Assembly: GCF_020614395.1 (NCBI RefSeq)
Contig: NZ_CP085324.1
Coordinates: 1,679,564 to 1,743,563 of the forward strand
Reading direction: 5' to 3'
Length of the DNA stretch: 64,000 nt
Source of the DNA: Salarchaeum japonicum
GTDB taxonomy: Archaea; Halobacteriota; Halobacteria; Halobacteriales; Halobacteriaceae
Below are positions 1-64,000 of this stretch, piece by piece (positions within the stretch are counted from its first letter, which is position 1; every line of letters starts with the position of its first letter). Made by a program: the position numbers and the translations under genes. Below the pieces are notes generated by a model. The model had not been told where the DNA came from, did not search any database, and was given only the letters and a program-made list of their open reading frames with translations.

Positions 1-1220
1 CGCTCGTACGTGTCGTTGATGACGCGCTTGAGTTTCTCCTCGGAGTCCTCCTGGTCGGTCTGGTAGTCGTTCCGCCCGCCGTACGTGGACTCCATGACGA
101 GCGTTTCGACGCGCGGGAAGTCGTTCACCGCGCCGTTGAACAGCCGCGTGGGTTCGTAGTGGATGTCGCCGGAGAACGCGACGTTGTAGAGGCCGTCACC
201 GATGTGGAAGTGGGAGACGGCGCTTCCGAGGATGTGGCCGGCGTTGTGGAGCGTGAGCTTCACGTCCGGCGCGATGTCGGTCACGTCGCCGTATTCGAGG
301 GGGATGCAGTGCTTGATGGCCTCCCGCACCATCTCGGACTCGTAGGGCGGGTTCCGGCCCTCCTTCGCCGCCACGTCGAGGTAGTCGAGCGTCAGCAGAC
401 CCATCAGGTCCCGGGTGGGTTCGGTGCAGTAGATGGGGCCGTCGTAGCCGTACTTGAACAGGAGCGGGATGAACGCGGAGTGGTCGAGGTGGGCGTGCGT
501 CAGCACCACCGCGTCGATGGAGTTCAGCGGCACGGCCTCGGGAGCCTGCAGGTAGGGCACTTCTCCCTCGGCACCGGGCTTGTCGCCGCAGTCGATGAGG
601 ATGCGGGTGTCGGGCGTCGAGAGGATGAAGCTCGCGCGTCCGACCTCCCGGCAGCAGCCGAGCGTCGTGATGCGGACGTACTCGTCGTCGGAGAGTTCCT
701 CGCGGTGGATCTGGCGGCCGACCTTTTCGAGGATGTCGCGTCGCTCCTCGCGCTCGTGCTTGAGGAAGTTCCGGACGTTCGACACCGTCGAGGACTCGAT
801 GGGAGGCGTGCGAACGACCTCGGGCGTCCACCCGGAGGTCTGCGTGATTTCGCGGAGCGTGCTCCCGTGGCGGCCGATGACCATCCCGGGTTTCTCGGCT
901 TCGATGACGACCTCGCCGGTGTCCTCGTGGAAGTCGAGGTTGGTGACGCCGGCGTCGTCGGGAATCACGCCCATCACGTCGTCGCGGGCTTTCTCCGGGC
1001 GCGTGAGCACGTCCGGGTCGGGGCGGACGGTGATGCGCTTTCGGAGCTTGCTCGCGAGGTTCCGGATGAGGTCGCCGTTCTGCGCGAACTTCTTCGGGTC
1101 GCGCGTGTAGACGACGAGCTCGGGGCCCTCGTACTTGACTTCCGTGACGGTGATGTCCGGCGGAATCTCGTTCGTTATCGTTTCGTGCAGGTCTTCGAGT
1201 TGCTGGTCTACCGTACTCAT
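1..1220 (-). CDS. Archaeal CPSF1-type beta-CASP ribonuclease, N-terminal 406 residues (cut by window edge)
   Basis: Archaeal termination/RNA-processing factor of the aCPSF1 (FttA) family, which cleaves nascent RNA at U-rich sites. The product starts MSTVDQQLEDLHE. Residues 1 to about 170 are the paired KH region, with the GMVIGRHGS motif near residue 110. The metallo-beta-lactamase fold follows, with CGDKPG near 210, the metal motif HAHLDH near 240 and the HNAGHILGS histidine near 327. The beta-CASP half lies outside the window (family length is roughly 640 residues). The ATG at 1220 is chosen because it gives the usual family N-terminus. A T/A-rich box at about 1409-1416 implies an unusually long, structured leader for a haloarchaeal gene. 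The family call is secure; the gene is partial only because of the window edge. Confidence 0.95.
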   Translation of the reverse strand, partial: MSTVDQQLEDLHETITNEIPPDITVTEVKYEGPELVVYTRDPKKFAQNGDLIRNLASKLRKRITVRPDPDVLTRPEKARDDVMGVIPDDAGVTNLDFHEDTGEVVIEAEKPGMVIGRHGSTLREITQTSGWTPEVVRTPPIESSTVSNVRNFLKHEREERRDILEKVGRQIHREELSDDEYVRITTLGCCREVGRASFILSTPDTRILIDCGDKPGAEGEVPYLQAPEAVPLNSIDAVVLTHAHLDHSAFIPLLFKYGYDGPIYCTEPTRDLMGLLTLDYLDVAAKEGRNPPYESEMVREAIKHCIPLEYGDVTDIAPDVKLTLHNAGHILGSAVSHFHIGDGLYNVAFSGDIHYEPTRLFNGAVNDFPRVETLVMESTYGGRNDYQTDQEDSEEKLKRVINDTYE

Positions 1221-1252
1221 GGTGCGCGAACTGCGGGTTCCGGATCCCGGCC

Positions 1253-1297
1253 ACCCCACGGTACTGCGCCCGAATCGGCGCGATACTGACGTGGGGT
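1253..1297 (-). promoter_or_regulatory. Hairpin in the leader of the aCPSF1 gene
   Basis: ACCCCACG (1253-1260) pairs perfectly with CGTGGGGT (1290-1297). An inner stem, GTA..GCGCC with GGCGC..TAC, closes a CGAATC loop. The structure sits 33-77 bases before the aCPSF1 start codon, and the nearest convincing TATA-like box is about 165 bases upstream of that start. If transcription begins there, the hairpin lies in the 5' leader. A regulatory role is inference. Confidence 0.4.
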
Positions 1298-1448
1298 CAC
1301 TGACCGGAGGTGTGGTATCATCGTGAGAGAGCGGTGCGTCCGGCCGATCCGGCGCGTCCGCGGGAACAGTGTCTGGAAAACCCGCTTGCTATCTTCTATT
1401 CGACGCTGATTATAAAAGACTTCGCAATAGGTGTTCGCTGAGTAATAG

Positions 1449-1589
1449 TTACTCGCCGATGCGGAGCTCCTCGTCCTCCATCGACGGCGGTTCGTCGTTC
1501 GCTTCGAGTTCGCGCTCCTCGATGCGGAGGCGGCGCTGGGTCTGCTTGTTCATGCCTTTCCGCTCGCGACCACGTTTCGTGTCGCCCAT
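1449..1589 (-). CDS. Small conserved-looking charged protein (46 aa)
   Basis: Encodes a 46-residue charged protein starting MGDTKRGRERKGMNKQTQRR and ending in an acidic tail (EDEELRIGE). The N-terminal half is unusually rich in Lys/Arg for a haloarchaeon, suggesting nucleic-acid or ribosome contact; the C-terminal half is acidic. The start at 1589 is supported by a TATA-like CTTATG about 25 bases upstream (1612-1617), as expected for a leaderless mRNA. It is transcribed divergently from proS. A longer reading in the same frame (from 1748) runs into proS and is rejected. I recognise the type as a small haloarchaeal protein but know no function for it. Confidence 0.65.
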   Translation of the reverse strand: MGDTKRGRERKGMNKQTQRRLRIEERELEANDEPPSMEDEELRIGE

Positions 1590-1707
1590 ACTGTGCGAGA
1601 CGTTCTCATACCACATAAGTTTTCCCGCCGGGTCGCTGACGCGTTCGCGCCGCCCGGGCCGGCGGGCTTCACGGGATTTAAGGCTGCAAGCGGCGACTCT
1701 TCGCGTA
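1590..1707. promoter_or_regulatory. Divergent promoter region, small protein / proS
   Basis: On the plus strand a GATTTAAGG box at 1674-1682 lies about 28 bases before the proS ATG. On the minus strand CTTATG at 1612-1617 lies about 25 bases before the small gene. Both spacings fit leaderless archaeal promoters. Confidence 0.55.
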
Positions 1708-3171
1708 ATGAGCGACAACGAGCAGGAGCTCGGCATCACCGAGAGCAAGGAGCACAGCCCCGGGGAGTGGTACTCGGAGGTCGTGCGGAAGGCGGGTCTC
1801 GCGAGCTACGGCCCCGACTCGATGGGCGGGTTCATCGTCACCCGCCCCCGCGGGTACGCGCTCTGGGAGAAGGTGCAGGAGAACCTCGACGAGTGGTTCA
1901 AGGGGACGGGCGTGGACAACGCCTACTTCCCGATGTTCATCCCTGAGTCCTACCTCGATAAGGAGTCCGAGTTCGTGGAGGGCTTCGACCCCGAGGTGGC
2001 GTGGGTGACCGAGGGCGGGAATCAGGAGCTCGAAGAGCGCCTCGCCGTCCGCCCCACGTCGGAGTCCATCATCACGCCGTACATGAGCCAGTGGACGCGG
2101 AGCCACCGCGACCTCCCGCTTCGACTGAACCAGTGGTGTTCGGTGGTTCGGTGGGAGGCGACGGAGACGAAGCCGTTCTTCCGGACGAAGGAGTTCCTCT
2201 GGCAGGAGGGGCACACGGCCCACGAGTCCGCGGAGGAGGCGTGGGACGAGACGGTGACGCGGCTCGGGCAGTACGAGAAACTGTACGAGGACGTGCTGGC
2301 GATTCCGGTGATGCGCGGCCGGAAGCCCGAGCACGATAAGTTCCCGGGCGGCGAGACGACGACGACGGTGGAGGCGCTGATGCCGGACGGGAAGAGCCTG
2401 CAGGGCGCGACGAGCCACGACCTCGGGCAGTCGTTCGCGGAGGCGTACGACCTGACGTACGTGGACGAAGAGGAGGAGGAGCAGGTCGCGCACACGACCT
2501 CGTGGGGGCTGTCGTGGCGCGCGCTCGGCGGTCTCATCATGACGCACTCGGACGACCAGGGGCTCGTGCTCCCGCCGACGGTCGCGCCCGAGCAGGTCGT
2601 CATCGTCCCCATCTGGCAGGAGGACACGCGGGAGGACGTGCTCCAGTACTCGACGGAGGTCGCGGCGGAACTGGAGGAGGCGGGCGTGCGCGTCCACCTC
2701 GACGACCGCGACGAGCGCAACCCCGGGTTCAAGTTCAACGAGTGGGAGCTGAAGGGCGTGCCGCTCCGCATCGAAATCGGCCCGAACGAGGTCGAGGACG
2801 AGGAGCTGACGTTCGCGCACCGTCCGGACGGCGAGCAGTCCGTCGTCTCCCGGGACGGGCTCGTGGACTCGGTGGATGCGCACCTCGACGCCGTGCAGGA
2901 GAAGCTGTACGAGTCCGCGGAAGAGCGCCTCGAAGAGAACGTCCGGGAGGCCGATTCGCCCGAGGAGATTCTGGGCACCATCGGGAAGCACGGCGGGTAC
3001 GTGAAGACGCCGTGGTGCGGCGACGAGGCGTGCGAGCAGGTCATCAAGGAGAAAATTGCCGCGGAAATCGTGATGGTTCCGTTCGACGAAGAACACGAGC
3101 CAGACGCGGACGAATGTACACTTTGTGGCGATGAGGCTACGAAAACCGCGTACTTCGCCAAGACATATTAG
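1708..3171 (+). CDS. proS: Prolyl-tRNA synthetase, archaeal type
   Basis: Class II aminoacyl-tRNA synthetase that charges tRNA-Pro in the cytoplasm (487 residues). The catalytic core includes the motif 2 region RWEATETKPFFRTKEFLWQE and the KFPGGETTTTVEALMPDG segment. An anticodon-binding domain follows (about 290-390). The archaeal/eukaryotic-type C-terminal Zn domain has WCGDEAC and CTLCGDEATK and ends KTAYFAKTY. The ATG at 1708 was chosen over an in-frame ATG at 1369 because the extra 113 residues are Ser/Arg-rich and unlike a haloarchaeal protein, and because a TATA-like box sits 28 bases upstream of 1708. It is followed 90 bases later by gltB in the same direction. Confidence 0.97.
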   Translation: MSDNEQELGITESKEHSPGEWYSEVVRKAGLASYGPDSMGGFIVTRPRGYALWEKVQENLDEWFKGTGVDNAYFPMFIPESYLDKESEFVEGFDPEVAWVTEGGNQELEERLAVRPTSESIITPYMSQWTRSHRDLPLRLNQWCSVVRWEATETKPFFRTKEFLWQEGHTAHESAEEAWDETVTRLGQYEKLYEDVLAIPVMRGRKPEHDKFPGGETTTTVEALMPDGKSLQGATSHDLGQSFAEAYDLTYVDEEEEEQVAHTTSWGLSWRALGGLIMTHSDDQGLVLPPTVAPEQVVIVPIWQEDTREDVLQYSTEVAAELEEAGVRVHLDDRDERNPGFKFNEWELKGVPLRIEIGPNEVEDEELTFAHRPDGEQSVVSRDGLVDSVDAHLDAVQEKLYESAEERLEENVREADSPEEILGTIGKHGGYVKTPWCGDEACEQVIKEKIAAEIVMVPFDEEHEPDADECTLCGDEATKTAYFAKTY

Positions 3172-3261
3172 GCCATAATACGTCCTTCTACAGGTCTAAT
3201 ATAGCGTAATACTATCAGGGGTGGGTTTTTCCCTGCTCGTGGCAACTGATGGCATACACCT

Positions 3262-6200
3262 ATGGGGAACAATGAGCTTCTCGCAGACCCCTCTGACGCC
3301 AGCGCGAACTGCGGCGTCGGGGTAGTAATGGACCTCGACGGAGGGCGAAGCCACGACGTACTCGCGGACGGCATCGACCTCCTCGAAAACCTCGAACACC
3401 GCGGCACCACCGGCGCAGAGGAGAACACCGGCGACGGCGCGGGCGTCCTCCTCCAGACCCCCACCGCGTTCTTCGACGACGAACTCGACCTCCCCGACGA
3501 CTACGCGGTCGGCCAGTTCTTCCTCCCCCAGGACGAGGCCGAGCGCGAGTCCGTCGTCGAGACCGTCGAATCCGTCTTCTCCGACTACGGCCTCGACACC
3601 GTCGCGTGGCGGGACGTCCCGACCGACAACAGCGACCTCGGCGCGACCGCCCTCGACTCCGAACCCCACGTCGCGCAGGCGTTCGTCGCCGGCGACGCGA
3701 ACCTCTACGTCGCCCGGAACGCCGTCGAGGACGCCGTTGACCACGAGCGCTTCTACGTCTGCTCGCTCGACGAGGACACGCTCGTCTACAAGGGCCTCCT
3801 CAAGAGCACCCAGCTCCGCGACTACTACCCCGACCTCCGCGACGACCGCATGAAGACGACGTTCGCGATGGTGCACGCGCGATTCTCCACGAACACGCTC
3901 GGCGCGTGGCACCTCGCCCACCCCTACCGGAACATCATCCACAACGGCGAGTTCAACACCATCAAGGGCAACGTCAACTGGATGCGCGCCCGGGAGGCCG
4001 ACCTCGAATCCGACGCGCTCAGCGACGAGGAACTCGACACGATTCGCCCCATCATCGACGACCCCGAGCAGTCCGACACGGCGAGCGTGGACAACGCGCT
4101 CGAACTCCTCACCGAGACGGGCCGCAGTCTCCCGCACGCGCTCCGGATGCTGATTCCGGAGGCGTGGCAGGGCGACGACGCGATGGACGACGCTCGCGAG
4201 GAGTTCTACGACTTCCACGCCTCGCTCGTCGAACCCTGGGACGGCCCCGCGCTCGTCGTGGGGACGGACGGGGAGCGCATCGCGGCGGCGCTCGACCGGA
4301 ACGGCCTGCGGCCGTGCCGGTACGAGGTGACGGAGGACAACCGGCTCGTGATGGGGAGCGAGGCCGGCGCGCTCGACACCCCGGCGAGCGAAGTCGAGGA
4401 GCGCGGCCGCCTCACCCCCGGACAGCTGTTCGTCGCCGACCCCGAGGAGGGCCGCGTGATCCCCGACGACGAGGTGTTCGCCGACCTCACGGACGAGAAG
4501 TACGGCGAGTGGGTGGACGCCGAACAGGAGCACGTCGCCGGCGACGACCCGCTCCCCCAGGAGCCCGTGGAGAAACTGCGGGCGCGCCAGGCGGCGTTCG
4601 GGTACACGCACGACGAACTCGACGAACTCGTGGAGCCGATGGCGGTGGACGGCGAAGACCCGGTCGGCTCGATGGGTGACGACACGCCGCTCGCGGCGCT
4701 CTCCGAGTTCAACCGTCCGTTCTTCACGTACTTCCGGCAGCTGTTCGCGCAGGTGACGAACCCGCCCATCGACTACCTCCGCGAGGATCTCGTGACGAGC
4801 ACGGAGACCCGGCTCGGCCGCCAGCGAAACCTCCTCTCGGAGTCGAAGGCGCACGCCCGCCAGGTAGTACTCGACTCGCCCGTGCTCACGGACGACGACC
4901 TCGCGGGCGTCCGGGACAGCCGGCGGGAGGTCCGCACTCTCGACACGACGTTCGACATGGACGGCAGTCTCGACGACGCAATCACGCGTCTCCGCGAGGA
5001 CGCCGAGGACGCCATCGCCGACGGCGCGGACGTGCTCGTGCTCTCCGACCGCGAACTGGGGCCGAACCGCCTGCACGTCCCGAGCCTGTTGGCGACGGGC
5101 GCGGTCCACCACCACCTCGTCCGCGAGGGCCTGCGCTCGCGCGTCGGATTGGTCGTGGAGTCCGGGGACCCGCGGACGGTCCACCACCTCGCGACGCTCG
5201 TCGGGTACGGCGCGGGCGCGGTGAACCCCTACCTCGCCATCCAGTCCGTCACCGACCTGATGGACGAGGACGCGGACATGAACCGCGCCATCGAGTCCTA
5301 CGTCTCCGCGATGGAGAAGGGCCTGCGGAAGGTGATGGCGCGGATGGGTATCTCGACGGTCGCGTCCTACCAGGGCGCGCAGATTTTCGAGGTCGTCGGG
5401 CTCGACTCCGCCCTCGTGGAGGACTGCTTCACGGGGACGCCGAACCGCACCGAGGGCGTCGGCGTGGACGAAATCGAGGCCGACCTCCGGAAGCGGCACG
5501 CGACCGCGTACGACGACGACGTAGACCTCGACCGGCAGGGCGAGTTCACGAACCGCTCGAACGGCATCTTCCACCAGTGGAACCCGGAGACCGTGCACAC
5601 GCTCCAGGGCGCGGTGCGCTCCGGCGATTACGAGCAGTTCGAGGAGTACGCGGAACTCATCAACACCCAGAACGAGCAACTGCAGACGCTCCGCGGCCTC
5701 CTCGACTTCGACTCCGACCGGGAGTCGATTCCGGTGGAGGACGTGGAGCCAGTAGCGGACATCGTGAAGCGGTTCTCGACGGCGGCGATGAGCCTCGGGA
5801 GTCTGAGCCCGGAAGCCCACGAGAACAACGCTCGCGCGATGAACGAAATCGGCGCGAAGGCGAATACGGGCGAGGGCGGCGAACCCCCGGAGCGCTTCGG
5901 CACCGACCGCGAGTGCCGCATCAAGCAGGTAGCGTCGGGCCGGTTCGGCGTGACGTCCGAGTACCTGTCGTCGGCGGACGACCTCCAGATCAAGATGGCG
6001 CAGGGGTCGAAGCCCGGTGAGGGCGGCCACCTTCCGGGGAAGAAGGTGAACGAGATGATTGCTGACGTTCGGTGTTCGACGCCGGGCGTCGGCCTCATCA
6101 GCCCGCCGCCACAGCACGACATCTACAGCATCGAGGACCTCAAGCAGCTCATCTTCGACCTGAACGCGAGCAACCCGGACGCCCGCGTGCACGTGAAACT

Positions 6201-7686
6201 CGTCTCCGAGGCGGGTATCGGCACGGTCGCCGCGGGCTGTGCGAAGGCCAAGGCTGACTGCATCCACATCTCCGGGCACTCGGGCGGAACGGGTGCGTCC
6301 CCGAAGACGTCCATCAAGCACGCGGGCCTGCCGTGGGAGCTCGGGCTGGCGGAGGCGAACCAGCTCCTCCGCGAGACGGGGCTCCGGTCGCGCGTGACGC
6401 TCCGCGCGGACGGCGGTCTGAAGACGGGGCGGGACGTGGCCATCGCGGCCCTGCTCGGCGCGGAGGAGTTCGCGTTCGGCACGGGGTCGCTCGTCACGTC
6501 GGGCTGCGTGATGGCGCGGCAGTGCCACAACAACACGTGCCCGGTCGGTATCGCGACCCAGGACCCCGACCTCCGCGAGCGGTTCGCGGGCGAACCCCAG
6601 CACGTCGTGAACTACATGTGCTTCATCGCGCGCGAGCTCCGCGAACTCATGGCCGACCTCGGGTTCGAGACGGTGGACGAGATGGTCGGGCAGGTGGACG
6701 TGCTCGAACAGACCGAGACCGACCACCCGAAGGCGAAGCACATGGATCTCTCCCAGGTGCTCGCCGAGCCGTCCGGGGACGACCGGTACAAGACGATGGA
6801 GCAGGACGTGTCGTTCGACGACCACCTCGACACCGCCATCGCCGCGGAGGCCGAGGAGGCGCTCGCGGGCGGCGAGCCGACCACGGTTTCGACCGAGGTG
6901 ACGAACGAGGACCGAACCGTCGGCGGGCGGCTGTCCCACGAGGTGTCGAGCCGGCACGGCGGCGACGGCCTGCCGGACGACAGCGTTCACGTCGACTTGA
7001 CGGGAACCGCGGGCCAGTCGTTCGGCGCGTGGCTCGCGTCCGGGCTGACGCTCGACCTGGACGGCGCGGCGAACGACTACGTTGGGAAGGGCCTGTCGGG
7101 CGGCCGCGTCGTCGTCTCGACGCCCGCGGACGCCGGGTTCGACCCCGCGGAGAACACGCTCGTCGGGAACGTCGTGCTGTACGGCGCGACCGACGGCGAA
7201 CTCTACGTGAACGGCGTCGCCGGCGAGCGCTTCGGCGTCCGGAACTCGGGCGCGAAGGCCGTCGTGGAGGGCGTCGGCGACCACGGCTGTGAGTACATGA
7301 CGGGCGGATTAGTCGCCGTGCTCGGGGACACGGGGAAGAACTTCGCCGCGGGAATGAGCGGCGGCGTGGCGTACGTCTTCGACCCCGACGACGACCTCGA
7401 AGCGCAGACGAACACGGGCATGGTGAGCCTCGAATCCGAATTGGACGACCGCGACCGGACGGTGCTCCGGCGGCTCGTGGAGAACCACGCCGCGCACACG
7501 GACTCGGAGCGCGCCCGCGAACTCCTCGACGACTGGGACGCGGCGCTCGCCGGGTTCACGAAGGTGATGCCGGACGCGTACCGGGCGGCCATCGAGGAGC
7601 GCCCGGAGGCGGACGCCCGCACCGACCTGCCGGCGTCCGTGGAGAGCCTGGACGGCCACCTCGGCGCGGCGGGGAGCGCGGACTGA
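3262..7686 (+). CDS. gltB: Glutamate synthase, large subunit (GltB type)
   Basis: Makes two glutamate from glutamine and 2-oxoglutarate (GOGAT). 1474 residues, full length for the large subunit. Domains: class II glutaminase with the Ntn nucleophile Cys17 (SANCGVGVV) after a short propeptide to be removed; a central domain; an FMN/3Fe-4S synthase domain with cysteines 1082, 1088 and 1093 (GCVMARQCHNNTCPVG, C-x5-C-x4-C); and a C-terminal GXGXG beta-helix domain (about 1230-1450). No small GltD subunit gene lies nearby, so the electron donor (possibly ferredoxin) cannot be read from context. The upstream 90 bases are AT-rich, with TAATA-type boxes around 3176-3215 that could hold the promoter. 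Confidence 0.96.
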   Translation: MGNNELLADPSDASANCGVGVVMDLDGGRSHDVLADGIDLLENLEHRGTTGAEENTGDGAGVLLQTPTAFFDDELDLPDDYAVGQFFLPQDEAERESVVETVESVFSDYGLDTVAWRDVPTDNSDLGATALDSEPHVAQAFVAGDANLYVARNAVEDAVDHERFYVCSLDEDTLVYKGLLKSTQLRDYYPDLRDDRMKTTFAMVHARFSTNTLGAWHLAHPYRNIIHNGEFNTIKGNVNWMRAREADLESDALSDEELDTIRPIIDDPEQSDTASVDNALELLTETGRSLPHALRMLIPEAWQGDDAMDDAREEFYDFHASLVEPWDGPALVVGTDGERIAAALDRNGLRPCRYEVTEDNRLVMGSEAGALDTPASEVEERGRLTPGQLFVADPEEGRVIPDDEVFADLTDEKYGEWVDAEQEHVAGDDPLPQEPVEKLRARQAAFGYTHDELDELVEPMAVDGEDPVGSMGDDTPLAALSEFNRPFFTYFRQLFAQVTNPPIDYLREDLVTSTETRLGRQRNLLSESKAHARQVVLDSPVLTDDDLAGVRDSRREVRTLDTTFDMDGSLDDAITRLREDAEDAIADGADVLVLSDRELGPNRLHVPSLLATGAVHHHLVREGLRSRVGLVVESGDPRTVHHLATLVGYGAGAVNPYLAIQSVTDLMDEDADMNRAIESYVSAMEKGLRKVMARMGISTVASYQGAQIFEVVGLDSALVEDCFTGTPNRTEGVGVDEIEADLRKRHATAYDDDVDLDRQGEFTNRSNGIFHQWNPETVHTLQGAVRSGDYEQFEEYAELINTQNEQLQTLRGLLDFDSDRESIPVEDVEPVADIVKRFSTAAMSLGSLSPEAHENNARAMNEIGAKANTGEGGEPPERFGTDRECRIKQVASGRFGVTSEYLSSADDLQIKMAQGSKPGEGGHLPGKKVNEMIADVRCSTPGVGLISPPPQHDIYSIEDLKQLIFDLNASNPDARVHVKLVSEAGIGTVAAGCAKAKADCIHISGHSGGTGASPKTSIKHAGLPWELGLAEANQLLRETGLRSRVTLRADGGLKTGRDVAIAALLGAEEFAFGTGSLVTSGCVMARQCHNNTCPVGIATQDPDLRERFAGEPQHVVNYMCFIARELRELMADLGFETVDEMVGQVDVLEQTETDHPKAKHMDLSQVLAEPSGDDRYKTMEQDVSFDDHLDTAIAAEAEEALAGGEPTTVSTEVTNEDRTVGGRLSHEVSSRHGGDGLPDDSVHVDLTGTAGQSFGAWLASGLTLDLDGAANDYVGKGLSGGRVVVSTPADAGFDPAENTLVGNVVLYGATDGELYVNGVAGERFGVRNSGAKAVVEGVGDHGCEYMTGGLVAVLGDTGKNFAAGMSGGVAYVFDPDDDLEAQTNTGMVSLESELDDRDRTVLRRLVENHAAHTDSERARELLDDWDAALAGFTKVMPDAYRAAIEERPEADARTDLPASVESLDGHLGAAGSAD

Positions 7687-7747
7687 CCGAGCCATCAGCT
7701 CATTGCGGGCCACCCACACTTAACTCGCGTCCGCTGGTTTTTCAGGT

Positions 7748-8737
7748 ATGGATTCGGCGCTCGTCGTCGGCGGCACGCGGTTCATCGGCCGCCACACGGT
7801 GGAGGAGCTCGTAGAGCACGACTACCACGTGACGCTGTTCAACCGCGGGAGTCACGAGAACCCGTTCGTGGACTACGCGGACGTCCACCACGTCCGCGGA
7901 GATAGAGGAAACGACGAGGAACTGCTGTCCGCGAAGCGCGAGGTCGAACCGGACGTGGTGTTCGACTTCGCGGCGTACCACCCCGAGGAGGTGCGGTCGG
8001 CGGTCGAAATCTTCGCCGACGTGGACGCCTACGTGTACGTGTCGTCGGGCGCGGCGTACGACCGCGACGACATCCCGAAACGCGAGGACGAAACCCCGAT
8101 TAAGGAGTGCACGCCCGACCAGGCCGTGGACGACTCCTACGACACGTACGGAAACCGGAAGGCGGAGGGCGACCGCGCGGTGTTCGAGGCCGCCGACCGC
8201 GGCGTGAACGCGATGAGCGTCCGCCCGACCGTGGTGTACGGGCCGTTCGACTACACGGAACGCCTCGACTACTGGGTCTCCCGGGTCGAAGAACACGACC
8301 GGGTGGTGGTGCCGGGCGACGGGACGAACGTCTGGCAGCGCGTCTACGTCGAGGACGTGGCGAGCCTCCTCCGACTGGTCGCGGAGAACGGCACACCAGG
8401 AAACGCGTACAACGCGGGCGACCAGAACTCGCTCACGCTCGAACGCACCATCGAGGAAGTGGCGAGCGCGCTCGACACGGACGTTGAGGTCGTGCACGCG
8501 AGCGAACGCGAACTCTCCACGGTCAACCTCGACCTCGCGGACTTCCCGCTCTATCGGCCGTACCCGCACGTCCTCGACACCCACCGCGCGGAGAGCGTCG
8601 GCTGGGAGTCCACGCCGGTGTCGGAGGCGATGGAGCGCACGGTCGGCGAGAGCGCGGAGAGCGACCGCGACGGCGCGGACGTGGGGCCGGCGCGCGAGAC
8701 GGAGGAGCGCCTGCTGGACGTGCTGGACACGGTCTAG
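7748..8737 (+). CDS. NAD-dependent epimerase/dehydratase (extended SDR)
   Basis: 329 residues. The N-terminal Rossmann motif is VVGGTRFIGRHTVEEL (residues about 6-21). A YDTYGNRKAEGD segment carries the SDR Tyr-x3-Lys pair in the form YGNRK. The FNRGSHENPF stretch is typical of the atypical extended SDRs often annotated as UDP-glucose 4-epimerase-like or mRNA-binding SDRs. The substrate is unknown. It lies 61 bases after gltB and 36 bases before egsA, so co-transcription with egsA is possible. A role in cell-surface sugar or lipid metabolism is only suggested by that neighbour. Confidence 0.85.
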   Translation: MDSALVVGGTRFIGRHTVEELVEHDYHVTLFNRGSHENPFVDYADVHHVRGDRGNDEELLSAKREVEPDVVFDFAAYHPEEVRSAVEIFADVDAYVYVSSGAAYDRDDIPKREDETPIKECTPDQAVDDSYDTYGNRKAEGDRAVFEAADRGVNAMSVRPTVVYGPFDYTERLDYWVSRVEEHDRVVVPGDGTNVWQRVYVEDVASLLRLVAENGTPGNAYNAGDQNSLTLERTIEEVASALDTDVEVVHASERELSTVNLDLADFPLYRPYPHVLDTHRAESVGWESTPVSEAMERTVGESAESDRDGADVGPARETEERLLDVLDTV

Positions 8738-8773
8738 GAAAAGGCGTATAGGGGTTCGTGGTGACTGGCCGGT

Positions 8774-9832
8774 ATGTTCGAGAAATCGTCGTGGATTCGT
8801 CTCCCGCGGAACGTCGTCATCGGGCACGGCGTGCTCGGGGAGACGCGCGCGGTGCTCGACGACGTGCACCTCACGGGCGACCCGCTGGTGGTGACGAGTC
8901 CGACGCCGCGCGAGGTGGCGGGCGAGCGAATCGTCGCGCAGTTGGAGGACGCGGGGCGAAGCCCGTCCATCGTGACGGTGTCGGAGGCGTCGTTCGACGC
9001 CGTCCAGCGCGTCATCGAGCGCGCGGAGGACACCGACGCGGACTTCCTGATGGGGGTCGGCGGCGGGAAGGCCATCGACATCGCGAAGATGGCGAGCGAC
9101 ACGCTCGACCTCGGGTTCGTCTCCGTACCGACGGCGGCGAGCCACGACGGCATCGTCTCCGGGCGGGGGAGCGTGCCAGAGGGCGACACCCGACACTCAG
9201 TGTCGGCGGACCCGCCGCTCGCGGTCGTCGCGGACACCGGCATCGTCGCGGACGCGCCATGGGAGCTCACGACCGCGGGCTGCGCGGACATCATCTCGAA
9301 CTACACCGCGGTGAAGGACTGGCGGCTCGCCAACCGATTGCGGAACGTCGAGTACTCGGAGTACGCGGCGTCGCTCTCGGAGATGACGGCGGAGATGCTC
9401 GTGGACAACGCGGCCTCCATCAAGCCCGGGCTGGAGGAGTCCGCGTGGGTGGTGGTGAAGGCGCTCGTCTCTTCCGGGGTCGCGATGAGCATCGCGGGGT
9501 CGTCGCGGCCCGCGAGCGGCGCGGAGCACCTGTTCAGCCACCAGCTCGACCGCATCGCGCCCGGGAAGGCCCTGCACGGCCACCAGGTCGGCGTCGGCGC
9601 GATTCTCTGCGAGTTCCTGCACTCGGGCGAGCGCGGGGATTGGGTGGCGGTGCGGGACGCGCTCGCGTCCATCGACGCGCCGACGACGGCGGAGGAACTC
9701 GGCGTGAGCGACGAGGAGGTCATCGCGGCGCTCACGTCCGCCCACGAGATCCGCGACCGGTACACGATTCTCGGCGCGGGCATCAGCGAGGACGCGGCGC
9801 TCGAAGTCGCGGCGAAGACCGAGGTCATCTGA
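8774..9832 (+). CDS. egsA: sn-Glycerol-1-phosphate dehydrogenase
   Basis: Reduces dihydroxyacetone phosphate to sn-glycerol-1-phosphate, the stereochemical hallmark of archaeal membrane lipids. 352 residues, the usual length. The NAD(P)-binding segment VGGGKAIDIAKM is near residue 95. Further family signatures are VPTAASHDG, AGCADIISN and the metal-binding histidine region HLFSHQLD...HGHQVGVG. The gene ends eight bases inside the 3' end of the convergent membrane-protein gene. Assignment is secure. Confidence 0.96.
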   Translation: MFEKSSWIRLPRNVVIGHGVLGETRAVLDDVHLTGDPLVVTSPTPREVAGERIVAQLEDAGRSPSIVTVSEASFDAVQRVIERAEDTDADFLMGVGGGKAIDIAKMASDTLDLGFVSVPTAASHDGIVSGRGSVPEGDTRHSVSADPPLAVVADTGIVADAPWELTTAGCADIISNYTAVKDWRLANRLRNVEYSEYAASLSEMTAEMLVDNAASIKPGLEESAWVVVKALVSSGVAMSIAGSSRPASGAEHLFSHQLDRIAPGKALHGHQVGVGAILCEFLHSGERGDWVAVRDALASIDAPTTAEELGVSDEEVIAALTSAHEIRDRYTILGAGISEDAALEVAAKTEVI

Positions 9833-10835
9833 CCGTCAGGGGTACCGGCGCGAACGCGACGGAGACGGCGGAGAGCGCGAAGTGCAGCCAGAACCCGACG
9901 AGTCGGTAGAGGAGCGCGGCGGCCGCCGCGACCGGAGTGGGTGCGCCCGTGGTGAGTGCGAGCAGGCCGAGGAGCGCGGCGTCCACGCTCCCGATGCCGC
10001 CGGGGAGCGGGACGATGGCGGCGAGGCCGGCGAGCGGGACGACGGCGAGCGCGACGGAGACGGGCACCGAGAGCGCGACCGCGGCGGCGGCGTAGTGGAG
10101 CGTGGCGGCGAGCGCGCCCCAGCCGAGCAGGCCGAACCCGACCATCGCGGCGAGGCGGCTGCGGTCGGCGGCGATGGCGCGGAGCGTGCGGTCGAACCCG
10201 GTGAGGCGCGCGGAGACGTTCTCGGCGTCGAGCGCGGCCGCGGCGCGCGGGCTGACGCGGGCGGCGAGGCGCTGGAGGCGGTCGGTGACGGCGGTGACGG
10301 CGGTGAGGAGACGGCGGGGGCGGGCGCGCGCGACGGCGACGACGAGCGCGGCGACGAGCAGGCCGGCGACCGCAACGGCGGCGGCGACCGCGGCGAGGTC
10401 GCCCGTGCCGCCGGTGACGGCGAACCCGGCTCCGACCGCGACGGCGACGAACGAGGTGGCGGTGGCGACGTACTCGTCGGCGGCGACGGCGGCGAGCGCG
10501 CGCTCGTAGCCGGTGCCTGCGTCCCGCGCGATGGCGTACGTGACGAACGTGGCGCTCGCGACGTTCCCCCAGGGGAGGAGGTTACGCGCGAACGACCCGG
10601 CGAGGTAGGTGGCGCGGGCGCGCATCCGGCGGGTTTCGACGACGGCGACGGCGCGCACGAACGTCTCCACGAAGCACGCGAGCGAGACCAGTGAGGTCGC
10701 GACGGCGAGCGCGACGTACCACGGGTCGGTGCCGGCGAGGGCGTCCAGGACGCGTCCGCCGCCGGCGGCGTACGCGACGGCGGCGAGCGCGAGGAGCGAG
10801 AGCGCGAACCGGACGCCGACCCGTCGCGTGTCCAT
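9825..10835 (-). CDS. Lysylphosphatidylglycerol synthase TM region / UPF0104-type membrane protein
   Basis: 336 residues with about eight hydrophobic segments, in the family of LPG-synthase membrane domains and related flippase-like proteins. The family motif region is the C-terminal PLAGLAAIVPLPGGIGSVDAALLG, with FARNLLPWGNVASATFVTYA earlier. There is no aminoacyl-transferase domain, so it is more likely a lipid or lipid-linked sugar handling protein than a lysyl transferase. The ATG at 10835 was chosen because longer in-frame readings continue through the neighbouring peptidase and are Arg-rich shadow sequence. Substrate unknown. Confidence 0.8.
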   Translation of the reverse strand: MDTRRVGVRFALSLLALAAVAYAAGGGRVLDALAGTDPWYVALAVATSLVSLACFVETFVRAVAVVETRRMRARATYLAGSFARNLLPWGNVASATFVTYAIARDAGTGYERALAAVAADEYVATATSFVAVAVGAGFAVTGGTGDLAAVAAAVAVAGLLVAALVVAVARARPRRLLTAVTAVTDRLQRLAARVSPRAAAALDAENVSARLTGFDRTLRAIAADRSRLAAMVGFGLLGWGALAATLHYAAAAVALSVPVSVALAVVPLAGLAAIVPLPGGIGSVDAALLGLLALTTGAPTPVAAAAALLYRLVGFWLHFALSAVSVAFAPVPLTVR

Positions 10836-10873
10836 GCTCGGTGTGAACGCGGACGCGTAAGAAAAGTATCGCC

Positions 10874-12661
10874 CTACACGTGCTCGTCGAGGAACTCGAC
10901 GGTCGTCCGGTAGGCCGTGATGCGGTTCTCCAGCTTGCTGAAGCCGTGGCCCTCGTCCTCGAAGACGAGTTTCTCGACGGGGACGTGTTCGCTCGCCTCG
11001 TCGGCGACCTGTTCGGCCTCGCCGACGGGGACGCGAGGGTCGTTCGCGCCGTGCATGACGAGCAGGGGCGCGCGAATCGACGAGATGTTGTTGATCGGAC
11101 TGATGGATTCGAGGAACTCGCGGTCGTGTTCGAGACTGCCGTACTCGGCTTCGCGGTGTTCGCGACGCCACTCGCCCGTGTTTTCGAGGAAGGTCACGAA
11201 GTTCGCGATGCCGACCACGTCCACGCCGGCCGCCCAGAGGTCGGGGTACTCGGTGAGCGCGGCGAGCACCATGAACCCGCCGTAGGAGCCGCCGTAGGCG
11301 ACGACCCGGTCGGAATCGACGTCGCCGCGGCCGGTGAGCCACTCGACGCCCGCGGCGATGTCCTTCACGGAGTCCATCCGCTTCTCGACGTTGTCGAGGT
11401 TCATGTACTCCGCGCCGTACCCGGAGCTTCCGCGGACGTTCGGTTCGAAGACGGCGTAGCCGTTGTCCACGAAGTACTGGCGGAGGGAGAGGAAGTAGGG
11501 GCGGCGCTGGGCTTCGGGGCCGCCGTGGATGTCCACGATGACGGGGTGCGGGCCGGGTTCGTCCGGGAGGGTGAGGAACGCGGGAACCTCCAGGCCGTCG
11601 AAGGACTCGAAGTGCACGAGGTCGGGCGTCGTGAACGAGTCCTTGGGGATGCCGGCGGTGGCGGCGTCCGTCCACCGCGTGCTCTCGCCGGTGTCGGTGT
11701 CGAAGACGTGGACGTTCGTGTTCTCGGTCGGCGCGGAGACGGCGACCGCGACCTCGTCTGCGCCGGGGCCGAAGCTCAACCCCATCACGACGCCGTTCGG
11801 GAGGTCGGGGCTCGCGTGCTCGGTCCAGTCGGGGAGGTCGTAGAGGGTGAGTTCGCTGTAGCCGTCCACGTTCCGAATCGCCGCGAGCGTCCCGGAATCG
11901 TGGTCGACGGCGAGCGATTCGACGTTCCAGCCGTCGCCCTCGACGCGGGTGTCGAGGTCGAGGGTGTCGAGGTCGAGTTCGGCGAGGTAGCGCGTGTCCG
12001 CGCCGTGGTCGGTGGAGACGAGGAGTGAGTCGCCGCTCGGGTGCCAGGCGACGCTCCCGTACCGCACGTCGCCGTCGTGGGGCGTGACGTGCTCGTAGTC
12101 GCCGGTGTCGAGGTCGAGGACGTAGAGGTCGTGGTCGCGGTTCGAGTGCATCTCGTGGACGACGAGGCGGTCGTCCGAGGGGCTCCAGCCGGCGACGGTG
12201 AGCCAGTCCATGCCGCGGCCGTCGAACACCAGCTCGGCGTCCTCGCCGGTCTCGTCGCGGCGCTGGACGTACGCGTCGAAGTCGGCTTCCTCGCGGCGGT
12301 TCGCGGTGAACGCGAACCGGTCGCCGTCGTGGCTCCAGCCGCCCCACTGGTGGATGCTCTCCGGGTCGTCCGTGAGGGGAACGTCCTCGCTGCCGTCCGC
12401 GCTCAGTCGGAACAGCTGGGTCTTCTCGTTTCCGCCCTCGTCCATCCCGTAGACGAGTTCCGCGCGGGTGGGCGAGTAGGAGGCGAAGGAGACGGACTCC
12501 TCGTGGAAGGAGAGCTGGTCGGGCCACGATTCGGGGTCGTCGAGTTGCCAGACCTGGTTCGTTCCCGTGGTGTCCATCAGGAACGCGAGTCGGCCGTCCG
12601 GGCCGAAGGAGGGGCCGCCGGCGCTCCGGATGTTGAGGTAGCGTTCGATGTCGTACGCCAT
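10874..12661 (-). CDS. S9-family (prolyl oligopeptidase-like) serine peptidase
   Basis: Cytoplasmic peptidase of 595 residues. The N-terminal part (about 1-340) is a WD/Kelch-like beta-propeller with repeated blades (SHDGDRFAFT, SPSDDRLVV and similar). The C-terminal alpha/beta-hydrolase domain carries the nucleophile Ser459 in YGGSYGGFM, an Asp near 541 (GANDPRVPV) and the catalytic His near 571 (DEGHGFSKLENR), so the triad is complete. No signal peptide is visible. It probably trims short peptides and is related to acylaminoacyl-peptidases. Divergent from the glycosyltransferase gene, with 90 bases between. Confidence 0.92.
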   Translation of the reverse strand: MAYDIERYLNIRSAGGPSFGPDGRLAFLMDTTGTNQVWQLDDPESWPDQLSFHEESVSFASYSPTRAELVYGMDEGGNEKTQLFRLSADGSEDVPLTDDPESIHQWGGWSHDGDRFAFTANRREEADFDAYVQRRDETGEDAELVFDGRGMDWLTVAGWSPSDDRLVVHEMHSNRDHDLYVLDLDTGDYEHVTPHDGDVRYGSVAWHPSGDSLLVSTDHGADTRYLAELDLDTLDLDTRVEGDGWNVESLAVDHDSGTLAAIRNVDGYSELTLYDLPDWTEHASPDLPNGVVMGLSFGPGADEVAVAVSAPTENTNVHVFDTDTGESTRWTDAATAGIPKDSFTTPDLVHFESFDGLEVPAFLTLPDEPGPHPVIVDIHGGPEAQRRPYFLSLRQYFVDNGYAVFEPNVRGSSGYGAEYMNLDNVEKRMDSVKDIAAGVEWLTGRGDVDSDRVVAYGGSYGGFMVLAALTEYPDLWAAGVDVVGIANFVTFLENTGEWRREHREAEYGSLEHDREFLESISPINNISSIRAPLLVMHGANDPRVPVGEAEQVADEASEHVPVEKLVFEDEGHGFSKLENRITAYRTTVEFLDEHV

Positions 12662-12751
12662 ACCGGTGGGTGCGGACCGAGGGGGAAAGCCGTTCGGGTG
12701 GCGGAACCCGAACCGTGAAACCTTTTATGCGCACCTCGAATCCTCTCCTGT

Positions 12752-13804
12752 ATGCGCGTGGCGTTCGTCGCGGACCACACCGTCCACCACGACAGCCGTC
12801 CGGAGTCCGCCGAACGCCTCGACCGCCTCGCCGGCCTGCTCACCGAGCGCGGCCACGACGTGTCCGTTCTCTGCAGTCAGTGGTGGGAGGGCGACGTAGA
12901 CGAGTTCGAACACGACGACATCGACTACGTCGCCGTCACCGACGACCCCGGCGACTGGAAGTTCCCCGTGCGGGTGCCGGGCGCACTCCACGAGGTCGCC
13001 CCGGAGGTCGTGCACGCGTTCGGGCCGCCGAGCCACCTCGCCGCCGCCCGCGTCGGCGCGCTCGGCGACACCGCGTTCGTGAGCGACGTGTTCGACGCGC
13101 CCGACCGGGGCGTGCTCGCCGACCGCTGTCTACGAGTTGCGGCGGGCGGCGGCCCCGTCGTCGTCCCCGCGCGCACCGTCGCCACCGCGCTCCGCGAGGC
13201 CGGCGTCCCCGCCGCGGCGCTCACGACGCTCGGGAACCCCATCGAGATGGAGCGCATCCGAACCACCGACCCCGAGCCGTGCGGCGACATCGTCTACTCG
13301 CGGCGGCTGGACGAGGACGCGAACCTCGAAAGCCTCCTGCTCGCGCTCGCGGAGTTCCGCGAGTACGACTGGGGCGCGACGATCGTCGGGGACGGCCCCG
13401 AGCGCGCGAACTACGAGCGCCAGGCGCGCGACCTCCGCATCGACGACCGCGTCGAGTTCGTCGGCGAGAAGGACGTATCGGAGCGAATTGCGCTGTTCAA
13501 GGACGCGCACGTCTACGTGCACACGGCGCGCCGGACGACGTTCGCGACCGACCTCCTGCGCGCGCTCGCCTGCGGCTGCGTCGGTATCGTGGAGTACCAC
13601 GCGCAGTCGAGCGCGCACGAACTCGTCGAACAGGAACCCCGGGGGTTCCTCGCGACGAACGACGAGGAGATAACGGAACGCCTCGCGGAAGCCGCGGACA
13701 TCCCCCGCGAGGACGTGTCGGAGCGGTTCGCCGACCACGACGAGACGACCTTCGCGGAGACCTACCTCGACTTCTACCGCGCGGGCGGCGCGGGCTACGA
13801 CTGA
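12752..13804 (+). CDS. Glycosyltransferase family 4-type protein
   Basis: 350 residues, GT-B fold. The N-terminus (MRVAFVADHT) and the donor-domain pattern IVGDGPERANYERQARDL...DDRVEFVGEKD..ERIALFKDAHVYVHTA match GT4 enzymes. The usual E-x7-E motif is only partly kept: LRALACGCVGIVEYHAQSSAHELVE. A TATA-like CCTTTTATGCGC box (12720-12731) lies 25-30 bases upstream of the ATG, indicating leaderless transcription. Acceptor and sugar are unknown. The gene overlaps the convergent methyltransferase by 10 bases. Confidence 0.82.
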   Translation: MRVAFVADHTVHHDSRPESAERLDRLAGLLTERGHDVSVLCSQWWEGDVDEFEHDDIDYVAVTDDPGDWKFPVRVPGALHEVAPEVVHAFGPPSHLAAARVGALGDTAFVSDVFDAPDRGVLADRCLRVAAGGGPVVVPARTVATALREAGVPAAALTTLGNPIEMERIRTTDPEPCGDIVYSRRLDEDANLESLLLALAEFREYDWGATIVGDGPERANYERQARDLRIDDRVEFVGEKDVSERIALFKDAHVYVHTARRTTFATDLLRALACGCVGIVEYHAQSSAHELVEQEPRGFLATNDEEITERLAEAADIPREDVSERFADHDETTFAETYLDFYRAGGAGYD

Positions 13805-14409
13805 CGCAGGCGGAGGTGGCGGAACTCCCCGCCGAGCGAGTCGCCAACGTCTTCTTCCGCCCGGATTTCGAGTCCGGCGTCCCGAACCAGGTCTCGCGTG
13901 TCTTCGAGGTCGGGCCAGCTCCACGCCATCTCGACGCCCGCGTCGAGCCAGTCCGCGTTCGCGCCCGTCCACGCGTCGTGGCCGGTGACGACGACGGCGT
14001 CGCCGCCGGGGCGGAGGACGCGCGCGAGCTCCGCGTAGAACTGTCCGTGGTCGCTCGCGGGGACGTGAATCACCGAGTACATCGCGGTGGCGGCGTCGAA
14101 CGCGGACGAGGGGAACGGCAGACGAGTCATGTCGGCGCGAGCGACGGCGGCGTGCTCGCGCGCCCGCTCGACCTGCTCGCGGGAGATGTCGATGCCGACG
14201 CCCGTCGCGCCCGCGGGAAGCGAGTCGAGGACGAGGTCGCCCGCGCCGCAGCCGGCGTCGAGGACGCGCGCGCCCTCGGGGAGGTCGGAGAGCAGGCGGG
14301 CGAGCAAGTCCGGGTCGTCCGCGCCGGCGTCGCGCTGGGCGGCGTACGCGTCGGCGAGGCCGTCGTAGCCGTCCATCACGCGCCGCCGGAGGTCGTCTTC
14401 CTCAGGCAT
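13795..14409 (-). CDS. Class I SAM-dependent methyltransferase
   Basis: 204 residues with Rossmann-type methyltransferase motifs: VLDAGCGAGDLVLDSL (motif I, about 48-63), GVGIDISREQVE (motif II) and ARADMTRLPFPSSAFDAA (motif III/IV). The substrate cannot be inferred. Its start codon lies within the last eight bases of folCP upstream, so the two genes are transcribed together from folCP. Confidence 0.88.
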   Translation of the reverse strand: MPEEDDLRRRVMDGYDGLADAYAAQRDAGADDPDLLARLLSDLPEGARVLDAGCGAGDLVLDSLPAGATGVGIDISREQVERAREHAAVARADMTRLPFPSSAFDAATAMYSVIHVPASDHGQFYAELARVLRPGGDAVVVTGHDAWTGANADWLDAGVEMAWSWPDLEDTRDLVRDAGLEIRAEEDVGDSLGGEFRHLRLRQS

Positions 14410-16801
14410 CGTCGCTCCCCCGGCGAACCGCGTCCGCGACCCGGACGGCGGCGACGTTCTCGGCGGCGTCGTGGACGCGAACGATGTCCGCGCCGCGGTC
14501 GGCCGCGAGCGCCGTCGCGGCGACGGTCGCGTACCCGCCCTCGTCGGGATACCGGTTCACGCGGTCGAACATGGACTTGTGGCTGTGCCCGACGAGGACG
14601 GGACAGCCGAGCGCGCGGAACTCCGCGGTGCGGTCGAGAATCTCGAAGTTCTCGCCGACGGACTTCCCGAACCCGATGCCGGGGTCGACGATGATTTTCT
14701 CCCGCGGCAGACCGGCCTTCTCCGCGAGCAGGACGCGCTCGCGGAGTTCGTCGAGCACGTCGTCCACCACGTCGTCGTACGCGACGGATTCGCCCGGCTC
14801 GACCGGCGCGTGCAGCGAGTGCATCACGACCAGCGGCGCGCCGTACTCGGCGGCGACGAACCGCATCTCGGGGTCGCCCAACCCGGTCACGTCGTTGAGG
14901 ATGTCCGCGCCCGCCTCCAGGGCGGCGCGGCCGACTTCGGCCTTCATCGTGTCCACGCTCACGAGCGCGTCGAGGTCGCTGATGCGCTCGATGACGGGGA
15001 CGATGCGGTCGATTTCCTCCGCGGCGGGCACGGGCTCCGCGCCGGGCCGCGTGGACTCGCCGCCCACGTCGATGACGTCCACGCCGGCGGCCACGAGTTC
15101 CTCGGCGCGCTCGACGGCGTCCGCGACGGCCTCGTACTCCCCGCCGTCGTGGAAGGAGTCCGGGGTGACGTTCAGGATGCCCATCACGGCCGTGCCGTCG
15201 CCCCAGGGATACCCCGAGAGTTCGTTCTCGAAGGAGTCCCGGAGGTCGTCGGCGACCGCGGGCAGGCCGTCGCCGGCCGATTCGAGGCGCTCGCAGAGCG
15301 CGTCGAACGTCGCACGCGACCCGGAGAGCGTCACGGCGAGGTAGTTCCCGGGCTGGCTGCGGAGCGCGGACACCGAGCAAGAGCCGCCGACAGCGGTCAT
15401 CTCGGTCTCGACGCGCGCCGCCCGCTCCTCGCGGAGCCGAACCGTTCGGGTGGCCGCGACGTGGTCGTCCGGAGTTCCGTGCGGGGCGTCGCCGGCGTCG
15501 AGCGCGCGGCGGGCGTCCCCTCGGTCGCGGACGACGCGGGGCGTGGCGGTGCGCGTCCAGCGCCGCCGCGCCTCCGCGACGGCGTACAGCGACCCCGTGA
15601 GGAGCACGAGGTCGGCGGCGTCGGCGGCGTCGAGTCCCGTTTCGAGCGCGGCTTCGACGTTCTCCACGACCCGCACGTCCTCGCTTCGGGACTCGAAAAC
15701 GCGGGCGAGCACGTCCGGGTCTTCCGCGCGCGGCGTCGCGGGTTCGCACGCGACGACGGTGGCGGGGTCGGGGAGCGCGTCCGCCATCCCCGCGTGGTCT
15801 TTGTCGTTCATCGCGCCCACCACGAGCACGAGGTCGTCGTAGTCGTACTCCGCGAGAACGTCGGCGAGCGCGTCGCACGCGCCGGGGTTGTGCGCGCCGT
15901 CGAGCACGGTCAGGGGCGCGTCGTCCAGCACCTCGAACCGCCCCGGCCAGTGCGCGCCCCGGACGCCGCGCGCGATGGTCGCGGAGTCGGCGTCCGCGAG
16001 CTGGCGCGCGAGCACCGCCGCGACGCCCGCGTTCTCCGCCTGATGGCGACCCGGGTGGGGGAGGCGCGCCGACACCGACCAGTCCCGCCCCTGGATGTCC
16101 ACGGCGGCCTCCGCGAGACCGACCCGACCGCCGTAGGAGACGGTCACGTCCTCGCCCACGACGACCGTCTCGCCCGCCTGGTCGCGAACCGCGCGCAGGG
16201 CGTCCCCGGTGGCCGCGGTGACGAGCGCGCGGTCGGCGGGCGCGACGTGCGCCTTGTCCCGCGCTATCTCCTCGACGGTGTCCCCGAGCACGCTCTGGTG
16301 TTCGAGCGTCACGCTCGTCACCGCCGACGCCGCGGGGTCGACGACGCTCGTCGCGTCGTACTTCCCGCCGATACCGACTTCGAGCACCGCCACGTCCACG
16401 TCCTCGCGTCCGAAGTGCCAGAGCCCCATCGCGGTCACCGCCTCGAAGAACGTCGCCGGGTCGTCGGCGGCCGCGCGCTCCACGAGATGGGGTTTCGCCG
16501 CCTCCACGAACGCCGCGACCGCCGACTTCGGCATCTTCCGGCCGTTCACGCGAACGCGCTCCCGCACGCTGTCGAAGTGCGGGGACGTGTACAAGCCCAC
16601 GTCCAGGCCCGCCTCCCGGAGGACGGACTCAAGCATCCGCGCCGTGCTCCCCTTCCCGTTCGACCCCGCGATCTGGACGTACGCCGGCCCCTCGTGCGGG
16701 CTATCGAGCGCGTCCAGGAGGTCGGCCGTCGAGTCCGTCCCCGCGCGCGGCCGATACCGCTGGAGGTCGAGCAGGAAGTCCGCAGCCTCGTCGTAACGCA
16801 T
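14402..16801 (-). CDS. folCP: Bifunctional folylpolyglutamate synthase / dihydropteroate synthase fusion
   Basis: Two folate-pathway enzymes in one chain of about 799 residues. The N-terminal Mur-ligase-like FolC half has the P-loop GSNGKGST (about 46-53), then YTSPHFDSVRERV and the HNPGACDALADVL region. The C-terminal FolP half begins near residue 537 with MGILNVTPDSFHDGG, followed by DVGGESTRPGAEPVP, NDVTGLGDPEM, KIIVDPGIGFGKSVGEN and VGHSHKSMFDRV, the standard DHPS motifs. This order of fusion is known from haloarchaea. The ATG at 16801 is preferred to 16816 because family proteins start near MRYDEA. Situated next to purNH, which consumes formyl-folate. Confidence 0.95.
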   Translation of the reverse strand: MRYDEAADFLLDLQRYRPRAGTDSTADLLDALDSPHEGPAYVQIAGSNGKGSTARMLESVLREAGLDVGLYTSPHFDSVRERVRVNGRKMPKSAVAAFVEAAKPHLVERAAADDPATFFEAVTAMGLWHFGREDVDVAVLEVGIGGKYDATSVVDPAASAVTSVTLEHQSVLGDTVEEIARDKAHVAPADRALVTAATGDALRAVRDQAGETVVVGEDVTVSYGGRVGLAEAAVDIQGRDWSVSARLPHPGRHQAENAGVAAVLARQLADADSATIARGVRGAHWPGRFEVLDDAPLTVLDGAHNPGACDALADVLAEYDYDDLVLVVGAMNDKDHAGMADALPDPATVVACEPATPRAEDPDVLARVFESRSEDVRVVENVEAALETGLDAADAADLVLLTGSLYAVAEARRRWTRTATPRVVRDRGDARRALDAGDAPHGTPDDHVAATRTVRLREERAARVETEMTAVGGSCSVSALRSQPGNYLAVTLSGSRATFDALCERLESAGDGLPAVADDLRDSFENELSGYPWGDGTAVMGILNVTPDSFHDGGEYEAVADAVERAEELVAAGVDVIDVGGESTRPGAEPVPAAEEIDRIVPVIERISDLDALVSVDTMKAEVGRAALEAGADILNDVTGLGDPEMRFVAAEYGAPLVVMHSLHAPVEPGESVAYDDVVDDVLDELRERVLLAEKAGLPREKIIVDPGIGFGKSVGENFEILDRTAEFRALGCPVLVGHSHKSMFDRVNRYPDEGGYATVAATALAADRGADIVRVHDAAENVAAVRVADAVRRGSDDA

Positions 16802-16873
16802 ACACCGAGACCTCACCGGGCGGCCGCAAAGGCCTGTCGAACCACGCCCTCAGCGACCACCGAAACGCAAGAA

Positions 16874-17005
16874 CTAGTCGTGGCGGAACGCCCGGTTGCC
16901 CGTGAACACCCAAGCCCTCGCTCCCGCTGGTCGCTCGCCCTTGGAGAGTCCGCCAGGCCGCCAGAGCGCTAGTCGTGGCGGAACACCCGGTTGCCCGTGA
17001 AGACC
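16874..17005 (-). repeat. Echo of the purNH 3' end: direct repeat flanking a 58-base spacer
   Basis: The last 37 bases of purNH (16969-17005) recur at 16874-16910 with two mismatches, stop codon included. The second copy would encode VFTGNRAFRHD-stop against VFTGNRVFRHD-stop in the real gene. The spacer (16911-16968), read on the purNH strand, contains CCTGGCGGAC followed five bases later by AAGGGCGA. The same arrangement occurs in the spacer after the acyl-CoA dehydrogenase at 40.8 kb. Confidence 0.75.
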
Positions 17006-18543
17006 ATCGCGATGTCGTGGTCGTCGGCGGCCTCGATGACGTCGTCGTCGTTCACGCTACCGCCGGGCTGAATCACCGCTTCGATGCCGGCGTCTGCGGC
17101 TTCCTCGATGCCGTCCGGGAACGGGAAGAAGGCGTCGGACGCCATCACCGCGCCGTCGGCGGACTTGCCCTCGGCGTGTTCGTCGGCCTTCATCGCGGCC
17201 AACCGGACGGCGTCCACGCGGGAGACCTGGCCCATGCCGATGCCGACGGTTTCGGTTCCCTGCGCGAACAGGATGGCGTTCGACTTCACGTGCTTGATGG
17301 TCTGCCACGCGAACAGCATCGACTCGATCTGGTCGTCCGTGGGTTCGCGGTCGGTGACGATGTCGAGGTCGTCGGCGGTGAGGGACTGGCGGTCGCGTTC
17401 CTGGACGAGTCGGCCGCCCGTCAGGGGTTTCTCGGTGAAGCGCTCGCTGTAGCCGTCCAGACTCCCGACGTCGAGCACGCGGAGGTTCTTCTTCCCCGTG
17501 AGCACGTCGAGCGCCCCGTCAGTGTAGCCGGGCGCGACGACGACTTCCTTGAAGGAGTCCACGATCTGTTCCGCGGTGTCGGCGTCGCACTCGCGGTTGA
17601 GCGCGACGATGCCGCCGAAGGCGCTCATCGGGTCGGTGGAGAGCGCGTCGGCGTACGCGTCGCTGAGGGTGTCGGCGGTCGCGCAGCCGGCGGGATTGGT
17701 GTGTTTGATGACGGCGGCCGCCGGTTCCTCGAACTCCTTGATGAGGTCGAGCGCGCCGTCCGCGTCGTTGTAGTTGTTGTAGGAGAGCGCTTTCGCGCCC
17801 TCGTTCAGCTGGGGTGCGCCGACGACGCTCGCCTCGCTGGTGGTGCGGTCGCGGTAGACGGCGGCGTCCTGGTGGGGGTTCTCGCCGTACCGGAGTTCGC
17901 TGTAGCGGTCGTCGGAGGCGAGTCGGCGCACGGGGAAGTCGCCGTCGGCGTCCGCGGGGATGCTGACCTCGCCGTTCTCGACGGTGAGGTCGCCGTCGTG
18001 GAACCACTGCACGGCGCGCGGGTACGCCTCGAACTCGGCCTCGTGGAGTACGCGCTCCTTCAGGGCGTGCGCGTCGTCGTCGTCGAAGACGGGGACGGGT
18101 TCCTGGGTGACGATTGGGCCGCCGTCCACCTCCTCGGTGACGACGTGGACGGTGCAGCCGGTGACGCGGACGCCCGCGTCGAGCACTTGCTGGTGGGCGT
18201 TCATGCCGTCGAAGGCGGGGAGGAGGCTCGGGTGGACGTTCAGCGTCAGGGGCGCGGCGTCGAGGAAGGTGTCGGTGAGGACGCGCATGTAGCCGTCGAG
18301 GCAGACGAGGTCGAAGTCGTAGTCAGAGAGCGCGTCGAGCACGCGTTCCTCGTGGGATTCGCGGGACTCGCCGTCGTCGCGTTCGACGACTTCGGTGGGG
18401 ATGCCGCGGTCGGCGGCGGCGTCGAGGATGGGCGCGTCGGCGCGGTTCGTGAGGACGACGCCGAGTTCCACGTCGTCGAGGGTGTCCGCGATGTTCCGGA
18501 GGTTGCGGCCGCGGTTCCCGGCGAGACCGGCGATGGTGGTCAT
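16969..18543 (-). CDS. purNH: Fused GAR formyltransferase (PurN) / AICAR formyltransferase (PurH C-terminal domain)
   Basis: 524 residues. Residues 1 to about 190 are PurN-like (GLAGNRGRNLRN, LNVHPSLLPAFDG, GCTVHVVTEEVDGGPIV), with formyl transfer to glycinamide ribonucleotide. From about residue 205 the chain is the AICAR transformylase half of PurH (LRYGENPHQDAAVYRD, catalytic KH in IKHTNPAGCA, AFGGIVALNRE, IQPGGSVNDDDV). The MGS-like IMP cyclohydrolase half of bacterial PurH is absent; archaea can use PurO for that step. Both folate-dependent purine formylations therefore sit in one protein. The ATG at 18543 is supported by an AT-rich box (rc of AAAGTAATTGC) about 25-35 bases upstream. Divergent from purB. 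Confidence 0.94.
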   Translation of the reverse strand: MTTIAGLAGNRGRNLRNIADTLDDVELGVVLTNRADAPILDAAADRGIPTEVVERDDGESRESHEERVLDALSDYDFDLVCLDGYMRVLTDTFLDAAPLTLNVHPSLLPAFDGMNAHQQVLDAGVRVTGCTVHVVTEEVDGGPIVTQEPVPVFDDDDAHALKERVLHEAEFEAYPRAVQWFHDGDLTVENGEVSIPADADGDFPVRRLASDDRYSELRYGENPHQDAAVYRDRTTSEASVVGAPQLNEGAKALSYNNYNDADGALDLIKEFEEPAAAVIKHTNPAGCATADTLSDAYADALSTDPMSAFGGIVALNRECDADTAEQIVDSFKEVVVAPGYTDGALDVLTGKKNLRVLDVGSLDGYSERFTEKPLTGGRLVQERDRQSLTADDLDIVTDREPTDDQIESMLFAWQTIKHVKSNAILFAQGTETVGIGMGQVSRVDAVRLAAMKADEHAEGKSADGAVMASDAFFPFPDGIEEAADAGIEAVIQPGGSVNDDDVIEAADDHDIAMVFTGNRVFRHD

Positions 18544-18705
18544 GGGTGAGTCCGGGCGCGCGCGCCGCAAAGTAATTGCGATTCCCCGCCGGCGAGTATG
18601 CAGGGACGCGGATAGAAACACCGCCACTTCCGCGCTTTCGCGCCCGGTGTATGCACTCCCGTGATGTTTCGACACGCCTTTGGCGGGCGGGCGTCACCCT
18701 CCGCC

Positions 18706-20076
18706 ATGAACCCGCTGTACGCCGTCAGTCCCCTGGACGGCCGCTACGCCGGCCGAACCCGCCCGCTCGCCCGGTACGCGAGCGAAGCCGCGCTGATGCG
18801 CGCCCGCGTCGAAGTCGAAGTCGAGTACCTGCTCGCGCTCGCCGACCTCGACGCGGTGCCGCTCGACTTCGCGGACGACGAGACGGCGGCGCTCCGCGAC
18901 CTGTACGACGCGTTCGACGAATCGGACGCGGAGCTCGTGAAGCAGATCGAGACCGAGGGCTACGGCGAGTATTCGGCGACGAACCACGACGTGAAGGCCG
19001 TCGAGTACTTCGTCCGCGAGGGCGCGCCGGAGCGCGCGCACGCCTGGATTCACTTCGGCCTCACGAGCGAGGACGTGAACAACCTCGCGTACCGCATCCT
19101 GGTGCGGCCCGCGGTCGAGGACGTCCTCCTCCCCGAACTCCGCGACGTGCGGGACGAACTCGTGGAGATGGCGCACGAGCACGGGGACGTGCCGATGCTC
19201 GCGCGGACGCACGGCCAGCCGGCGACGCCGACGACGTTCGGGAAGGAGATGGCGGTGTACGCGAGCCGGCTCGGGCGCGCGCTCGGCCGCGTCGCCGACG
19301 CGCTCGAAGGACTGGAAGGCAAGCTCGCTGGCGCGTCCGGAACCTACGCCGCGCACCGCGCCGCCTACCCCGACGTGGATTGGCGGGCGTTCAGCAGGGA
19401 GTTCGTGCACGAACTCGGCCTCCAGCACGCGAGCCACGTGACGCAGGTGAACCCGAGCGACGACCTCTCAGAGCTGTTCGACGCGCTCAGTAGTGTGAAC
19501 GACGTGCTCCTCGACCTCGACCGGGACGCCTGGCGCTACGTCTCCGATACGTACCTCGGGCAGGACGCCGCCGAGGGCGAGACCGGGAGTTCGACGATGC
19601 CGCACAAGGTCAACCCCATCGACTTCGAGAACTCCGAGGGCAACCTCTCGAAGGCGAACTCCGACCTCGACTTCCTCGGGGACTACCTGACGAAGAGCCG
19701 CCTCCAGCGCGACCTCTCCGACTCCACGGCGAAGCGGAACATCGGGGCCGCGTTCGCGCACTGCCTCATCGGCTACCTCAAGCTCTCTGACGGCCTCGGA
19801 AAGGTCGTGCCGAACCCCGACGTGATGCGCGCCGACCTCGATGACACGCCCGAGGTCATCGGTGAGGCCGTCCAGACGATTCTCCGCCGGGAGGGCCACA
19901 GCGACGCCTACGAGCGCGTGAAGGCGCTGACGCGCGGCCGCCGCGTGACCATCGAGGACTTCCACGAGCTGTTCCGCGACCTCGACGTCTCCGAGCCCGT
20001 GCGGGAGGAACTGCTCGCGCTCACGCCCGCCTCGTACACGGGGTACGGCGCGGAGCTGGCGCGCGACGTGGAGTAG
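18706..20076 (+). CDS. purB: Adenylosuccinate lyase
   Basis: Catalyses two fumarate-releasing steps of purine synthesis (SAICAR to AICAR, adenylosuccinate to AMP). 456 residues. The fumarase/aspartase superfamily signature GSSTMPHKVNPIDFEN is present, with TSEDVNN and RTHGQPATPTTFGKEM upstream. The start at 18706 gives the classical MNPLYAVSPLDGRY N-terminus. An in-frame ATG at 18661 would add 15 residues not expected for the family. Divergent from purNH, sharing 162 bases of upstream DNA, so the two purine genes may be co-regulated. Confidence 0.97.
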   Translation: MNPLYAVSPLDGRYAGRTRPLARYASEAALMRARVEVEVEYLLALADLDAVPLDFADDETAALRDLYDAFDESDAELVKQIETEGYGEYSATNHDVKAVEYFVREGAPERAHAWIHFGLTSEDVNNLAYRILVRPAVEDVLLPELRDVRDELVEMAHEHGDVPMLARTHGQPATPTTFGKEMAVYASRLGRALGRVADALEGLEGKLAGASGTYAAHRAAYPDVDWRAFSREFVHELGLQHASHVTQVNPSDDLSELFDALSSVNDVLLDLDRDAWRYVSDTYLGQDAAEGETGSSTMPHKVNPIDFENSEGNLSKANSDLDFLGDYLTKSRLQRDLSDSTAKRNIGAAFAHCLIGYLKLSDGLGKVVPNPDVMRADLDDTPEVIGEAVQTILRREGHSDAYERVKALTRGRRVTIEDFHELFRDLDVSEPVREELLALTPASYTGYGAELARDVE

Positions 20077-20178
20077 GCGACCGCACGCGAGCGGCCGTGA
20101 ACCCGCCGGGGAATGAACTCCGTGTCCGTTTCCGGTAGTTCCGGAGCGCCTAAGCCCGCGTGTGGGAAGAACTCTCGT

Positions 20179-21333
20179 ATGGATTTCGAGCTATCCGACG
20201 AGCAGGAAGCGATTCGGGAGGAGGTTCGGCGGTTCGCGGAGAACGAAATCGCGCCCGTCGCCACCGAGTACGACGTGGAGGAGAAGTACCCCCACGAGGT
20301 CATGGAGAAGGCCGCGGAGATGGGGCTGACGGGCTCCGGCATCCCCATCGAGTACGGCGGCGCGGGCTACACGCCCCTGGAGAACGCCATCATCATCGAG
20401 GAACTGTTCAGTTACGACCCCGGTATCGCGCTCTCCATCACGAGCGCGGCGTTCGGCGCGGACGCCATCCGCGAATTTGGTACTGAAGCACAGAAAGAGG
20501 AGTACCTCACGCCGATTGCGGAGGGCGACGCCGTGATGGGAACCGCGATTTCGGAGCCCGATACGGGCAGTGACGTGTCCGCCGTCTCCACGCGCGCGGA
20601 GAAGGACGGGGACGAGTACGTCCTCAACGGCAACAAGATGTGGATCACGAACGGCTCCGTCGGGGACTACTTCGTCGTGATGTGCAAGACGAACCCGGAG
20701 GCCGACGACCGGTACGCGGGCTTCAGCCAGATTATCGTGGAGTCCGACCGCGACGGCTTCAGCGCGGAGAAAATCACGGGCAAACTCGGGATTCGCGCGA
20801 GCGACACCGCGGAACTCATCTTCGACGACGTGCGCGTCCCCGAGGAGAACCTCGTCGGCACGGAGGGCATGGGCTTCCTCCAGTTGATGCAGTTCTTCGA
20901 CGAGACGCGGACGATGGTCGCCGCGCAGGCGGTCGGCATCGCGAAGGGCGCGTGCGAGCGCGCGCTCGACTACGCGCAGGAGCGCGAGCAGTTCGGGAAG
21001 TCCATCGGCGAGTTCCAGGCAATCCAGCACAAGCTCTCCGAGATGCACACGAAGACCGAGGCCGCGCGCAACCTCACGTACAAGTCCGCGTGGAGCGTGG
21101 ACAACGCGGACGACCAGCTCACCGCGCTCGCGTCGATGGCGAAGGAGTTCGCGTCGAAGACCGCGGTCGAGTGCGCGGACGAGGCCGTTCAGATTCACGG
21201 CGGCGCGGGCTACGTCAACGACTTCGACGTGGAGCGCCTCTACCGCGACGCGAAAATCACCCAGATTTACGAGGGAACCACGGAAATTCAGAAGAACATC
21301 ATCGCCCGCGAACTGATGGGGAAGGGCTTCTAG
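20179..21333 (+). CDS. Acyl-CoA dehydrogenase
   Basis: FAD enzyme that introduces the alpha-beta double bond into an acyl-CoA and passes electrons to ETF. 384 residues, full length. Motifs: AISEPDTGSDVSA (FAD binding), NGNKMWITNGSVGD, DREQFGKSIG-like QEREQFGKSIGEFQAIQHKL, and the C-terminal IHGGAGYVNDFDVERLYRDAKI; the catalytic Glu is in YEGTTEIQ. Chain-length preference is unknown. The start at 20179 gives MDFELSDEQE. The stop codon is shared in a CTAG overlap with the convergent regulator gene. It is similar to, but not recently duplicated from, the gene at 39627. Confidence 0.95.
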   Translation: MDFELSDEQEAIREEVRRFAENEIAPVATEYDVEEKYPHEVMEKAAEMGLTGSGIPIEYGGAGYTPLENAIIIEELFSYDPGIALSITSAAFGADAIREFGTEAQKEEYLTPIAEGDAVMGTAISEPDTGSDVSAVSTRAEKDGDEYVLNGNKMWITNGSVGDYFVVMCKTNPEADDRYAGFSQIIVESDRDGFSAEKITGKLGIRASDTAELIFDDVRVPEENLVGTEGMGFLQLMQFFDETRTMVAAQAVGIAKGACERALDYAQEREQFGKSIGEFQAIQHKLSEMHTKTEAARNLTYKSAWSVDNADDQLTALASMAKEFASKTAVECADEAVQIHGGAGYVNDFDVERLYRDAKITQIYEGTTEIQKNIIARELMGKGF

Positions 21334-21521
21334 TCGGGCGTGAAGATGTCCTCTATCCGGCAGTCGAAGTGGGCGGCGAGTTCGAACGCGAGGTCGAGCG
21401 ACGGGTCGTAGCGGTCGCGCTCGATGGCGTTGATGGTCTGACGGGTGACGCCGACCGCCTCGGCGAGGTCGGCCTGACTCAGGCCCGCGCGCTCGCGTCG
21501 GTCGGGGAGGTCGTTTTTCAT
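21330..21521 (-). CDS. XRE/Cro-C1 family DNA-binding regulator (63 aa)
   Basis: Consists of little more than one helix-turn-helix: RERAGLSQADLAEAVGVTRQTINAIERDRYDPSL (residues about 9-42). It ends in a short Leu/Ala-Phe helix and CRIEDIFTPD, as in the small archaeal/firmicute YgzD-like regulators. It is translated directly after the membrane-protein gene through an ATGA overlap. The pair is a common archaeal regulator plus membrane-partner unit. The palindromes at 21935-21967 upstream of the pair are good candidates for its own operator. Confidence 0.9.
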   Translation of the reverse strand: MKNDLPDRRERAGLSQADLAEAVGVTRQTINAIERDRYDPSLDLAFELAAHFDCRIEDIFTPD

Positions 21522-21931
21522 CGGCGGCGTTGGACGACGCCGAAGCAGACGCCGTAGAGCAGGAAGAGCGCCGACGCGACCCAGACGCCGCCCCAGACGG
21601 TGGCGGTGAGTTCGACGTAGCCGCCGGCGTCGAGGACGTACAGCGCGGGGATGACGCTGATTCCGACCAGCATCGCGATGCGCATGGTGAGGCCGCTCGC
21701 GTGGTTGTGTAGGTCGTTGTCGCGTTCGTCCTGGAGAGTCGCGTCGGTGAACTTCGGCGCGAGGACGGCGATAGCGCCGCCGACCCAGCAGCCGACCAGG
21801 TAGACGGCGGTGCCGGCCACCTGCTGGTCGAGCAGGAGGCCGGCGAGGAGGCCGAATATTCCGACGCCGACGACGGCGTAGACGGTTCGTTCGTAGGTTT
21901 GACGGGTGAATCCCGTTTGTGACACCGACAT
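21518..21931 (-). CDS. DUF2178-like four-helix membrane protein, partner of the XRE regulator
   Basis: 137 residues with four hydrophobic segments (about 17-34, 41-58, 87-105, 113-131). A conserved-looking cytoplasmic loop KFTDATLQDERDNDLHNHAS lies between helices two and three. This arrangement, and the coupled small XRE regulator, match DUF2178-type proteins. ATG 21931 (MSVSQTGFT) is preferred over GTG 21943 because the palindromic operator lies immediately upstream of 21931 and the GTG would fall inside it. Function unknown; sensing of membrane or envelope state is a guess from the pairing. Confidence 0.75.
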   Translation of the reverse strand: MSVSQTGFTRQTYERTVYAVVGVGIFGLLAGLLLDQQVAGTAVYLVGCWVGGAIAVLAPKFTDATLQDERDNDLHNHASGLTMRIAMLVGISVIPALYVLDAGGYVELTATVWGGVWVASALFLLYGVCFGVVQRRR

Positions 21932-21934
21932 TGT

Positions 21935-21967
21935 GTAAAGCACCCTTTACAGTAAAGCGTACTTTAC
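21935..21967. promoter_or_regulatory. Tandem palindromic operators GTAAAG-N4-CTTTAC
   Basis: Two perfect inverted repeats lie side by side: GTAAAG-CACC-CTTTAC at 21935-21950 and GTAAAG-CGTA-CTTTAC at 21952-21967, with centres 17 bases apart. They sit 4-36 bases upstream of the membrane-protein/XRE operon start, where TFB/TBP should bind, and about 30 bases upstream of the TATA-like GGTTTTTCCC box (21999-22008) of the divergent SLC13 gene. Likely binding sites for the XRE protein, possibly controlling both directions. Confidence 0.7.
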
Positions 21968-22029
21968 ACTTCGTGGTAAGTCTTTCGCCGCCACGGGGTT
22001 TTTCCCGATACCCGGAGACGAGGGAGGTG

Positions 22030-23505
22030 ATGAATCAGCGGAACGCGCTCACCGTCCTGGGGGCGCTCGCGCTCACGGGACTGGTGGCGTTCGGCCTGTC
22101 GCCCGAGGGGTTGTCCACGACCGGCCGGTACGCGCTCGCGACGGGCGTGTTCGCCGCGGTGCTCTGGGTGACCGGCGCGCTCCCGCTGTCCGTGACGGCG
22201 CTCTGCGTCCCGGTGCTCCTCGCCGGACTCGGCGTGTCCTCGCTTGAGGGCGCGCTCTCCGGGTTCGCAGACCCCGTCGTCTTCCTCTTCCTCGGGACGT
22301 TCGTGCTCGCCGGCGCGCTCCGCGAGCACGGCATCGACCGCGTCGTCGCGTTCGCGCTCCTCCGACGGGTCGGCTCCACGCCCCGCCGCACCGTGTTCGG
22401 CGTGATGCTCGCCACCGGCGTGCTGTCGATGGTCATCTCGAACACGGCGACGGCGGCGCTGATGGCTCCCGTCGCGCTCGGCATCGCGGAGTCCGCGGGC
22501 GGCGGGCGGAACTTCCGCGTCGGCCTCCTGCTCGGCGTCGCGTACGCCGCGTCCGTCGGCGGCGTCGCCACCCTCATCGGCACGCCGCCGAACGCCATCG
22601 TCGTCGGCCAACTCGACGAACTGCTCGGCGTCTCCGTGTCGTTCGCGGACTGGCTCCTCGTCGGCGTCCCGCTCGCCGCCGTGAGCCTCCCCGTCGTCTG
22701 CGTCGTCCTGCTCGCCGTCTTCCCGCCCGACCTCGACGCGGACGCGCTCGCCCCCGCCGACCACCCCGAAGCGCCCGCACTCGACAGCGAGGGGCGGCGG
22801 GTCGCCGCCGTGTTCGCGCTCGTCGCCGGCCTCTGGGTCGTCGGCGGCCTCGGATTCCTCCTCGACGGCGTGCTCCCCGCGGCGTGGCTCGTCACCGTCT
22901 TCGGCGGAACCGGCGAATCCGTCCTGGAGACGCTCGGCCACCAGGGACTGCTGTACTACGCGCTCGTCGGCCTGCTCGCCGTGCCGCTCCTCGTGCTCGC
23001 GGGCGCGGCGGACGAGGGAAGCCTCCGGAACGTGGACTGGCCGACGCTCCTCCTGTTCGGCGGCGGTATCAGCCTCGCGGACGCGCTCGGAGAGACCGGC
23101 GCGACCGAGTGGCTCGCCGGCGCGCTGTTCGGCGACCTCGCGCTCCCCTCCATCGTCCTCCTGCTAGCCGTCGTCGCGCTCGTCACGGTCGCGCTCTCCG
23201 AACTCGCGTCCAACACCGCGACCGCGGCCGTGATGGCTCCCCTCCTCATCGGCGTCGGGCTCGCCGTCGGCCCCGCGTTCGGCATGCCCGGCCCCGAGGC
23301 CGCGACCTATCTCGCGGTCGGGAGCGCCGCCGCCGCGAGCTTCGGGTTCGCGCTCCCCGTCGCCACCCCGCCGAACGCCATCGTGTACGGCACGGGCGAG
23401 GTCACTCGCGCGGAGATGCTTCGCGCGGGCGTCGTCCTCGACCTCGCGCTCGTTCCCGTGCTCACCGCCGTCCTCACGCTCGTCTTCGGCGTCGTCGCGT
23501 TCTAG
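22030..23505 (+). CDS. SLC13-family (DASS) anion/dicarboxylate carrier
   Basis: 491 residues, about 11-12 membrane segments. The duplicated SLC13 signature is visible twice: [18 protein letters not shown] with [12 protein letters not shown] in the first half, and [18 protein letters not shown] with [12 protein letters not shown] in the second. These SNT and TPPN motifs bind Na+ and substrate in this family (sulfate, succinate, citrate and similar). The substrate is undetermined. The ATG at 22030 was selected because the upstream in-frame ATG (21919) lies across the operator region. The 3' end shares a CTAG with the convergent VIT1 gene. Confidence 0.9.
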
Positions 23506-24026
23506 GCGACGCCCCGGAGGAGTTCCCCGACGGCGAACGCGACCGCCGCGGCCGTCATCCCGACCGCGAACATCTCCGCGCCCGCCCAGTACCACCGGCG
23601 GTCGGTGACGAGCGCGCGCGCCGCGCCGACCGCGAAGAAGGCGACCGCGGTGAGCGCGACCGACACCGAGAACGACCCCGCGAACCCGAGGAGGTAGGGG
23701 ATGAGCGGCGCGGTTCCGGCGACGACGAACGCGCCGAACGTCGCGAGCGCCGTCCGCGCCGGCGACTTCGCGTTCGAGACCGTGTGGCCGAGCGCGTGCT
23801 CGTAGTCGCGCTCGGAGCGCTCGCTCAGGAAGTTACTCATCCCCATCGAGAAGCCGTCCGCGAGCAGGTTCGCGACGCCGAGCACGACCACGATTCCGGG
23901 GTCGAGCGCGGCCCCGGTGACGCCCGCGACCACCGCGAACGTCGTGACGATGCCGTCGTTCGCGCCGTACACGAACTCCGGGAGGTACGACCCCACGTCG
24001 TTCACGTCGTCCAGGGCGTCGAGCAT
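23502..24026 (-). CDS. VIT1/CCC1-family transporter (iron/manganese)
   Basis: 174 residues, about five membrane segments. The family fingerprint [20 protein letters not shown] is near residue 20, and [20 protein letters not shown] carries the methionine/acidic residues of helix two. Family members move Fe2+ or Mn2+ into vacuoles in eukaryotes; archaeal members are assumed metal exporters. Shorter than typical VIT proteins because the cytoplasmic metal-binding domain is reduced. Substrate inferred only. Confidence 0.85.
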
Positions 24027-24056
24027 ACGGGAGAATCAGCCGACCGCGCCTTAACG

Positions 24057-25100
24057 CTATCCGACGAGTTCAGAGAGCGCGCCTTCGAGGATGTCGGCGG
24101 CGCGTTCCACGTCCGGGAGTTCGACGTGTTCGTCGCTTGCGTGGGCGACGGCGAGGTCGCCGGGGCCGAAGACGACGGTCGGCGCGTCCGCGGCGAAGTA
24201 GGAGGCCTCGGTGGCCGCGCCGAACGGCCGCGGACTACCCGCGCCGGCCGCGACGAGCGCCCGAACGACGCTCGCGTCGCTCGGGGTGTGGAAGGCTTCG
24301 AGGAACGGCGTGTCGCGCTCGGCGCGCGCGACGGTCGCGGTCACGTCGTCGGGGACGGCGACGCCGACGCGGTCTGCGAACCCGGCGAAGAACTCGGCCT
24401 CGGTCTCGGGCGGGACGCTCCGCCGGTCGAACGTCACGGTGGCCTCGCTCGGGACGCGGTTCGTCGCCTCGCCGCCCCGAATCTTGGTGGCGACGAGCGT
24501 CGGCGGCCCCAGTTCGTCGTGTCTGCTCGGCCCGCGCTCGGCGTCGTAGGCGTCGATGGCGTCGAGGACGGGCGCGGCGGCCCGAATCGCGTTCACGCCC
24601 TCGTTCGGTTGGGCGGCGTGCGCGCCCTCGCCGTCGAGTTCGACGGTGCCCTGGAAGCGGCCGCGGGCGCTCGTGCAGGCGTTCAGGCTCGTGGGTTCGC
24701 CGACGATGTATCCGTCCACGTCGTCGAGTTCGAGGGCGTGCGCGCCGGTGGAGTCCGTCTCCTCGTCGGGCGTGACCGCGAGCGTCACCCGGCCCGAGTC
24801 GGGCTGGACGCGGTCGAACGCCGCGACCAATGCGGCGAGCGGCCCTTTCGCGTCGCACGACCCCCGTCCGTGGAGGGTGTCGCCGTCGCGATTGGCGGGA
24901 ACGTGCGGCGGCACGGTGTCGATGTGGGTGTTCAGGACGACGTGCGGCCGGCCCGACCCCCGGGAGGCGAGCACGTTCCCGGCGTCGTCCACCGCGGGGT
25001 CGTGGTCGACGAGTTCGTCCAGGAGGAGGTCGCGCATCGCGTCCACGCTCTCGTGGGAGGGCGTGCGAACCGCGCGTTCGAGGAAGTCGATAGGTGTCAC
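24057..25100 (-). CDS. dapE: M20 deacylase, probable succinyl-diaminopimelate desuccinylase
   Basis: 347 residues. Metal-binding segments: LNTHIDTVPPH (about 57-67) and GRGSCDAKGPLAALVAAF, followed by TPDEETDSTGAH (catalytic Glu). The fold is M20 with an inserted dimerisation domain (GRFQGTVELDGEGAHAAQPNEGVNAI). Last gene of the dap operon. It starts with GTG at 25100, overlapping the dapF stop (GTGA). Because dapD (succinyl transfer) is in the same operon, the succinylated intermediate and DapE role are well supported. M20 enzymes such as ArgE or LysK are the alternatives. Confidence 0.88.
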   Translation of the reverse strand: MTPIDFLERAVRTPSHESVDAMRDLLLDELVDHDPAVDDAGNVLASRGSGRPHVVLNTHIDTVPPHVPANRDGDTLHGRGSCDAKGPLAALVAAFDRVQPDSGRVTLAVTPDEETDSTGAHALELDDVDGYIVGEPTSLNACTSARGRFQGTVELDGEGAHAAQPNEGVNAIRAAAPVLDAIDAYDAERGPSRHDELGPPTLVATKIRGGEATNRVPSEATVTFDRRSVPPETEAEFFAGFADRVGVAVPDDVTATVARAERDTPFLEAFHTPSDASVVRALVAAGAGSPRPFGAATEASYFAADAPTVVFGPGDLAVAHASDEHVELPDVERAADILEGALSELVG

Positions 25101-25921
25101 GTGTCCACCTGTCGGGCGGGCGTCGCGTCGGCCTCGCCGTCCCCGACGACGGTCGTGGGGCCGTGGAGCACGGCGGTGTCGCCGTCCAGTTCGATGGTGA
25201 GCGTGCCGCCGGGCGGGGAGACGCTGACGGTTGCGTTCTCGGGGACGCGGCCCTCGCGGGCGGCGACGACCGCGACCGCGACCGCGCCCGTGCCGCAGGA
25301 CTGGGTTTCGCCCTCGACGCCGCGCTCGAACGTCCGCTGGCGGAATCCCGTCTCGGTTTCCTCCGCGAACGTCGCGTTCGCGCCCTCGGGGAAGCGGTCG
25401 TGGTGGCGAATCGGGGGCGCGTCCGCGGCGATGTCGATGGCGTCCACGTCGTCCACGAACGCGACGGCGTGCGGGACGCCGGTGTTCACGGCGGTGACGG
25501 TGTAGCCCGCGATGTCCTCGCGAACCAGCGGGCTGTCGCCAGTAACGGGGACGGCCGCGGGGTCGAACGCGGGCGCGCCCATCTCGACGGCCACGTCGTC
25601 GCCGTCCACGACGGTGCGGCGGGTGCCGGCCTGGGTGTCGAGCATCACCTCGTCGGCGTCGGTGCGCGCGGCGACCCAGCGCGCGGCGCAGCGCGCGCCG
25701 TTCCCGCACATCGCGGCCGTACCGCCGTCCGGCTGGACGAGCGTCATCACCGCGCGCGGCGGGCGGGTGGCGTCGTTTATCGCGAGGAAGAGCACGCCGT
25801 CGATGCCGAGGTCGGCGCACAGCGACGCCGCGAACGCGCTGCGGTCGGGGACGTGGTGTGCGTTCGCGTCGACGATGGCGAAGTCGTTGCTGGTGCCGTG
25901 GTAGAGGTCGTAGGGAATCAT
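25097..25921 (-). CDS. dapF: Diaminopimelate epimerase
   Basis: Interconverts LL- and meso-diaminopimelate. 274 residues. The two catalytic cysteines are present: Cys72 in AMCGNGARCAARW and Cys209 in TQSCGTGAVAVAV. The NDFAIVD N-terminal signature and PHAVAFVDDVD are also seen. It overlaps lysA upstream and dapE downstream by four bases each, so expression is operonic with dapA through dapE. Confidence 0.95.
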   Translation of the reverse strand: MIPYDLYHGTSNDFAIVDANAHHVPDRSAFAASLCADLGIDGVLFLAINDATRPPRAVMTLVQPDGGTAAMCGNGARCAARWVAARTDADEVMLDTQAGTRRTVVDGDDVAVEMGAPAFDPAAVPVTGDSPLVREDIAGYTVTAVNTGVPHAVAFVDDVDAIDIAADAPPIRHHDRFPEGANATFAEETETGFRQRTFERGVEGETQSCGTGAVAVAVVAAREGRVPENATVSVSPPGGTLTIELDGDTAVLHGPTTVVGDGEADATPARQVDT

Positions 25922-27138
25922 GCTTCGTGAGTGGTGAGGTCGGCGAGGGTCTCGCGCCGACGGACGAGGCGTTCGTCGTCGCCGGCCAGCGCGACGACCG
26001 CGGGCCGGGGTCGGGAGTTGTACGTGCTCGCCATCTCGACGCCGTACGCGCCGGCGTTCCCGACGGCGAGCAGGTCGCCGCGCTCGACGCGCGGAATGTC
26101 GCGGCCCTCGGCGAGCACGTCGGCGCTCTCGCAGACGGGGCCGACCACGGAGGTCGGTACAGGAACGCGGTCGGCGGCGTCGGGCGCGAGGCTGCGGACG
26201 GCGTGGTAGGCGTCGTAGAGCGCGGGTCGAATCAGCGTCGTCATCCCGGCGTCCACGCCGGCGAGCAGGTCGCCGTCGGTCTCCTTCGTGGTGTTGACGG
26301 TGGCGAGGAGGACGCCGGCGTCCGCGACGAGGTAGCGGCCGGGTTCGATGGCGAGCTCGACGTCGAGGCCGGCGAGGGCGTCCCGTGTCGCGGTCGCGAC
26401 GGCGTCGAGGTCGAGCGGGGGTTCGGACTCGCGGTAGGGGACGCCGAACCCGCCGCCCACGTCCACGCGGTCGAGCGCGACGGGGCTCTCGGCGACGAGT
26501 TCGGCGAGCGTCTCGACGACGGTGCGGTGGTCGTCGCGGTCGCTCGCGGTCAGGAGGCCGCTTCCCGTGTGGGCGTGGAGGCCGCGCACGTCGAACCCGC
26601 GGTCGTCGGCGTCCGCGAGGACGCCGTGCACGCGGTCGCGGGGGACGCCGAACTTGGCGTCCGCGCCGGTGGCGACTTCGGCGGAGTGGCCCGCGCCGAC
26701 GCCGGGGTGGACGCGCACCAGCACGCGGCCCGTGAAGCCGCGCGATTCGAGGCGGTCGAGCGTGTCCGCGGAGCCCACGGTGACCGTGGCGTCCGTACCG
26801 GCGAGGCGATCGCCCGCGTAGTCGAGGTCGCGCGCCGGCGGATTGACGGGCGTGTAGTGAACGTCCTCCGGGGCGAAGCCGGCGTCGAGCGCGCGCTTCA
26901 GTTCGCCGGCGCTCGCGCACTCCGCGCCCGCCCCCGCCTCGCGGAGCGTGTCGAGGACGTGGCGGCCGGCGTTCGCCTTCACGGCGTACAGCACGTCCGC
27001 GTCCGGGAACGCCCCCGTGAGCCGCCGGTAGTTCTCGCGGACGCGGTCGTGGTCGTGGACGTAGAGCGGCGTGCCGTACTCGTCGGCGAGCCGGCGGAGC
27101 CGGGTGTCCGACCAGTCCGCGAGCCGGCGGACGCTCAC
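25918..27138 (-). CDS. lysA: Diaminopimelate decarboxylase
   Basis: PLP enzyme making lysine from meso-diaminopimelate. 406 residues. The PLP Schiff-base lysine is Lys54 in LYAVKANAG. Other family segments: GLHAHTGSGL, DVGGGFGVPY, IEPGRYLVADAG, VGPVCESADVLAEGR and the C-terminal GAYGVEMASTYNSRPRP. Placement before dapF, between the early and late dap genes, matches a complete lysine operon. Confidence 0.95.
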   Translation of the reverse strand: MSVRRLADWSDTRLRRLADEYGTPLYVHDHDRVRENYRRLTGAFPDADVLYAVKANAGRHVLDTLREAGAGAECASAGELKRALDAGFAPEDVHYTPVNPPARDLDYAGDRLAGTDATVTVGSADTLDRLESRGFTGRVLVRVHPGVGAGHSAEVATGADAKFGVPRDRVHGVLADADDRGFDVRGLHAHTGSGLLTASDRDDHRTVVETLAELVAESPVALDRVDVGGGFGVPYRESEPPLDLDAVATATRDALAGLDVELAIEPGRYLVADAGVLLATVNTTKETDGDLLAGVDAGMTTLIRPALYDAYHAVRSLAPDAADRVPVPTSVVGPVCESADVLAEGRDIPRVERGDLLAVGNAGAYGVEMASTYNSRPRPAVVALAGDDERLVRRRETLADLTTHEA

Positions 27139-27953
27139 CGGAGTTCGTCCTCCCGCTGGCTGGCCTCCAGCGTCTCGTTCTCCAGTTCGGTCGCGACGAC
27201 GGCGGGCTTGTACGCCGCGCCCGGGATGAGGTCGTTGTCGCTCACCGAGGACTCCACGAACCGCGCGAACGCCCGTCGCTCCGGCGGGAGTTCGCCGTAC
27301 AGCACCTCGTCCTCCACGAGGTCGTAGACCGGGATTCGGGGGGAGAGCAGGGTGTTCTCGCCGACGACGGAGTTCTCGCCGACGACGAACCCGGATGTGA
27401 CGCGACAGCCCGCGCCGAGGCTGACGCCGTCCTCGACGACGACGGGCGCGCTCTCGACGGGTTCGAGGACGCCGCCGATGAGCGTGTTCGCGCCGAGCTT
27501 CACGTCGCTCCCGATTTGCGCGCAGGAGCCGACGGTGTCCGAGGAGTCGACGAGCGTGCCGTCGCCGACGTACGCGCCGATGTTCACGAACGAGGGCGAC
27601 ATCATGATGGCGTTCGCGCCGACGTGCGCGCCGCGGCGGATGACGGTACCATCAGGGGTGTTCCGGGTGCCGCGGTCGCCGAGGTCGGCGGTGTCGCGGA
27701 GCGGGAGCACGTCGTGGTAGGTGACGCCGCCGTACTCGCGGGCCTCGGTCGCGCGCAGGCCGAAGTTCAGGAGGATTCCCTGCTTCACCCACTCGTTCGC
27801 CTCCCACGACCCATCGGTCTTCTCGGCGGCCCGAACCTCGCCGGCTTCGAGCGCGTCGAGGAAGGCGTCGAGCGTCTCCTCGGCCTCACCGAAGGACGCG
27901 TCGTCGGTCTGGTGGCGCTGCCACAGGTCGGAAATCTCTGTTTCGAGTGTCAT
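27135..27953 (-). CDS. dapD: Tetrahydrodipicolinate N-succinyltransferase
   Basis: Succinylates tetrahydrodipicolinate. 272 residues. A left-handed beta-helix of hexapeptide repeats runs from about residue 100 to 215 (RGAHVGANAIMMSPSFVNIG, LGANTLIGGVLEP, VGENSVVGENTLLSP). The N-terminal helical domain and the WVKQGILLNFGL region are typical. Its presence fixes the pathway as the succinylase branch. Four-base overlaps on both sides with dapB and lysA. Confidence 0.94.
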   Translation of the reverse strand: MTLETEISDLWQRHQTDDASFGEAEETLDAFLDALEAGEVRAAEKTDGSWEANEWVKQGILLNFGLRATEAREYGGVTYHDVLPLRDTADLGDRGTRNTPDGTVIRRGAHVGANAIMMSPSFVNIGAYVGDGTLVDSSDTVGSCAQIGSDVKLGANTLIGGVLEPVESAPVVVEDGVSLGAGCRVTSGFVVGENSVVGENTLLSPRIPVYDLVEDEVLYGELPPERRAFARFVESSVSDNDLIPGAAYKPAVVATELENETLEASQREDELR

Positions 27954-28711
27954 AGGTCGGCTGCGATGTCGGAGAATCGGTAGTAGGCTGGTTCCGCGTT
28001 CTGTACGAAGCGGGCGGCGTCGAGCGCGCCGGCGGCGAACACGCCGCGGTCGCCCGCGCGGTGCGTGAGCGAGAGCGACTCGTCGTTGCCGGCGAGCAGG
28101 AGTTCGTGTTCGCCCGTGATGTCGCCCGCGCGGCGGGCGTGCACGCCGATTTCGCCGGGCTGTCGGGGCGCGTCGCCCTCGCGGCCGTGCACGCGCTCGC
28201 CGGCGTCCTCGCGCTCGGACTCGACGGCGTCGAGGATGCGCTTCGCGGTGCCGCTGGGGGCGTCTCGCTTCCCGTTGTGGTGGGTTTCGGTGAGTTCCAC
28301 GTCGTACTCGGGGAGCGCCGCGACGGCCGTGCGGGCGACGGAGAGGAGCGCCTGCACGCCCCGGGAGAAGTTCGCGCCGCGCACGACCGGAATCGCGTCG
28401 GCGGCGTCCCGGAGCGCGGCCTCGTCGGCCTCGCTGAATCCGGTGGTGCCGGTGACGATTGGAACGCCCGCGTCCGCCGCCGTCTCGACGTACTCGACCG
28501 CCGCGTCGGGGACGGTGAAGTCCACGACGGCGTCCGGGTCGTGTTCGGCGAGCGCGTCCGCGAACTCCGCGGGCGCGACGACGGGCGCGTCGGTGTCGGC
28601 GTCGTCGGGCGTGCGGGAGACGGCGAACGCCACCTCGACCTGGCGGTCGCGGGCGGCGGCGAGGACTTCGCGGCCCATGCGGCCGGTCGCGCCGGTGACG
28701 CCGACTCTCAT
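27950..28711 (-). CDS. dapB: 4-Hydroxy-tetrahydrodipicolinate reductase
   Basis: NAD(P)H-dependent second step after DapA. 253 residues. Motifs: VGVTGATGRMGREVLAAA (nucleotide binding, residues 3-20), GTTGFSEAD, GANFSRGVQALL, ELTETHHNGKRDAPSGTAKRI (catalytic H and K) and the C-terminal LTHRAGDRGVFAAGALDAARFV. Overlaps dapA and dapD by four bases each. Confidence 0.96.
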   Translation of the reverse strand: MRVGVTGATGRMGREVLAAARDRQVEVAFAVSRTPDDADTDAPVVAPAEFADALAEHDPDAVVDFTVPDAAVEYVETAADAGVPIVTGTTGFSEADEAALRDAADAIPVVRGANFSRGVQALLSVARTAVAALPEYDVELTETHHNGKRDAPSGTAKRILDAVESEREDAGERVHGREGDAPRQPGEIGVHARRAGDITGEHELLLAGNDESLSLTHRAGDRGVFAAGALDAARFVQNAEPAYYRFSDIAADL

Positions 28712-29583
28712 AGCTCGGCGAGGACGGATTCGAGTCGGTCGATGGTCTCCTCGCTCGCGGGGGAGAGCGGGTCGCGGAAGGTCGCGGTGCCGTGGCCGCG
28801 GAGTTCGAGTGCGTGCTTTACGGGCACAGGGTTGGTCTCCGCGAACAGCGCGCGGAAGAGCGGGCCGAGTTCGTGGTGCACGTCGCGGGCGGCCGCGTAC
28901 TCGTCGTCGCGGGCGCGCTCGACCATCTCGACGACGCGCTCGGGTTCGACGTTCGCGGCGACGCTGATGACGCCAGTGCCGCCGGCGGCCATCGTCGGGA
29001 GCGTCATGGCGTCGTCGCCGGAGAGCACGTCGAACGCCTCGTCTCGGGTGCGTTCGGCGACTTCGCCGATGCGGCCGAGGTCGCCGCTCGCGGCCTTGTA
29101 CCCGACGATGTTCTCGTGTTCCGCGAGCGACACCGCGGTCTCCACGGCGATGTTTCGCCCGGTGCGCCCGGGGACGTTGTAGATGATCTGGGGGATGTCG
29201 ACTTCGTCCGCGATGCGTCGGTAGTGCGCCTCCATGCCCGCGGGTTCGGGGCGGTTGTAGTACGGCGAGATGAGGAGGAGGGCGTCCGCGCCCGCGTCGG
29301 CCGCGCGCCGGGAGAGCGAGACGGCTTCGTGGGTCGCGTTACTCCCCGCGCCCGCGATGACGGGCACATCCACCGCGTCGACGACGGTCTCGATGACGTC
29401 GATGTGTTCGTCGTGCGTGAGCGTCGCGGACTCGCCCGTCGAGCCGACGGGAACGAGGCCGTCGACGCCCGCGTCCGCGAGTCGGCGGGCGTCCGCCGCG
29501 AGTTGGTCGTGGTCGATACTGCCGTCCGCGTCGAAGGGCGTCACCATCGCCGGGAAGACGCCGGATGTGAGGGTTCGTGTCAT
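28708..29583 (-). CDS. dapA: 4-Hydroxy-tetrahydrodipicolinate synthase
   Basis: First committed enzyme of lysine synthesis; condenses pyruvate with aspartate semialdehyde. 291 residues. The Schiff-base Lys163 is in NIVGYKAASGD and Tyr135 in IIYNVPGRTG; GSTGESATLTHDEH is the other family motif. First gene of the operon. The start at 29583 gives MTRTLTSGVFPA. No sharp TATA box was found immediately upstream, so the operon may have a leader within the 279-base gap before it. Confidence 0.96.
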   Translation of the reverse strand: MTRTLTSGVFPAMVTPFDADGSIDHDQLAADARRLADAGVDGLVPVGSTGESATLTHDEHIDVIETVVDAVDVPVIAGAGSNATHEAVSLSRRAADAGADALLLISPYYNRPEPAGMEAHYRRIADEVDIPQIIYNVPGRTGRNIAVETAVSLAEHENIVGYKAASGDLGRIGEVAERTRDEAFDVLSGDDAMTLPTMAAGGTGVISVAANVEPERVVEMVERARDDEYAAARDVHHELGPLFRALFAETNPVPVKHALELRGHGTATFRDPLSPASEETIDRLESVLAEL

Positions 29584-29862
29584 GTGTCTCGGGAGTCTGT
29601 GGTTGGAGCGTGGTTCAGGTCGGGAACGGCCCGGCACGAAATGTCAGTCCGCGCGGAGCCACTACTGCGCGCGTTTGCGTTTCGTACCCGAGGAGAAGAC
29701 GACGCCGGCGCTCCCCGCCGCGGACGACCGAGTGGAGCGCGCCTGGCACATACTCCACGTTGGGAGAGCGCGTCGTAAAGCGTTGTCGCCGTGCGCAACC
29801 TCTGCCGTCCGCGGAACGCTGCCGCCCAGGTTTATGTGAACCGCGGCCCGACGGTGACGTGA
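29584..29862. other. 279-base intergenic region, dap operon leader and phosphoesterase promoter
   Basis: No convincing gene in either direction. On the plus strand TTTATGT (29831-29837) lies 26-32 bases before the phosphoesterase ATG and fits a leaderless promoter. On the minus strand a weak hairpin (GTGGAG 29732-29737 with CTCCAC 29753-29758) and a TTTA-type box near 29780 could belong to a dapA leader. This second point is speculative. Confidence 0.4.
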
Positions 29863-30504
29863 ATGCTCGTTCTCGGAGACGCACACGCGAACACACCCGA
29901 CCGCCGGACGGCCCTCCTCGCCGCGTACCGCGCGAGCGACGCGGACGTGGCGCTCCAGGCCGGCGACATCTTCTACTACCGCCTCCCGATACCGACCTAC
30001 TTCATCGCCGGAAACAACGAGGACTTCGACGTCATCGACGCGCTCCGCCACGGCCGCATCGAGAGCGACCGCGTGAAGAACGCCCGCCTGCTCGCGAGCG
30101 ACGCCGCGGACGTGCAGGGACTCCGCGTCGCCGGGCTCTCGGGGAACTACGCGCCCTCCCGGTACAACTACGCGCGCCGCGACCTCCGCGACGACCGCCG
30201 CCGTCACTTCGTCCGCGAGGACGTGGCGGCCGCGAAGGAACTGGAGGACGTGGACGTCCTGTTGACGCACGAAGCCCCGCACGGCACGCCCGTCGAGGAG
30301 GACTACGAGGTCGGCTGTCAGTACATCGACGAACTGCTCGACGCGCTCGAACCCGACCTCTGCCTCGTCGGCCACCACCACCAGCACACGAAATCGACGT
30401 ACGGTTCGACGCGGGTCGTCACGCTCGCGCCCGCCTGGGAGTCTTACTACGACCTCGACCCCGACACGCTCTCCCTCACTCGGTTCGAGACGCCGGACGC
30501 GTAG
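29863..30504 (+). CDS. Calcineurin-like metallophosphoesterase
   Basis: 213 residues with the dimetal motifs in order: GDAHAN (residues 5-10; the usual GDxHG), QAGDIFYY, GNNEDF (GNxE in place of GNHD), LLTHEAPHG and GHHHQHT. All metal-ligand positions except the first are conventional. The substrate is not predictable; relatives act on cyclic nucleotides, nucleotides or phosphoproteins. The start codon is about 30 bases after a TATA-like box. Followed 29 bases later by the NYN gene. Confidence 0.88.
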   Translation: MLVLGDAHANTPDRRTALLAAYRASDADVALQAGDIFYYRLPIPTYFIAGNNEDFDVIDALRHGRIESDRVKNARLLASDAADVQGLRVAGLSGNYAPSRYNYARRDLRDDRRRHFVREDVAAAKELEDVDVLLTHEAPHGTPVEEDYEVGCQYIDELLDALEPDLCLVGHHHQHTKSTYGSTRVVTLAPAWESYYDLDPDTLSLTRFETPDA

Positions 30505-30533
30505 TTTTTAGGACTGGACGGCACAGACCCGGT

Positions 30534-31031
30534 ATGACGGACATCCACGCCGACCAGCGCGTCGCCGTGCTGGCGGACGCGCAGAACCTCTATCACTCCG
30601 CGCACAGCCGGTACTCGCGGAACGTCGACTACGCCAGCCTCCTCTCCGAAGCCGTGCAGAACCGCCGGCTCACGCGCGCCATCGCGTACGTCATCCGCGC
30701 CGACAGCCCGAACGAGGAGTCGTTCTTCGAGGCGCTCGTCGACATCGGGTTCGAGACGAAAATCAAGGACATCAAGACGTTCGGCGACGGGTCGAAGAAG
30801 GCCGACTGGGACGTGGGGATGAGCCTCGACGCCGTCACGCTCGCCGACCACGTGGACACCGTCGTGCTCTGCACGGGCGACGGCGACTTCTCTCGATTGT
30901 GCAGTCACCTCCGCCACGAGGGCGTCCGCATCGAAGTGATGGGGTTCGCGTCCAGCACGGCGGACGAACTCAAGGAGAGCGCGGACACCTTCGTCGACCT
31001 CGGCGACCGCGAGGACACATTCCTGCTCTAG
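30534..31031 (+). CDS. NYN-domain (LabA-like/PIN-fold) ribonuclease
   Basis: 165 residues forming a single NYN domain. The acidic active-site set is visible: Asp15 ([11 protein letters not shown]), Asp93 ([12 protein letters not shown]) and Asp116/Asp118 ([10 protein letters not shown]). These fold like PIN nucleases and are expected to cleave RNA with Mg2+ or Mn2+. The start at 30534 is supported by GTTTTTAGG about 25 bases upstream; the long in-frame extension upstream is shadow sequence. Its stop is shared (CTAG) with the convergent 60-residue membrane protein. Confidence 0.9.
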
Positions 31032-31210
31032 ACGGAGCGCCCGCCCTCGCTCGTGCCCATGAGGAGGCTGCCGGCCGCGAGGAGCATGGTGGAGAGCGCG
31101 GCGATGCCGAGCGAGACAGCGCCGCCGTTCCAGTTGATGCCGGTCCAGAGGATGAGGACGGTTCCGACCGCGAGGAGCGCGCCGCCGGAGAGGACTTTCT
31201 GGTTTGCCAT
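31028..31210 (-). CDS. Small two-helix membrane protein (60 aa)
   Basis: [20 protein letters not shown] opens a 60-residue protein with two hydrophobic segments (about 8-22 and 30-51) and a short polar tail EGGRSV. No family recognised. Coding character is supported by clean hydrophobic topology and the exact 4-base shared stop with the NYN gene. Confidence 0.6.
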
Positions 31211-31295
31211 CTTACCCTCGGGTTCTCCCGCGGGCCATATAAGCCATTCTCCATCGGTTCGACGGGGTTTTGCGGGTCGCGGCCCCTGGACGGGT

Positions 31296-31757
31296 ATGGA
31301 CGAGTTCGCGGTATTGCGGCGGATGGCGGTCTACCAGTTCGGTCGCGGAGCGGACGACGCGCTGTTCCCGGACGGCGAGGAGTTCCACGTGGAGCGCTCG
31401 GCGTCCGGACGGCCGCGCCAGGTCGTGAGCGACGACGGCCGCCTCGTCTCCGTCGGGATGGACGGCCGGTTCACGCTCGGCCTCGCGGGCGGCCGCCGGC
31501 TCTACGACGCCATCGACGGCTACCGCGTCACCGTCGGCGACGAGAGCGAGCCGTTCGTCCGCGACGGCCGGAACGTCTTCGCGAAGTTCGTCGCCGACGC
31601 GGACGACGCAATCCGGCCCGAGGACGAGGTCGTCGTCGAACACGAACGCGGCGAGGTCATCGCCGTCGGCCGCGCGGAACTCGACGCGCAGGGCATGCTG
31701 GACTTCGACTCCGGTATGGCCGTGAAAGTCAGAGAGGGCGCGAGCGACGGCGACTGA
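31296..31757 (+). CDS. PUA-domain protein
   Basis: 153 residues. The C-terminal half is a PUA RNA-binding domain ([41 protein letters not shown]), as in archaeal tRNA/rRNA-modifying enzymes. The N-terminal half ([43 protein letters not shown]) resembles the pre-PUA region of archaeosine transglycosylase-like proteins but carries no catalytic domain. The gene precedes NAC and a tRNA methyltransferase, consistent with an RNA or translation role. The ATG at 31296 follows a GGTTTTGC box by about 25 bases. Confidence 0.82.
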
Positions 31758-31861
31758 GCGGCCGCGGGGAGGTACGTGAGGGCGCAGGTGGCGGGAGAGT
31801 GGGCGCGTGTTCTGCGGTTCGACCCGCCATGTTTTTTGCCGCGCGGCGTAACTCTCCGGGT

Positions 31862-32242
31862 ATGTTTGGAGGAGGCGGCGGGATGAATCCGCGTAAGATG
31901 AAGCAGATGATGGAACAGATGGGGATCGACGTGGACGAACTCGACGCCACGGAGGTCGTAATTCGGCTCGAAGACGGATCCGAGCTCGTGTTCGACGACG
32001 CGGACGTGACGCGGATGGACGCGCGCGGCCAGGAGACCTACCAGGTCATCGGCGAACCCGAGGAGCGCGAGAGCACCGCGGGCGAAGTCGAAGCCGGCGA
32101 AACGGACGGCGAGTCCGGCGGGATTCCCGAGGACGACGTGGAACTCGTCGCGGCGCGCGCGGGCGTGAGCGCCGAGGAAGCGCGCGAGGCGCTCGAAGCG
32201 ACCGGCGGCGACCTCGCGGCCGCTATCGACCGCGTAGAGTGA
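31862..32242 (+). CDS. nac: Nascent polypeptide-associated complex, archaeal alpha-type
   Basis: Ribosome-associated chaperone at the nascent-chain exit. 126 residues. An N-terminal Gly/Met segment ([20 protein letters not shown]) is followed by the NAC beta-barrel ([21 protein letters not shown]...QETYQVIGE), an acidic linker and a C-terminal UBA domain ([20 protein letters not shown]). A GTTTTTTGC box lies 24-31 bases upstream. The stop overlaps the GTG start of the tRNA methyltransferase (GTGA), so the two are translated in tandem. Confidence 0.95.
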
Positions 32243-32958
32243 TACTGGTCGTTCGAGGCGACCGCGAGTTCCTCTGCGAACCCGGGGAGGAAGTCCACAC
32301 GGACCTCGGCGTCATCAATCTCCCCGAGGACGTGGAACCCGGTGACACCGTCGAGACGCACCTCGGCGAGGAGTTCCGGGTGCGCGCCCTGCGCGGCCCC
32401 GACCTCTTCGACCACCTCGAACGCACGGGCGCGCCGATGATGCCGAAGGACATCGGCCTCGTCGTCGGCCACACGGGCGCGGCGCGCGGCGACCGCGTGC
32501 TCGACGCCGGCACGGGCACGGGCGTCTTGGCGGCCTACCTCGGCCGCCTCGGCGCGACCGTCACCACGTTCGAGCGGAAGCCGGAGTTCGCCGAGGTCGC
32601 CCGCGAGAACATGGAACTCGCGGACGTAGCCGACACCGTGGACGTTCGAACCGGCGACCTCACCGACGAACTCGACGACCTCGGCGAGTTCGACCTCGTC
32701 ACCCTCGACACCCCGAACGCGCCCGAACTCGTCGAACGAATCCCCGACCACCTCGCCGGCGGCGGGTTCCTCGCCGTCTACTCGCCATTCGTCGAGAACG
32801 CCCGCGAGTCCGAACTCGCCGCCCGCGACGCCGGCCTCGTGGAAGTCGAAACCCGCGAGACCATCCAGCGCTACATGGACTTCGACGACCGCGGCAGCCG
32901 CCCAAGCACGGGCGGCGTCGGCCACACCGGCTACCTCCTGTTCGCCCGGAAAGAGTAG
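32239..32958 (+). CDS. trmI: tRNA (adenine-N1) methyltransferase, TrmI family
   Basis: 239 residues, starting with GTG at 32239. An N-terminal small beta domain ([22 protein letters not shown]) precedes the SAM-binding Rossmann domain: [17 protein letters not shown] (about 85-101), [17 protein letters not shown] and [10 protein letters not shown]. In this family the enzyme methylates A57/A58 in the T-loop; archaeal members are known to do both positions. Coupled to NAC by a 4-base overlap, a sensible translation-related unit. Confidence 0.92.
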
Positions 32959-33025
32959 GACTCCGGTATCAATAGACGTTCGCGCGGACGAGCGGCTCGG
33001 AGCGCCCGGTAGTCCGCGCGATTCG

Positions 33026-33051
33026 CTCGCGGCTTCGCCGCGAGTCTTTTT
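33026..33051 (+). terminator. TTC-loop hairpin plus T-tract after trmI
   Basis: CTCGCGGC (33026-33033), loop TTC, GCCGCGAG (33037-33044) is a perfect 8-base stem followed by TCTTTTT. It lies about 70 bases after the trmI stop in a convergent gap. The same design (perfect 8-base stem, TTC loop) recurs at 41251-41269. Confidence 0.5.
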
Positions 33052-33109
33052 CGTCCAGGTTTTTCCTCCGAGCGGTTTGGTTCGAGAGGGCCTCGCTCTC
33101 TCGTCATCA

Positions 33110-33134
33110 CGAAAGAGCGCAAAGCGCTCTTTCG
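33110..33134. repeat. Perfect 11-base inverted repeat between convergent genes
   Basis: CGAAAGAGCGC, loop AAA, GCGCTCTTTCG. It lies about 42 bases beyond the 3' end of the carboxyltransferase gene on the other strand. Read on the minus strand it forms the same hairpin with a TTT loop and may act as its terminator. Confidence 0.45.
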
Positions 33135-33175
33135 AATGACGCCAGCGGCGAATCCGAGGTGGAAAAACGTGGGTT

Positions 33176-34882
33176 CTAGATGATGGTGCCGTGTTTCTTA
33201 TCGGGGATGTCCTTCTCGACGGTTTCGTAGAAGTCGAAGCGGTTGGTGAGTTCGTCGCGGAGCGTGCTCGGTGGGACGATGTCGTCGATGACCACGTCGC
33301 TCGCCATGCGGTGGACATCGATGTCTTCTCTGTACTCCTCGCGGAGTTCCTGTTCGCGCCGTTTGCGTTCTTCGGGGTCGTCGATGTCGTTGAGTTTGTT
33401 GGCGTAGACGGCGTTGATGGCGGCTTCGGGGCCCATGATGGCGATTTCGCCGGAGGGGAGGGCGATGGTGGATTCGGGGTCGTAGGCGGGGCCGCTCATG
33501 GCGTAGATGCCCGCGCCGTAGGCCTTCCGGACGACGACGCACTGCTTGGGGACGGTGGCGGCGGAGGTGGCGTAAATCATCTTCTTGCCCTTCTCCAGGA
33601 TGGCGTCCTTCTCGACGCCGGAGCCGGCCATGAACCCGGGAGTGTCGGCGAGGTAGAGGAGGGGGATGTTGTAGGCGTCACAGGTCCAGACGAACTCGGC
33701 GGCCTTCTCGGCGGCGTCCGGGAAGATCGCGCCCGCGCGCTCGTCGGGCTGGTTCGCGACGATGCCGACGGGACGGCCGTCAACGCGCCCGAATCCGGTG
33801 AGGATTTCCTTCCCGTAGGACGCCTTGAGTTCGAAGAAGCTCCCCGAATCGACGACGCGCTCGATGACGTCGTGCATGTCGTAGGCGCGGTTCGGGGCGT
33901 CGGGGATGACCGCGTCGATGCCCTTCGGGGACTTCGCGGGCGGTGTGCCGTCCGTCTGCGGGGGTTTCTCGTCGCTGTTGTTCGGGAGGTAGCTCGTGAG
34001 TTGCGCGACGAGTTCGCGGGCGTGCTCCTCGTCGGTGGCGACGAGGTCGGCGCTCCCGGACTCCTCGGCGTGCATGCGCGCGCCGCCGAGTTCCTGCATG
34101 TCGATGTCTTCGCCGGTCACCATCTGCACCATCCGCGGGCTGGCGATGGCCATCGCGCTCATCCCTTCGACCATCACGGTGAAGTCCGCGAACACGGGCG
34201 TGTAGGCCGCACCGGCGATACACGGCCCGTACAGCACGCATATCTGGGGGACGCGGCCCGACAGCTGGGAGTGGTTGTAGTAGTACTTCCCGATGCCCTC
34301 GCGGTTCGCGAAGAACCCGGACTGCTGGTCGATGCGCCCACCGGAGGAGTCCATCAGGTAGAGCACGGGCTTCCCGGTCTTGAGCGCGCGCTGCTGCATC
34401 CGGAGGAACTTCTCCACGCCCTTCTCCGCCATCGACCCCGCCTTCACGGTGAAGTCGTTCGCCATGAAGTGGAGGTCGCGGCCCTCGAACTCGGCCGCGC
34501 CCGTGATGAGCCCGTCCGCGGGGAGCTGGTCGTCGGAGTCCCACTCGGCGAACCGGCCGTCCTCGAACTTCAGTCCATCTTCACCGAACCAGAGGTCGAG
34601 GCGGTCGCGGACGAACAGTTTCCCCTGCTCGGAGAGGCGTTCTTTGTACTTCTCGGGGCCGCCGTCGAGGATTTCCTCGATTTCGTCCCACAGGTCGTCC
34701 TCGCGCTCGGTGGGTTCGTACTCCTGTTCTGGTTCCGACTCGTCGGGCCCGTCGCGGGTCGCGGCGGGCGCGTCGCTCTCCCCGACGAAGACCTCGACGT
34801 CGTCCCGGTAGTGTTCGGCGAGCGCGGCGGCCACCGCCTCCGCCTCCTCGGCGGTAGCGTTTGCACCGATGCGAACCTTCAT
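33176..34882 (-). CDS. Acyl-CoA carboxylase carboxyltransferase (beta) subunit with fused small N-terminal domain
   Basis: 568 residues. Residues about 65-568 are a biotin-dependent carboxyltransferase (PccB/MmdA type) with both halves: YLMDSSGGRIDQQ, GPCIAGAAYTPVFADF in the first and FELKASYGKEILTGFGR, ADTPGFMAGSGVE, KAYGAGIYAMSGPAYDP in the second. Residues 1 to about 40 (MKVRIGANATAEEAEAVAAA) resemble an acyl-CoA carboxylase epsilon/PccX-like domain, followed by an acidic linker. No biotin carboxylase gene is next to it, so its partner lies elsewhere. Substrate may be propionyl- or methylmalonyl-CoA; the nearby mutase genes favour the propionate route. A decarboxylase role is an alternative. 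Confidence 0.88.
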   Translation of the reverse strand: MKVRIGANATAEEAEAVAAALAEHYRDDVEVFVGESDAPAATRDGPDESEPEQEYEPTEREDDLWDEIEEILDGGPEKYKERLSEQGKLFVRDRLDLWFGEDGLKFEDGRFAEWDSDDQLPADGLITGAAEFEGRDLHFMANDFTVKAGSMAEKGVEKFLRMQQRALKTGKPVLYLMDSSGGRIDQQSGFFANREGIGKYYYNHSQLSGRVPQICVLYGPCIAGAAYTPVFADFTVMVEGMSAMAIASPRMVQMVTGEDIDMQELGGARMHAEESGSADLVATDEEHARELVAQLTSYLPNNSDEKPPQTDGTPPAKSPKGIDAVIPDAPNRAYDMHDVIERVVDSGSFFELKASYGKEILTGFGRVDGRPVGIVANQPDERAGAIFPDAAEKAAEFVWTCDAYNIPLLYLADTPGFMAGSGVEKDAILEKGKKMIYATSAATVPKQCVVVRKAYGAGIYAMSGPAYDPESTIALPSGEIAIMGPEAAINAVYANKLNDIDDPEERKRREQELREEYREDIDVHRMASDVVIDDIVPPSTLRDELTNRFDFYETVEKDIPDKKHGTII

Positions 34883-34921
34883 ACTGGCCCGTTCGGCGAA
34901 CCGGCTTGAAACAGTTTCCCC

Positions 34922-35476
34922 TTACGCGCCCCGGCGTTCGACGTGCGAGACGACTTGGTCGGCGAACCAGGAGAGCGCGCGTTCGTCGTCCGCGTCGAAC
35001 TCGCGGGTGTCGGCGTCCAGCACGCACACCATCCCGAGCCGGTGGCCGTCAGAGGTGGTGAGGGGCGCGCCGGCGTACGCCGCGGGGTCGAACCCGTCGA
35101 GGGGGTTGTTGGGGAAGCGAACGTCCCGGGAGAGGTCGGGGATGCAGACGGGAGCGTCGGCGAGCAGGCCGTGCGCGCAGACCGCGTCGGCGCGCGGGAT
35201 GTCGGCGAAGTCCGCGCCGGCGACGCTGAGGAAGCGCTCGGTGTCGGCGTCGAGCACGCCGACGAACCCCACGTCGGCGTCGAGCGATTCGCGGACGGCG
35301 GTGGCGAGCGCGTCGAGGTGCGCGGAGAGCGTTGGCCGGGAGAAGTCGTAGCGGGCGAGCGCGCGGAGGCGCTCGGACTCGGCGACGGGAACCGGGTACG
35401 GACGGGGTGTGTGACCGGCGGCGTCGTGGAGCGCGGCCGCGAGGCGCGCGTACCGGTCGGGGCGGTCGGCGTCCAC
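34922..35476 (-). CDS. GAF-domain protein, start uncertain
   Basis: At least 184 residues. A helical segment (about 1-55) precedes a GAF sensor domain: VGFVGVLDADTERFLSVAGADF, DAVCAHGLLADAPVCIPDL, YAGAPLTTSDGHRLGMVCVLD, DERALSWFADQVV. No output domain is seen. GTG 35476 is the first in-frame start after the upstream stop at 35696-35698, yet the 73 codons between keep haloarchaeal codon bias and protein-like sequence (ALHEDARAWLSRNAAF). A TATA-like TTTCTTTAG lies at 35695-35703. The real protein may therefore be longer, with an unusual start or a damaged one. Confidence 0.7.
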   Translation of the reverse strand: MDADRPDRYARLAAALHDAAGHTPRPYPVPVAESERLRALARYDFSRPTLSAHLDALATAVRESLDADVGFVGVLDADTERFLSVAGADFADIPRADAVCAHGLLADAPVCIPDLSRDVRFPNNPLDGFDPAAYAGAPLTTSDGHRLGMVCVLDADTREFDADDERALSWFADQVVSHVERRGA

Positions 35477-35712
35477 GACGGCGGTCGCGCTGGCGGGTTC
35501 GACGCCGTAGCCGACGACGGGCGCGGACGCGTCGCTCGCGGCGCGGTCACCGGTGGCGACCGCGTCCGGGGCGTCCTCGACGAGCGTGAACGCGGCGTTC
35601 CGGGAGAGCCACGCGCGCGCGTCCTCGTGGAGCGCGGCCGCTCGAACGCGCGTCGTCGGAGATGGAGATGAGATATCGGGTCTTCGGCGGGGTCGCTAAA
35701 GAAAATACCGGC

Positions 35713-36534
35713 CTACAGGGACTGCACGCGCGAGACGTACTCGTCGTTCCCGACGAACACGGGCGTGCGCTGGTGGAGTTCCGTGCAGGGCGCGTCGAGG
35801 AGGCTCCGCTCGCCGTCGGTGGACGCGCCGCCCGCGGCTTCGACGACGTACGCGATGGGCGCGCCCTCGAAGAGGAGGCGGAGTTTGCCCTCGGGGCGGT
35901 CGCGGAGGCCCGGGTAGCCGAAGACGCCGCCGTACGTGAGCACCTGGCTCACGTCGGCTATCATCGCGCCGCCGTACCGGAGTTTCAGTTCGCCCTCGAC
36001 CTCGCGGACGAACGCCTCGAACTCCGGCGTCCAGTCGGGGACGCGGCCGCCGAACCCGTACACCGTCGGGTCGTCGGGGAGTTCGACGGGCCCCACGTCG
36101 CGCGGCGTCCCGTCCTCCACGACGTACTCGGTCGCCTCGCCGCCCTCGGCGACCACCATCGTCGTGATGGGGCCGTAGAGCACGAACCCGGCCGCGACGA
36201 GGTCGGTGCCGGGCGCGGGGAGCGGCGCGTCGTACACGCCGACGACGGTTCCCATCGGATTGTTCGACTTGAGGTTCGAGGAGCCGTCGAGCGGGTCGAC
36301 CGCGACGGAGACGCCGTCGCCGGCGTCCACCACGCCGTCGCGTTCCTCGCTCGCGTACGCGCCGACGGCGTCGAGAGCGGTGAGGCGTTCTTCGAGCAAC
36401 TCGTCCGCCCACACGTCCGCCGCGAGCTGGGTCTCCCCGCTCGCGTTCTCCGCGTCGGTCTTCCGGCGGCGACCCGGGAGGCCCGCGCGGATGTCGGGCG
36501 CGGCCGCCGCGACCGTCTCGAAGACCTCGTGCAT
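35713..36534 (-). CDS. fbp: Fructose-1,6-bisphosphatase, class I
   Basis: Gluconeogenic hydrolysis of fructose-1,6-bisphosphate. 273 residues, shorter than bacterial enzymes but usual in haloarchaea. The class I signature VDPLDGSSNLKSNNPMGT (metal/phosphate site) is present, with YASEERDG before it and LKLRYGGAMIADVSQVLTYGG later. Its ATG overlaps the stop of the aldolase gene by one base (TGATG), so the two act as one operon. Confidence 0.94.
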   Translation of the reverse strand: MHEVFETVAAAAPDIRAGLPGRRRKTDAENASGETQLAADVWADELLEERLTALDAVGAYASEERDGVVDAGDGVSVAVDPLDGSSNLKSNNPMGTVVGVYDAPLPAPGTDLVAAGFVLYGPITTMVVAEGGEATEYVVEDGTPRDVGPVELPDDPTVYGFGGRVPDWTPEFEAFVREVEGELKLRYGGAMIADVSQVLTYGGVFGYPGLRDRPEGKLRLLFEGAPIAYVVEAAGGASTDGERSLLDAPCTELHQRTPVFVGNDEYVSRVQSL

Positions 36535-37322
36535 CAGAGGTAGTCGAGCGCGTCCTCGACGCTCGCTTCCTCGAAGATGACGGCTTCGAGCGCGTCCAGC
36601 ATCTCGCGGGGGTTCTCGCGCTGGAAGACGTTCCGCCCGACCGCGAGCCCGACGGCACCGGCGTCGATGGCGTCGGAGACGGTGGTGAGGAAGTCCTCGT
36701 CGCTCGTCTTCGAGCCGCCGGACATCACGACCTTCGTCGGGCCGGCGGCCTCGACGGCGTGCTCCATCGCTTCCTTGCTCCCGGGGTACTTGACCTTCGC
36801 CACGTCAGCGCCGAGTTCGAGCGCCTGGCGCGCCGCGTACGCGATGGTGCCCGGCGACGTGTCGTTCTTCAGGCCCTGGCCGCGCGGGTACGACCACATC
36901 ACGACGGGGAGGTCGTGTTCGCGCGCCGTCTCCTGGGCGTCTCGGAACTCCTCGGCCATCTCGATTTCGTTGTTCGACCCGCCGTACAGCGTGAAACCGA
37001 CGGAGGACGCGCCGAGTTCGGCGGCGTAGTCCACGCTGCAGTTCACGGCGGAGTCGGGTTCGCCCATCCAGAGGTTCGACGTGCCGTTGAGCTTCAGGAG
37101 GAGGTTCACGTCGTCGTACTGGTCGGCGTAGGCCTCCGCGACGCCCTTCTGCACCGCGAACCCCGTAACGGCGTCGTGGGTCGCCACGTCCCAGACCGTC
37201 TCGGGGTCCATCGTTTCGGGAACGTCCTCGAAGTCCACGGGGCCGTGTTCGAGGCCGTGGTCGTACGCGAGGATGAGCACTTTGCCGTCACGCGAGAGGG
37301 GAGTGTCGTCGAACGGTCGCAT
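36534..37322 (-). CDS. fba: Archaeal class I fructose-bisphosphate aldolase
   Basis: 262 residues, a TIM barrel of the DhnA/FbaB type. AYDHGLEHGPVDF near the N-terminus, YGGSNNEIE, MWSYPRGQG, and the Schiff-base lysine in ADVAKVKYPGS (about residue 178) are seen, with SGGSKTSDEDF as the phosphate site. The related haloarchaeal ADH synthase (aromatic pathway) is the main alternative, but linkage to fbp supports the glycolytic/gluconeogenic assignment. TTTTATAG (37346-37353) lies 24-31 bases before the ATG. Confidence 0.92.
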   Translation of the reverse strand: MRPFDDTPLSRDGKVLILAYDHGLEHGPVDFEDVPETMDPETVWDVATHDAVTGFAVQKGVAEAYADQYDDVNLLLKLNGTSNLWMGEPDSAVNCSVDYAAELGASSVGFTLYGGSNNEIEMAEEFRDAQETAREHDLPVVMWSYPRGQGLKNDTSPGTIAYAARQALELGADVAKVKYPGSKEAMEHAVEAAGPTKVVMSGGSKTSDEDFLTTVSDAIDAGAVGLAVGRNVFQRENPREMLDALEAVIFEEASVEDALDYL

Positions 37323-37412
37323 ACGCGACTGTCCGGCGCGCCCGACTATAAAACCAGTCAAGACGCGTCGGAGTCCGCTACCTTTAGGCACGACTCGCGT
37401 CGAGAACGCGGT
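37323..37412. promoter_or_regulatory. Divergent leaderless promoters, fba / hydroxyacyl-CoA dehydrogenase
   Basis: CTATAAAA at 37346-37353 serves the minus-strand fba gene and CCTTTAGG at 37381-37388 serves the plus-strand gene. Each is about 25 bases from its start codon. The 90-base interval is just large enough for both. Confidence 0.6.
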
Positions 37413-38273
37413 ATGCGTGGATTCGACGAGATAGAGACCGTCGGCGTGGTCGGCGCGGGAACGATGGGGAGCGGTATCGCGCAGGTCGCGGCGACCCACG
37501 GCTACGACGTGGTGATGCGGGACGTGGAGGAGGAGTTCGTGGAGTCCGGCTTCGACACCATCCGGGACAGCCTCGCGCGGTTCGTGAAGAAGGAGAAACT
37601 CACCGAGGACGAGAGCGACGGAATCGTGGAGCGCATCACGGGAACGACGGCGCTCTCCGACCTCGCGGACGCCGACCTCGTGGTCGAGGCCGCGGTGGAG
37701 AACATGGACGTCAAGCAGGACATCTTCGCCGACCTCGACGCGACCGTGGACGAGGACGTGGTGCTCGCGACGAACACCAGCACGCTCTCCATCACCACCA
37801 TCGCGTCCGCGACCGACCGCCCGAGCCAGGTGGTCGGCCTGCACTTCATGAACCCCGTGCCAGTGATGACGGGCGTCGAGGTCGTCGCGGGCGAGAAGAC
37901 CGACGACGACGTGACCGCGCTGGCGCACGAGTTCGCGGAGTCCCTGGAGAAGGAGACCTGGGAGTCCGACGACAAGCCCGGATTCGTCTCGAACCGCATC
38001 CTGATGCCGTGGATAAACGAGGGCGTCCGCGCGTTCGACGAGGGCGTCGCCACGAAGGAGGACATCGACACGGGCATGAAACTCGGCACGAACGTCCCGA
38101 TGGGTCCGCTGGAACTCGCCGACCACATCGGCCTCGACGTCTGCCTCGACGCCACCCAAACCCTCCACGAGGAACTCGGCGACCGCTACAAGCCCGCCTA
38201 CCTCCTCAAGCGCAAGGTGGACGCGGGCGACCTCGGGAAGAAGACCGGCAAGGGGTTCTACGAGTACGACTAG
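37413..38273 (+). CDS. 3-Hydroxyacyl-CoA dehydrogenase
   Basis: Oxidises 3-hydroxyacyl-CoA with NAD in beta-oxidation (or reduces acetoacetyl-CoA in reverse). 286 residues. The Rossmann motif VGVVGAGTMGSGIAQVAA is at residues 9-26. Catalytic His/Glu regions are VVGLHFMNPVPVMTGVEVV and, downstream, GFVSNRILMPWINEGVRAF; the C-terminal domain ends KKTGKGFYEYD. No crotonase domain is fused. Start chosen at 37413 from the promoter position and family N-terminus. Good partner for the acyl-CoA dehydrogenase and thiolase in this window. Confidence 0.95.
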   Translation: MRGFDEIETVGVVGAGTMGSGIAQVAATHGYDVVMRDVEEEFVESGFDTIRDSLARFVKKEKLTEDESDGIVERITGTTALSDLADADLVVEAAVENMDVKQDIFADLDATVDEDVVLATNTSTLSITTIASATDRPSQVVGLHFMNPVPVMTGVEVVAGEKTDDDVTALAHEFAESLEKETWESDDKPGFVSNRILMPWINEGVRAFDEGVATKEDIDTGMKLGTNVPMGPLELADHIGLDVCLDATQTLHEELGDRYKPAYLLKRKVDAGDLGKKTGKGFYEYD

Positions 38274-38303
38274 GTTTTTCGGCGTCGAGCGACGATACCG
38301 CGT

Positions 38304-38480
38304 ATGGAGAACACGGCCTCCGTCCTCACGACCGCGGTCGCCGTCGCGTGCTTCGCGTTCGGCCTCTACGCCTACCTCGTGCTCGGCTGGCGGTTCGGCG
38401 GCGACGGGAACACGGCGGGAACAGTCATCGGCGCGGCGGTCGCGGTCGGCGCGGTCGCGCTCACCCTGCTACGGCGATAG
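38304..38480 (+). CDS. Small membrane protein (58 aa)
   Basis: Starts MENTASVLTTAVAVACFAFG and ends ALTLLRR. Two hydrophobic segments (about 8-26 and 37-55) are separated by a polar Gly/Asp loop (RFGGDGNTAG). It begins 30 bases after the dehydrogenase stop, with TTTTTCGG close upstream, and stops 16 bases before the 3' end of the convergent squalene synthase gene. No family recognised; topology and codon use support coding. Confidence 0.55.
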   Translation: MENTASVLTTAVAVACFAFGLYAYLVLGWRFGGDGNTAGTVIGAAVAVGAVALTLLRR

Positions 38481-38496
38481 GCGTCGCCGACGAGTA

Positions 38497-39537
38497 TCAG
38501 TACGTGTAGGGGTTGTCGGCGATTTCGTCCCGGAGCTGGTCGATGTCGTCGCGGCGGACGCCGTCGCTGAACCGCTGGAGGAGCGAGAACACTTCCGTCT
38601 TCGAGACCTTCGCGTCGCCGGTGCGGAGCACGTCTCGGGGGCGTTCGCGGAGTTCGCGCATCGTCCCGACCGCGAGCAGGTAGGGGATGGCCCACGCGGC
38701 GAGCGTGTTCCCGTACTTGAGCGGGAGGTGTTCGAGGTAGGTCTGCGCGCCGTCCGCGTAGCCGTCCGCGTGCCCGACGAGGCGTTCGATGACGGCCGCG
38801 ACCTCGGCCTCGTTCGCGGGGTCGTTCACGGCGTCCTGGTCGATTCCGGCTTCCGCGAGCCACTCCGCGGGGAGGTAGACGTTGTCCTCGCTCTCGTAGT
38901 CGTCCCGGACGTCCTTCGCGACGTTCACGAGCTGGAGGAGGAGCGCGAAGTCCTCGGCGTTCTCGCGGAGCACGCGTTCGCGCTCGGGGGACGTGTGGCG
39001 GACGAGGAGGTTCGTCACGAGGTCGCCGACGGTGCCGGCGGCGTACCAGCAGTACTCTTCGAGTTCCTCGACGGAGTGGATGCGGAGGCCGCCGGTGCCG
39101 GCGTGGCGCGCGACGAACTCCGCCATCCCCTCGACGAGTTCGCGGACGGGCGGCAGCATCGCCTCGCGGTCGCTCGCGGGGAGGCTCTCGAACGCGGCGG
39201 CGGCGCGGTCGGCGTTCGCGACCACGTCCCAGTCCGCGTTCCGGTCGTCGGGAATCCAGGGATGGACGGCGACCGCGAAGTCCGCGACGGTCGTGTCGCT
39301 CTCGGGGTCGAGCGCGTCGGCGTACGTCCGCAGAACCGCGGCCTTCTCGCTCGCGGGGATGTGTCCCGCGTCCTCCACGGTGTCCGCGACCCGACAGAGG
39401 AGGTAGCCGACGCAGATTCGGGACGCCATCGGCTCCTCCAGTACGTCGACGGTGATGGCGAAGGTTCTCGAAACACCGTCGACTGCGTCGAAACACCACG
39501 CCACGTCGGCGGTTCGGCCGCTCGCACGCTCGCGCAT
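38497..39537 (-). CDS. Squalene/phytoene synthase family, probable squalene synthase
   Basis: Head-to-head prenyl transferase of 346 residues. First aspartate-rich motif D52-x3-D56 in CRVADTVED, preceded by GVSRTFAITVDVLEEPM; second motif in NVAKDVRDDYESEDNVYLP (about 200). The sequence around VSRTFAITVDVL and YLLCRVADTVED is closer to squalene synthases than to carotenoid CrtB, suggesting squalene for the haloarchaeal membrane, but phytoene synthase cannot be excluded. ATG 39537 is chosen; 39546 is an alternative three residues longer. Confidence 0.85.
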   Translation of the reverse strand: MRERASGRTADVAWCFDAVDGVSRTFAITVDVLEEPMASRICVGYLLCRVADTVEDAGHIPASEKAAVLRTYADALDPESDTTVADFAVAVHPWIPDDRNADWDVVANADRAAAAFESLPASDREAMLPPVRELVEGMAEFVARHAGTGGLRIHSVEELEEYCWYAAGTVGDLVTNLLVRHTSPERERVLRENAEDFALLLQLVNVAKDVRDDYESEDNVYLPAEWLAEAGIDQDAVNDPANEAEVAAVIERLVGHADGYADGAQTYLEHLPLKYGNTLAAWAIPYLLAVGTMRELRERPRDVLRTGDAKVSKTEVFSLLQRFSDGVRRDDIDQLRDEIADNPYTY

Positions 39538-39626
39538 TACCCCCATAGACGGGCCGCACGACCGAAAAGCCACCGGGCGAGACCCGCGAACGGAACCCCT
39601 AAGGATTGACACTCGAAGCCTAGCGT

Positions 39627-40757
39627 ATGGATTTCAGCCCGAGCGCGGAACAACAGCAGATTCGGGAGATGGTCGCGGAGTTCGTGGACGAGGAAGTGAA
39701 ACCGCGCGCGGCGGAGATAGACGAGACCGACGAGGTTCCCTGGGACCTCATCGAGGAGATGGGCGAACTCGGCCTGATGGGGATGCCGTTCCCCGAGGAG
39801 TACGACGGCGCGGGCCTCGACTACCACTCGTACGCGCTCGCGCTGGAGGAAATCGCGCGAGGGAGCGGCGGTCTCGGCACCGTGGTCGCGGCGCACACGA
39901 GCCTCGCGGGGAACGTCGTCTACCACTACGGCGACGACGACCAGGTCGAAGCGTACCTGCCGGCGATGAACCGCGGGGAGGACATCGGCGCGTTCGCGCT
40001 CTCCGAACCCGGCGCGGGGAGCGACGTGCCCGCGATGCAGACCACCGCCGAGAAGGAGGGCGACGAGTACGTAGTGAACGGCGGGAAGCTCTGGATATCG
40101 AACGGCTCCGTGGCGGACACCGTGACGCTGTTCGCGAAGACCGGCGACGAGGAGATTTCGACGTTCGTCGTCCGGCCCGAGGCGGACGACGGCTTCATCG
40201 TCGAGGGCACGGAGGACAAACTCGGCGACAAGGGCTGTCCGACCGCCGAACTCCGGTTCGACGACATGCGCCTCCCCGAAGACCGCCTGCTCGGCGAGGA
40301 AGGCGACGGGTTCCGGCACGCGCTCGAAACCCTGAACGGCGGCCGCATCACCATCGCCGCGCGCTCCATCGGCATCGCGCGCGCCGCCCTCGAAGACTCG
40401 CTCGCGTACGCCCAAGACCGCGAGCAGTTCGACCAGCCCATCAGCGAGTTCCAGGCCATCCAGCACAAACTCGCGGACATGGACACGAAAGTCGAGTCCG
40501 CCCGGATGCTCATGCACAAGGCCGCGGACAAGAAAATCCGGGGCGAAGACTACATCAAGGACGCCGCACAGGCGAAACTCTACGCGAGCGAAATATCTCG
40601 TGAAGTGGCGAACGAAGCCATCCAGATCCACGGCGGCTACGGCTACACCAAGGACTTCGACGTGGAGCGCTACTACCGCGACGCCAAACTCAACGAAATC
40701 TACGAGGGCACGAGCGAAATCCTCCGGAACACGATTGCACGGCGGATGCTGAAGTAG
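39627..40757 (+). CDS. Acyl-CoA dehydrogenase (second in window)
   Basis: 376 residues, full length. FAD and substrate motifs: ALSEPGAGSDVPAMQT, NGGKLWISNGSVADT, YAQDREQFDQPISEFQAIQHKLADM, IQIHGGYGYTKDFDVERYYRDAKL, and catalytic Glu in IYEGTSEILRN. A CCTAAGG box lies about 25 bases upstream. Closest in style to short/branched-chain acyl-CoA dehydrogenases; substrate unknown. The 3' end is repeated about 90 bases downstream (see the repeat entry). Confidence 0.95.
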   Translation: MDFSPSAEQQQIREMVAEFVDEEVKPRAAEIDETDEVPWDLIEEMGELGLMGMPFPEEYDGAGLDYHSYALALEEIARGSGGLGTVVAAHTSLAGNVVYHYGDDDQVEAYLPAMNRGEDIGAFALSEPGAGSDVPAMQTTAEKEGDEYVVNGGKLWISNGSVADTVTLFAKTGDEEISTFVVRPEADDGFIVEGTEDKLGDKGCPTAELRFDDMRLPEDRLLGEEGDGFRHALETLNGGRITIAARSIGIARAALEDSLAYAQDREQFDQPISEFQAIQHKLADMDTKVESARMLMHKAADKKIRGEDYIKDAAQAKLYASEISREVANEAIQIHGGYGYTKDFDVERYYRDAKLNEIYEGTSEILRNTIARRMLK

Positions 40758-40845
40758 TGGCGTTCCTGGCGGACACGAAAAGGGCGACGAGCGCCCCGGC
40801 GCGAGGAGGGCTTTCCGGAACACGATTGTGCGGCGGCTGCAGTAG
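40722..40845 (+). repeat. Echo of the acyl-CoA dehydrogenase 3' end with related spacer
   Basis: The gene's last 36 bases (40722-40757) recur at 40812-40845. The stretch TCCGGAACACGATTG is identical, CGGCGG is kept and AGTAG closes both; the second copy has a 3-base deletion. It would read FRNTIVRRLQ-stop against LRNTIARRMLK-stop. The spacer (40758-40811) carries CCTGGCGGAC-N5-AAGGGCGA, as in the purNH spacer. Further on (40880-40915) a GAAAGGGGCGAGCGAGCGAA stretch resembles part of the purNH spacer again. Confidence 0.7.
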
Positions 40846-40957
40846 ACGGAGCGGCGCGGTGCTGTGCGGTGGTGGGGCATTGAAAGGGGCGAGCGAGCGA
40901 AGCGAGCGCGGGGCGTTCGACCAAAACACCCGTAATCGTTCGGGGAGTGGTCGGGGT

Positions 40958-41230
40958 ATGACCGACACCGCCGAGGCGAACGGCATCACCGCCCGGTACT
41001 ACGAGACCGACGAGGAGCGCGTCCTCGAATTCGAGAAGGACGGCCACACGGCCGCCATCGCCCAGAACATCGAGGGGTACGCGATGCTGAAAGTCCGTCC
41101 AACCCCGGAGGGCGACGAACTCGAACGCTACTACGGCTTCGACATGGCGCTCGACCACGCCGCCGAACTCCTCCACGCCGACCCCACCGACCTCCCCGTC
41201 CCCGAGCGCGCGGACGACATGGGAATGTGA
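40958..41230 (+). CDS. Conserved-looking haloarchaeal protein of 90 aa, function unknown
   Basis: Begins MTDTAEANGITARYYETDEE and ends VPERADDMGM. Acidic, soluble, mixed alpha/beta (RVLEFEKDGHTAAIAQNIEGYAML, ELERYYGFDMALDHAAELL). I recall similar small proteins in haloarchaeal genomes but cannot name a function. The start at 40958 is chosen because in-frame sequence further upstream crosses the gene-end echo and is not protein-like. Confidence 0.75.
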   Translation: MTDTAEANGITARYYETDEERVLEFEKDGHTAAIAQNIEGYAMLKVRPTPEGDELERYYGFDMALDHAAELLHADPTDLPVPERADDMGM

Positions 41231-41240
41231 ACGCACCTTT

Positions 41241-41286
41241 TTTCGCTTCGGGTCGCGCTTCGCGCGACCGCTCAGCCAAAAAATCT
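41241..41286. terminator. TTC-loop hairpin between T- and A-tracts
   Basis: CCTTTTTTCG (41237-41245) begins seven bases after the stop codon. Then GGTCGCGC (41251-41258), loop TTC, GCGCGACC (41262-41269) form a perfect 8-base stem followed by AAAAAA (41278-41283). The layout could terminate from either side. Same TTC-loop design as at 33026. Confidence 0.5.
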
Positions 41287-41299
41287 GCACCAAAAAACA

Positions 41300-41324
41300 C
41301 CGCGAGCGCCGCCGGCGCTCGCGG
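41300..41324. repeat. Perfect 11-base inverted repeat in the 223-base gap before the thiolase gene
   Basis: CCGCGAGCGCC, loop GCC, GGCGCTCGCGG. It follows the TTC-loop hairpin by 30 bases and precedes the thiolase promoter (CGGTTTTTACAGG, 41421-41433, about 25-30 bases before the ATG). No gene was seen in 41231-41453. Confidence 0.45.
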
Positions 41325-41453
41325 TTCAAGTCAGTTCCGCACTGCCAGCCGCCGGATACGCAACTCCGCCACCGCGAACCCGTGTTTCGTCAATCGTCGA
41401 GTTTCTTCGCCGGTTTCGCGCGGTTTTTACAGGCGGTATCTGTATGATTAGGC

Positions 41454-42620
41454 ATGATAGACCCCCGGGTCGCGGGTGTGGGACTCACTCACTTCGGGTC
41501 GCATCCCGCGCGGACGAGTCGTGACCTCTTCGCGGAGGCCGGGTTGGCGGCGCTGGACGACGCCGGCGTCGACCCCGCGGACGTGGAGGGCGTGTTCTAC
41601 GGGAATTTCATGGGCGAAATCGCCGAACACCAGGGCCACCAGGGGCCGCTGATGGCGGAGGCTATCGGCGTGGACGCCCCGGCGACGCGCTACGAGTCGG
41701 CGTGCGCGTCCAGCGGCGCGGCGCTCCGGCAGGCCGTGCAGAACGTCCGGAACGGCGAGGCGGACGTGCTCGTCGTCGGCGGCGCGGAACGCATGACCAA
41801 CCTCGACACCGCGGAGACGACGGAGGCGCTCGCCATCGCGGCGGACGACCTCTACGAGGTTCGCGCGGGCCTGACGTTCCCGGGCGCGTACGCGCTGATG
41901 GCGGCCGCGTACTTCGACGAGTACGGCGGAGAGCGCGAGGATCTCGCGGAAATAGCGGTGAAGAACCACGCGAACGCCGTGGGGAACGAGCACGCGCAGT
42001 TCCAGCGCGAAATCACGGTCGAGGACGCGCTGGACGCGCCGATGGTCGCAGACCCGCTCGGACTGTACGACGCCTGCCCCATCACGGACGGCGCGAGCGC
42101 CGCGGTGCTCGTGAGCGAGTCCTACGCGGACGAGCACGACCTTGACGCGGGCGTCGCCGTCACCGGGACGGGCCAGGGCGGCGACAAGATGGCGCTCCAC
42201 GACCGGGACGCGCTCGCGCACACGCCGGCCGCGAGCGACGCCGCCGACGAGGCGTTCGCGGACGCCGGCATCGGCACCGAGGACGTGGACGTGGCGGAGG
42301 TGCACGACTGCTTCACCATCGCCGAGGTTCTCGCGCTCGAAGGCATGGGCTTCTTCGACGCTGGCGAGGGCATCCGGGCGGCCGCAGAGGGCGTCACCAC
42401 CCGGGACGGCGACCTTCCGGTGAACCTCTCCGGCGGCCTGAAGGCGAAGGGACATCCGGTGGGCGCGACGGGCGTCAGCCAGCTCGCGGAGCTCACGAAG
42501 CTGCTCCGCGGCGACCACCACAACAGCGAGCACGTCTCCGACGCCCGCGTGGGCGTCGCGCACAACGCCGGCGGCACGGTCGCATCGGCGACTGTTCACG
42601 TTCTGGAGATCCAAGAATGA
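41454..42620 (+). CDS. Thiolase-family acetyl-CoA acyltransferase
   Basis: 388 residues of the archaeal thiolase/SCP-x-like branch. Nucleophile Cys84 in YESACASSGAALRQA; His in the C-terminal KAKGHPVGATGVSQ; VAEVHDCFTIAEVLALE in between, and the last cysteine position replaced by HNAGGTV. In archaea this branch works with a Zn-ribbon/OB (DUF35) partner, which here is the next gene, overlapping by ATGA. Direction (cleavage in beta-oxidation or condensation toward mevalonate) is unresolved. Confidence 0.93.
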   Translation: MIDPRVAGVGLTHFGSHPARTSRDLFAEAGLAALDDAGVDPADVEGVFYGNFMGEIAEHQGHQGPLMAEAIGVDAPATRYESACASSGAALRQAVQNVRNGEADVLVVGGAERMTNLDTAETTEALAIAADDLYEVRAGLTFPGAYALMAAAYFDEYGGEREDLAEIAVKNHANAVGNEHAQFQREITVEDALDAPMVADPLGLYDACPITDGASAAVLVSESYADEHDLDAGVAVTGTGQGGDKMALHDRDALAHTPAASDAADEAFADAGIGTEDVDVAEVHDCFTIAEVLALEGMGFFDAGEGIRAAAEGVTTRDGDLPVNLSGGLKAKGHPVGATGVSQLAELTKLLRGDHHNSEHVSDARVGVAHNAGGTVASATVHVLEIQE

Positions 42621-42979
42621 ACGACGGACACGACGAGTTCCTCGACGCGCTAGAATCGGGCGACGGCTACTACCTCGAATGCACGGACGGCCACGGGAGC
42701 CTGCCGCCGCGCGTGGTCTGCCCGCACTGCGGCGACCGCGACCTCACCGAGACCGCACTCCCCGACACGGGCAGCATCGACTCCTACACGGTGGTTCACG
42801 TGCCGACGCCGGCGTTCGCGGACGAAGCGCCGTACGTGACCGCTGTCGCGGACTTCGGGCCGGTGCGGCTGACGGGACGCGTGCTCGCGGACGAAGAATC
42901 GGTGGAAATCGGCGACGAGGTGTCGGCGTCGGTCGGCGGCGCGGACGAGTCGCGGTCAGTCGTCTTCGAGCCGCGGTAG
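42617..42979 (+). CDS. DUF35-type Zn-ribbon/OB-fold protein, thiolase partner
   Basis: 120 residues. N-terminal helix and rubredoxin-like ribbon with Cys22, Cys35 and Cys38 (YYLECTDGHG, VVCPHCGDRD). An OB-fold follows (SYTVVHVPTPAFADEAPYVTAVADF...RLTGRVLADEESVEIGDEV). Only three of the usual four ribbon cysteines are visible, the first CxxC being reduced to one Cys. Such proteins bridge thiolase and HMG-CoA synthase in archaea by presenting acyl-CoA. Translationally coupled to the thiolase; overlaps the convergent hydrolase by 24 bases. Confidence 0.9.
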   Translation: MNDGHDEFLDALESGDGYYLECTDGHGSLPPRVVCPHCGDRDLTETALPDTGSIDSYTVVHVPTPAFADEAPYVTAVADFGPVRLTGRVLADEESVEIGDEVSASVGGADESRSVVFEPR

Positions 42980-43891
42980 TTCGCGCGAGAGCGCGTCGAG
43001 GAACACGTCGGGGTGTTCCGCGTGCGGCGTGAGGCGGGCTTCGTTCACGACGACGAGGCGCGTGTCGCCTTCTTCTGCGAGCCGCCGGCCCTCGGTGAGC
43101 GTGGTGAGTTCCGCTTCGCGCCCCCAGACGAGCGTGACGGGCGCGTCGAGGGCGGCGAGTTGGCTCCCCAGATCGACGACGGGGTCGAGGTAGCCGCCGA
43201 GGAACGACGCGGGCGCGAACCGCGCGTTCGCCTGGTGGCTCGTCCGCCACTGGTAGTCTACGGTCGCGGAATCGACGTTCTGCGGGTGGTAGTAGGCGTC
43301 GCGCTGGTCGAAGTACTCGATGCCGGGCTTGGAGGCGAGGAGGTTGAACAGGCCGGTGCCGACGACGGGCGCGCGGACGAGCGCGCGCAACCACGGGCGC
43401 TCGACAGTGGTGTCGGCGGCCGGGCAGACGAGGACGAGGCGGTCGAAGTCAGCGGCGTCGGCGGCGATGGCGGCGTGCGCACCCGTGAGCGAGGACGCGA
43501 GGCAAACCGCGTCCGTGGTCTGGTCGCGCGCGAAGTCGCGGACGAACGACTCGTAGAGGTCGGTCGTGTACGCGACGGCGGGCCGGTCGCTCCGCCCGAA
43601 CCCGGGGAGGTCGGGCGCGAGCACGTGGTACTCCTCGGCGAGCCGGTTCGCGATGCCGCGGAACTCGCGAGTGCTCGCAGCCGCGTGAATCCCGTGGAGG
43701 AGGAGCACGTCGGGGTCGCTCGGGTCGCCGCGTTCGGTGTACGCGATGTCGAACCCGCGCCAGCGGTACGTGCGCTGGTCGCCGTCCAGGCCGGGGTGGA
43801 GGGTACCGGCGCGCGCGGTGAGCAGTCGGTTCACGGCCGCCGTGCCGGCGAGACCGCCGGCCGCGCCGGCGAGGAGTCTGCGGAGACGCAT
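42956..43891 (-). CDS. Alpha/beta-hydrolase
   Basis: 311 residues. The N-terminal 25 residues are hydrophobic and basic (LRRLLAGAAGGLAGTAAVNRLL), a likely membrane anchor or uncleaved signal. The hydrolase core has LLHGIHAAASTREF (oxyanion), LAPDLPGFGRSDRPAV, the nucleophile elbow CLASSLTGAHAAIAA (SxxxG variant around Ser) and an acid/His end near VVNEARLTPHAEHPDVF. Substrate unknown. A CTAAGCG box lies about 25 bases upstream of the ATG. Confidence 0.85.
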   Translation of the reverse strand: MRLRRLLAGAAGGLAGTAAVNRLLTARAGTLHPGLDGDQRTYRWRGFDIAYTERGDPSDPDVLLLHGIHAAASTREFRGIANRLAEEYHVLAPDLPGFGRSDRPAVAYTTDLYESFVRDFARDQTTDAVCLASSLTGAHAAIAADAADFDRLVLVCPAADTTVERPWLRALVRAPVVGTGLFNLLASKPGIEYFDQRDAYYHPQNVDSATVDYQWRTSHQANARFAPASFLGGYLDPVVDLGSQLAALDAPVTLVWGREAELTTLTEGRRLAEEGDTRLVVVNEARLTPHAEHPDVFLDALSRELPRLEDD

Positions 43892-43916
43892 ACGGAAAAC
43901 GGGGGTCGCGAGTCGC

Positions 43917-44885
43917 TTAGTCGTTGTGTCGGACGGCGTCCCGGAACGGTTCGAGCACGTCGTCCGCGACCGAGTACGGGTCGGTCTCCCGTCGGACGAC
44001 GCGCTCCACGAGGTCGTCCATGCCGCCGCGCCGCTCGACTTCGTCCTCCACGAGCGCGCCGGCGTCGTTCCGGAGGAGCGTCCGAATCTCCTCCGCGTAC
44101 CGCTTTCGCTCCAGTTCGTCGCGCTTACCCGTTCTGTCCAGCCAGTCGGCGTGCGCGTCGAACACGGAGAGGAGTTCCTCGACGCCCTCGCCCGTGTTCG
44201 CGACCGTCTCCACGATATCGGCCTCCCAGTCGTCCGGGTCGCGCTCGCGCATCTCCAGCATCCCCCGGAGCTCCTGTACCGTCTTGTCGCTCCCGGCGAG
44301 GTCGGCCTTGTTCACGACGAACACGTCCCCGATTTCGAGGATGCCGGCCTTGAGCATCTGCACGTCGTCGCCGCTGCTCGGCGGCACCAGGACGGCGACC
44401 GTGTCCGCGGTCTTCACGATATCGACCTCGTTCTGGCCCGCGCCCACGGTCTCGATGAGGATTTTGTCCTTCCCGAACGCGTCGAGCGCCTTCACGGCGT
44501 CCGAGGTGGCGGTGGAGAGGCCGCCGAGGGTGCCGCGCGCGCTCATCGACCGGAAGAACACGTCCATGTCGCCGACGTTCGACCCCATGCGGATGCGGTC
44601 GCCGAGCACCGCGCCGCCCGAGAAGGGACTGGACGGGTCGACCGCGATGATGCCGACGGTGAGGCCGCGCTCGCGGTACTCGGCCGCGAGCTTGTCCACG
44701 AGCGTGGACTTGCCCGCGCCGGGACTGCCGGTGATACCGACGACGTCGGCGTGCCCGGTGTGTTCGTGGAGCGCGGCGACGATGTCGCGGTAGCCCTCGC
44801 TCCGGTTCTCGATTTTGGTGATGGCGCGCGCGAGCGCTCGGTGCTTCCCGTCGAGGAGGTCCGCGACCAGTTCTGGGGGAGCCAT
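43917..44885 (-). CDS. meaB: Methylmalonyl-CoA mutase-associated GTPase MeaB
   Basis: G3E-family GTPase that protects and reloads the B12-dependent mutase. 322 residues. P-loop GSPGAGKS (53-60), switch region AVDPSSPFSGGAVLGDRIRM, ETVGAGQNEVDI and NKADLAG specificity motif; a C-terminal helical arm follows. It starts immediately after the stop of mcmB, with no gap, so chaperone and B12-binding subunit are co-translated. The mutase large subunit is 13 kb away at 58032. Confidence 0.95.
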   Translation of the reverse strand: MAPPELVADLLDGKHRALARAITKIENRSEGYRDIVAALHEHTGHADVVGITGSPGAGKSTLVDKLAAEYRERGLTVGIIAVDPSSPFSGGAVLGDRIRMGSNVGDMDVFFRSMSARGTLGGLSTATSDAVKALDAFGKDKILIETVGAGQNEVDIVKTADTVAVLVPPSSGDDVQMLKAGILEIGDVFVVNKADLAGSDKTVQELRGMLEMRERDPDDWEADIVETVANTGEGVEELLSVFDAHADWLDRTGKRDELERKRYAEEIRTLLRNDAGALVEDEVERRGGMDDLVERVVRRETDPYSVADDVLEPFRDAVRHND

Positions 44886-45299
44886 CTAGCGTTCGGGCGC
44901 GTGTTCGCGGATGAACTGGATAGTCTCTTCCATCGGCGTGCCGGGGCCGAAAATCGCATCGACGCCGGCGTCTTCGAGTTCGGGGCGGTCTTCGTCGGGG
45001 ATGATACCGCCGACGAGCACGAGCGTGTCCTCGAACGCGCCGTACGCTTCGAGGCCCTCGATGACCTTCGGGACGAGCGTGTTGTGCGCGCCGGAGAGGA
45101 TGCTGATGCCGACGACGTCCACGTCCTCCTGCACCGCGGCCTGCACGATGTCCTCGGGTGCCTGGTGGAGGCCGGAGTAGATGACCTCGAACCCGGCGTC
45201 GCGGAAGGCGCGCGCGATGACGTGCGCGCCGCGGTCGTGGCCGTCGAGGCCGACCTTCGCGACGAGGCAACGGATCTTGCGTTCCGAACTCTCGCTCAT
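44886..45299 (-). CDS. mcmB: Methylmalonyl-CoA mutase, small cobalamin-binding subunit
   Basis: 137 residues, a lone B12-binding Rossmann domain. D19-G-H21-D-R-G24 is the base-off/His-on motif (VGLDGHDRGAHVIARAF), followed by SGLHQAPEDIV, GISILSGAH and LVGGIIPDED. Together with the separate large subunit it makes the archaeal split mutase converting methylmalonyl-CoA to succinyl-CoA. ATG 45299 (MSESSERK) is preferred to 45329, which adds ten residues. Confidence 0.95.
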   Translation of the reverse strand: MSESSERKIRCLVAKVGLDGHDRGAHVIARAFRDAGFEVIYSGLHQAPEDIVQAAVQEDVDVVGISILSGAHNTLVPKVIEGLEAYGAFEDTLVLVGGIIPDEDRPELEDAGVDAIFGPGTPMEETIQFIREHAPER

Positions 45300-45425
45300 G
45301 CCCGGAGAATCACCGGTAGTGGGTTTCACTCTAACGGAACCCTATTACACCTTAATTGTACTTTGGCAACCAGAGTTGTAGACGGGAAGCGAAACACCGT
45401 AGACGCCGCCGGACGAACCCCGGGT

Positions 45426-46025
45426 ATGGCAGGCTTCCGCGACTGGGCCCGGGAGAACCCGCGCACGCTCACCATCGCCCTCTCGATTCTGGGGTACGCG
45501 CTCGTGTTCGGCGCGTTCGGCGGCGTCCTCCCCGTCCCCACCATCGGCAAGGAGACGGTCGACCTGTTCAGCCACCTCATCGCCGTCGTGAACACGCTCG
45601 CGCTGAGCGCGCTCCTCCTCGGCGTCTACCTCGTGAAACAGCGCCGTCTCCGCCAGCACCGCGCCGCGATGCTCACCGCGTTCACGCTCATCATGGTCTT
45701 CCTCGTCCTCTACCTCTGGAAGGTCGGGGGCGGCTACGAGAAGGAGATCGTCATCCGGCAGGGCCAGTTCCTCGCGGACTACGAGTCCATCGTGTACGGC
45801 GCGTACCTCCTGATGCTCGCCGTCCACATCTTCCTCTCCGCGGTGTCGGTGCCGGTCGTCCTGCACGCGGTCGTGCTCGGCCTCACCCAGCCCATCGACC
45901 GCCTCGGCGACACCCTCCACCCGCGCGTGGGCCGCATCGCCGCCGCGGCGTGGTCGCTCAGCCTCTTCCTCGGCGTCGTCACGTACTGGATGCTGAACCA
46001 CGTCTACTCCGCGGTTCCGCGGTAG
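45426..46025 (+). CDS. DUF420 membrane protein (CtaM-like)
   Basis: 199 residues, about five membrane helices. DUF420 proteins are found beside haem-copper oxidase genes, and the Bacillus/Staphylococcus homologue CtaM is needed for oxidase assembly. Conserved-looking histidines fall at helix edges (DLFSHLIAVVNTLAL, RLRQHRAAMLTAF, MLAVHIFLS, PVVLHAVVLG), consistent with metal or haem handling. Its location at the edge of the cox/cta locus supports an assembly role. The upstream AT-rich stretch at 45340-45362 may hold the promoter. Confidence 0.85.
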   Translation: MAGFRDWARENPRTLTIALSILGYALVFGAFGGVLPVPTIGKETVDLFSHLIAVVNTLALSALLLGVYLVKQRRLRQHRAAMLTAFTLIMVFLVLYLWKVGGGYEKEIVIRQGQFLADYESIVYGAYLLMLAVHIFLSAVSVPVVLHAVVLGLTQPIDRLGDTLHPRVGRIAAAAWSLSLFLGVVTYWMLNHVYSAVPR

Positions 46026-46045
46026 CTGTCGCTCGCGAGTAGTTA

Positions 46046-46123
46046 GAGTAGACGGGGTAGGTCGGCCGGTGCGTGACCCGCGAGGCGGGCTGAAAGGTGA
46101 CCGACAGACCGTGCCGTCTACTC
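46046..46123. other. Nested hairpin with kink-turn-like GA motifs, candidate structured RNA or bidirectional terminator
   Basis: A perfect 10-base inverted repeat, GAGTAGACGG (46046-46055) and CCGTCTACTC (46114-46123), encloses a second stem, GTCGG (46061-46065) with CCGAC (46101-46105). A third, CCCGC-GAG-GCGGG (46077-46089), is flanked by GTGA and CTGA, as in kink-turns. It lies in the 134-base gap between convergent genes. On the minus strand GGTTAT (46145-46150) lies about 25 bases before it. No protein is encoded. Confidence 0.4.
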
Positions 46124-46159
46124 CATGCTGAGAGTGTGGGACGGATAACCCCTCCGATG

Positions 46160-46906
46160 CTAGGTCTCGCGCCAGGGGAGCGCGTACACGCCGACGGCGA
46201 ACGCGACGGCGGCGAGCGCGAGCACGGCGGCGAACGCCGGAACGGGACTCCCGCCGGCGTAGGTGGCGGTGCGGACGCCGCGCGCGAAGTACGTGAGCGG
46301 GCTGAGGTTGAGGAGGGGGACGAACCACTCGGGGAGCGCCGCGGGCGAGACGAACGTGTCGGAGAGGAAGAGGAGGGGGAGCGCGACGCCGTTGGACAGC
46401 GAAATCGCGCCGTCCTGCGAGTCCGCGAGACTCCCGAGCACCGCGCCGACGCCGCAGAACAGCACCGACGCGGTGGGGACGAACGCCGCGAGCCACGGGC
46501 TGAGCGCGAAGTCCGCGCCGGTGGCGGCGAGCGCGCCGACGAGCACGGCGCACGCGGCGGCGATGAGCGCGACGTTCACGAGCGTGTGCGCCGCGAGCCA
46601 CTCCCAGGAGCGCAGGGGCGTCGTGGAGAGCTTCTCGAAGCGCGCGCCCTCGCGGTGCCGGGCGACCGTGCTCCCCACCCGGGAGAGCGGCGTGAACAGG
46701 ACGACGGTGGCGAGGTAGGCGGGGACGTAGTAGCCCGGCGGCTGGGAGAACAAGCCCGTTCCGCCGCCTCCGGTTCGCACCAGGCCGGCGAAGATGACGA
46801 TGAGGAGGACGGGGAAGAAGAACGTGAAGAACACCGCCGTCCGCCGCCGCAGGAACGACTTCAGGGAGGCGCGCGCCTCCGCGCGGACGCGGGCGAGCGA
46901 ACTCAC
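46160..46906 (-). CDS. ABC-2 type exporter permease
   Basis: 248 residues with six predicted membrane segments. Family features: TAVFFTFFFPVLLIVIFAGL near the N-terminus, EKLSTTPLRSWEWLAAHTLVN (coupling helix) and LSDTFVSPAALPEWF...NLSPLTYFARGVR near the end, as in ABC-2 multidrug/polysaccharide permeases. Starts with GTG at 46906 inside the stop of the ATPase gene (GTGA). It forms a simple ATPase-permease pair; cargo unknown. Lies beside the cta fusion gene, so a role in oxidase maturation is possible but unproven. Confidence 0.9.
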   Translation of the reverse strand: MSSLARVRAEARASLKSFLRRRTAVFFTFFFPVLLIVIFAGLVRTGGGGTGLFSQPPGYYVPAYLATVVLFTPLSRVGSTVARHREGARFEKLSTTPLRSWEWLAAHTLVNVALIAAACAVLVGALAATGADFALSPWLAAFVPTASVLFCGVGAVLGSLADSQDGAISLSNGVALPLLFLSDTFVSPAALPEWFVPLLNLSPLTYFARGVRTATYAGGSPVPAFAAVLALAAVAFAVGVYALPWRET

Positions 46907-47823
46907 CGAACCACCTCCGCGTCGCCCGCATCCGCGGGACTGGCGTCGTCGGCGAGCGCGAGGTAGACGTCTTCGAGGTCGGGGTCGCGCCACTCCACCG
47001 CGCCGAACGCGAGACCTCGGGACTCGAACGCCGCGACGACGCCGCCGATGTCCGTCGCGGGCACGCCCTCGAAGACGAGGGCGTTCTCGGTCGCTCGCGG
47101 CGCGAACTCGCTCTCGGCGAACGCGCCGGGGTCGGCGTCGGTTTCGACGACGACCCGGCTCTCGCCGCCGTACTCGGCGACGAGGCCCGCGGGGTCGCCC
47201 TCCGCGACGAGGCGGCCGTCCGCGAGCAGGCCGACGGTGTCAGCGAGGCGCTCCGCCTCCGCCATGTAGTGGGTCGTGAGGAAGATGGTGGTGCCGGCGT
47301 CCGCGAGGTCTTCGAAGACGCTCCAGAGGTCGCGGCGGCCGGCGGGGTCGACGCCCGTGGTCGGTTCGTCCACGAACAGCACGTCGGGGTCGTTCACGAG
47401 CGCGCACGCGACGGCGGTGCGGCGCTGCTCGCCCCCGGAGAGGTCGCCGTACCAGGTGTCGGTATCCGGCTCGACGCCGACCTCGCGGAGGGCGTCCGCG
47501 GGGTCGCGGGCGTCCTCGTAGAGACCGGCGTAGTACGCGACGAGTTCCCTGGGCGTGAGGCGGTCGGGCGGGTCGAAGGACTGCGGGAGCAGGCCGAGGC
47601 GTTCGCGGCCCGACTCGCGTGGCGACTCGCCGAGCAGCGACACCGACCCGGCGTCGGGCGTGGCGGTGCCGGTGAGACACCGGACGAGCGTCGTCTTCCC
47701 CGCGCCGTTCGGGCCGATGAGCGCGAACACCTCGCCCCCGGGAACGGCGAGGGAGACGCCGTCGAGCGCGCGCGTCCCGTCGTACGACTTCGACACGTCG
47801 TCCGCGGCGACGACCGGTTCCAT
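46903..47823 (-). CDS. ABC transporter ATP-binding protein
   Basis: 306 residues. Walker A GPNGAGKT (37-44), Q-loop LGLLPQSFD, signature LSGGEQRR, Walker B DVLFVDEPTTGVD and H-loop TTHYMAEAERLAD are all intact. A C-terminal extension (about 215-306: VVVETDADPGAF...WRDPDLEDVYLAL) is typical of DrrA-like exporter ATPases. Pairs with the permease that follows by overlap. Confidence 0.93.
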   Translation of the reverse strand: MEPVVAADDVSKSYDGTRALDGVSLAVPGGEVFALIGPNGAGKTTLVRCLTGTATPDAGSVSLLGESPRESGRERLGLLPQSFDPPDRLTPRELVAYYAGLYEDARDPADALREVGVEPDTDTWYGDLSGGEQRRTAVACALVNDPDVLFVDEPTTGVDPAGRRDLWSVFEDLADAGTTIFLTTHYMAEAERLADTVGLLADGRLVAEGDPAGLVAEYGGESRVVVETDADPGAFAESEFAPRATENALVFEGVPATDIGGVVAAFESRGLAFGAVEWRDPDLEDVYLALADDASPADAGDAEVVR

Positions 47824-47861
47824 GCGCGAGGCTAACGCGAATACGGCACTAAGGGTTCCGA

Positions 47862-49250
47862 TTAGATGACGAGGAGGGCGTCCGCGGCGACGGCGACGAG
47901 CACCGCGCCGAGGTAGGCGTTCGACGCGTGAAACGCCCGCATCGCGGCGGAGCGGTCGCGCTCGCGGTGGAGGCGGACGACCATCCAGAGGAAGAGCGCG
48001 CCGAGGCCGAGGCTGGTCGCGGCGAACAGGAAGCCGAGGCGGGACACCCACGCGAGCACGGCGGCGGCCATCAGGGTCGCGCCGAGGTAGTAGACGATGT
48101 GCTTGCGGGTGGGGGCGTCGCCGCGCACGACGGGCATCATCGGGAACCCGCCGCGGGCGTAGTCGTCCTTGTAGGCGAGCGCGAGGTTGTAGAAGTGCGC
48201 GGGCGTCCAGAGGAAGATGACGCCGGCGAGCGCGAGCGCGGGGACGCCGAGTTCGTTCGTCACCGCCGCCCACCCGATGAGCGCGGGGAGCGCGCCCGCG
48301 AGACCGCCGATGACGGTGTTCTGCACCGTGTTCGGCTTGAGGACGAGCGTGTACACGACCGAGTAGAAGAGGATGGCGGCGACGCCGAGGCCGGCGGCGA
48401 GGAGGTTGAGGTGGAGGAACGCCCACACCGACGCGGCGGCGAGGAAGACCCCCCACGCGACGGCGTTCCGCACGGGCACCTCGTCGGTGACGGTCGGGCG
48501 GTCGTTCGTGCGGTTCATCTTCTCGTCGATGTCGCGTTCGAGCACGTGGTTGAACGTCCCGCTCGCGCCGATGGAGAGCACGCCGCCGAGGAACGTCCAG
48601 AACACGGTCTCGATGCTGAGGCCGGGCCCGGCGGCGAGCGCCATCCCCGCGCCGGCGACGAGACACAGCAACCACATCAGCCGAGGTTTCATCAGCCGGA
48701 AGTAGGCGTACGCGGTCGCGACGGGCCCGGACACCGTAATCGCGGGGTCGGGGTCGGCGTCGCCCTCGCGGGGTTCGGACTCACAGGAGGGGAGGTCGGC
48801 GGTCTGGGCTTCGAGCGTCCACGCGAGCGCGAGCACGAGCCCGGCGAAGATACCGAGGCCGACGACGAGGTGGAGGGCGGAGACGGTCGCGGGCGTCCCC
48901 GTGACGGCGGCGAACGCGCCGATACCTATCTGGACGGGGTAGAGGAGGGCGGCCGCGGCGACGGCGGCCTGGACGCGCCGCGGTTCGTCGTTGCGCCACG
49001 CGAACGCGAGCGTCGCGAGCACGAGCACGGCGACCAGAACGGCGGTCAGCCGGTGTCCCCAGACGATGGCGAGTTCGAGCGAGGACACCTGGAGCCACTG
49101 GCCGCCGCACGCCGGCCACGTCGTGCACGACCGCGCGGCGTCCGTGATGGCCGTCGTCGCGCCGACGACGACGAGCGCGTACACGCCCATCGTCGCGGCG
49201 ACGAGCAGCCGCGTGAACCGAACGCGCGCGTCCGACGGAGTTAGGGACAC
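47862..49250 (-). CDS. Haem A synthase half (CtaA) fused to protoheme IX farnesyltransferase (CtaB)
   Basis: 462 residues. Residues 1 to about 150 are a four-helix half-CtaA with CTTWPACGGQW, the haem ligands in IVWGHRLTAV and VSALHLVVGL. Residues about 175-462 are a UbiA-type CtaB: RLMKPRLMWLL, FNHVLERDIDEKMNRTNDRP (first Asp motif), YTLVLKPNTVQNTVIGGLAGALPALIGW and DYARGGFPMMPVVRGD (second). The fusion would make haem O and convert it to haem A for the adjacent oxidase. Starts with GTG at 49250. Divergent from coxB with 107 bases between. Confidence 0.92.
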   Translation of the reverse strand: MSLTPSDARVRFTRLLVAATMGVYALVVVGATTAITDAARSCTTWPACGGQWLQVSSLELAIVWGHRLTAVLVAVLVLATLAFAWRNDEPRRVQAAVAAAALLYPVQIGIGAFAAVTGTPATVSALHLVVGLGIFAGLVLALAWTLEAQTADLPSCESEPREGDADPDPAITVSGPVATAYAYFRLMKPRLMWLLCLVAGAGMALAAGPGLSIETVFWTFLGGVLSIGASGTFNHVLERDIDEKMNRTNDRPTVTDEVPVRNAVAWGVFLAAASVWAFLHLNLLAAGLGVAAILFYSVVYTLVLKPNTVQNTVIGGLAGALPALIGWAAVTNELGVPALALAGVIFLWTPAHFYNLALAYKDDYARGGFPMMPVVRGDAPTRKHIVYYLGATLMAAAVLAWVSRLGFLFAATSLGLGALFLWMVVRLHRERDRSAAMRAFHASNAYLGAVLVAVAADALLVI

Positions 49251-49357
49251 GGTTCTCGTCTAGTGGTTGCGCGTCCCCGTACTTGTACTGTCCGCTTGCG
49301 TCCCAGGGCCGGAAGACAGCAGTATTATTAACCCAGTTCCCGAACCATAGACGTATA
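49251..49357. promoter_or_regulatory. Divergent promoter region, cta fusion / coxB
   Basis: On the plus strand GTATTATTAA (49322-49331) lies 27-36 bases before the coxB ATG, a good TATA position. The minus-strand promoter is less clear. Divergence of haem A synthesis and coxB suggests shared control. Confidence 0.5.
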
Positions 49358-50140
49358 ATGAGAGGAAAGCGGTTGGTGTCCCTGACGGTGGCGGGGCTCG
49401 GGTTGCTCGCGCTCGCGGTCGCGCCCGCGGCGGCAGCCCCCTCGAACTCCCTCGACGCGATCAACGGCGTGAGCAACGTCCTGCTCGCGGCCGCGCTCCC
49501 GATTACGATCCTCGTCGAGGCCGCGCTCTTCTACACCGTCTGGAAGTTCCGGAAGTCGGACGAAGCGAAACCCACGAAGGAGAACCGCCGACTCGAAATC
49601 ACGTGGACGGCCGCGACCGCGGTCGTCCTCCTGTTCGTCGGTCTCGCCGCGTACGGCGGTCTCGCCGCGCCCGGCGTCACCACGACGGGCGACACGGTGA
49701 ACGACACGATGGCCCAGGAAGACCCGGTCGTCGTGGACGTCATCGCCTACCAGTGGGGCTGGCGGTTCGAGTACCCGGTCGGTAACGAGACGGTGACCGT
49801 CAACGGCACCGAACAGACCCTCACGAACTTCACGGTGAACAGCCAGATGGTGCTACCCGACGACCGCACCGTCGTCCTCCGCCTGCACAGCGAGGACGTC
49901 CTGCACGCGGTGCACGTGCCCGATCTCGGCCTGAAGCAGGACGTGATGCCGTCGCGCGTGAACGTCATGCAGACCACGCTCGACGACGCGGAGCGCGACC
50001 AGCCGTACGTGCTCTACTGCGCCGAGTTCTGCGGCGCGGCGCACTCCCAGATGCTCGGGTCGGTGCAGGTCGTCAGCGACTCCGAGTACCAGCAGTTCCT
50101 CGCGGAGAACGGCGCGACGAACACCACCGCCGACGCGTAA
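49358..50140 (+). CDS. coxB: Cytochrome c oxidase subunit II
   Basis: 260 residues. Signal-like start (LVSLTVAGLGLLALAVAPAA) and two membrane helices (about 45-63, 84-103), then the CuA cupredoxin domain. YQWGWRFEYP is the electron-entry tryptophan region. The CuA ligands are complete: the first His in LHAVHVPDLGLKQD, then CAEFCGAAHSQM (Cys, Cys, His, Met). Hence a true oxidase that receives electrons from a copper protein or cytochrome, not a quinol oxidase. Several NxT/S sequons lie in the external domain. Confidence 0.96.
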   Translation: MRGKRLVSLTVAGLGLLALAVAPAAAAPSNSLDAINGVSNVLLAAALPITILVEAALFYTVWKFRKSDEAKPTKENRRLEITWTAATAVVLLFVGLAAYGGLAAPGVTTTGDTVNDTMAQEDPVVVDVIAYQWGWRFEYPVGNETVTVNGTEQTLTNFTVNSQMVLPDDRTVVLRLHSEDVLHAVHVPDLGLKQDVMPSRVNVMQTTLDDAERDQPYVLYCAEFCGAAHSQMLGSVQVVSDSEYQQFLAENGATNTTADA

Positions 50141-50219
50141 CGCGAACGCACGCCTCGTTTTTCCCGCGGTTCCCGCCCTCGACAGTAGGCACTTGTCCGT
50201 GGCTCGACTAGCCGCGGGT

Positions 50220-50861
50220 ATGCGTGTACTCGTCGCCGGCGCACACGGACAGGTCGGACGACACGTCGTGAAACTGCTCGCGAACCACCCGACGCACGAG
50301 GCAGTGGGCCTCGTCAGGAAACCCGCGTACGCGGACGACATCGCGGAGTGGGGCGGCACGCCGGTTCGGGGTGACGTGACGAACCGGGAGAGCCTCGACG
50401 ACGCGCTCGCGGACGCGGACGCCGTCGTGTTCGCCGCGGGGTCGAGCGGCGAAGACGTGTGGGGCGTCGACCGCGACGGCGCGGTGGCGTGCGTGGACGC
50501 GGCGGAAGCGGCGGGCGTCGAGCGGTTCGTGATGCTGTCCGCGATGAACGCCGACCGGCCCGCGGAGAGCCCCGAGGAACTCCGCGAGTACTTGCGGGCG
50601 AAGGCGGAGGCCGACGACTACCTCCGGGACAGCGAACTCACGTACACGGTCGTGCGCCCGGGCGCGCTCACGGACGACCCCGGAACGGGACGGGTGCGCG
50701 TGGGCGACGACCTCGACCGGACGGCGGCGACGATTCCGCGCGAGGACACCGCCGCGACGCTCGTGGAAGCCATCACCGTCCCCGAGACGCACGGCGAGAC
50801 GTTCGAACTCCTCACGGGCGACACGCCCGTCGAGGCGGCGCTCCGCGGACTCGACGACTAA
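50220..50861 (+). CDS. NAD(P)-binding atypical SDR (NmrA/BVR-B-like)
   Basis: 213 residues. VLVAGAHGQVGRHVVKLL is the Gly-rich nucleotide site (residues 3-20). VVFAAGS and RFVMLSAMNADRP follow, as in atypical SDRs of the flavin-reductase/BVR-B and NmrA types. The YxxxK catalytic pair is replaced (YLRAKAEADDYL). Sits between coxB and coxC but is likely a general redox protein; no link to respiration can be shown. Start at 50220 chosen from the family N-terminus (MRVLVAGA). Confidence 0.85.
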   Translation: MRVLVAGAHGQVGRHVVKLLANHPTHEAVGLVRKPAYADDIAEWGGTPVRGDVTNRESLDDALADADAVVFAAGSSGEDVWGVDRDGAVACVDAAEAAGVERFVMLSAMNADRPAESPEELREYLRAKAEADDYLRDSELTYTVVRPGALTDDPGTGRVRVGDDLDRTAATIPREDTAATLVEAITVPETHGETFELLTGDTPVEAALRGLDD

Positions 50862-50990
50862 CCCCAGCCAGTCAGTTCTTCTCGACCGGACGCACGCGTA
50901 GCGGCGCGCGAAACGAAATAGCCCTGCAGTACGAGCGTGGCGCGTGGCTCGCGCTATCGGAACGTGATGACGGGGAGAAGGGAGGCGTGA

Positions 50991-51863
50991 TTAGAGGCTG
51001 ACGCCGAGGCCGGTGCCGAGCTGGCCGCCGACGTAGAGCGCGAGCACGAGGAAGATCCAGACGGCGTCGACGAAGTGCCAGTACCAGGAGACGGTGGTGA
51101 CGGCGGCGTGGCGTTCGCTGGAGAACTGGCCGCGGACGGCGCGGAAGAGGACGATGGCGATGAGGAGCGCGCCGAGCGTCACGTGGAGGCCGTGCAGGCC
51201 GGTGAGGCCGAAGAACGCGCTACCGAAGATGCCCTCGCTGAGCGTGAAGCCCTCGTGGACGATGAACTCGTAGTACTCGTACACCTGGCCGCCGAGGAAG
51301 ACGATGCCGAGGAGGAGTGTGACGGCGAGGCCGGCGACGAACCCGCGGTGGTCGTCCTTCGCGAGGCGTTTTTCCGCCCAGTGGAAGGTGAAACTGGAGA
51401 GGATGAGGAGGAGGGTGTTCGCGACGACGAGCGACCCGAAGATGCCGCCGTGCGGGAGCGTTCCCTCGCCCCACGCGCCCGAGCGGATGAAGAAGTAGTA
51501 CGCGAACCCGGAGCCGAAGGTGGCGATGTCCGTGGAGAGGAACAGCACCATCCCCCAGCGCAGGCTCTTGCCCTCGTTGTGCGATTCGTTCTCCCAGAAC
51601 TTGTAGGCGAACGCGTGGTACATCCAGCCGAACAGGCCGATTACGAACAGGACGGCGGAGACGCCGAACACGGCGAGTCCCGGCGTGGTGCTGCCCATGA
51701 GGTCGTTCTCCCCGTGCGCGAACACGTACAGCATCGCGCCGAGGTAGAGGCCGCTCGCGCCGATAGCGCCGATGAACGGCCACCAGCTCGCTTCGCCGTA
51801 CCCGCGCGGGAAGTCGCGGACGGCTGGCAGGAAGCCGTGTCCACCTGACTCGTCTGCGGTCAT
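50991..51863 (-). CDS. coxC: Cytochrome c oxidase subunit III
   Basis: 290 residues, seven membrane helices. Family segments: YAFAYKFWENESHNEGKSLRWGMVLFLSTDI (helix II-III), SFTFHWAEKRL, and the C-terminal GLHGLHVTLGALLI...TVSWYWHFVDAVWIFLVL with the conserved His residues. Subunit III stabilises subunit I and its proton uptake. The gene is on the minus strand, facing away from the rest of the cox genes, and the upstream gap to the 456-residue protein is 86 bases. Confidence 0.95.
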   Translation of the reverse strand: MTADESGGHGFLPAVRDFPRGYGEASWWPFIGAIGASGLYLGAMLYVFAHGENDLMGSTTPGLAVFGVSAVLFVIGLFGWMYHAFAYKFWENESHNEGKSLRWGMVLFLSTDIATFGSGFAYYFFIRSGAWGEGTLPHGGIFGSLVVANTLLLILSSFTFHWAEKRLAKDDHRGFVAGLAVTLLLGIVFLGGQVYEYYEFIVHEGFTLSEGIFGSAFFGLTGLHGLHVTLGALLIAIVLFRAVRGQFSSERHAAVTTVSWYWHFVDAVWIFLVLALYVGGQLGTGLGVSL

Positions 51864-51949
51864 ATAGCCGGCTGTTGTTCGGCGACCACCAAAAAGCCTC
51901 CCAACCGCGTTTCGAAACCGACAGTACCCGGGCGGGCGAACCCCCGGGT

Positions 51950-53320
51950 ATGAGTCGCCGGCTTCGCGCCGTCGTCAGGACTGCCGCCGTGACGAGCGCC
52001 CTCGTCGCGTGCACGGGAACGGCGCTCGCGCACGCCGGCGGGCTGTCGGGCGCGGCCCCGGAGCGGATGGCCGTCCCGACGTGGCTGTTCCTGTTCACGG
52101 GCGGCGGCGTCGTCGGCGCGTCCTTCCTGCTCGCGAGTTTCGCGACCGACCGCGCGTTCATCGAGCACGTCCACGAACTCGGCCGGCGCGTCGAGGTTCC
52201 CGAGGCCGCGCTCGCGTGGGCTGGACGGCTCGTCGGCCTCGGCGGACTGTTGCTCGTCGTCGTCTCCGGCGTTCTCGGGCCGACCGCGCCGATGGAGTCC
52301 GCCGCAATCGTGGTGGTGTGGGCGGGCTGGTGGGCGGGGTACGCGATGACGACGTACCTCGTCGGGAACACGTGGCCCGCGGTCGACCCGTTCCGCACGC
52401 TCGCCCGCCCGCTCGGCGACGGCGTCCGCGAGTACCCCGATCGACTGGGCGCGTGGCCGAGCGTCGCGTTCCTCCTCGTGCTCGTCTACGTGGAGGTGAC
52501 GAGCCCGCTCGCGGACGACCCGCGCGTCCTCGCCGCCGTCGCGCTCGCCTACCTCGGCGTCGCGCTCGCCGGGAGCGCCGCCTTCGGCGTCACGGACTGG
52601 TTCGAGCGCGTCGACCCCATCGCCCGCATCTTCCGACTGTACGGCGCGGTCGCGCCCGTCACGCGCACCGACGACGGACTCCGCCTCCGCCTGCCGGGCG
52701 CGGGCCTTGTCGAAGACGTGCTCGCCGACCGCTCCGAGGTCGGGTTCGTCGTCGCGCTCGTCTGGGCGACCACGTTCGACGGCTTCACCTCCACGCCCGT
52801 CTGGACGACCCTCGCGGACGCGGTCGTGCCCGCGGGCGTCCCCGCGCCCGTCCTGTACGCGGGCGCGCTCGTCGCCGGCTACCTCGCCTTCCTCGCCGTC
52901 TACCGGGCGTCCGCGCGGGTCGCGCGCCGAACCGCGCCCACGTACCTGTCGAGCGCGGACATCGCGCGGCTGTTCGCGCCCTCCCTGCTCGCCATCGCCG
53001 CCGCCTACCACCTCGCGCACTACCTCACGTACTTCCTCGCGCTCTCCCCCCTGCTCGTGCACGCGCTCGTCACCCCATTGAGCGCGGGAACCGTCCCGGG
53101 CCTCACGATTCCGGGCTGGCTCCAGGCCGTGCCCGTGGCGTCCGTGCTCGCCGGCCACCTGCTCGCCATCTGGGTCGCGCACAGCATCGCGTTCGAGACG
53201 TTCCCCAGCCGGATTCAGGCGCTCAGGAGCCAGTACGCGGTCACGCTCGTGATGGTACTGTACACGATGACCAGCCTCTGGATAGTCACCCAGCCCGAAC
53301 TCCCCACCCCCTACGTATGA
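51950..53320 (+). CDS. Large uncharacterised membrane protein of the oxidase locus (456 aa)
   Basis: About eleven hydrophobic segments, after an N-terminal signal-like helix (VVRTAAVTSALVACTGTALA) with a His right after it (AHAGGLS). Histidine-rich membrane stretches (IAAAYHLAHYLTYFLALSPLLVHALV, AGHLLAIWVAHSIAF) could bind haem or copper. No known enzyme family was recognised. It starts a plus-strand set with the zinc-finger, 118-residue and 72-residue membrane proteins and coxA, so an assembly or copper-delivery role for the oxidase is a reasonable inference only. Confidence 0.8.
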   Translation: MSRRLRAVVRTAAVTSALVACTGTALAHAGGLSGAAPERMAVPTWLFLFTGGGVVGASFLLASFATDRAFIEHVHELGRRVEVPEAALAWAGRLVGLGGLLLVVVSGVLGPTAPMESAAIVVVWAGWWAGYAMTTYLVGNTWPAVDPFRTLARPLGDGVREYPDRLGAWPSVAFLLVLVYVEVTSPLADDPRVLAAVALAYLGVALAGSAAFGVTDWFERVDPIARIFRLYGAVAPVTRTDDGLRLRLPGAGLVEDVLADRSEVGFVVALVWATTFDGFTSTPVWTTLADAVVPAGVPAPVLYAGALVAGYLAFLAVYRASARVARRTAPTYLSSADIARLFAPSLLAIAAAYHLAHYLTYFLALSPLLVHALVTPLSAGTVPGLTIPGWLQAVPVASVLAGHLLAIWVAHSIAFETFPSRIQALRSQYAVTLVMVLYTMTSLWIVTQPELPTPYV

Positions 53321-53574
53321 CCGACACACACGTCCCCGACGACGCCGACGCCGCGTCCTGTCCGCACTGCGAGCGCGCGTTCCCGACGGAGACGATTCGC
53401 GACCTGCACGTCGGCCGCAGCCACCACGACGCGATGAACGACGCGGAACGCGACGCGTACGAGGACGCGTACCGCGCGGACGCGGACGACCTCCGGCTGT
53501 TCCAGTACAAGGCGCTCGGCGCGCTCGTGCTCGTCTACTTCTTCTTCCTCATGACGTACGCCGTCGTCGCGTAA
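53317..53574 (+). CDS. C2H2 zinc-finger-like small membrane protein (85 aa)
   Basis: Residues 15-36 form a C2H2 pattern, C15-x2-C18-x12-H31-x4-H36 (SCPHCERAF...LHVGRSHH). A charged acidic helix (MNDAERDAYEDAYRADADDL) and one C-terminal membrane helix (ALGALVLVYFFFLMTYAVVA) follow. So a zinc- or copper-binding cytoplasmic head is tethered to the membrane. Overlaps the 456-residue gene by four bases (ATGA). Function unknown; linkage to coxA suggests an oxidase-related role. Confidence 0.8.
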   Translation: MTDTHVPDDADAASCPHCERAFPTETIRDLHVGRSHHDAMNDAERDAYEDAYRADADDLRLFQYKALGALVLVYFFFLMTYAVVA

Positions 53575-53613
53575 ACGATGGCTTTTCTAAGCCGCACGGC
53601 ACAATTCTAGGGC

Positions 53614-53970
53614 ATGGAAGAACAACCCGGACTGAGCGACCAGTACCGGCGGTCGAGTCCGTGGCCGGTGTTCATCGCGCTCGGGTTCGCGCTCTCCGAA
53701 CTCGGCATCCTATTCGGCGGCGTTCTCGTCCCCGTCGCCGTCGGCGGAGTCGTGCTCCTCGAAGCCAGCGTCATCGGCATCCTCCGGGAGTCCGAGTACG
53801 CGTCCTCGCTCTGGGCGCCCGCCATCGGCGTCGGCGCGCTGTTCGCGCTCGCCGGCGGCGCGCTCCTCTACTGGGGACTGCGCATCCGCGCTGCCACCGT
53901 GCTCGGCGCGGGCGTCATCGCGGTTCTCGCGGGTATCGGGTTCTGGCTCGGGGAAACCGGACGGTTCTGA
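53614..53970 (+). CDS. Membrane protein of the oxidase locus (118 aa)
   Basis: Four hydrophobic segments (about 18-36, 38-56, 69-87, 92-110) behind a polar N-terminus (MEEQPGLSDQYRRSSPWPVF). The WPVFIALGFALSELGILFGG stretch resembles small integral proteins found beside haloarchaeal cox genes. No function known. Own promoter likely: CTTTTCTAAG at 53582-53591 is 23-32 bases before the ATG. Confidence 0.8.
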   Translation: MEEQPGLSDQYRRSSPWPVFIALGFALSELGILFGGVLVPVAVGGVVLLEASVIGILRESEYASSLWAPAIGVGALFALAGGALLYWGLRIRAATVLGAGVIAVLAGIGFWLGETGRF

Positions 53971-54006
53971 AAAGATATTTCCGTCGGCGGCGCGCACCAC
54001 CGACTA

Positions 54007-54225
54007 ATGACCGCCAACCTGTTCGACAAGGACGTCCTCCTCGACCTGACGGTCAACATCATCCCGCTCGCCATCATCGCGTTCTTCACCGCGATGTTCG
54101 TCGTGTTCAACCCCTGGGCCGACGAGGGCCTGTTCGGGCTTGTTCTCCAGTACACGCTGATGGTGTTGCCGTTCATCGCGCTCGCCGTCCTGACGTACGC
54201 CGCCGCGAAACGCATCGAAGACTAA
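54007..54225 (+). CDS. Small two-helix membrane protein of the oxidase locus (72 aa)
   Basis: Begins MTANLFDKDVLLDLTVNIIP; two membrane helices (about 16-35 and 44-64) and a short KRIED tail. A similar small protein sits directly upstream of coxA in haloarchaea as far as I recall, so it may be an accessory oxidase subunit. An AAGATATTTCC box lies about 27-36 bases upstream. Ends 58 bases before coxA. Confidence 0.75.
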   Translation: MTANLFDKDVLLDLTVNIIPLAIIAFFTAMFVVFNPWADEGLFGLVLQYTLMVLPFIALAVLTYAAAKRIED

Positions 54226-54283
54226 GTCGTCGCACGCGGGCGGAACCTAACCTTTCTTTACGCTCCGGTTCGCAGTTTCGAGC

Positions 54284-56119
54284 ATGGAACTCACCCCGCA
54301 ACTGGTGCTCACCGTGTTGATGGGGGTGCTCCTCGTGGCCGTGGCCGGCTGGCTCACGCGTCTCGAGGATTGGCGCTCCTACTCCCCCGTCGGCGGCGGC
54401 GCGCACGGCGAGGGAACCGCACACGGTCACGCGGAGAAACCGGGCGGCATCACCCGGTGGCTGACGACGGTCGACCACAAGGACATCGGTATTCTCTACC
54501 TCACGTACAGCATCATCACCCTGCTCTGGGGTGGTGTGACGGTGATGCTGATGCGGTTCGAACTCATCACGCCCGAGATGGACTTCCTGAACACCGTCGG
54601 CGGACTGCTCGGCGGTATCGGGGGGGCGACGCTCTACAACGGCCTCCTGACCTCGCACGGGCTCACGATGCTGTTCCTGTTCGCGGCCCCGATGATTTTC
54701 GCGTTCGGGAACTACGTCATCCCCCTTCTCGTTGACGCGGACGACATGGCGTTCCCGCGCGTGAACGCCATCGCGTTCTGGATTCTGCCCTTCGCGACCT
54801 TCCTCATCTGGGCGGGCTACTTCCTGAAGCCCATCGGCATCGACGTCATCCCGGCTCCGACGAGCTGGACGATGTACCCGCCGATCACGGGGAAGGCGGC
54901 GGCCGAAGGGTCGCTCTACATGCCGAACCCCGGCGTCGACCTGATGTTGCTCGGTCTCCACCTCTCCGGTATCTCGACGACGATGGGCGCGATTAACTTC
55001 ATCGCGACAATCGTCGCCGAGCGGGACGTCGCGTGGAAAGACCTCGACATCTTCAGTTGGACGATTCTCACGCAGGGCGGCATCATCCTGTTCGCGTTCC
55101 CGCTCCTCGGCGCGGCGATCATCATGCTCCTGCTCGACCGGAACTTCGGCACGACCTTCTTCACGGTCGAGGGCGGCGGAACGATACTGTGGCAGAACCT
55201 CTTCTGGTTCTTCGGCCACCCAGAGGTGTACATCCTCGTGCTGCCGCCGATGGGCGTGCTCAGCCTCCTCATTCCGAAGTTCTCGGGTCGGAAGCTGTTC
55301 GGGTTCAAGTTCGTCGTCTACTCGACGCTCGCCATCGGCGTCCTCTCCTTCGGCGTGTGGGCCCACCACATGTTCACGACGGGGATGGATCCGCGGCTCC
55401 GCGCGAGCTTCATGGCCGTCTCGTTGGCTATCGCGATACCGAGCGCGGTGAAGACGTTCAACTGGATTACGACGATGTGGAACGGGAAGCTCCGGCTGAC
55501 CGCGCCGATGATGTTCTGTATCGGCGCGCTCCAGAACTTCATCATCGGCGGCGTGACCGGCGTGTTCCTCGCCGCCATCCCGTTCGACCTCCTGATGCAC
55601 GACACCTACTACGTGGTCGGCCACTTCCACTTCATCGTGTTCGGGATGATCGGGTTCGCGCTGTTCGCCGCGGCCTACTACTACTTCCCGCTCCTGACGG
55701 GCCGGCTGTACAACAAGAAGCTCGCGCAGTGGCACTTCTGGCTCTCCATCATCGGCGGGAACATCACGTTCATCGCCATGCTCATCCTCGGGTACGGCGG
55801 AATGCCGCGCCGGTACGCGACGTTCGACCTCTCCATCGTCGCGGGCAACCAAGAGGCGCTCCAGAGCCTCTTCGTCAGCGGACACGGCATCGCGACGCTC
55901 GGCGCGGTCATCATGGCCGTCGGCCAGGTCATCTGGCTGTGGAACATGGTGCAGTCCTTCCGCAGCGGGAAGCGCGTGGAGGACGGCGACCCGTGGAACC
56001 TGAAGGAGACGGGCCAGTTCACGCCCGAGTGGGCGTGGTTCGAGCAGAAACTCCAGACGAAACTCGCTGACGGCGGCGAAGAAGACGCGGAGGCGGACGC
56101 GGCGCAGTCCGCCGACTGA
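54284..56119 (+). CDS. coxA: Cytochrome c oxidase subunit I (haem-copper oxidase, A1 type)
   Basis: 611 residues, at least twelve membrane helices. Active-site set present: low-spin haem His in LLTSHGLTMLFLF, CuB region WFFGHPEVYILVLPPMG (His and cross-linked Tyr; the Glu marks an A1-type D-channel), VWAHHMFTTGMDP (two CuB His) and HDTYYVVGHFHFIVFG (haem a/a3 His). Reduces O2 to water and pumps protons. The N-terminal region has a His-rich HGEGTAHGHAEKPGG loop. CCTTTCTTTACG (54251-54262) lies about 22-33 bases upstream. Together with coxB, coxC and the ctaAB fusion it forms a complete aa3-type oxidase set. Confidence 0.97.
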   Translation: MELTPQLVLTVLMGVLLVAVAGWLTRLEDWRSYSPVGGGAHGEGTAHGHAEKPGGITRWLTTVDHKDIGILYLTYSIITLLWGGVTVMLMRFELITPEMDFLNTVGGLLGGIGGATLYNGLLTSHGLTMLFLFAAPMIFAFGNYVIPLLVDADDMAFPRVNAIAFWILPFATFLIWAGYFLKPIGIDVIPAPTSWTMYPPITGKAAAEGSLYMPNPGVDLMLLGLHLSGISTTMGAINFIATIVAERDVAWKDLDIFSWTILTQGGIILFAFPLLGAAIIMLLLDRNFGTTFFTVEGGGTILWQNLFWFFGHPEVYILVLPPMGVLSLLIPKFSGRKLFGFKFVVYSTLAIGVLSFGVWAHHMFTTGMDPRLRASFMAVSLAIAIPSAVKTFNWITTMWNGKLRLTAPMMFCIGALQNFIIGGVTGVFLAAIPFDLLMHDTYYVVGHFHFIVFGMIGFALFAAAYYYFPLLTGRLYNKKLAQWHFWLSIIGGNITFIAMLILGYGGMPRRYATFDLSIVAGNQEALQSLFVSGHGIATLGAVIMAVGQVIWLWNMVQSFRSGKRVEDGDPWNLKETGQFTPEWAWFEQKLQTKLADGGEEDAEADAAQSAD

Positions 56120-56138
56120 ATTCCGGTTCAGTTTTTTC

Positions 56139-56225
56139 TCAGTTCAGTACGAGTACGAAGCCCGTGACGAACATGAGGAGTGCGACGCCGACGAGCGTGA
56201 CGAAGAGGATGTCCGTCTCGTCCAT
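56139..56225 (-). CDS. 28-residue single-helix membrane peptide
   Basis: Reads MDETDILFVTLVGVALLMFV followed by TGFVLVLN and stop. An acidic N-terminus precedes one perfect membrane helix, with no internal stop or charged break. It lies head-on to coxA, 19 bases past its stop, and a T6 run (56132-56137) just after its own stop may terminate both. The size and form match tiny oxidase subunits, but no homologue can be confirmed here. Confidence 0.5.
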   Translation of the reverse strand: MDETDILFVTLVGVALLMFVTGFVLVLN

Positions 56226-56283
56226 ACCGGTTCTGCGGGGCGAGAGCGCAAAAGCCTACTCACTCCGCCCTGAAGGTCGTGGT

Positions 56284-56544
56284 GTGCGCGAAGAAACGTC
56301 CGGTCGGCGGGTGATTCAGGTGATGTACGTCGTGACTATCGCGGTCATCGGCGTGTTCGGCTACCTCGTCGGTATCGCGATTCAGCCTCGGTTGGAGGAA
56401 CTCGGTGTCACGTCTGTCGGCGTGGGGCCGTTGATGTTGCCGATGTCCCCCGTGAACCTCGCCGTCATCGGGATGGTGCTCGTGGGCGCGGGGTTGACGG
56501 TGGCGTTCGGTCTGGTGGCGGTCGTCTCCCGGTACGCGGATTAG
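56284..56544 (+). CDS. Small two-helix membrane protein (86 aa)
   Basis: Starting with GTG at 56284 the product reads REETSGRRVIQVMYVVTIAV with a second helix PVNLAVIGMVLVGAGLTVAF. A basic SGRR segment precedes helix one, a pattern I associate with a recurrent haloarchaeal membrane family. ATG 56323 is the alternative start. Located after coxA. Its stop overlaps that of the HAD gene (TTAG). Function unknown. Confidence 0.65.
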   Translation: MREETSGRRVIQVMYVVTIAVIGVFGYLVGIAIQPRLEELGVTSVGVGPLMLPMSPVNLAVIGMVLVGAGLTVAFGLVAVVSRYAD

Positions 56545-57206
56545 AGCGCGTCGGGGAGCGCGGCGAGCGATTCGACTTCGACGGTCGCGCGCCCGCCGAC
56601 TCGTTCTTCGGGGTCGTTCTCCCGGTTCACCCACGCGGCGTTCATGCCGGCGTTCGACGCGCCGGCGACGTCCCAGGCGTTCGAGGAGACGAGCCAGCAG
56701 TCCTCGATGGGTCTGTCGAGTTCGTTCGCGGCGTGTTCGTACACCGCGGGCGTGGGTTTGAAGGTGGAGACGGCGTCCGCGCTCAGAATGTGGGAGACGC
56801 GTTCGTCGATGCCGGTGGTGGCGGCGAGCGTGTCGAGCATCTCGGGGTTGCCGTTGGAGAGGACGGCGAGTTCGAACTCGTCTCGGAGGGCGTCGAGCGC
56901 GCCGAGCGCGTCGGGGAACGGGTCGAGGGCGTCGTAGGCGTCGAGGATGCGGTCGCGGGTCGCCGCGCTCGGGGTTTCGTTGTGGCGGGCGAGCGCGTAG
57001 TCCAGGGCGTCCCCGGTGACCGCGTGAAAGGTCGCGTAGTCGTTCATCTGGGAGCGTTGCTGGGCGTATTCGAGCTGTCGGCGTCGCCACGTCGCGTCGA
57101 TGTTCGCCGCGTGCGCGGCGCTCGCGTCGAGTTCGCGGCGGAGCGCGGCCGTGACGCTGGACGTGTCGCAGAGCGTGCCGTACATGTCGAAGCAGAGCGC
57201 GTCCAT
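56541..57206 (-). CDS. HAD-family hydrolase, haloacid dehalogenase type II-like
   Basis: 221 residues. Nucleophile Asp7 in CFDMYGTLCDTSSV (DxY, as in L-2-haloacid dehalogenases), the LAVLSNGNPEMLDTL Ser/Asn motif, the Lys in STFKPTPAVYEHAA, and WLVSSNAWDVAGASNAGMNAAW with the last acidic motif. The Asn in SSNAWD and the cap helix pattern fit type II dehalogenases, although many members are phosphatases. ATG 57206 chosen from the family N-terminus. Confidence 0.9.
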   Translation of the reverse strand: MDALCFDMYGTLCDTSSVTAALRRELDASAAHAANIDATWRRRQLEYAQQRSQMNDYATFHAVTGDALDYALARHNETPSAATRDRILDAYDALDPFPDALGALDALRDEFELAVLSNGNPEMLDTLAATTGIDERVSHILSADAVSTFKPTPAVYEHAANELDRPIEDCWLVSSNAWDVAGASNAGMNAAWVNRENDPEERVGGRATVEVESLAALPDAL

Positions 57207-57282
57207 ACGGGGGCGTTCGGGCGGGCGCGTGAAAGTCGTGTCCGCCGTCCGGATTATGTACCTGGGCGTGCTATCGACCCGC

Positions 57283-58031
57283 ATGGATGTTCGTGCTGCG
57301 GCCGAGGCCGACGCGGACGGGATTCGAACAGTCGCGCGGGCGTCCCTCGACGCGTCCTACGCCGACGCGCTCGGAGATGACGCCATCGCGGGCTTGCTGG
57401 ACGAGTGGTACGACCCGGCCAGGCTCGCAGACCGCATCGACGCTGAGAGCGTGTTCTACGTCGTCGCGGCGGTGGACGGCGAGGTCGTCGGGTTCGCGGA
57501 GGTCGAACTGGACGAGCCGAACGAGTCCGCCGCCGAAATCCAGTGGCTCCACGTCCACCCCGACCGTCGCGGCGAGGGCGTCGGCGTGGCGTTGCTCGAA
57601 CGCGCGGAGGAACGCGCGCTCGAACGCGGCGCGAACCGCGTCGAGGGCGTCGTGCTCGCCGCGAACGACGCGGGCAACGAGTTCTACCGGTCGCACGGCT
57701 ACGAGCGCATCGGCACGCACACGGTCGAGGTCGGCGGGGAGTCGTTCGACGAGCACGCGTACGGGAAGCGCCGGGACGCCGACGGCCCCGGGGACTTCCT
57801 CGAAGCACACGACCTCGACGGCGACACCGTGTACGTCGCGCTCGACGAACGCGAGCGCGGGAGCGCCGCCCCGTTCTACGTCGCGTACACCGACCGGGAG
57901 CGCGAGAACAGGTACGGCTACTACTGTTCGAACTGCGGGAGCTTCGACACCGTGATGGACTCGATGGAGCGCGTGGAGTGCGGGGACTGCGAGAACAGTC
58001 GGAAGCCGAGCCGCTGGGATTCTGCGTACCT

Positions 58032-58035
<4 letters not shown>
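57283..58035 (+). CDS. GNAT N-acetyltransferase with C-terminal zinc ribbon
   Basis: 250 residues. Residues 1-165 are a GNAT domain with WLHVHPDRRGEGVGVALLERA (acetyl-CoA site) and ANDAGNEFYRSHGYERIGTH. The C-terminal 85 residues form a separate domain ending in a four-cysteine ribbon: C215-x2-C218 ... C233-x2-C236 (YYCSNCGSFDTVMDS, VECGDCENSRKPSRW). The ribbon domain recurs in haloarchaea and may contact protein or nucleic acid. Substrate unknown. Stop overlaps that of mcmA (TTAG). Confidence 0.9.
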
Positions 58036-59735
<1,700 letters not shown>

Positions 59736-59781
59736 ACCACAAAATTTGCCGGAGTCGTCATTAAGGTTCCGCGTACCGGCC

Positions 59782-60573
59782 TCAGTAGTGCCCCATCACG
59801 CCGGCGCGGCGCGCCCAGCGCTGACAGTAGTGGAAGGCGGCGTACCCGACCGCGAGGTAGCCGACCGCCGTCGCGACGAGCACGCCGAGTTCGCCCGCGG
59901 ACATCCCGGTGAGGGGGACGCCGTCCGCCATCGCGCGCTGGAGGAGGTGACTGCCCTGCGCGAGCGGCAGCCACTTGAGGAGCGGGTAGTCCCCGACGGG
60001 CGCGGCGATGAGCGCGATGAAGACGAACTGGAGGAGCTGGAAGGCGTTCTCCACGCGCTTGAACCGGATGGCGAGCCCGCCGAACACGAACCCGATGCCG
60101 ACTGCTGGCGCGACGGCGAGCGCGCCGAGCGGCAGAACAGTAAGGGGGTCGAGCGCGAGCGACCGCCCCGTCACGGCGAGCATCACGGCGAGCGTGACCG
60201 CGCCCCAGAGGAAGGCTTCGAGGACGTTCACGACCGTCTTCGTCGCCATCACGCGCCCGAACCCGAGCGGGGACATGAACAGCTGTTCGAGCGTTCCCCA
60301 CTGGGCCTCCCTCGTCACGGCCCAGGAGAGCCCGCTGTACGCGGCGATGGCCATGCTCCAGAGGAGGTAGCCGACGATGATGCCGGAGAGCGAGTCGTCG
60401 ATGGCGGCGGGCGCGACCGCGCGGCCGCCGTAGAAGATGACGAAGAACACGAGAATCAGCGTCCCGACCTGCGAGAGCGTGTTCACGGGGTAGCGCACGA
60501 GCAGGAGGACGGTCTTGCGCGCGGACGCCCGGAAGAACCGGGCGTAATCCGCGAGCGATACGTCCGTCGTCAT
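59782..60573 (-). CDS. ABC-2 type exporter permease (second system)
   Basis: 263 residues, six membrane helices: VNTLSQVGTLILVFFVIFYGG, GYLLWSMAIAAYSGLSW, and EFWGTLEQLFMSPLG-like REAQWGTLEQLFMSPLGFGR, the coupling segment of ABC-2 permeases. Overlaps the ATPase gene by ATGA. The cargo is unknown. Not closely similar to the permease at 46160, so the two exporters are separate lineages. Confidence 0.9.
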   Translation of the reverse strand: MTTDVSLADYARFFRASARKTVLLLVRYPVNTLSQVGTLILVFFVIFYGGRAVAPAAIDDSLSGIIVGYLLWSMAIAAYSGLSWAVTREAQWGTLEQLFMSPLGFGRVMATKTVVNVLEAFLWGAVTLAVMLAVTGRSLALDPLTVLPLGALAVAPAVGIGFVFGGLAIRFKRVENAFQLLQFVFIALIAAPVGDYPLLKWLPLAQGSHLLQRAMADGVPLTGMSAGELGVLVATAVGYLAVGYAAFHYCQRWARRAGVMGHY

Positions 60574-61556
60574 CGCGCGTCCTCCGTGACGGAGAGGAAG
60601 ACGTCTTCGAGGTCGGGGTCGTGGCTGTCCACGTCGGACAGCGCGAGGCCGGCGTCGCGAAGCACGTCGAGGACGTCGTAGAGCGACGCGTCGCCGGTGA
60701 GCGTCACGTCGAACGCGACGCGCTCGCCCCGAGTCATCCAGTCCGCGGCGTCGAACCGGGCTTCGAGCGTTCCCCGCACGGACTCGGACACCGCGCCCTC
60801 GACCTCGACGCGGTAGGCCTGCGTCTCGAACACGCCGACGAGTTCCTCGACCGGGTCGTCCGCGATGACCGACCCGTCGGAGAGGATGACGACGCGGTCG
60901 CAGACCGCCTCCACCACGTCCATGTCGTGGCTCGACAGGACGACCGTGATGTCCTCTTCCTCGGCGAGCCGGCGGAGTTCGCGGCGGAGTTCGAGGGACG
61001 CCTCCACGTCCAGTCCCAGCGTGGGTTCGTCGAGGAACACCACGTCCGTGCCGCGGGCGAACGTCGCGGCGAGCGATACCTTCTGCTTCTGTCCCCGGGA
61101 GAGGTCGTTCACGGGGTCGTCCGCCTTCTCCAGGAGGCCGAACTGGGAGAGCAAGCGGTTCTGGCGCTCGCGGGACGCGGGGTTCGCGCCGAGCGCCGCG
61201 AAGTAATCGAGGTTCTCGCGGACGGTGAGCCGCCAGTAGACGTTCCGCGCGCCCTCCAGCATCGCGCCGACGTGCCGGTACACCTCCCGCGGACGCTCGT
61301 GCGCGTTCACGCCCGCGATTTCCACGGTTCCCGACGTGGGGACGACGAGGCCGAGAATCGACTTGATGGTCGTGGTCTTCCCCGCGCCGTTCGGCCCGAG
61401 CACGCCCACGACTTCGCCCCGGGACACGTCGAAGGAAACGTCCTCGACCGCGGTGACGGCGTCGTCGCCCTCGCCGTACGTCTTCCGGAGACCGTTTACG
61501 TGGAGGACGGTGTCGGCGGTCGCGTCCGCGTTCGCTCGCGCCTGCGTTCGCTGCAT
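60570..61556 (-). CDS. ABC transporter ATP-binding protein (second system)
   Basis: 328 residues. Walker A GPNGAGKT (54-61), signature in the variant form LSRGQKQKV, Walker B DVVFLDEPTLGLD, H-loop LSSHDMDVVEAVCD. C-terminal domain (about 240-328) ends DSHDPDLEDVFLSV, as in exporter ATPases of the NatA/DrrA group. A CTTTACC box (minus strand, about 61581-61588) lies near -27 relative to the ATG. Confidence 0.93.
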   Translation of the reverse strand: MQRTQARANADATADTVLHVNGLRKTYGEGDDAVTAVEDVSFDVSRGEVVGVLGPNGAGKTTTIKSILGLVVPTSGTVEIAGVNAHERPREVYRHVGAMLEGARNVYWRLTVRENLDYFAALGANPASRERQNRLLSQFGLLEKADDPVNDLSRGQKQKVSLAATFARGTDVVFLDEPTLGLDVEASLELRRELRRLAEEEDITVVLSSHDMDVVEAVCDRVVILSDGSVIADDPVEELVGVFETQAYRVEVEGAVSESVRGTLEARFDAADWMTRGERVAFDVTLTGDASLYDVLDVLRDAGLALSDVDSHDPDLEDVFLSVTEDAR

Positions 61557-61604
61557 GCACGAACCCTCCCCGTGTCGCGTGGTAAAGGTTTCCAGACCCG
61601 GGCG

Positions 61605-62408
61605 TTACTGGAGGCGTTCGGTGCTCTCGACGAGCGGGTGACGGGCGTAGTCCACGACCTCGATGTCCGCGACGGACTCCAGGCCCTCCTTCGCCGCGGT
61701 CTTCGCCATCCCCAAATCGACGCGGCGGTCGAGCACGATGACGTACGCGTCCATCTCCTCGATGCCGGCCTGTTCGGCGGCTTTCACGCGGTGGTGGCCG
61801 TCCGCGAGCAGGAGGTCGCCCTTGTTGTCGATGACGACGAGCGGTTCGGTGAGGCCGCGTTCGAGTTCGTACTGGCGGCCTTCGAGTTCGTCCGCGTACA
61901 CGCGGTTCTGGGTCGGGACGATTTCGCTGAGGCGGACGGTGCGGCGTTCCTCGCCGGCGTCCACGCCGTGGATGGATTCGAGCGTCCGCATCAGCTTCCC
62001 GACCTTCTCCGGGGTCGCGCGCTCTATCTGGGAGCGGATGAAGTCCGCGTTCGAGATGATGCCCACGAGGTGGCCGGCGTCGTCCACGACGGGGAGTTTC
62101 TGGATGCCGGAGCGGAGGATGACGCGCGCCGCGTCCGTCACGTCCATGTCGGGGTGAGCGACGATGAGGTCGTCGCTCATCACGGCGAAGATGGCGGCGT
62201 CCTCGTCCGCGCGCAGGAGGTCGCGCGCGCTCACGAACCCCTCGACGCGACGGCCGTCCGTGACGGGGAAGCCGTTGTGGCCGTCGCTCGTCGCGATGCG
62301 TTCCGCGACCTCGGCGACGGTGTCGTCGGGCGAGACGGTCTGCACGTCCCGCGTCATGTACTCGCTGACCTTCGGTTTCCCGGGGCCGCCGTCGAACGCC
62401 TCGTCCAT
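61605..62408 (-). CDS. CBS-pair protein with C-terminal ParB-like domain
   Basis: 267 residues. Two CBS repeats (YMTRDVQTVSPDDTVAEVAE...GFPVTDGRRVEGFVSARDLL and VMSDDLIVAHPDMDVTDAAR...KLPVVDDAGHLVGIISNADFI) form a nucleotide-binding Bateman module (about 15-135). From about 150 a ParB/sulfiredoxin-like domain follows (VRLSEIVPTQNRVYADELEG, LLLADGHHRVKAAEQAG with the conserved DGHHR). ParB-like domains include nucleases and CTPases; here fused to an adenine-nucleotide sensor. Target unknown. GGCTTTTCC lies about 27 bases before the ATG. Confidence 0.92.
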   Translation of the reverse strand: MDEAFDGGPGKPKVSEYMTRDVQTVSPDDTVAEVAERIATSDGHNGFPVTDGRRVEGFVSARDLLRADEDAAIFAVMSDDLIVAHPDMDVTDAARVILRSGIQKLPVVDDAGHLVGIISNADFIRSQIERATPEKVGKLMRTLESIHGVDAGEERRTVRLSEIVPTQNRVYADELEGRQYELERGLTEPLVVIDNKGDLLLADGHHRVKAAEQAGIEEMDAYVIVLDRRVDLGMAKTAAKEGLESVADIEVVDYARHPLVESTERLQ

Positions 62409-62442
62409 ACGAAATCTAGCGCGCCGGGGAGGAAAAGCCCTG

Positions 62443-63846
62443 CTACCGTACCGCGTCGAAGAAGCGGTTCGCGATGGCGTCTTCGAGGACGCCCTGGAGT
62501 TCGTCCGCGGCGTCCCCTTCGAGCACGTCGAAGACGCCCATCGGTATCTGCGCGCCAGCCATGTCCGCGTGTCCGCCCGCGCTCCCGAGGTCGTCGAACG
62601 CCTCGCGGAGCGCGCTCCCGAGGTCAACGTCCGCGCCGCGGGCGCGCGCGGACGCGTACACGGTGCCGTCCATGAACCCGTAGACGAACGTGACGGTGAC
62701 GCCCTCCATCGCGAGCAGGCGGTCGGCGGCCTGCGCGAGCGTGTCCCGGTCGTTGATAGCGCCGACGCACGACGACAACACGGAGCCGTTCAGCTGGCGG
62801 TTTCCGATGCCGCGCGCGATGACGTCGAACGTGTCCGCGCTCACGTTCGGGCTCTCCACGCGCTCCAGCACGTCCACGTCCGCGTACGCGAGGAGTTCCG
62901 CGGCGGCCTCGAAGTCCGCGGTCGTTATCTCCCGGGAGAAGTCCTTCGTGTCCACGCGAATCCCGTAGAGGAGACCGGTCGCGACGGACGTGTCGAGGTC
63001 GACGCCGAGCTGGCTGAGGTACTCCACGAGAATCGTGCTCGTCGCGCCGACCTCGGGCCGCACGTCCACGAAGTCCGCGTCGATGTCGCCCTCGGAGGGG
63101 TGGTGGTCGATGACCACGTCCACGTCGGTGTCCGGAGGGAGTTGGTCGTTCACGCCCGGCCGCGAGTGGTCGACGAGCGCGACGCCCGCGTAGTCGTCCA
63201 GGCTGGCGTCCGGGTCGAGGTTCACCAGGTCGAGGTCGAGGAGGTTCACGAACGCCCGGTTCTCCTGGTGGCTGATTTCGCCGAAGTAACAGGCGTCCGC
63301 GGGCGTGCCGACGCCGTCCGCGATGCGGGTGAGCGCGACCGCGGCGGCGATGGCGTCCGGGTCGGGGTTGTCGTGCATGAACACCGCGAGCCGTCCCTCT
63401 ACGGCCTGCAGGGTGCCGCGGAGGTCGTGCACGCGCCCGGAGTCGCCGCGCGCGGCGGTCTCCGCCACGTCGTCGAGGACGGCGGCCCCGGCGTCCACCA
63501 CGCGGTCGGCGACCCCGGCGAGCGCGTCCCGCGTGGAGCGCGTCGCGCCGACGCCAGTGAACGCGACGACGTACGCGTCGGGGTGCGCGGCCGTCACCGC
63601 GCGGGTGGCGGCGAGGTTCGTCTCCGGGTCGTCCGCGCCGACGAACACCACGTCGGGCGCGCGCTCGCGGTCGATGCTCGCGGGGTCGGTGATGTCCGCG
63701 GTCTCCGCGGGCACCTTCTCGTTTCGGAGGGATTCGACGCGGCTCGCGTCGGCGTCCAGGACGAGCAGGTCGCCGGACTCGCCGCCGAGTTCGTCCACGA
63801 CGGCGTGGCCTGTCGTCCCGCACCCGAGGACGAGCCGAAATACCAT
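62443..63846 (-). CDS. DHH-family phosphoesterase with N-terminal TrkA-N (RCK) domain
   Basis: 467 residues. Residues 1 to about 135: Rossmann RCK domain with LGCGTTGHAVVDEL (G8-x-G10-x2-G13) and an acidic strand end LVLDADASRV. From about 140: DHH domain with MHDNPDPDAIAAAVAL, VDHSRPG and IDHHPSEG, then DHHA1 with GGHADMAGAQIPMG. This resembles GdpP/NrnA-type enzymes that cleave nanoRNA or cyclic dinucleotides, and here a nucleotide-binding RCK module is attached. ATG 63846 preferred over GTG 63849; GGTTTTAGG (63871-63879) is about 27 bases upstream. Confidence 0.93.
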   Translation of the reverse strand: MVFRLVLGCGTTGHAVVDELGGESGDLLVLDADASRVESLRNEKVPAETADITDPASIDRERAPDVVFVGADDPETNLAATRAVTAAHPDAYVVAFTGVGATRSTRDALAGVADRVVDAGAAVLDDVAETAARGDSGRVHDLRGTLQAVEGRLAVFMHDNPDPDAIAAAVALTRIADGVGTPADACYFGEISHQENRAFVNLLDLDLVNLDPDASLDDYAGVALVDHSRPGVNDQLPPDTDVDVVIDHHPSEGDIDADFVDVRPEVGATSTILVEYLSQLGVDLDTSVATGLLYGIRVDTKDFSREITTADFEAAAELLAYADVDVLERVESPNVSADTFDVIARGIGNRQLNGSVLSSCVGAINDRDTLAQAADRLLAMEGVTVTFVYGFMDGTVYASARARGADVDLGSALREAFDDLGSAGGHADMAGAQIPMGVFDVLEGDAADELQGVLEDAIANRFFDAVR

Positions 63847-63896
63847 CACGTCCGGCTATCCCGCCGCCGGCCTAAAACCTACCGTCTACCGGGCGA

Positions 63897-64000
63897 CTAC
63901 CCGAGAAGGGCGGTCGCGGCGGAGACGGCGGTGTCCGCGACGGGGTCGAACGCGACGAGGAGGAGGACGGTGACGACGCCCGCGGCGACGACGGCGGCGT
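63897..64000 (-). CDS. C-terminal end of a membrane protein (cut by window edge)
   Basis: The last 33 residues of an open frame on the minus strand: AAVVAAGVVTVLLLVAFDPV followed by ADTAVSAATALLG and stop. It looks like a final membrane helix with a short amphipathic tail. The codon bias is haloarchaeal. The nearby TrkA-N/DHH protein raises the possibility of an ion transporter, but nothing more can be said. Confidence 0.5.
   Translation of the reverse strand, partial: AAVVAAGVVTVLLLVAFDPVADTAVSAATALLG

Follow-up and report, generated by a model that had tools for sequence, protein, structure and literature searches.

Predicted double operator of a DUF2178/CylR2-like regulatory pair in Salarchaeum japonicum

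A pair of palindromes directly in front of a two-gene operon of Salarchaeum japonicum is, as predicted from sequence comparison, a conserved operator. The operon probably encodes an autorepressed sensor-repressor pair working in a CylR1/CylR2-like manner, with the HTH protein predicted to bind the double palindrome and the co-encoded membrane protein as its probable input. This reading builds on computed evidence for the site, its conservation, its association with HTH genes, the register of the promoter and the protein fold.

The double palindrome and the operon promoter

The following features are given in coordinates of the window, the whole stretch of 64,000 nucleotides that was analysed:

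21330..21521, minus strand: HTH regulator P0001 (63 aa, HTH_3, CylR2-like), second gene of the operon
21518..21931, minus strand: membrane protein P0002 (137 aa, DUF2178, PF09946), first gene of the operon
21935..21950, no strand: predicted operator palindrome I, GTAAAG-CACC-CTTTAC, GTAAAGCACCCTTTAC, proximal to the operon start codon
21952..21967, no strand: predicted operator palindrome II, GTAAAG-CGTA-CTTTAC, GTAAAGCGTACTTTAC, 17 bp from I
21948..21955, minus strand: predicted transcription start zone, placed about 26 nt from the TATA-like element
21976..21991, minus strand: BRE/TATA-like basal promoter of the operon (BRE CGAAAG at 21987-21982, TATA-like ACTTAC at 21981-21976), its register conserved in haloarchaeal relatives
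22030..23505, plus strand: divergent neighbour P0003, a DASS/SLC13 anion symporter, on the other side of the operator

Congruent with the preliminary description, GTAAAG-N4-CTTTAC occurs twice with 17 bases between the centres, both copies being perfect and separated by a single base, 21951, which is T on the operon strand. Palindromes I and II are the sole matches within the window at up to 2 mismatches, as compared to a mean of 0.14 matches in 100 shuffles of the window, one of which reached two. Indeed, a search of the entire 2.34-Mb genome for the exact palindrome recovered I and II and no further copy (control 0; 0.0105 exact copies are expected per genome from the base composition of the window), an outcome that favours the paired site as first described. 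When up to 2 mismatches were accepted across the genome, the palindrome matched at 7 places vs 12 for the control, and the five weak matches are noise. Thus, no regulon member beyond the operon can be named, and the regulon of this genome appears to be the operon itself.

We then aligned, in the orientation of the operon, 101 haloarchaeal sites out of 104 targets with membrane and HTH genes. Following removal of 16 loci (Clostridiales-type, other low-GC or chance), these 104 compare with 112 other targets, the latter including spurious short ORFs from the simple gene caller as well as membrane genes with a missed HTH. A BRE/TATA-like block, about CRSCGANAGATTTAW, occupies positions -23 to -9 relative to the operator, and in 98% of the 101 sites a T separates the two palindromes; the half-site letters are conserved through the selection of sites, whereas flanks, spacers and middle base are free of that selection. 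In the conserved register 86 of the 101 sites score at least 5, using a matrix built with the scored sites included, and the window promoter reaches 9.7, which is above 99.99% of the window positions and below the median of 17.6 among the relatives. With the BRE/TATA elements in fixed register, the usual archaeal distance from TATA box to start places the start inside the operator. Transcription is therefore predicted to begin at the operator centre, with the operator spanning the start and not the TATA box. The first palindrome had originally been thought to cover the basal promoter, an assignment that has to be abandoned considering that the conserved BRE/TATA elements lie outside the operator, 9-23 nt upstream. 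The position of the operator rather hints at a block of the polymerase than of TBP.

Conservation of the site and its association with HTH genes

The 33-bp double site, at up to 2 mismatches, was recovered from 150 out of 391 haloarchaeal genomes, representing 54 out of 86 genera, counts that do not represent independent events as the genomes are related, and a reversed control gave none among the matches listed for the 391 genomes. Most copies are positioned directly 5' of an operon for a four-helix membrane protein and a small HTH protein. In a set of 59 genomes, 19 of the 34 with the HTH (a match at E 1e-8 or better) carry the double site, as opposed to 0 of the 25 without it (p 1.3e-6, with relatedness ignored), and the other 15 HTH-bearing genomes lack it at 2 mismatches. 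Among the matches listed, we also assembled 169 non-redundant double sites at up to 3 mismatches, merging identical 83-bp cores only, so that close strains are counted separately. For 126 of them, an HTH gene of this family lies at most 1.3 kb away and has the site 5' of it, while 8 are found within 1.3 kb on the 3' side, between the HTH and the next genes, which in most cases encode an ABC ATPase or a small membrane protein. For the remaining 35, the family HTH is absent within 1.3 kb of the DNA examined; these comprise in part cuts at locus ends, in part apparent other targets and in part Clostridiales sites.

Next, HTH homologues were picked by protein alone, blind to the site, yielding 92 loci in sets that each include their query locus. 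The palindrome, at up to 1 mismatch, is found within 1.2 kb upstream in 27 of 30 haloarchaeal and 21 of 30 Bacillales loci, with 0 in both groups for the reversed control. Restricted to 700 bases upstream, with all 92 loci counted and one at a contig end (L289) wrongly cut, the numbers are 26 of 30 for haloarchaea, 21 of 30 for Bacillales, 4 of 30 for Methanobacteria and 1 of 2 for betaproteobacteria, the palindrome hence being absent from 26 Methanobacteria and 9 Bacillales homologues. In the same test, 40 scrambled palindromes gave means of 0.000, 0.150, 0.025 and 0.000 for the four groups, respectively, with a maximum of 2, and the reversed control 0 throughout. This comparison links the site to relatives of the HTH protein in Archaea and Bacteria, in agreement with the initial assignment of the paired site to the XRE/membrane operon. 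Of 22 haloarchaeal pairs, 17 are spaced by 17, and the spacing is variable in Bacillales (16, 17, 28, 29, 44 and others). Exact 17-bp double sites adjoining HTH and membrane genes are moreover found, among the matches listed, in Methanobrevibacter, Bacillaceae, Massilia and Hyphomonas. Judged from these sequences, the palindrome code is common to Archaea and Bacteria, and the 17-bp doubling is mainly haloarchaeal. Four Halobacterium-type loci (L262, L267, L269 and L270) display a single palindrome with 1-2 mismatches at the HTH operon and paired sites beyond the HTH gene, where L270 has only one at up to 1 mismatch. This arrangement counts against the present reading, as do the HTH-bearing genomes and homologues lacking the site, the double sites without an adjoining HTH and the below-median promoter score of the window.

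The relatives also provide a view of what else the site may control. In several genera the double site stands 5' of genes encoding an ABC ATPase together with a permease of about 530-580 residues, in some cases preceded by a small membrane protein. At six loci (L075, L076 and L088-L091) the HTH gene is on one side of it and genes for an ABC transporter and/or a small membrane protein are on the other, which likely represents an extension of the regulon and a lead to the signal. Pfam analysis of five neighbours of such sites identified the L089 ATPase as ABC_tran, a lipoprotein 3' of the site at L063 as DUF3887 plus alpha/beta hydrolase, and a neighbour at L055 as NUDIX, with a similar-looking lipoprotein (by eye) on the other side of that site; the permease and the small protein of L089 gave no Pfam match. 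At the thresholds used, the sole other member of the window's genus that was searched (G025) yielded neither the double site nor a match for either protein of the pair, and given this the module looks accessory.

A few further occurrences were noted. In Mogibacterium/Clostridiales MAG contigs (L108, L113, L133, L141, L142 and L165) the same double palindrome sits beside GTPase-like or ribonuclease-HII-like genes (named by eye), some with extra single copies close by, with A, T, C or G as middle base and with no adjoining HTH found; perhaps these constitute a lineage-specific regulon or a repeat. A relaxed double site is also present in four IMG/VR viral contigs (L317:3592-3624, L318:8897-8929, L319:2142-2174 and L320:12630-12662), two of which (L318 and L319) have AGGAGG, resembling a ribosome-binding site, within the second spacer and directly 5' of an ATG. 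The stretches examined of these four contigs hold no ORF with the recognition pattern of the HTH family, and other XRE-like ORFs are found in L319 and L320. Lastly, a contig labelled Gemmatimonadetes (L104:189-845) carries a haloarchaeal-looking module with a membrane protein 46% identical to P0002, reflecting either gene transfer or a binning error.

The two proteins and related systems

P0002 matches DUF2178 with 24.4 bits, against a Pfam gathering cut-off of 22.8, and its model has four helices at a pLDDT of 89.8. We selected the ATG at 21931-21929 on the minus strand, 3 nt from the operator, as start codon; a longer form beginning at a GTG (21943, inside site I) is less likely. The strongest conserved feature of this protein is D68-E69-R70, nearly invariant across 48 proteins, and by the positive-inside rule both termini and this DER patch would be cytoplasmic. 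A fold search of the PDB with P0002 returned 0 matches at E <=0.001 and 29 up to E 10, none of them convincing. The start of P0001 overlaps the stop of P0002 (ATGA), and the two genes are presumably co-transcribed.

P0001 aligns to CylR2 (2XIU) over residues 3-60 with a phmmer E of 4.3e-13, and its model (pLDDT 96.1; five helices, two-residue strands at each end) superposes on chain A of the CylR2 structures 1UTX and 2XIU with a TM of 0.93 at 44-46% identity. P22 c2 and 434 Cro were also among the matches of the fold search. The closest solved structure is DR_2454 of Deinococcus radiodurans (PDB 9K3W, PbsX family), with an E of 3.8e-15, 54% identity and a TM of 0.97 (chain B); a literature search by this locus name gave no relevant paper.

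The sequences also suggest where specificity may reside. Among the invariant columns of an alignment of 26 sequences from both domains, hand-picked from the 92 site-blind loci and mostly site-bearing, are N3, R27, Q28, E34, Y38 and P40. At position 3, counted in 81 of the 92 loci, Asn is found in 49 of 50 site-bearing homologues, whereas those without the site have Asn in 13 and Thr in 18 of 31, a contrast that is confounded with the methanogen clade; the filter used required Arg27, so invariance at position 27 is partly imposed. The Arg27-Gln28 pair is changed in 4 of the 9 palindrome-less Bacillales loci (L242, L246, L252 and L254), and the haloarchaeal L265 has Arg-Arg at 27-28, yet keeps the palindrome. 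Position 3 and Arg27-Gln28 are thus possible specificity residues, to be taken as leads only.

As for known systems, the window operon most resembles the cytolysin regulators CylR1/CylR2 of Enterococcus faecalis (CylR2: PDB 1UTX and 2XIU), where a single-domain HTH protein of about 65 residues, like P0001, is likewise encoded with a small membrane protein. In contrast, the window has an archaeal promoter and a four-helix DUF2178 protein, while CylR1 is described with three predicted helices. The operon is flanked by the SLC13 carrier gene and an acyl-CoA dehydrogenase-like ORF (named by eye), with no lantibiotic genes among these flanking genes. The comparison with CylR1/CylR2 covers HTH sequence, fold and gene pairing, and considering that adjoining lantibiotic genes are lacking, we describe the module as working like CylR1/CylR2 rather than as a member of that system. 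According to reviews, the PL promoter, overlapped by PR, is the target that CylR2 binds and represses; CylR1, a suspected membrane protein, is required for induction, and the step from CylR1 to CylR2 is described as not understood (PMC3709268, PMC5454873). CylR1/R2-like genes are also described within a Bacillus lantibiotic cluster (PMC11343131). No account of the present operator was found in the literature searched, mostly openly accessible and including passages of PMC5454873, PMC3062615, PMC3709268, PMC8960796 and PMC11343131. The operator code may in part already be known for CylR2 itself.

Two further comparisons are of a more general kind. In SdpR/SdpI-type systems a membrane protein relieves an autorepressor, a resemblance in working only. 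Paired dyads bound by HTH dimers are familiar from the Cro-CI operators of Lambda, 434 and P22; the window differs from these in being a cellular operon with a membrane partner, a 17-bp spacing and no divergent lytic/lysogenic switch.

Proposed mechanism, alternatives and significance

From these findings a course of regulation can be proposed, in which the binding and its cooperativity, the repression, the part played by the membrane protein and the signal are all inferred. Two CylR2-like dimers would sit side by side across the transcription start, one per GTAAAG-N4-CTTTAC, and when bound would block loading of RNA polymerase, not TBP, rendering the operon autorepressed. The co-transcribed four-helix membrane protein would be the probable input: upon a signal at the membrane, the DER patch may contact or titrate the repressor and thereby release the operon, as proposed for CylR1/CylR2.

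The operator could in principle act in both directions, with the SLC13 carrier on the divergent side also repressed, in which case the substrate of the carrier would give a clue to the signal. Indeed, the P0003 start codon is only 63 nt from the site, and a plus-strand BRE/TATA-like match at 21922-21939, overlapping palindrome I and facing SLC13, scores level with the operon promoter (10.2 vs 9.7). Such a match is no general by-product of the site, with an opposite-strand score of at least 9 in just 4 of 101 loci. It however also overlaps the first P0002 codons, and operator bases supply part of its score. Moreover, a tblastn search with the SLC13 protein found it adjoining the site at 1 of 194 loci, the window's own, in a set where some genomes occur twice and many loci reach only 1.5 kb to each side. 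The gene on the other side of the site is inconsistent in kind as well as in direction, a crude gene caller placing 53 in the same direction, 43 divergently and 5 at an edge. We consequently regard the bidirectional operator as unlikely. The placement of SLC13 in the same regulon, put forward as a possibility in the preliminary description, thus finds no support in conservation, and its use as a substrate clue for the membrane partner was dropped since the carrier is not conserved beside the site; local co-regulation is kept conceivable by the plus-strand promoter-like match.

Two small overlapping genes with a patchy distribution, missing from the other genus member searched (G025), could alternatively form a toxin-antitoxin module, composed of an HTH antitoxin and a membrane toxin, with the operator serving conditional autorepression. 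P0001 is weakly similar to HipB/HigA-type antitoxin models, but all scores for HipB, HigA and Y4mF are below their NCBIfam cut-offs (best TIGR03070, 37.9 vs 71.65). The presence of the site 5' of ABC-transporter and lipoprotein genes in relatives fits better with a sensor-regulator, and the membrane protein being most strongly conserved in its DER motif likewise argues against a toxin, making this alternative quite improbable. Hardly any more credit can be given to the HTH protein activating the operon or further genes via the double site: some Cro/CI-type proteins do activate, yet the operator is downstream of BRE/TATA and over the predicted start, which is the position of a repressor, and we judge activation to be very improbable. 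An explanation of the site by AT-rich palindromes arisen by chance, or by a structural DNA element that has no partner protein, has the simplicity of the sequence in its favour and nothing more, and its probability is negligible. A chance origin is ruled out by the low expected number of exact copies, by the conservation of the double site (150 of 391 genomes, with none for the control among the matches listed) and by its tie to the HTH.

Taken together, these results make of an unnamed DUF2178/HTH pair a regulatory module open to testing, whose predicted operator is present in 150 of the 391 haloarchaeal genomes searched. They offer a case of an operator code common to Archaea and Bacteria, as well as a string with which genomes can be searched for the regulon of an uncharacterised membrane sensor. 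Tentatively, a phosphorelay-free module of a four-helix DER sensor, a CylR2-like repressor and a 33-bp double operator may be common to both domains with its operator code intact, the same code operating against archaeal TBP/TFB and bacterial sigma promoters, and may be recruitable to genes for lipoproteins and ABC exporters. Should the membrane protein relieve repression, the pair would represent a simple form of archaeal signalling without a phosphorelay, and the unsolved step from CylR1 to CylR2 would become open to study in harmless laboratory archaea.

Follow-up and report, generated by a model that had tools for sequence, protein, structure and literature searches.

A Short RNA-like Element at Haloarchaeal Stop Codons Is Flanked by Two Copies of the Host Gene End

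In the window (the whole 64,000-nucleotide stretch of DNA that was analyzed), the end of an acyl-CoA dehydrogenase gene, ACAD1, is followed by a short element and then by an echo of the same gene end. Judged from the sequences, the arrangement is best described as an insertion with rescue of the gene end, not as a decaying tandem duplication. We refer to the functional left copy of the gene end, stop codon included, as A, to the element as E, and to the echo as A'; E follows A and its stop codon at a distance of 0 to 32 nt and precedes A'. We give about an even chance to the explanation that E is a structured element at stop codons that recombination via the gene end carries from lineage to lineage and that acts as a 3' UTR hairpin under selection.

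Results

The ACAD1 Echo Encloses a Spacer Shared with purH

The ACAD1 terminus reads ...TCCGGAACACGATTGCACGGCGGATGCTGAAGTAG. The original prediction described its repetition some 90 bases on, with a 3-base deletion and four substitutions, and we confirm this: aligned with a 3-base gap, A and A' differ by three substitutions, or by four under an alternative placement of the gap. Aligned without a gap, positions 40723–40754 and 40814–40845 are 84% identical at a spacing of 91. E measures 49–53 bp here, and 56 bases separate A from A'.

Table 1. Features of the ACAD1 and purH units (positions in the window)
Feature	Position	Strand	Evidence
Host gene, acyl-CoA dehydrogenase (ACAD1), 376 aa	39627..40757	+	Pfam PF00441/PF02771/PF02770
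A, functional left copy of the ACAD1 end, stop codon included	40723..40757	+	alignment
E, structured unit CCTGGCGGACACGAAAAGGGCGA..GAGGAGGGCTTTC at ACAD1	40763..40815	+	covariance model 56 bits, E-value 3.7e-12; exact core
A', ACAD1 gene-end echo with its own TAG	40814..40845	+	alignment
Candidate degenerate third E-like unit	40865..40918	+	16.4 bits, E-value 0.017; kept in sister genome (L351)
A of the purH unit (gene end; the gene was called purNH in the original prediction)	16969..17004	-	
E of the purH unit	16910..16959	-	59.2 bits, E-value 6.1e-13
A' of the purH unit	16874..16909	-	

A gene-end echo by itself is not unique in this GC-rich window, where one low-complexity ORF end scored higher; the combination of echo and shared spacer is unique in the window to the ACAD1 and purH loci. 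It had been claimed that the two spacers align and that two such copies beside unrelated genes are not a product of chance, and alignment to shuffled controls and a genome search for further units relative to stop codons had been proposed. Both were carried out, and both claims were borne out. The spacers align with a score of 26, which was reached by none of 5,000 dinucleotide shuffles (mean 9.0, SD 2.3, maximum 19) and by none of 18,138 other stretches of the window. The window contains exactly two copies of the core CCTGGCGGAC-N5-AAGGGCGA, with 0.15 occurrences expected at up to three mismatches, and at 0–1 mismatch the core has five copies in the 2.34 Mb genome. Four of these five are gene-end echoes mapping to stop codons, at purH, ACAD1, ACAD2 (a second acyl-CoA dehydrogenase), and a Tsr3-like gene; the fifth, on the second contig, is a different, larger relative. 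Low-complexity GC-rich repeats do occur in the window, but the wider family scans, the model matches, and the stem covariation described below add to the core counts and shuffles, which refute a chance similarity in GC-rich DNA and leave it a negligible probability. One part of the original prediction does need revision: the echo does not belong to the repeated unit, which is the 46–61 bp spacer (E), the echo being the host gene's own end and differing from gene to gene.

A covariance model was built from 20 units, including the two of the window, so that the window scores (59 and 56 bits) are not independent. The third best match in the window was absent from the training set and overlaps positions 40880–40915, where a third partial unit had been suspected. 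This stretch is plausible as a degenerate unit, given its score and its retention in a sister species; it lacks the CCTGGYGGA motif and is listed as a possible third E-like unit (Table 1).

E Has a Covarying Fold

E is 46–61 bp long across units and consists of CCTGGYGG(A), a few variable bases, AAGGGCGA, a variable hairpin, and GAGGGCTT plus two closing bases. The latter covary with the two bases preceding AAG (20/20 sequences, with C-G, A-U, and U-A at one base-stem pair). The terminal stem has only 5 bp. In a 57-nt subtype with 31 members of fixed length, the hairpin has a 9-bp stem of arbitrary sequence and a G(C/T)CA loop; double changes were found at nine stem pairs, and the bases flanking the stem are nearly invariant. 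Over the whole structure we counted 112 doubly changed paired cells, compared with 38 ± 4.5 after shuffling and at most 31 in slid controls, and RNAalifold recovered the stem unprompted. With a helix that covaries above both kinds of control, E would qualify by its fold as a structured RNA, as far as sequence can tell. In 31/31 members the GYCA hairpin loop is complementary to the upstream UGGY loop of the first small hairpin, which is compatible with a kissing interaction; it is not proof of one, because the loop pairs hardly vary. Copies within one genome have differing stems and identical constant bases. Such compensated stems on a constant background are the mark of old elements under constraint, not of fresh transposition.

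Units Recur at Fixed Sites in Distant Families

Twenty A-E-A' units were identified, distributed over seven gene families: purH, ACAD1, ACAD2, Tsr3-like, ALDH (aldehyde dehydrogenase), amidase-like, and YchF-like (identity is Pfam-confirmed for ACAD1 only, the other names being assigned by eye from translations). Model matches were found in 20 of the 26 sampled genomes of the family, and a wider scan across the order detected the 57-nt subtype or near variants in 44 of 293 genomes. E is a member of a superfamily of structured elements that spans Halobacteriales. Several E units (L017, L030, L042, L107) carry no echo, so echo and E are separable. An unsystematic look beside the chromosomal units revealed no conserved gene partner.

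Outside the family (f1), ACAD1 echoes are present in three genomes of family f17 (G041, G140, G150) and an ACAD2 echo in one genome of family f14 (G052). The ACAD1 junction, GGGCTTTC followed by CGGAAC in the f1 genomes G000 and G001, is found with small changes in the f17 genomes; the junction nucleotide is therefore identical in five genomes of two distant families, 5 of 392 sampled. The ACAD1 tails are lineage-specific (RRMLK in one family versus NELLE/NELLD in the other), and the unit is absent from other family members whose ortholog was read. The ACAD2 units of G000 and G052 have a common junction and one common extra base in A'.

An ancient unit, inherited vertically and with gene conversion maintaining the similarity of A and A', would fit the occurrence of both the ACAD1 and the ACAD2 unit in G000 and G001 and the way in which A' tracks the local gene end. 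Such descent could also produce lineage-specific tails in place of recombination, at the cost of very many losses: for the sparsely distributed ACAD1 junction alone, dozens would be needed, and we regard this explanation as unlikely.

Several variants of the layout were also seen. The purH locus of G011 has a tandem expansion, A-E-A-E-A, with a unit of about 108 bp (L016:1393-1650, minus strand). G001 has two nearly identical ALDH genes (L266, L277), with an E unit at one only. At L323:1060-1200 and at L338 (minus strand), a second E-like unit directly follows the first. At three loci of two f17 genomes (L344, L346, L353), short repeats, either tandem or spaced, combine GCGCCGAGGGCTTTC with variable sequence.

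The Echo Is Mostly the Native Gene End

G014 provides an empty ACAD1 site: the stop codon and the next start are separated by about 47 nt, compared with 200 nt in the window, and the neighbor gene is the same. In G017, the body of the ALDH gene and A' match those of G021/G023, whereas A and E resemble those of G024; the ALDH gene of G024 itself has the E type of G017 and its truncated A' start. At this locus, the one clear donor/recipient case, a donor tail and E arrived together and the native tail became A'. Consistent with this polarity, A' of the G000 purH unit is identical to the gene end of the sister species, A' of the G022 ALDH unit has the commoner codons, and A' at ACAD1 retains CTG, the codon usual among relatives, at a position where the codon of A is ATG. 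The differences separating A from A' are distributed 17:11:35 over codon positions, favoring the third (p = 6e-4), as expected if A evolved as coding sequence and A' stayed put; of the differing codons, 30 are synonymous and 26 non-synonymous. On these comparisons, A' is in most cases the native, older gene end, which inverts the picture drawn in the original prediction. A tandem duplication of A plus E was rejected, since the last copy of A has no E after it.

The original prediction also read the greater decay of the ACAD1 copies as the sign of an older event. This is unsafe: both A and A' of ACAD1 are common to the sister species, and within one genome A resembles A' beyond the expectation for independent decay. 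With A and A' partly tracking one another, decay is weak evidence of age.

Discussion

E Differs from Several Known Elements

None of 4,227 Rfam families gave a gathering-score match in the window, and none matched at an E-value of 0.5 in 13 loci; membership in an Rfam family was rejected for lack of a covariance-model match. A literature search found no description of the element. A viral origin was rejected, the exact core being absent from a viral contig collection.

REP/BIME elements are intergenic hairpins near gene ends. E is likewise an intergenic hairpin close to a gene end, but its stem sequence is free and compensated and the gene end is duplicated. When integrative elements enter gene 3' ends, att duplications restore the gene end. 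The A-E-A' units resemble them in that the native tail is displaced and a new synonymous tail restores the gene; they differ in having 46–61 bp between the copies, no integrase, and one insert in unrelated target genes. Indeed, no gene lies between A and A', which sets the units apart from integrase-type insertions, and in the loci read none of the chromosomal units is accompanied by a linked transposase, integrase, or nuclease. In TnpB/IscB guide RNAs and ORF-less HEARO elements, a structured RNA is followed by host sequence. E, too, is a structured, RNA-like unit followed by host sequence, but without an Rfam match or a linked nuclease, and the right ends of 30 haloarchaeal tnpB loci have a sequence other than that of E; on these 30 ends a TnpB/IS605 origin or an omega RNA was rejected. 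MITEs have transposase-related terminal inverted repeats and a short target duplication; in this comparison E showed a terminal stem of only 5 bp, and no parent transposon was found.

Among elements of the haloarchaeon Haloquadratum, small mobile repeats (SMRs) carry inverted ends and do not duplicate their target, and PATEs also lack target duplication, with a terminal-only PATE of 52 bp having been described (PMC3119063). Like SMRs and terminal-only PATEs, E is very short, transposase-free, and dispersed; unlike them, it is flanked by 35–110 bp gene-end copies, has a covarying fold, and is located at stop codons. The 20 A-E-A' units depart from the absence of target duplication that defines SMRs, and also from the IS605-type near-terminal palindromes and lack of target duplication of PATEs. 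E lacks the testable defining features of SMRs, PATEs, and TnpB guide RNAs, and would be a variant among the short dispersed haloarchaeal elements, one that combines a structured, RNA-like core with a layout rescuing the gene end.

How E May Spread and Persist

In the explanation that we favor, the arriving piece would be a gene tail plus E, so that the reading frame would always be restored. Once at a gene, the unit would move between cells and species, with homologous recombination taking place in the two copies of the tail. In the 3' untranslated region E would work as a hairpin, of RNA (or single-stranded), whose fold is selected, and this selection would keep the 46–61 bp insert between direct repeats across genera. 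The fixed order, the conserved fold, the recurrence at fixed sites, and the single donor-tail case form the observed part of this explanation.

A different account makes E an old short mobile repeat, now inert, that was inserted long ago by some form of transposition duplicating 35–110 bp of target and is found at gene ends because hits elsewhere were harmful. The dispersed copies with defined ends, their patchy distribution, and a decayed copy in G020 suit this account, and haloarchaea do carry transposase-free mobile repeats (SMRs, PATEs), some of unknown mobilization (PMC3119063). Against it stand recurrence at the same site and the compensated stems of same-genome copies, which do not look like recent transposition. 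Moreover, precise deletion between direct repeats of 35–110 bp should be easy, and their persistence across genera argues for maintenance or re-entry. We consider an inert repeat possible but doubtful.

The start of A' deserves separate attention. A and A' differ within the first nine bases after E in 17 of 20 units, and five units have only one or two differences apiece, of which a single one lies outside the first nine bases of A'. Such changes, at positions 2–9 of A', might arise because a guide must not recognize its own unit, or because a hairpin after E is being adjusted. In a test for the hairpin, 13 of 18 changed cases gave a more stable structure for A' than for A; random mutation did as well in 12/400 trials at 24 nt and 1/400 at 30 nt, with no excess at 20 nt, a modest degree of support. 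An RNA-guided, homing-like element, with E as scaffold, A' as guide against the element-free gene end, and A as a recoded rescue tail, would explain these clustered differences together with the order of scaffold and gene tail and the retention of the native tail in A'. We think it very unlikely: no effector gene is linked, haloarchaeal TnpB right ends are unlike E, no common motif flanks the target upstream, and the differences can also be read as building the hairpin. A "home and rescue" element, an RNA of about 50 nt that repeatedly installs itself at the same nucleotide of conserved genes, supplies a replacement gene end, and recognizes its target by the old one, is to our mind equally improbable.

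Larger Relatives and Significance

Other chromosomes carry an element of about 190 bp with sharp ends (GCGGTGGCCGG...GAGGGCTTTC) and three hairpin modules, of which the 57-nt unit comes last; the element often abuts the stop codon of a convergent gene. Such three-hairpin elements of about 190 nt, with free stems and ending at the right end of E, were seen at L322, L323, L325, L328, and other loci. G052 has ten E cores. In haloarchaeal plasmids, the 57-nt unit forms the end of a conserved non-coding region that measures several hundred nucleotides and precedes, in divergent orientation, an RPA-like gene (no Pfam match; named by eye); conservation of the region ends at GAGGGCTTTC. The plasmid region (L010:3400-4100; L282-L293) ends in an E-like domain of 111 nt and is a candidate new RNA; an RPA-like/TFB-like module recurs beside it. 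The larger relatives of E have no Rfam match, and the single annotated plasmid record found has no feature at the E-like region.

E is an apparently undescribed, widespread structured element of haloarchaea and part of a larger RNA-like family, whose chromosomal members measure about 190 nt and whose plasmid members span several hundred nucleotides. A gene-safe insertion layout hitherto associated with large integrative elements here surrounds an insert of 46–61 bp. The units offer a testable system for the function of archaeal 3' UTR RNA and for the spread of very small elements between species.
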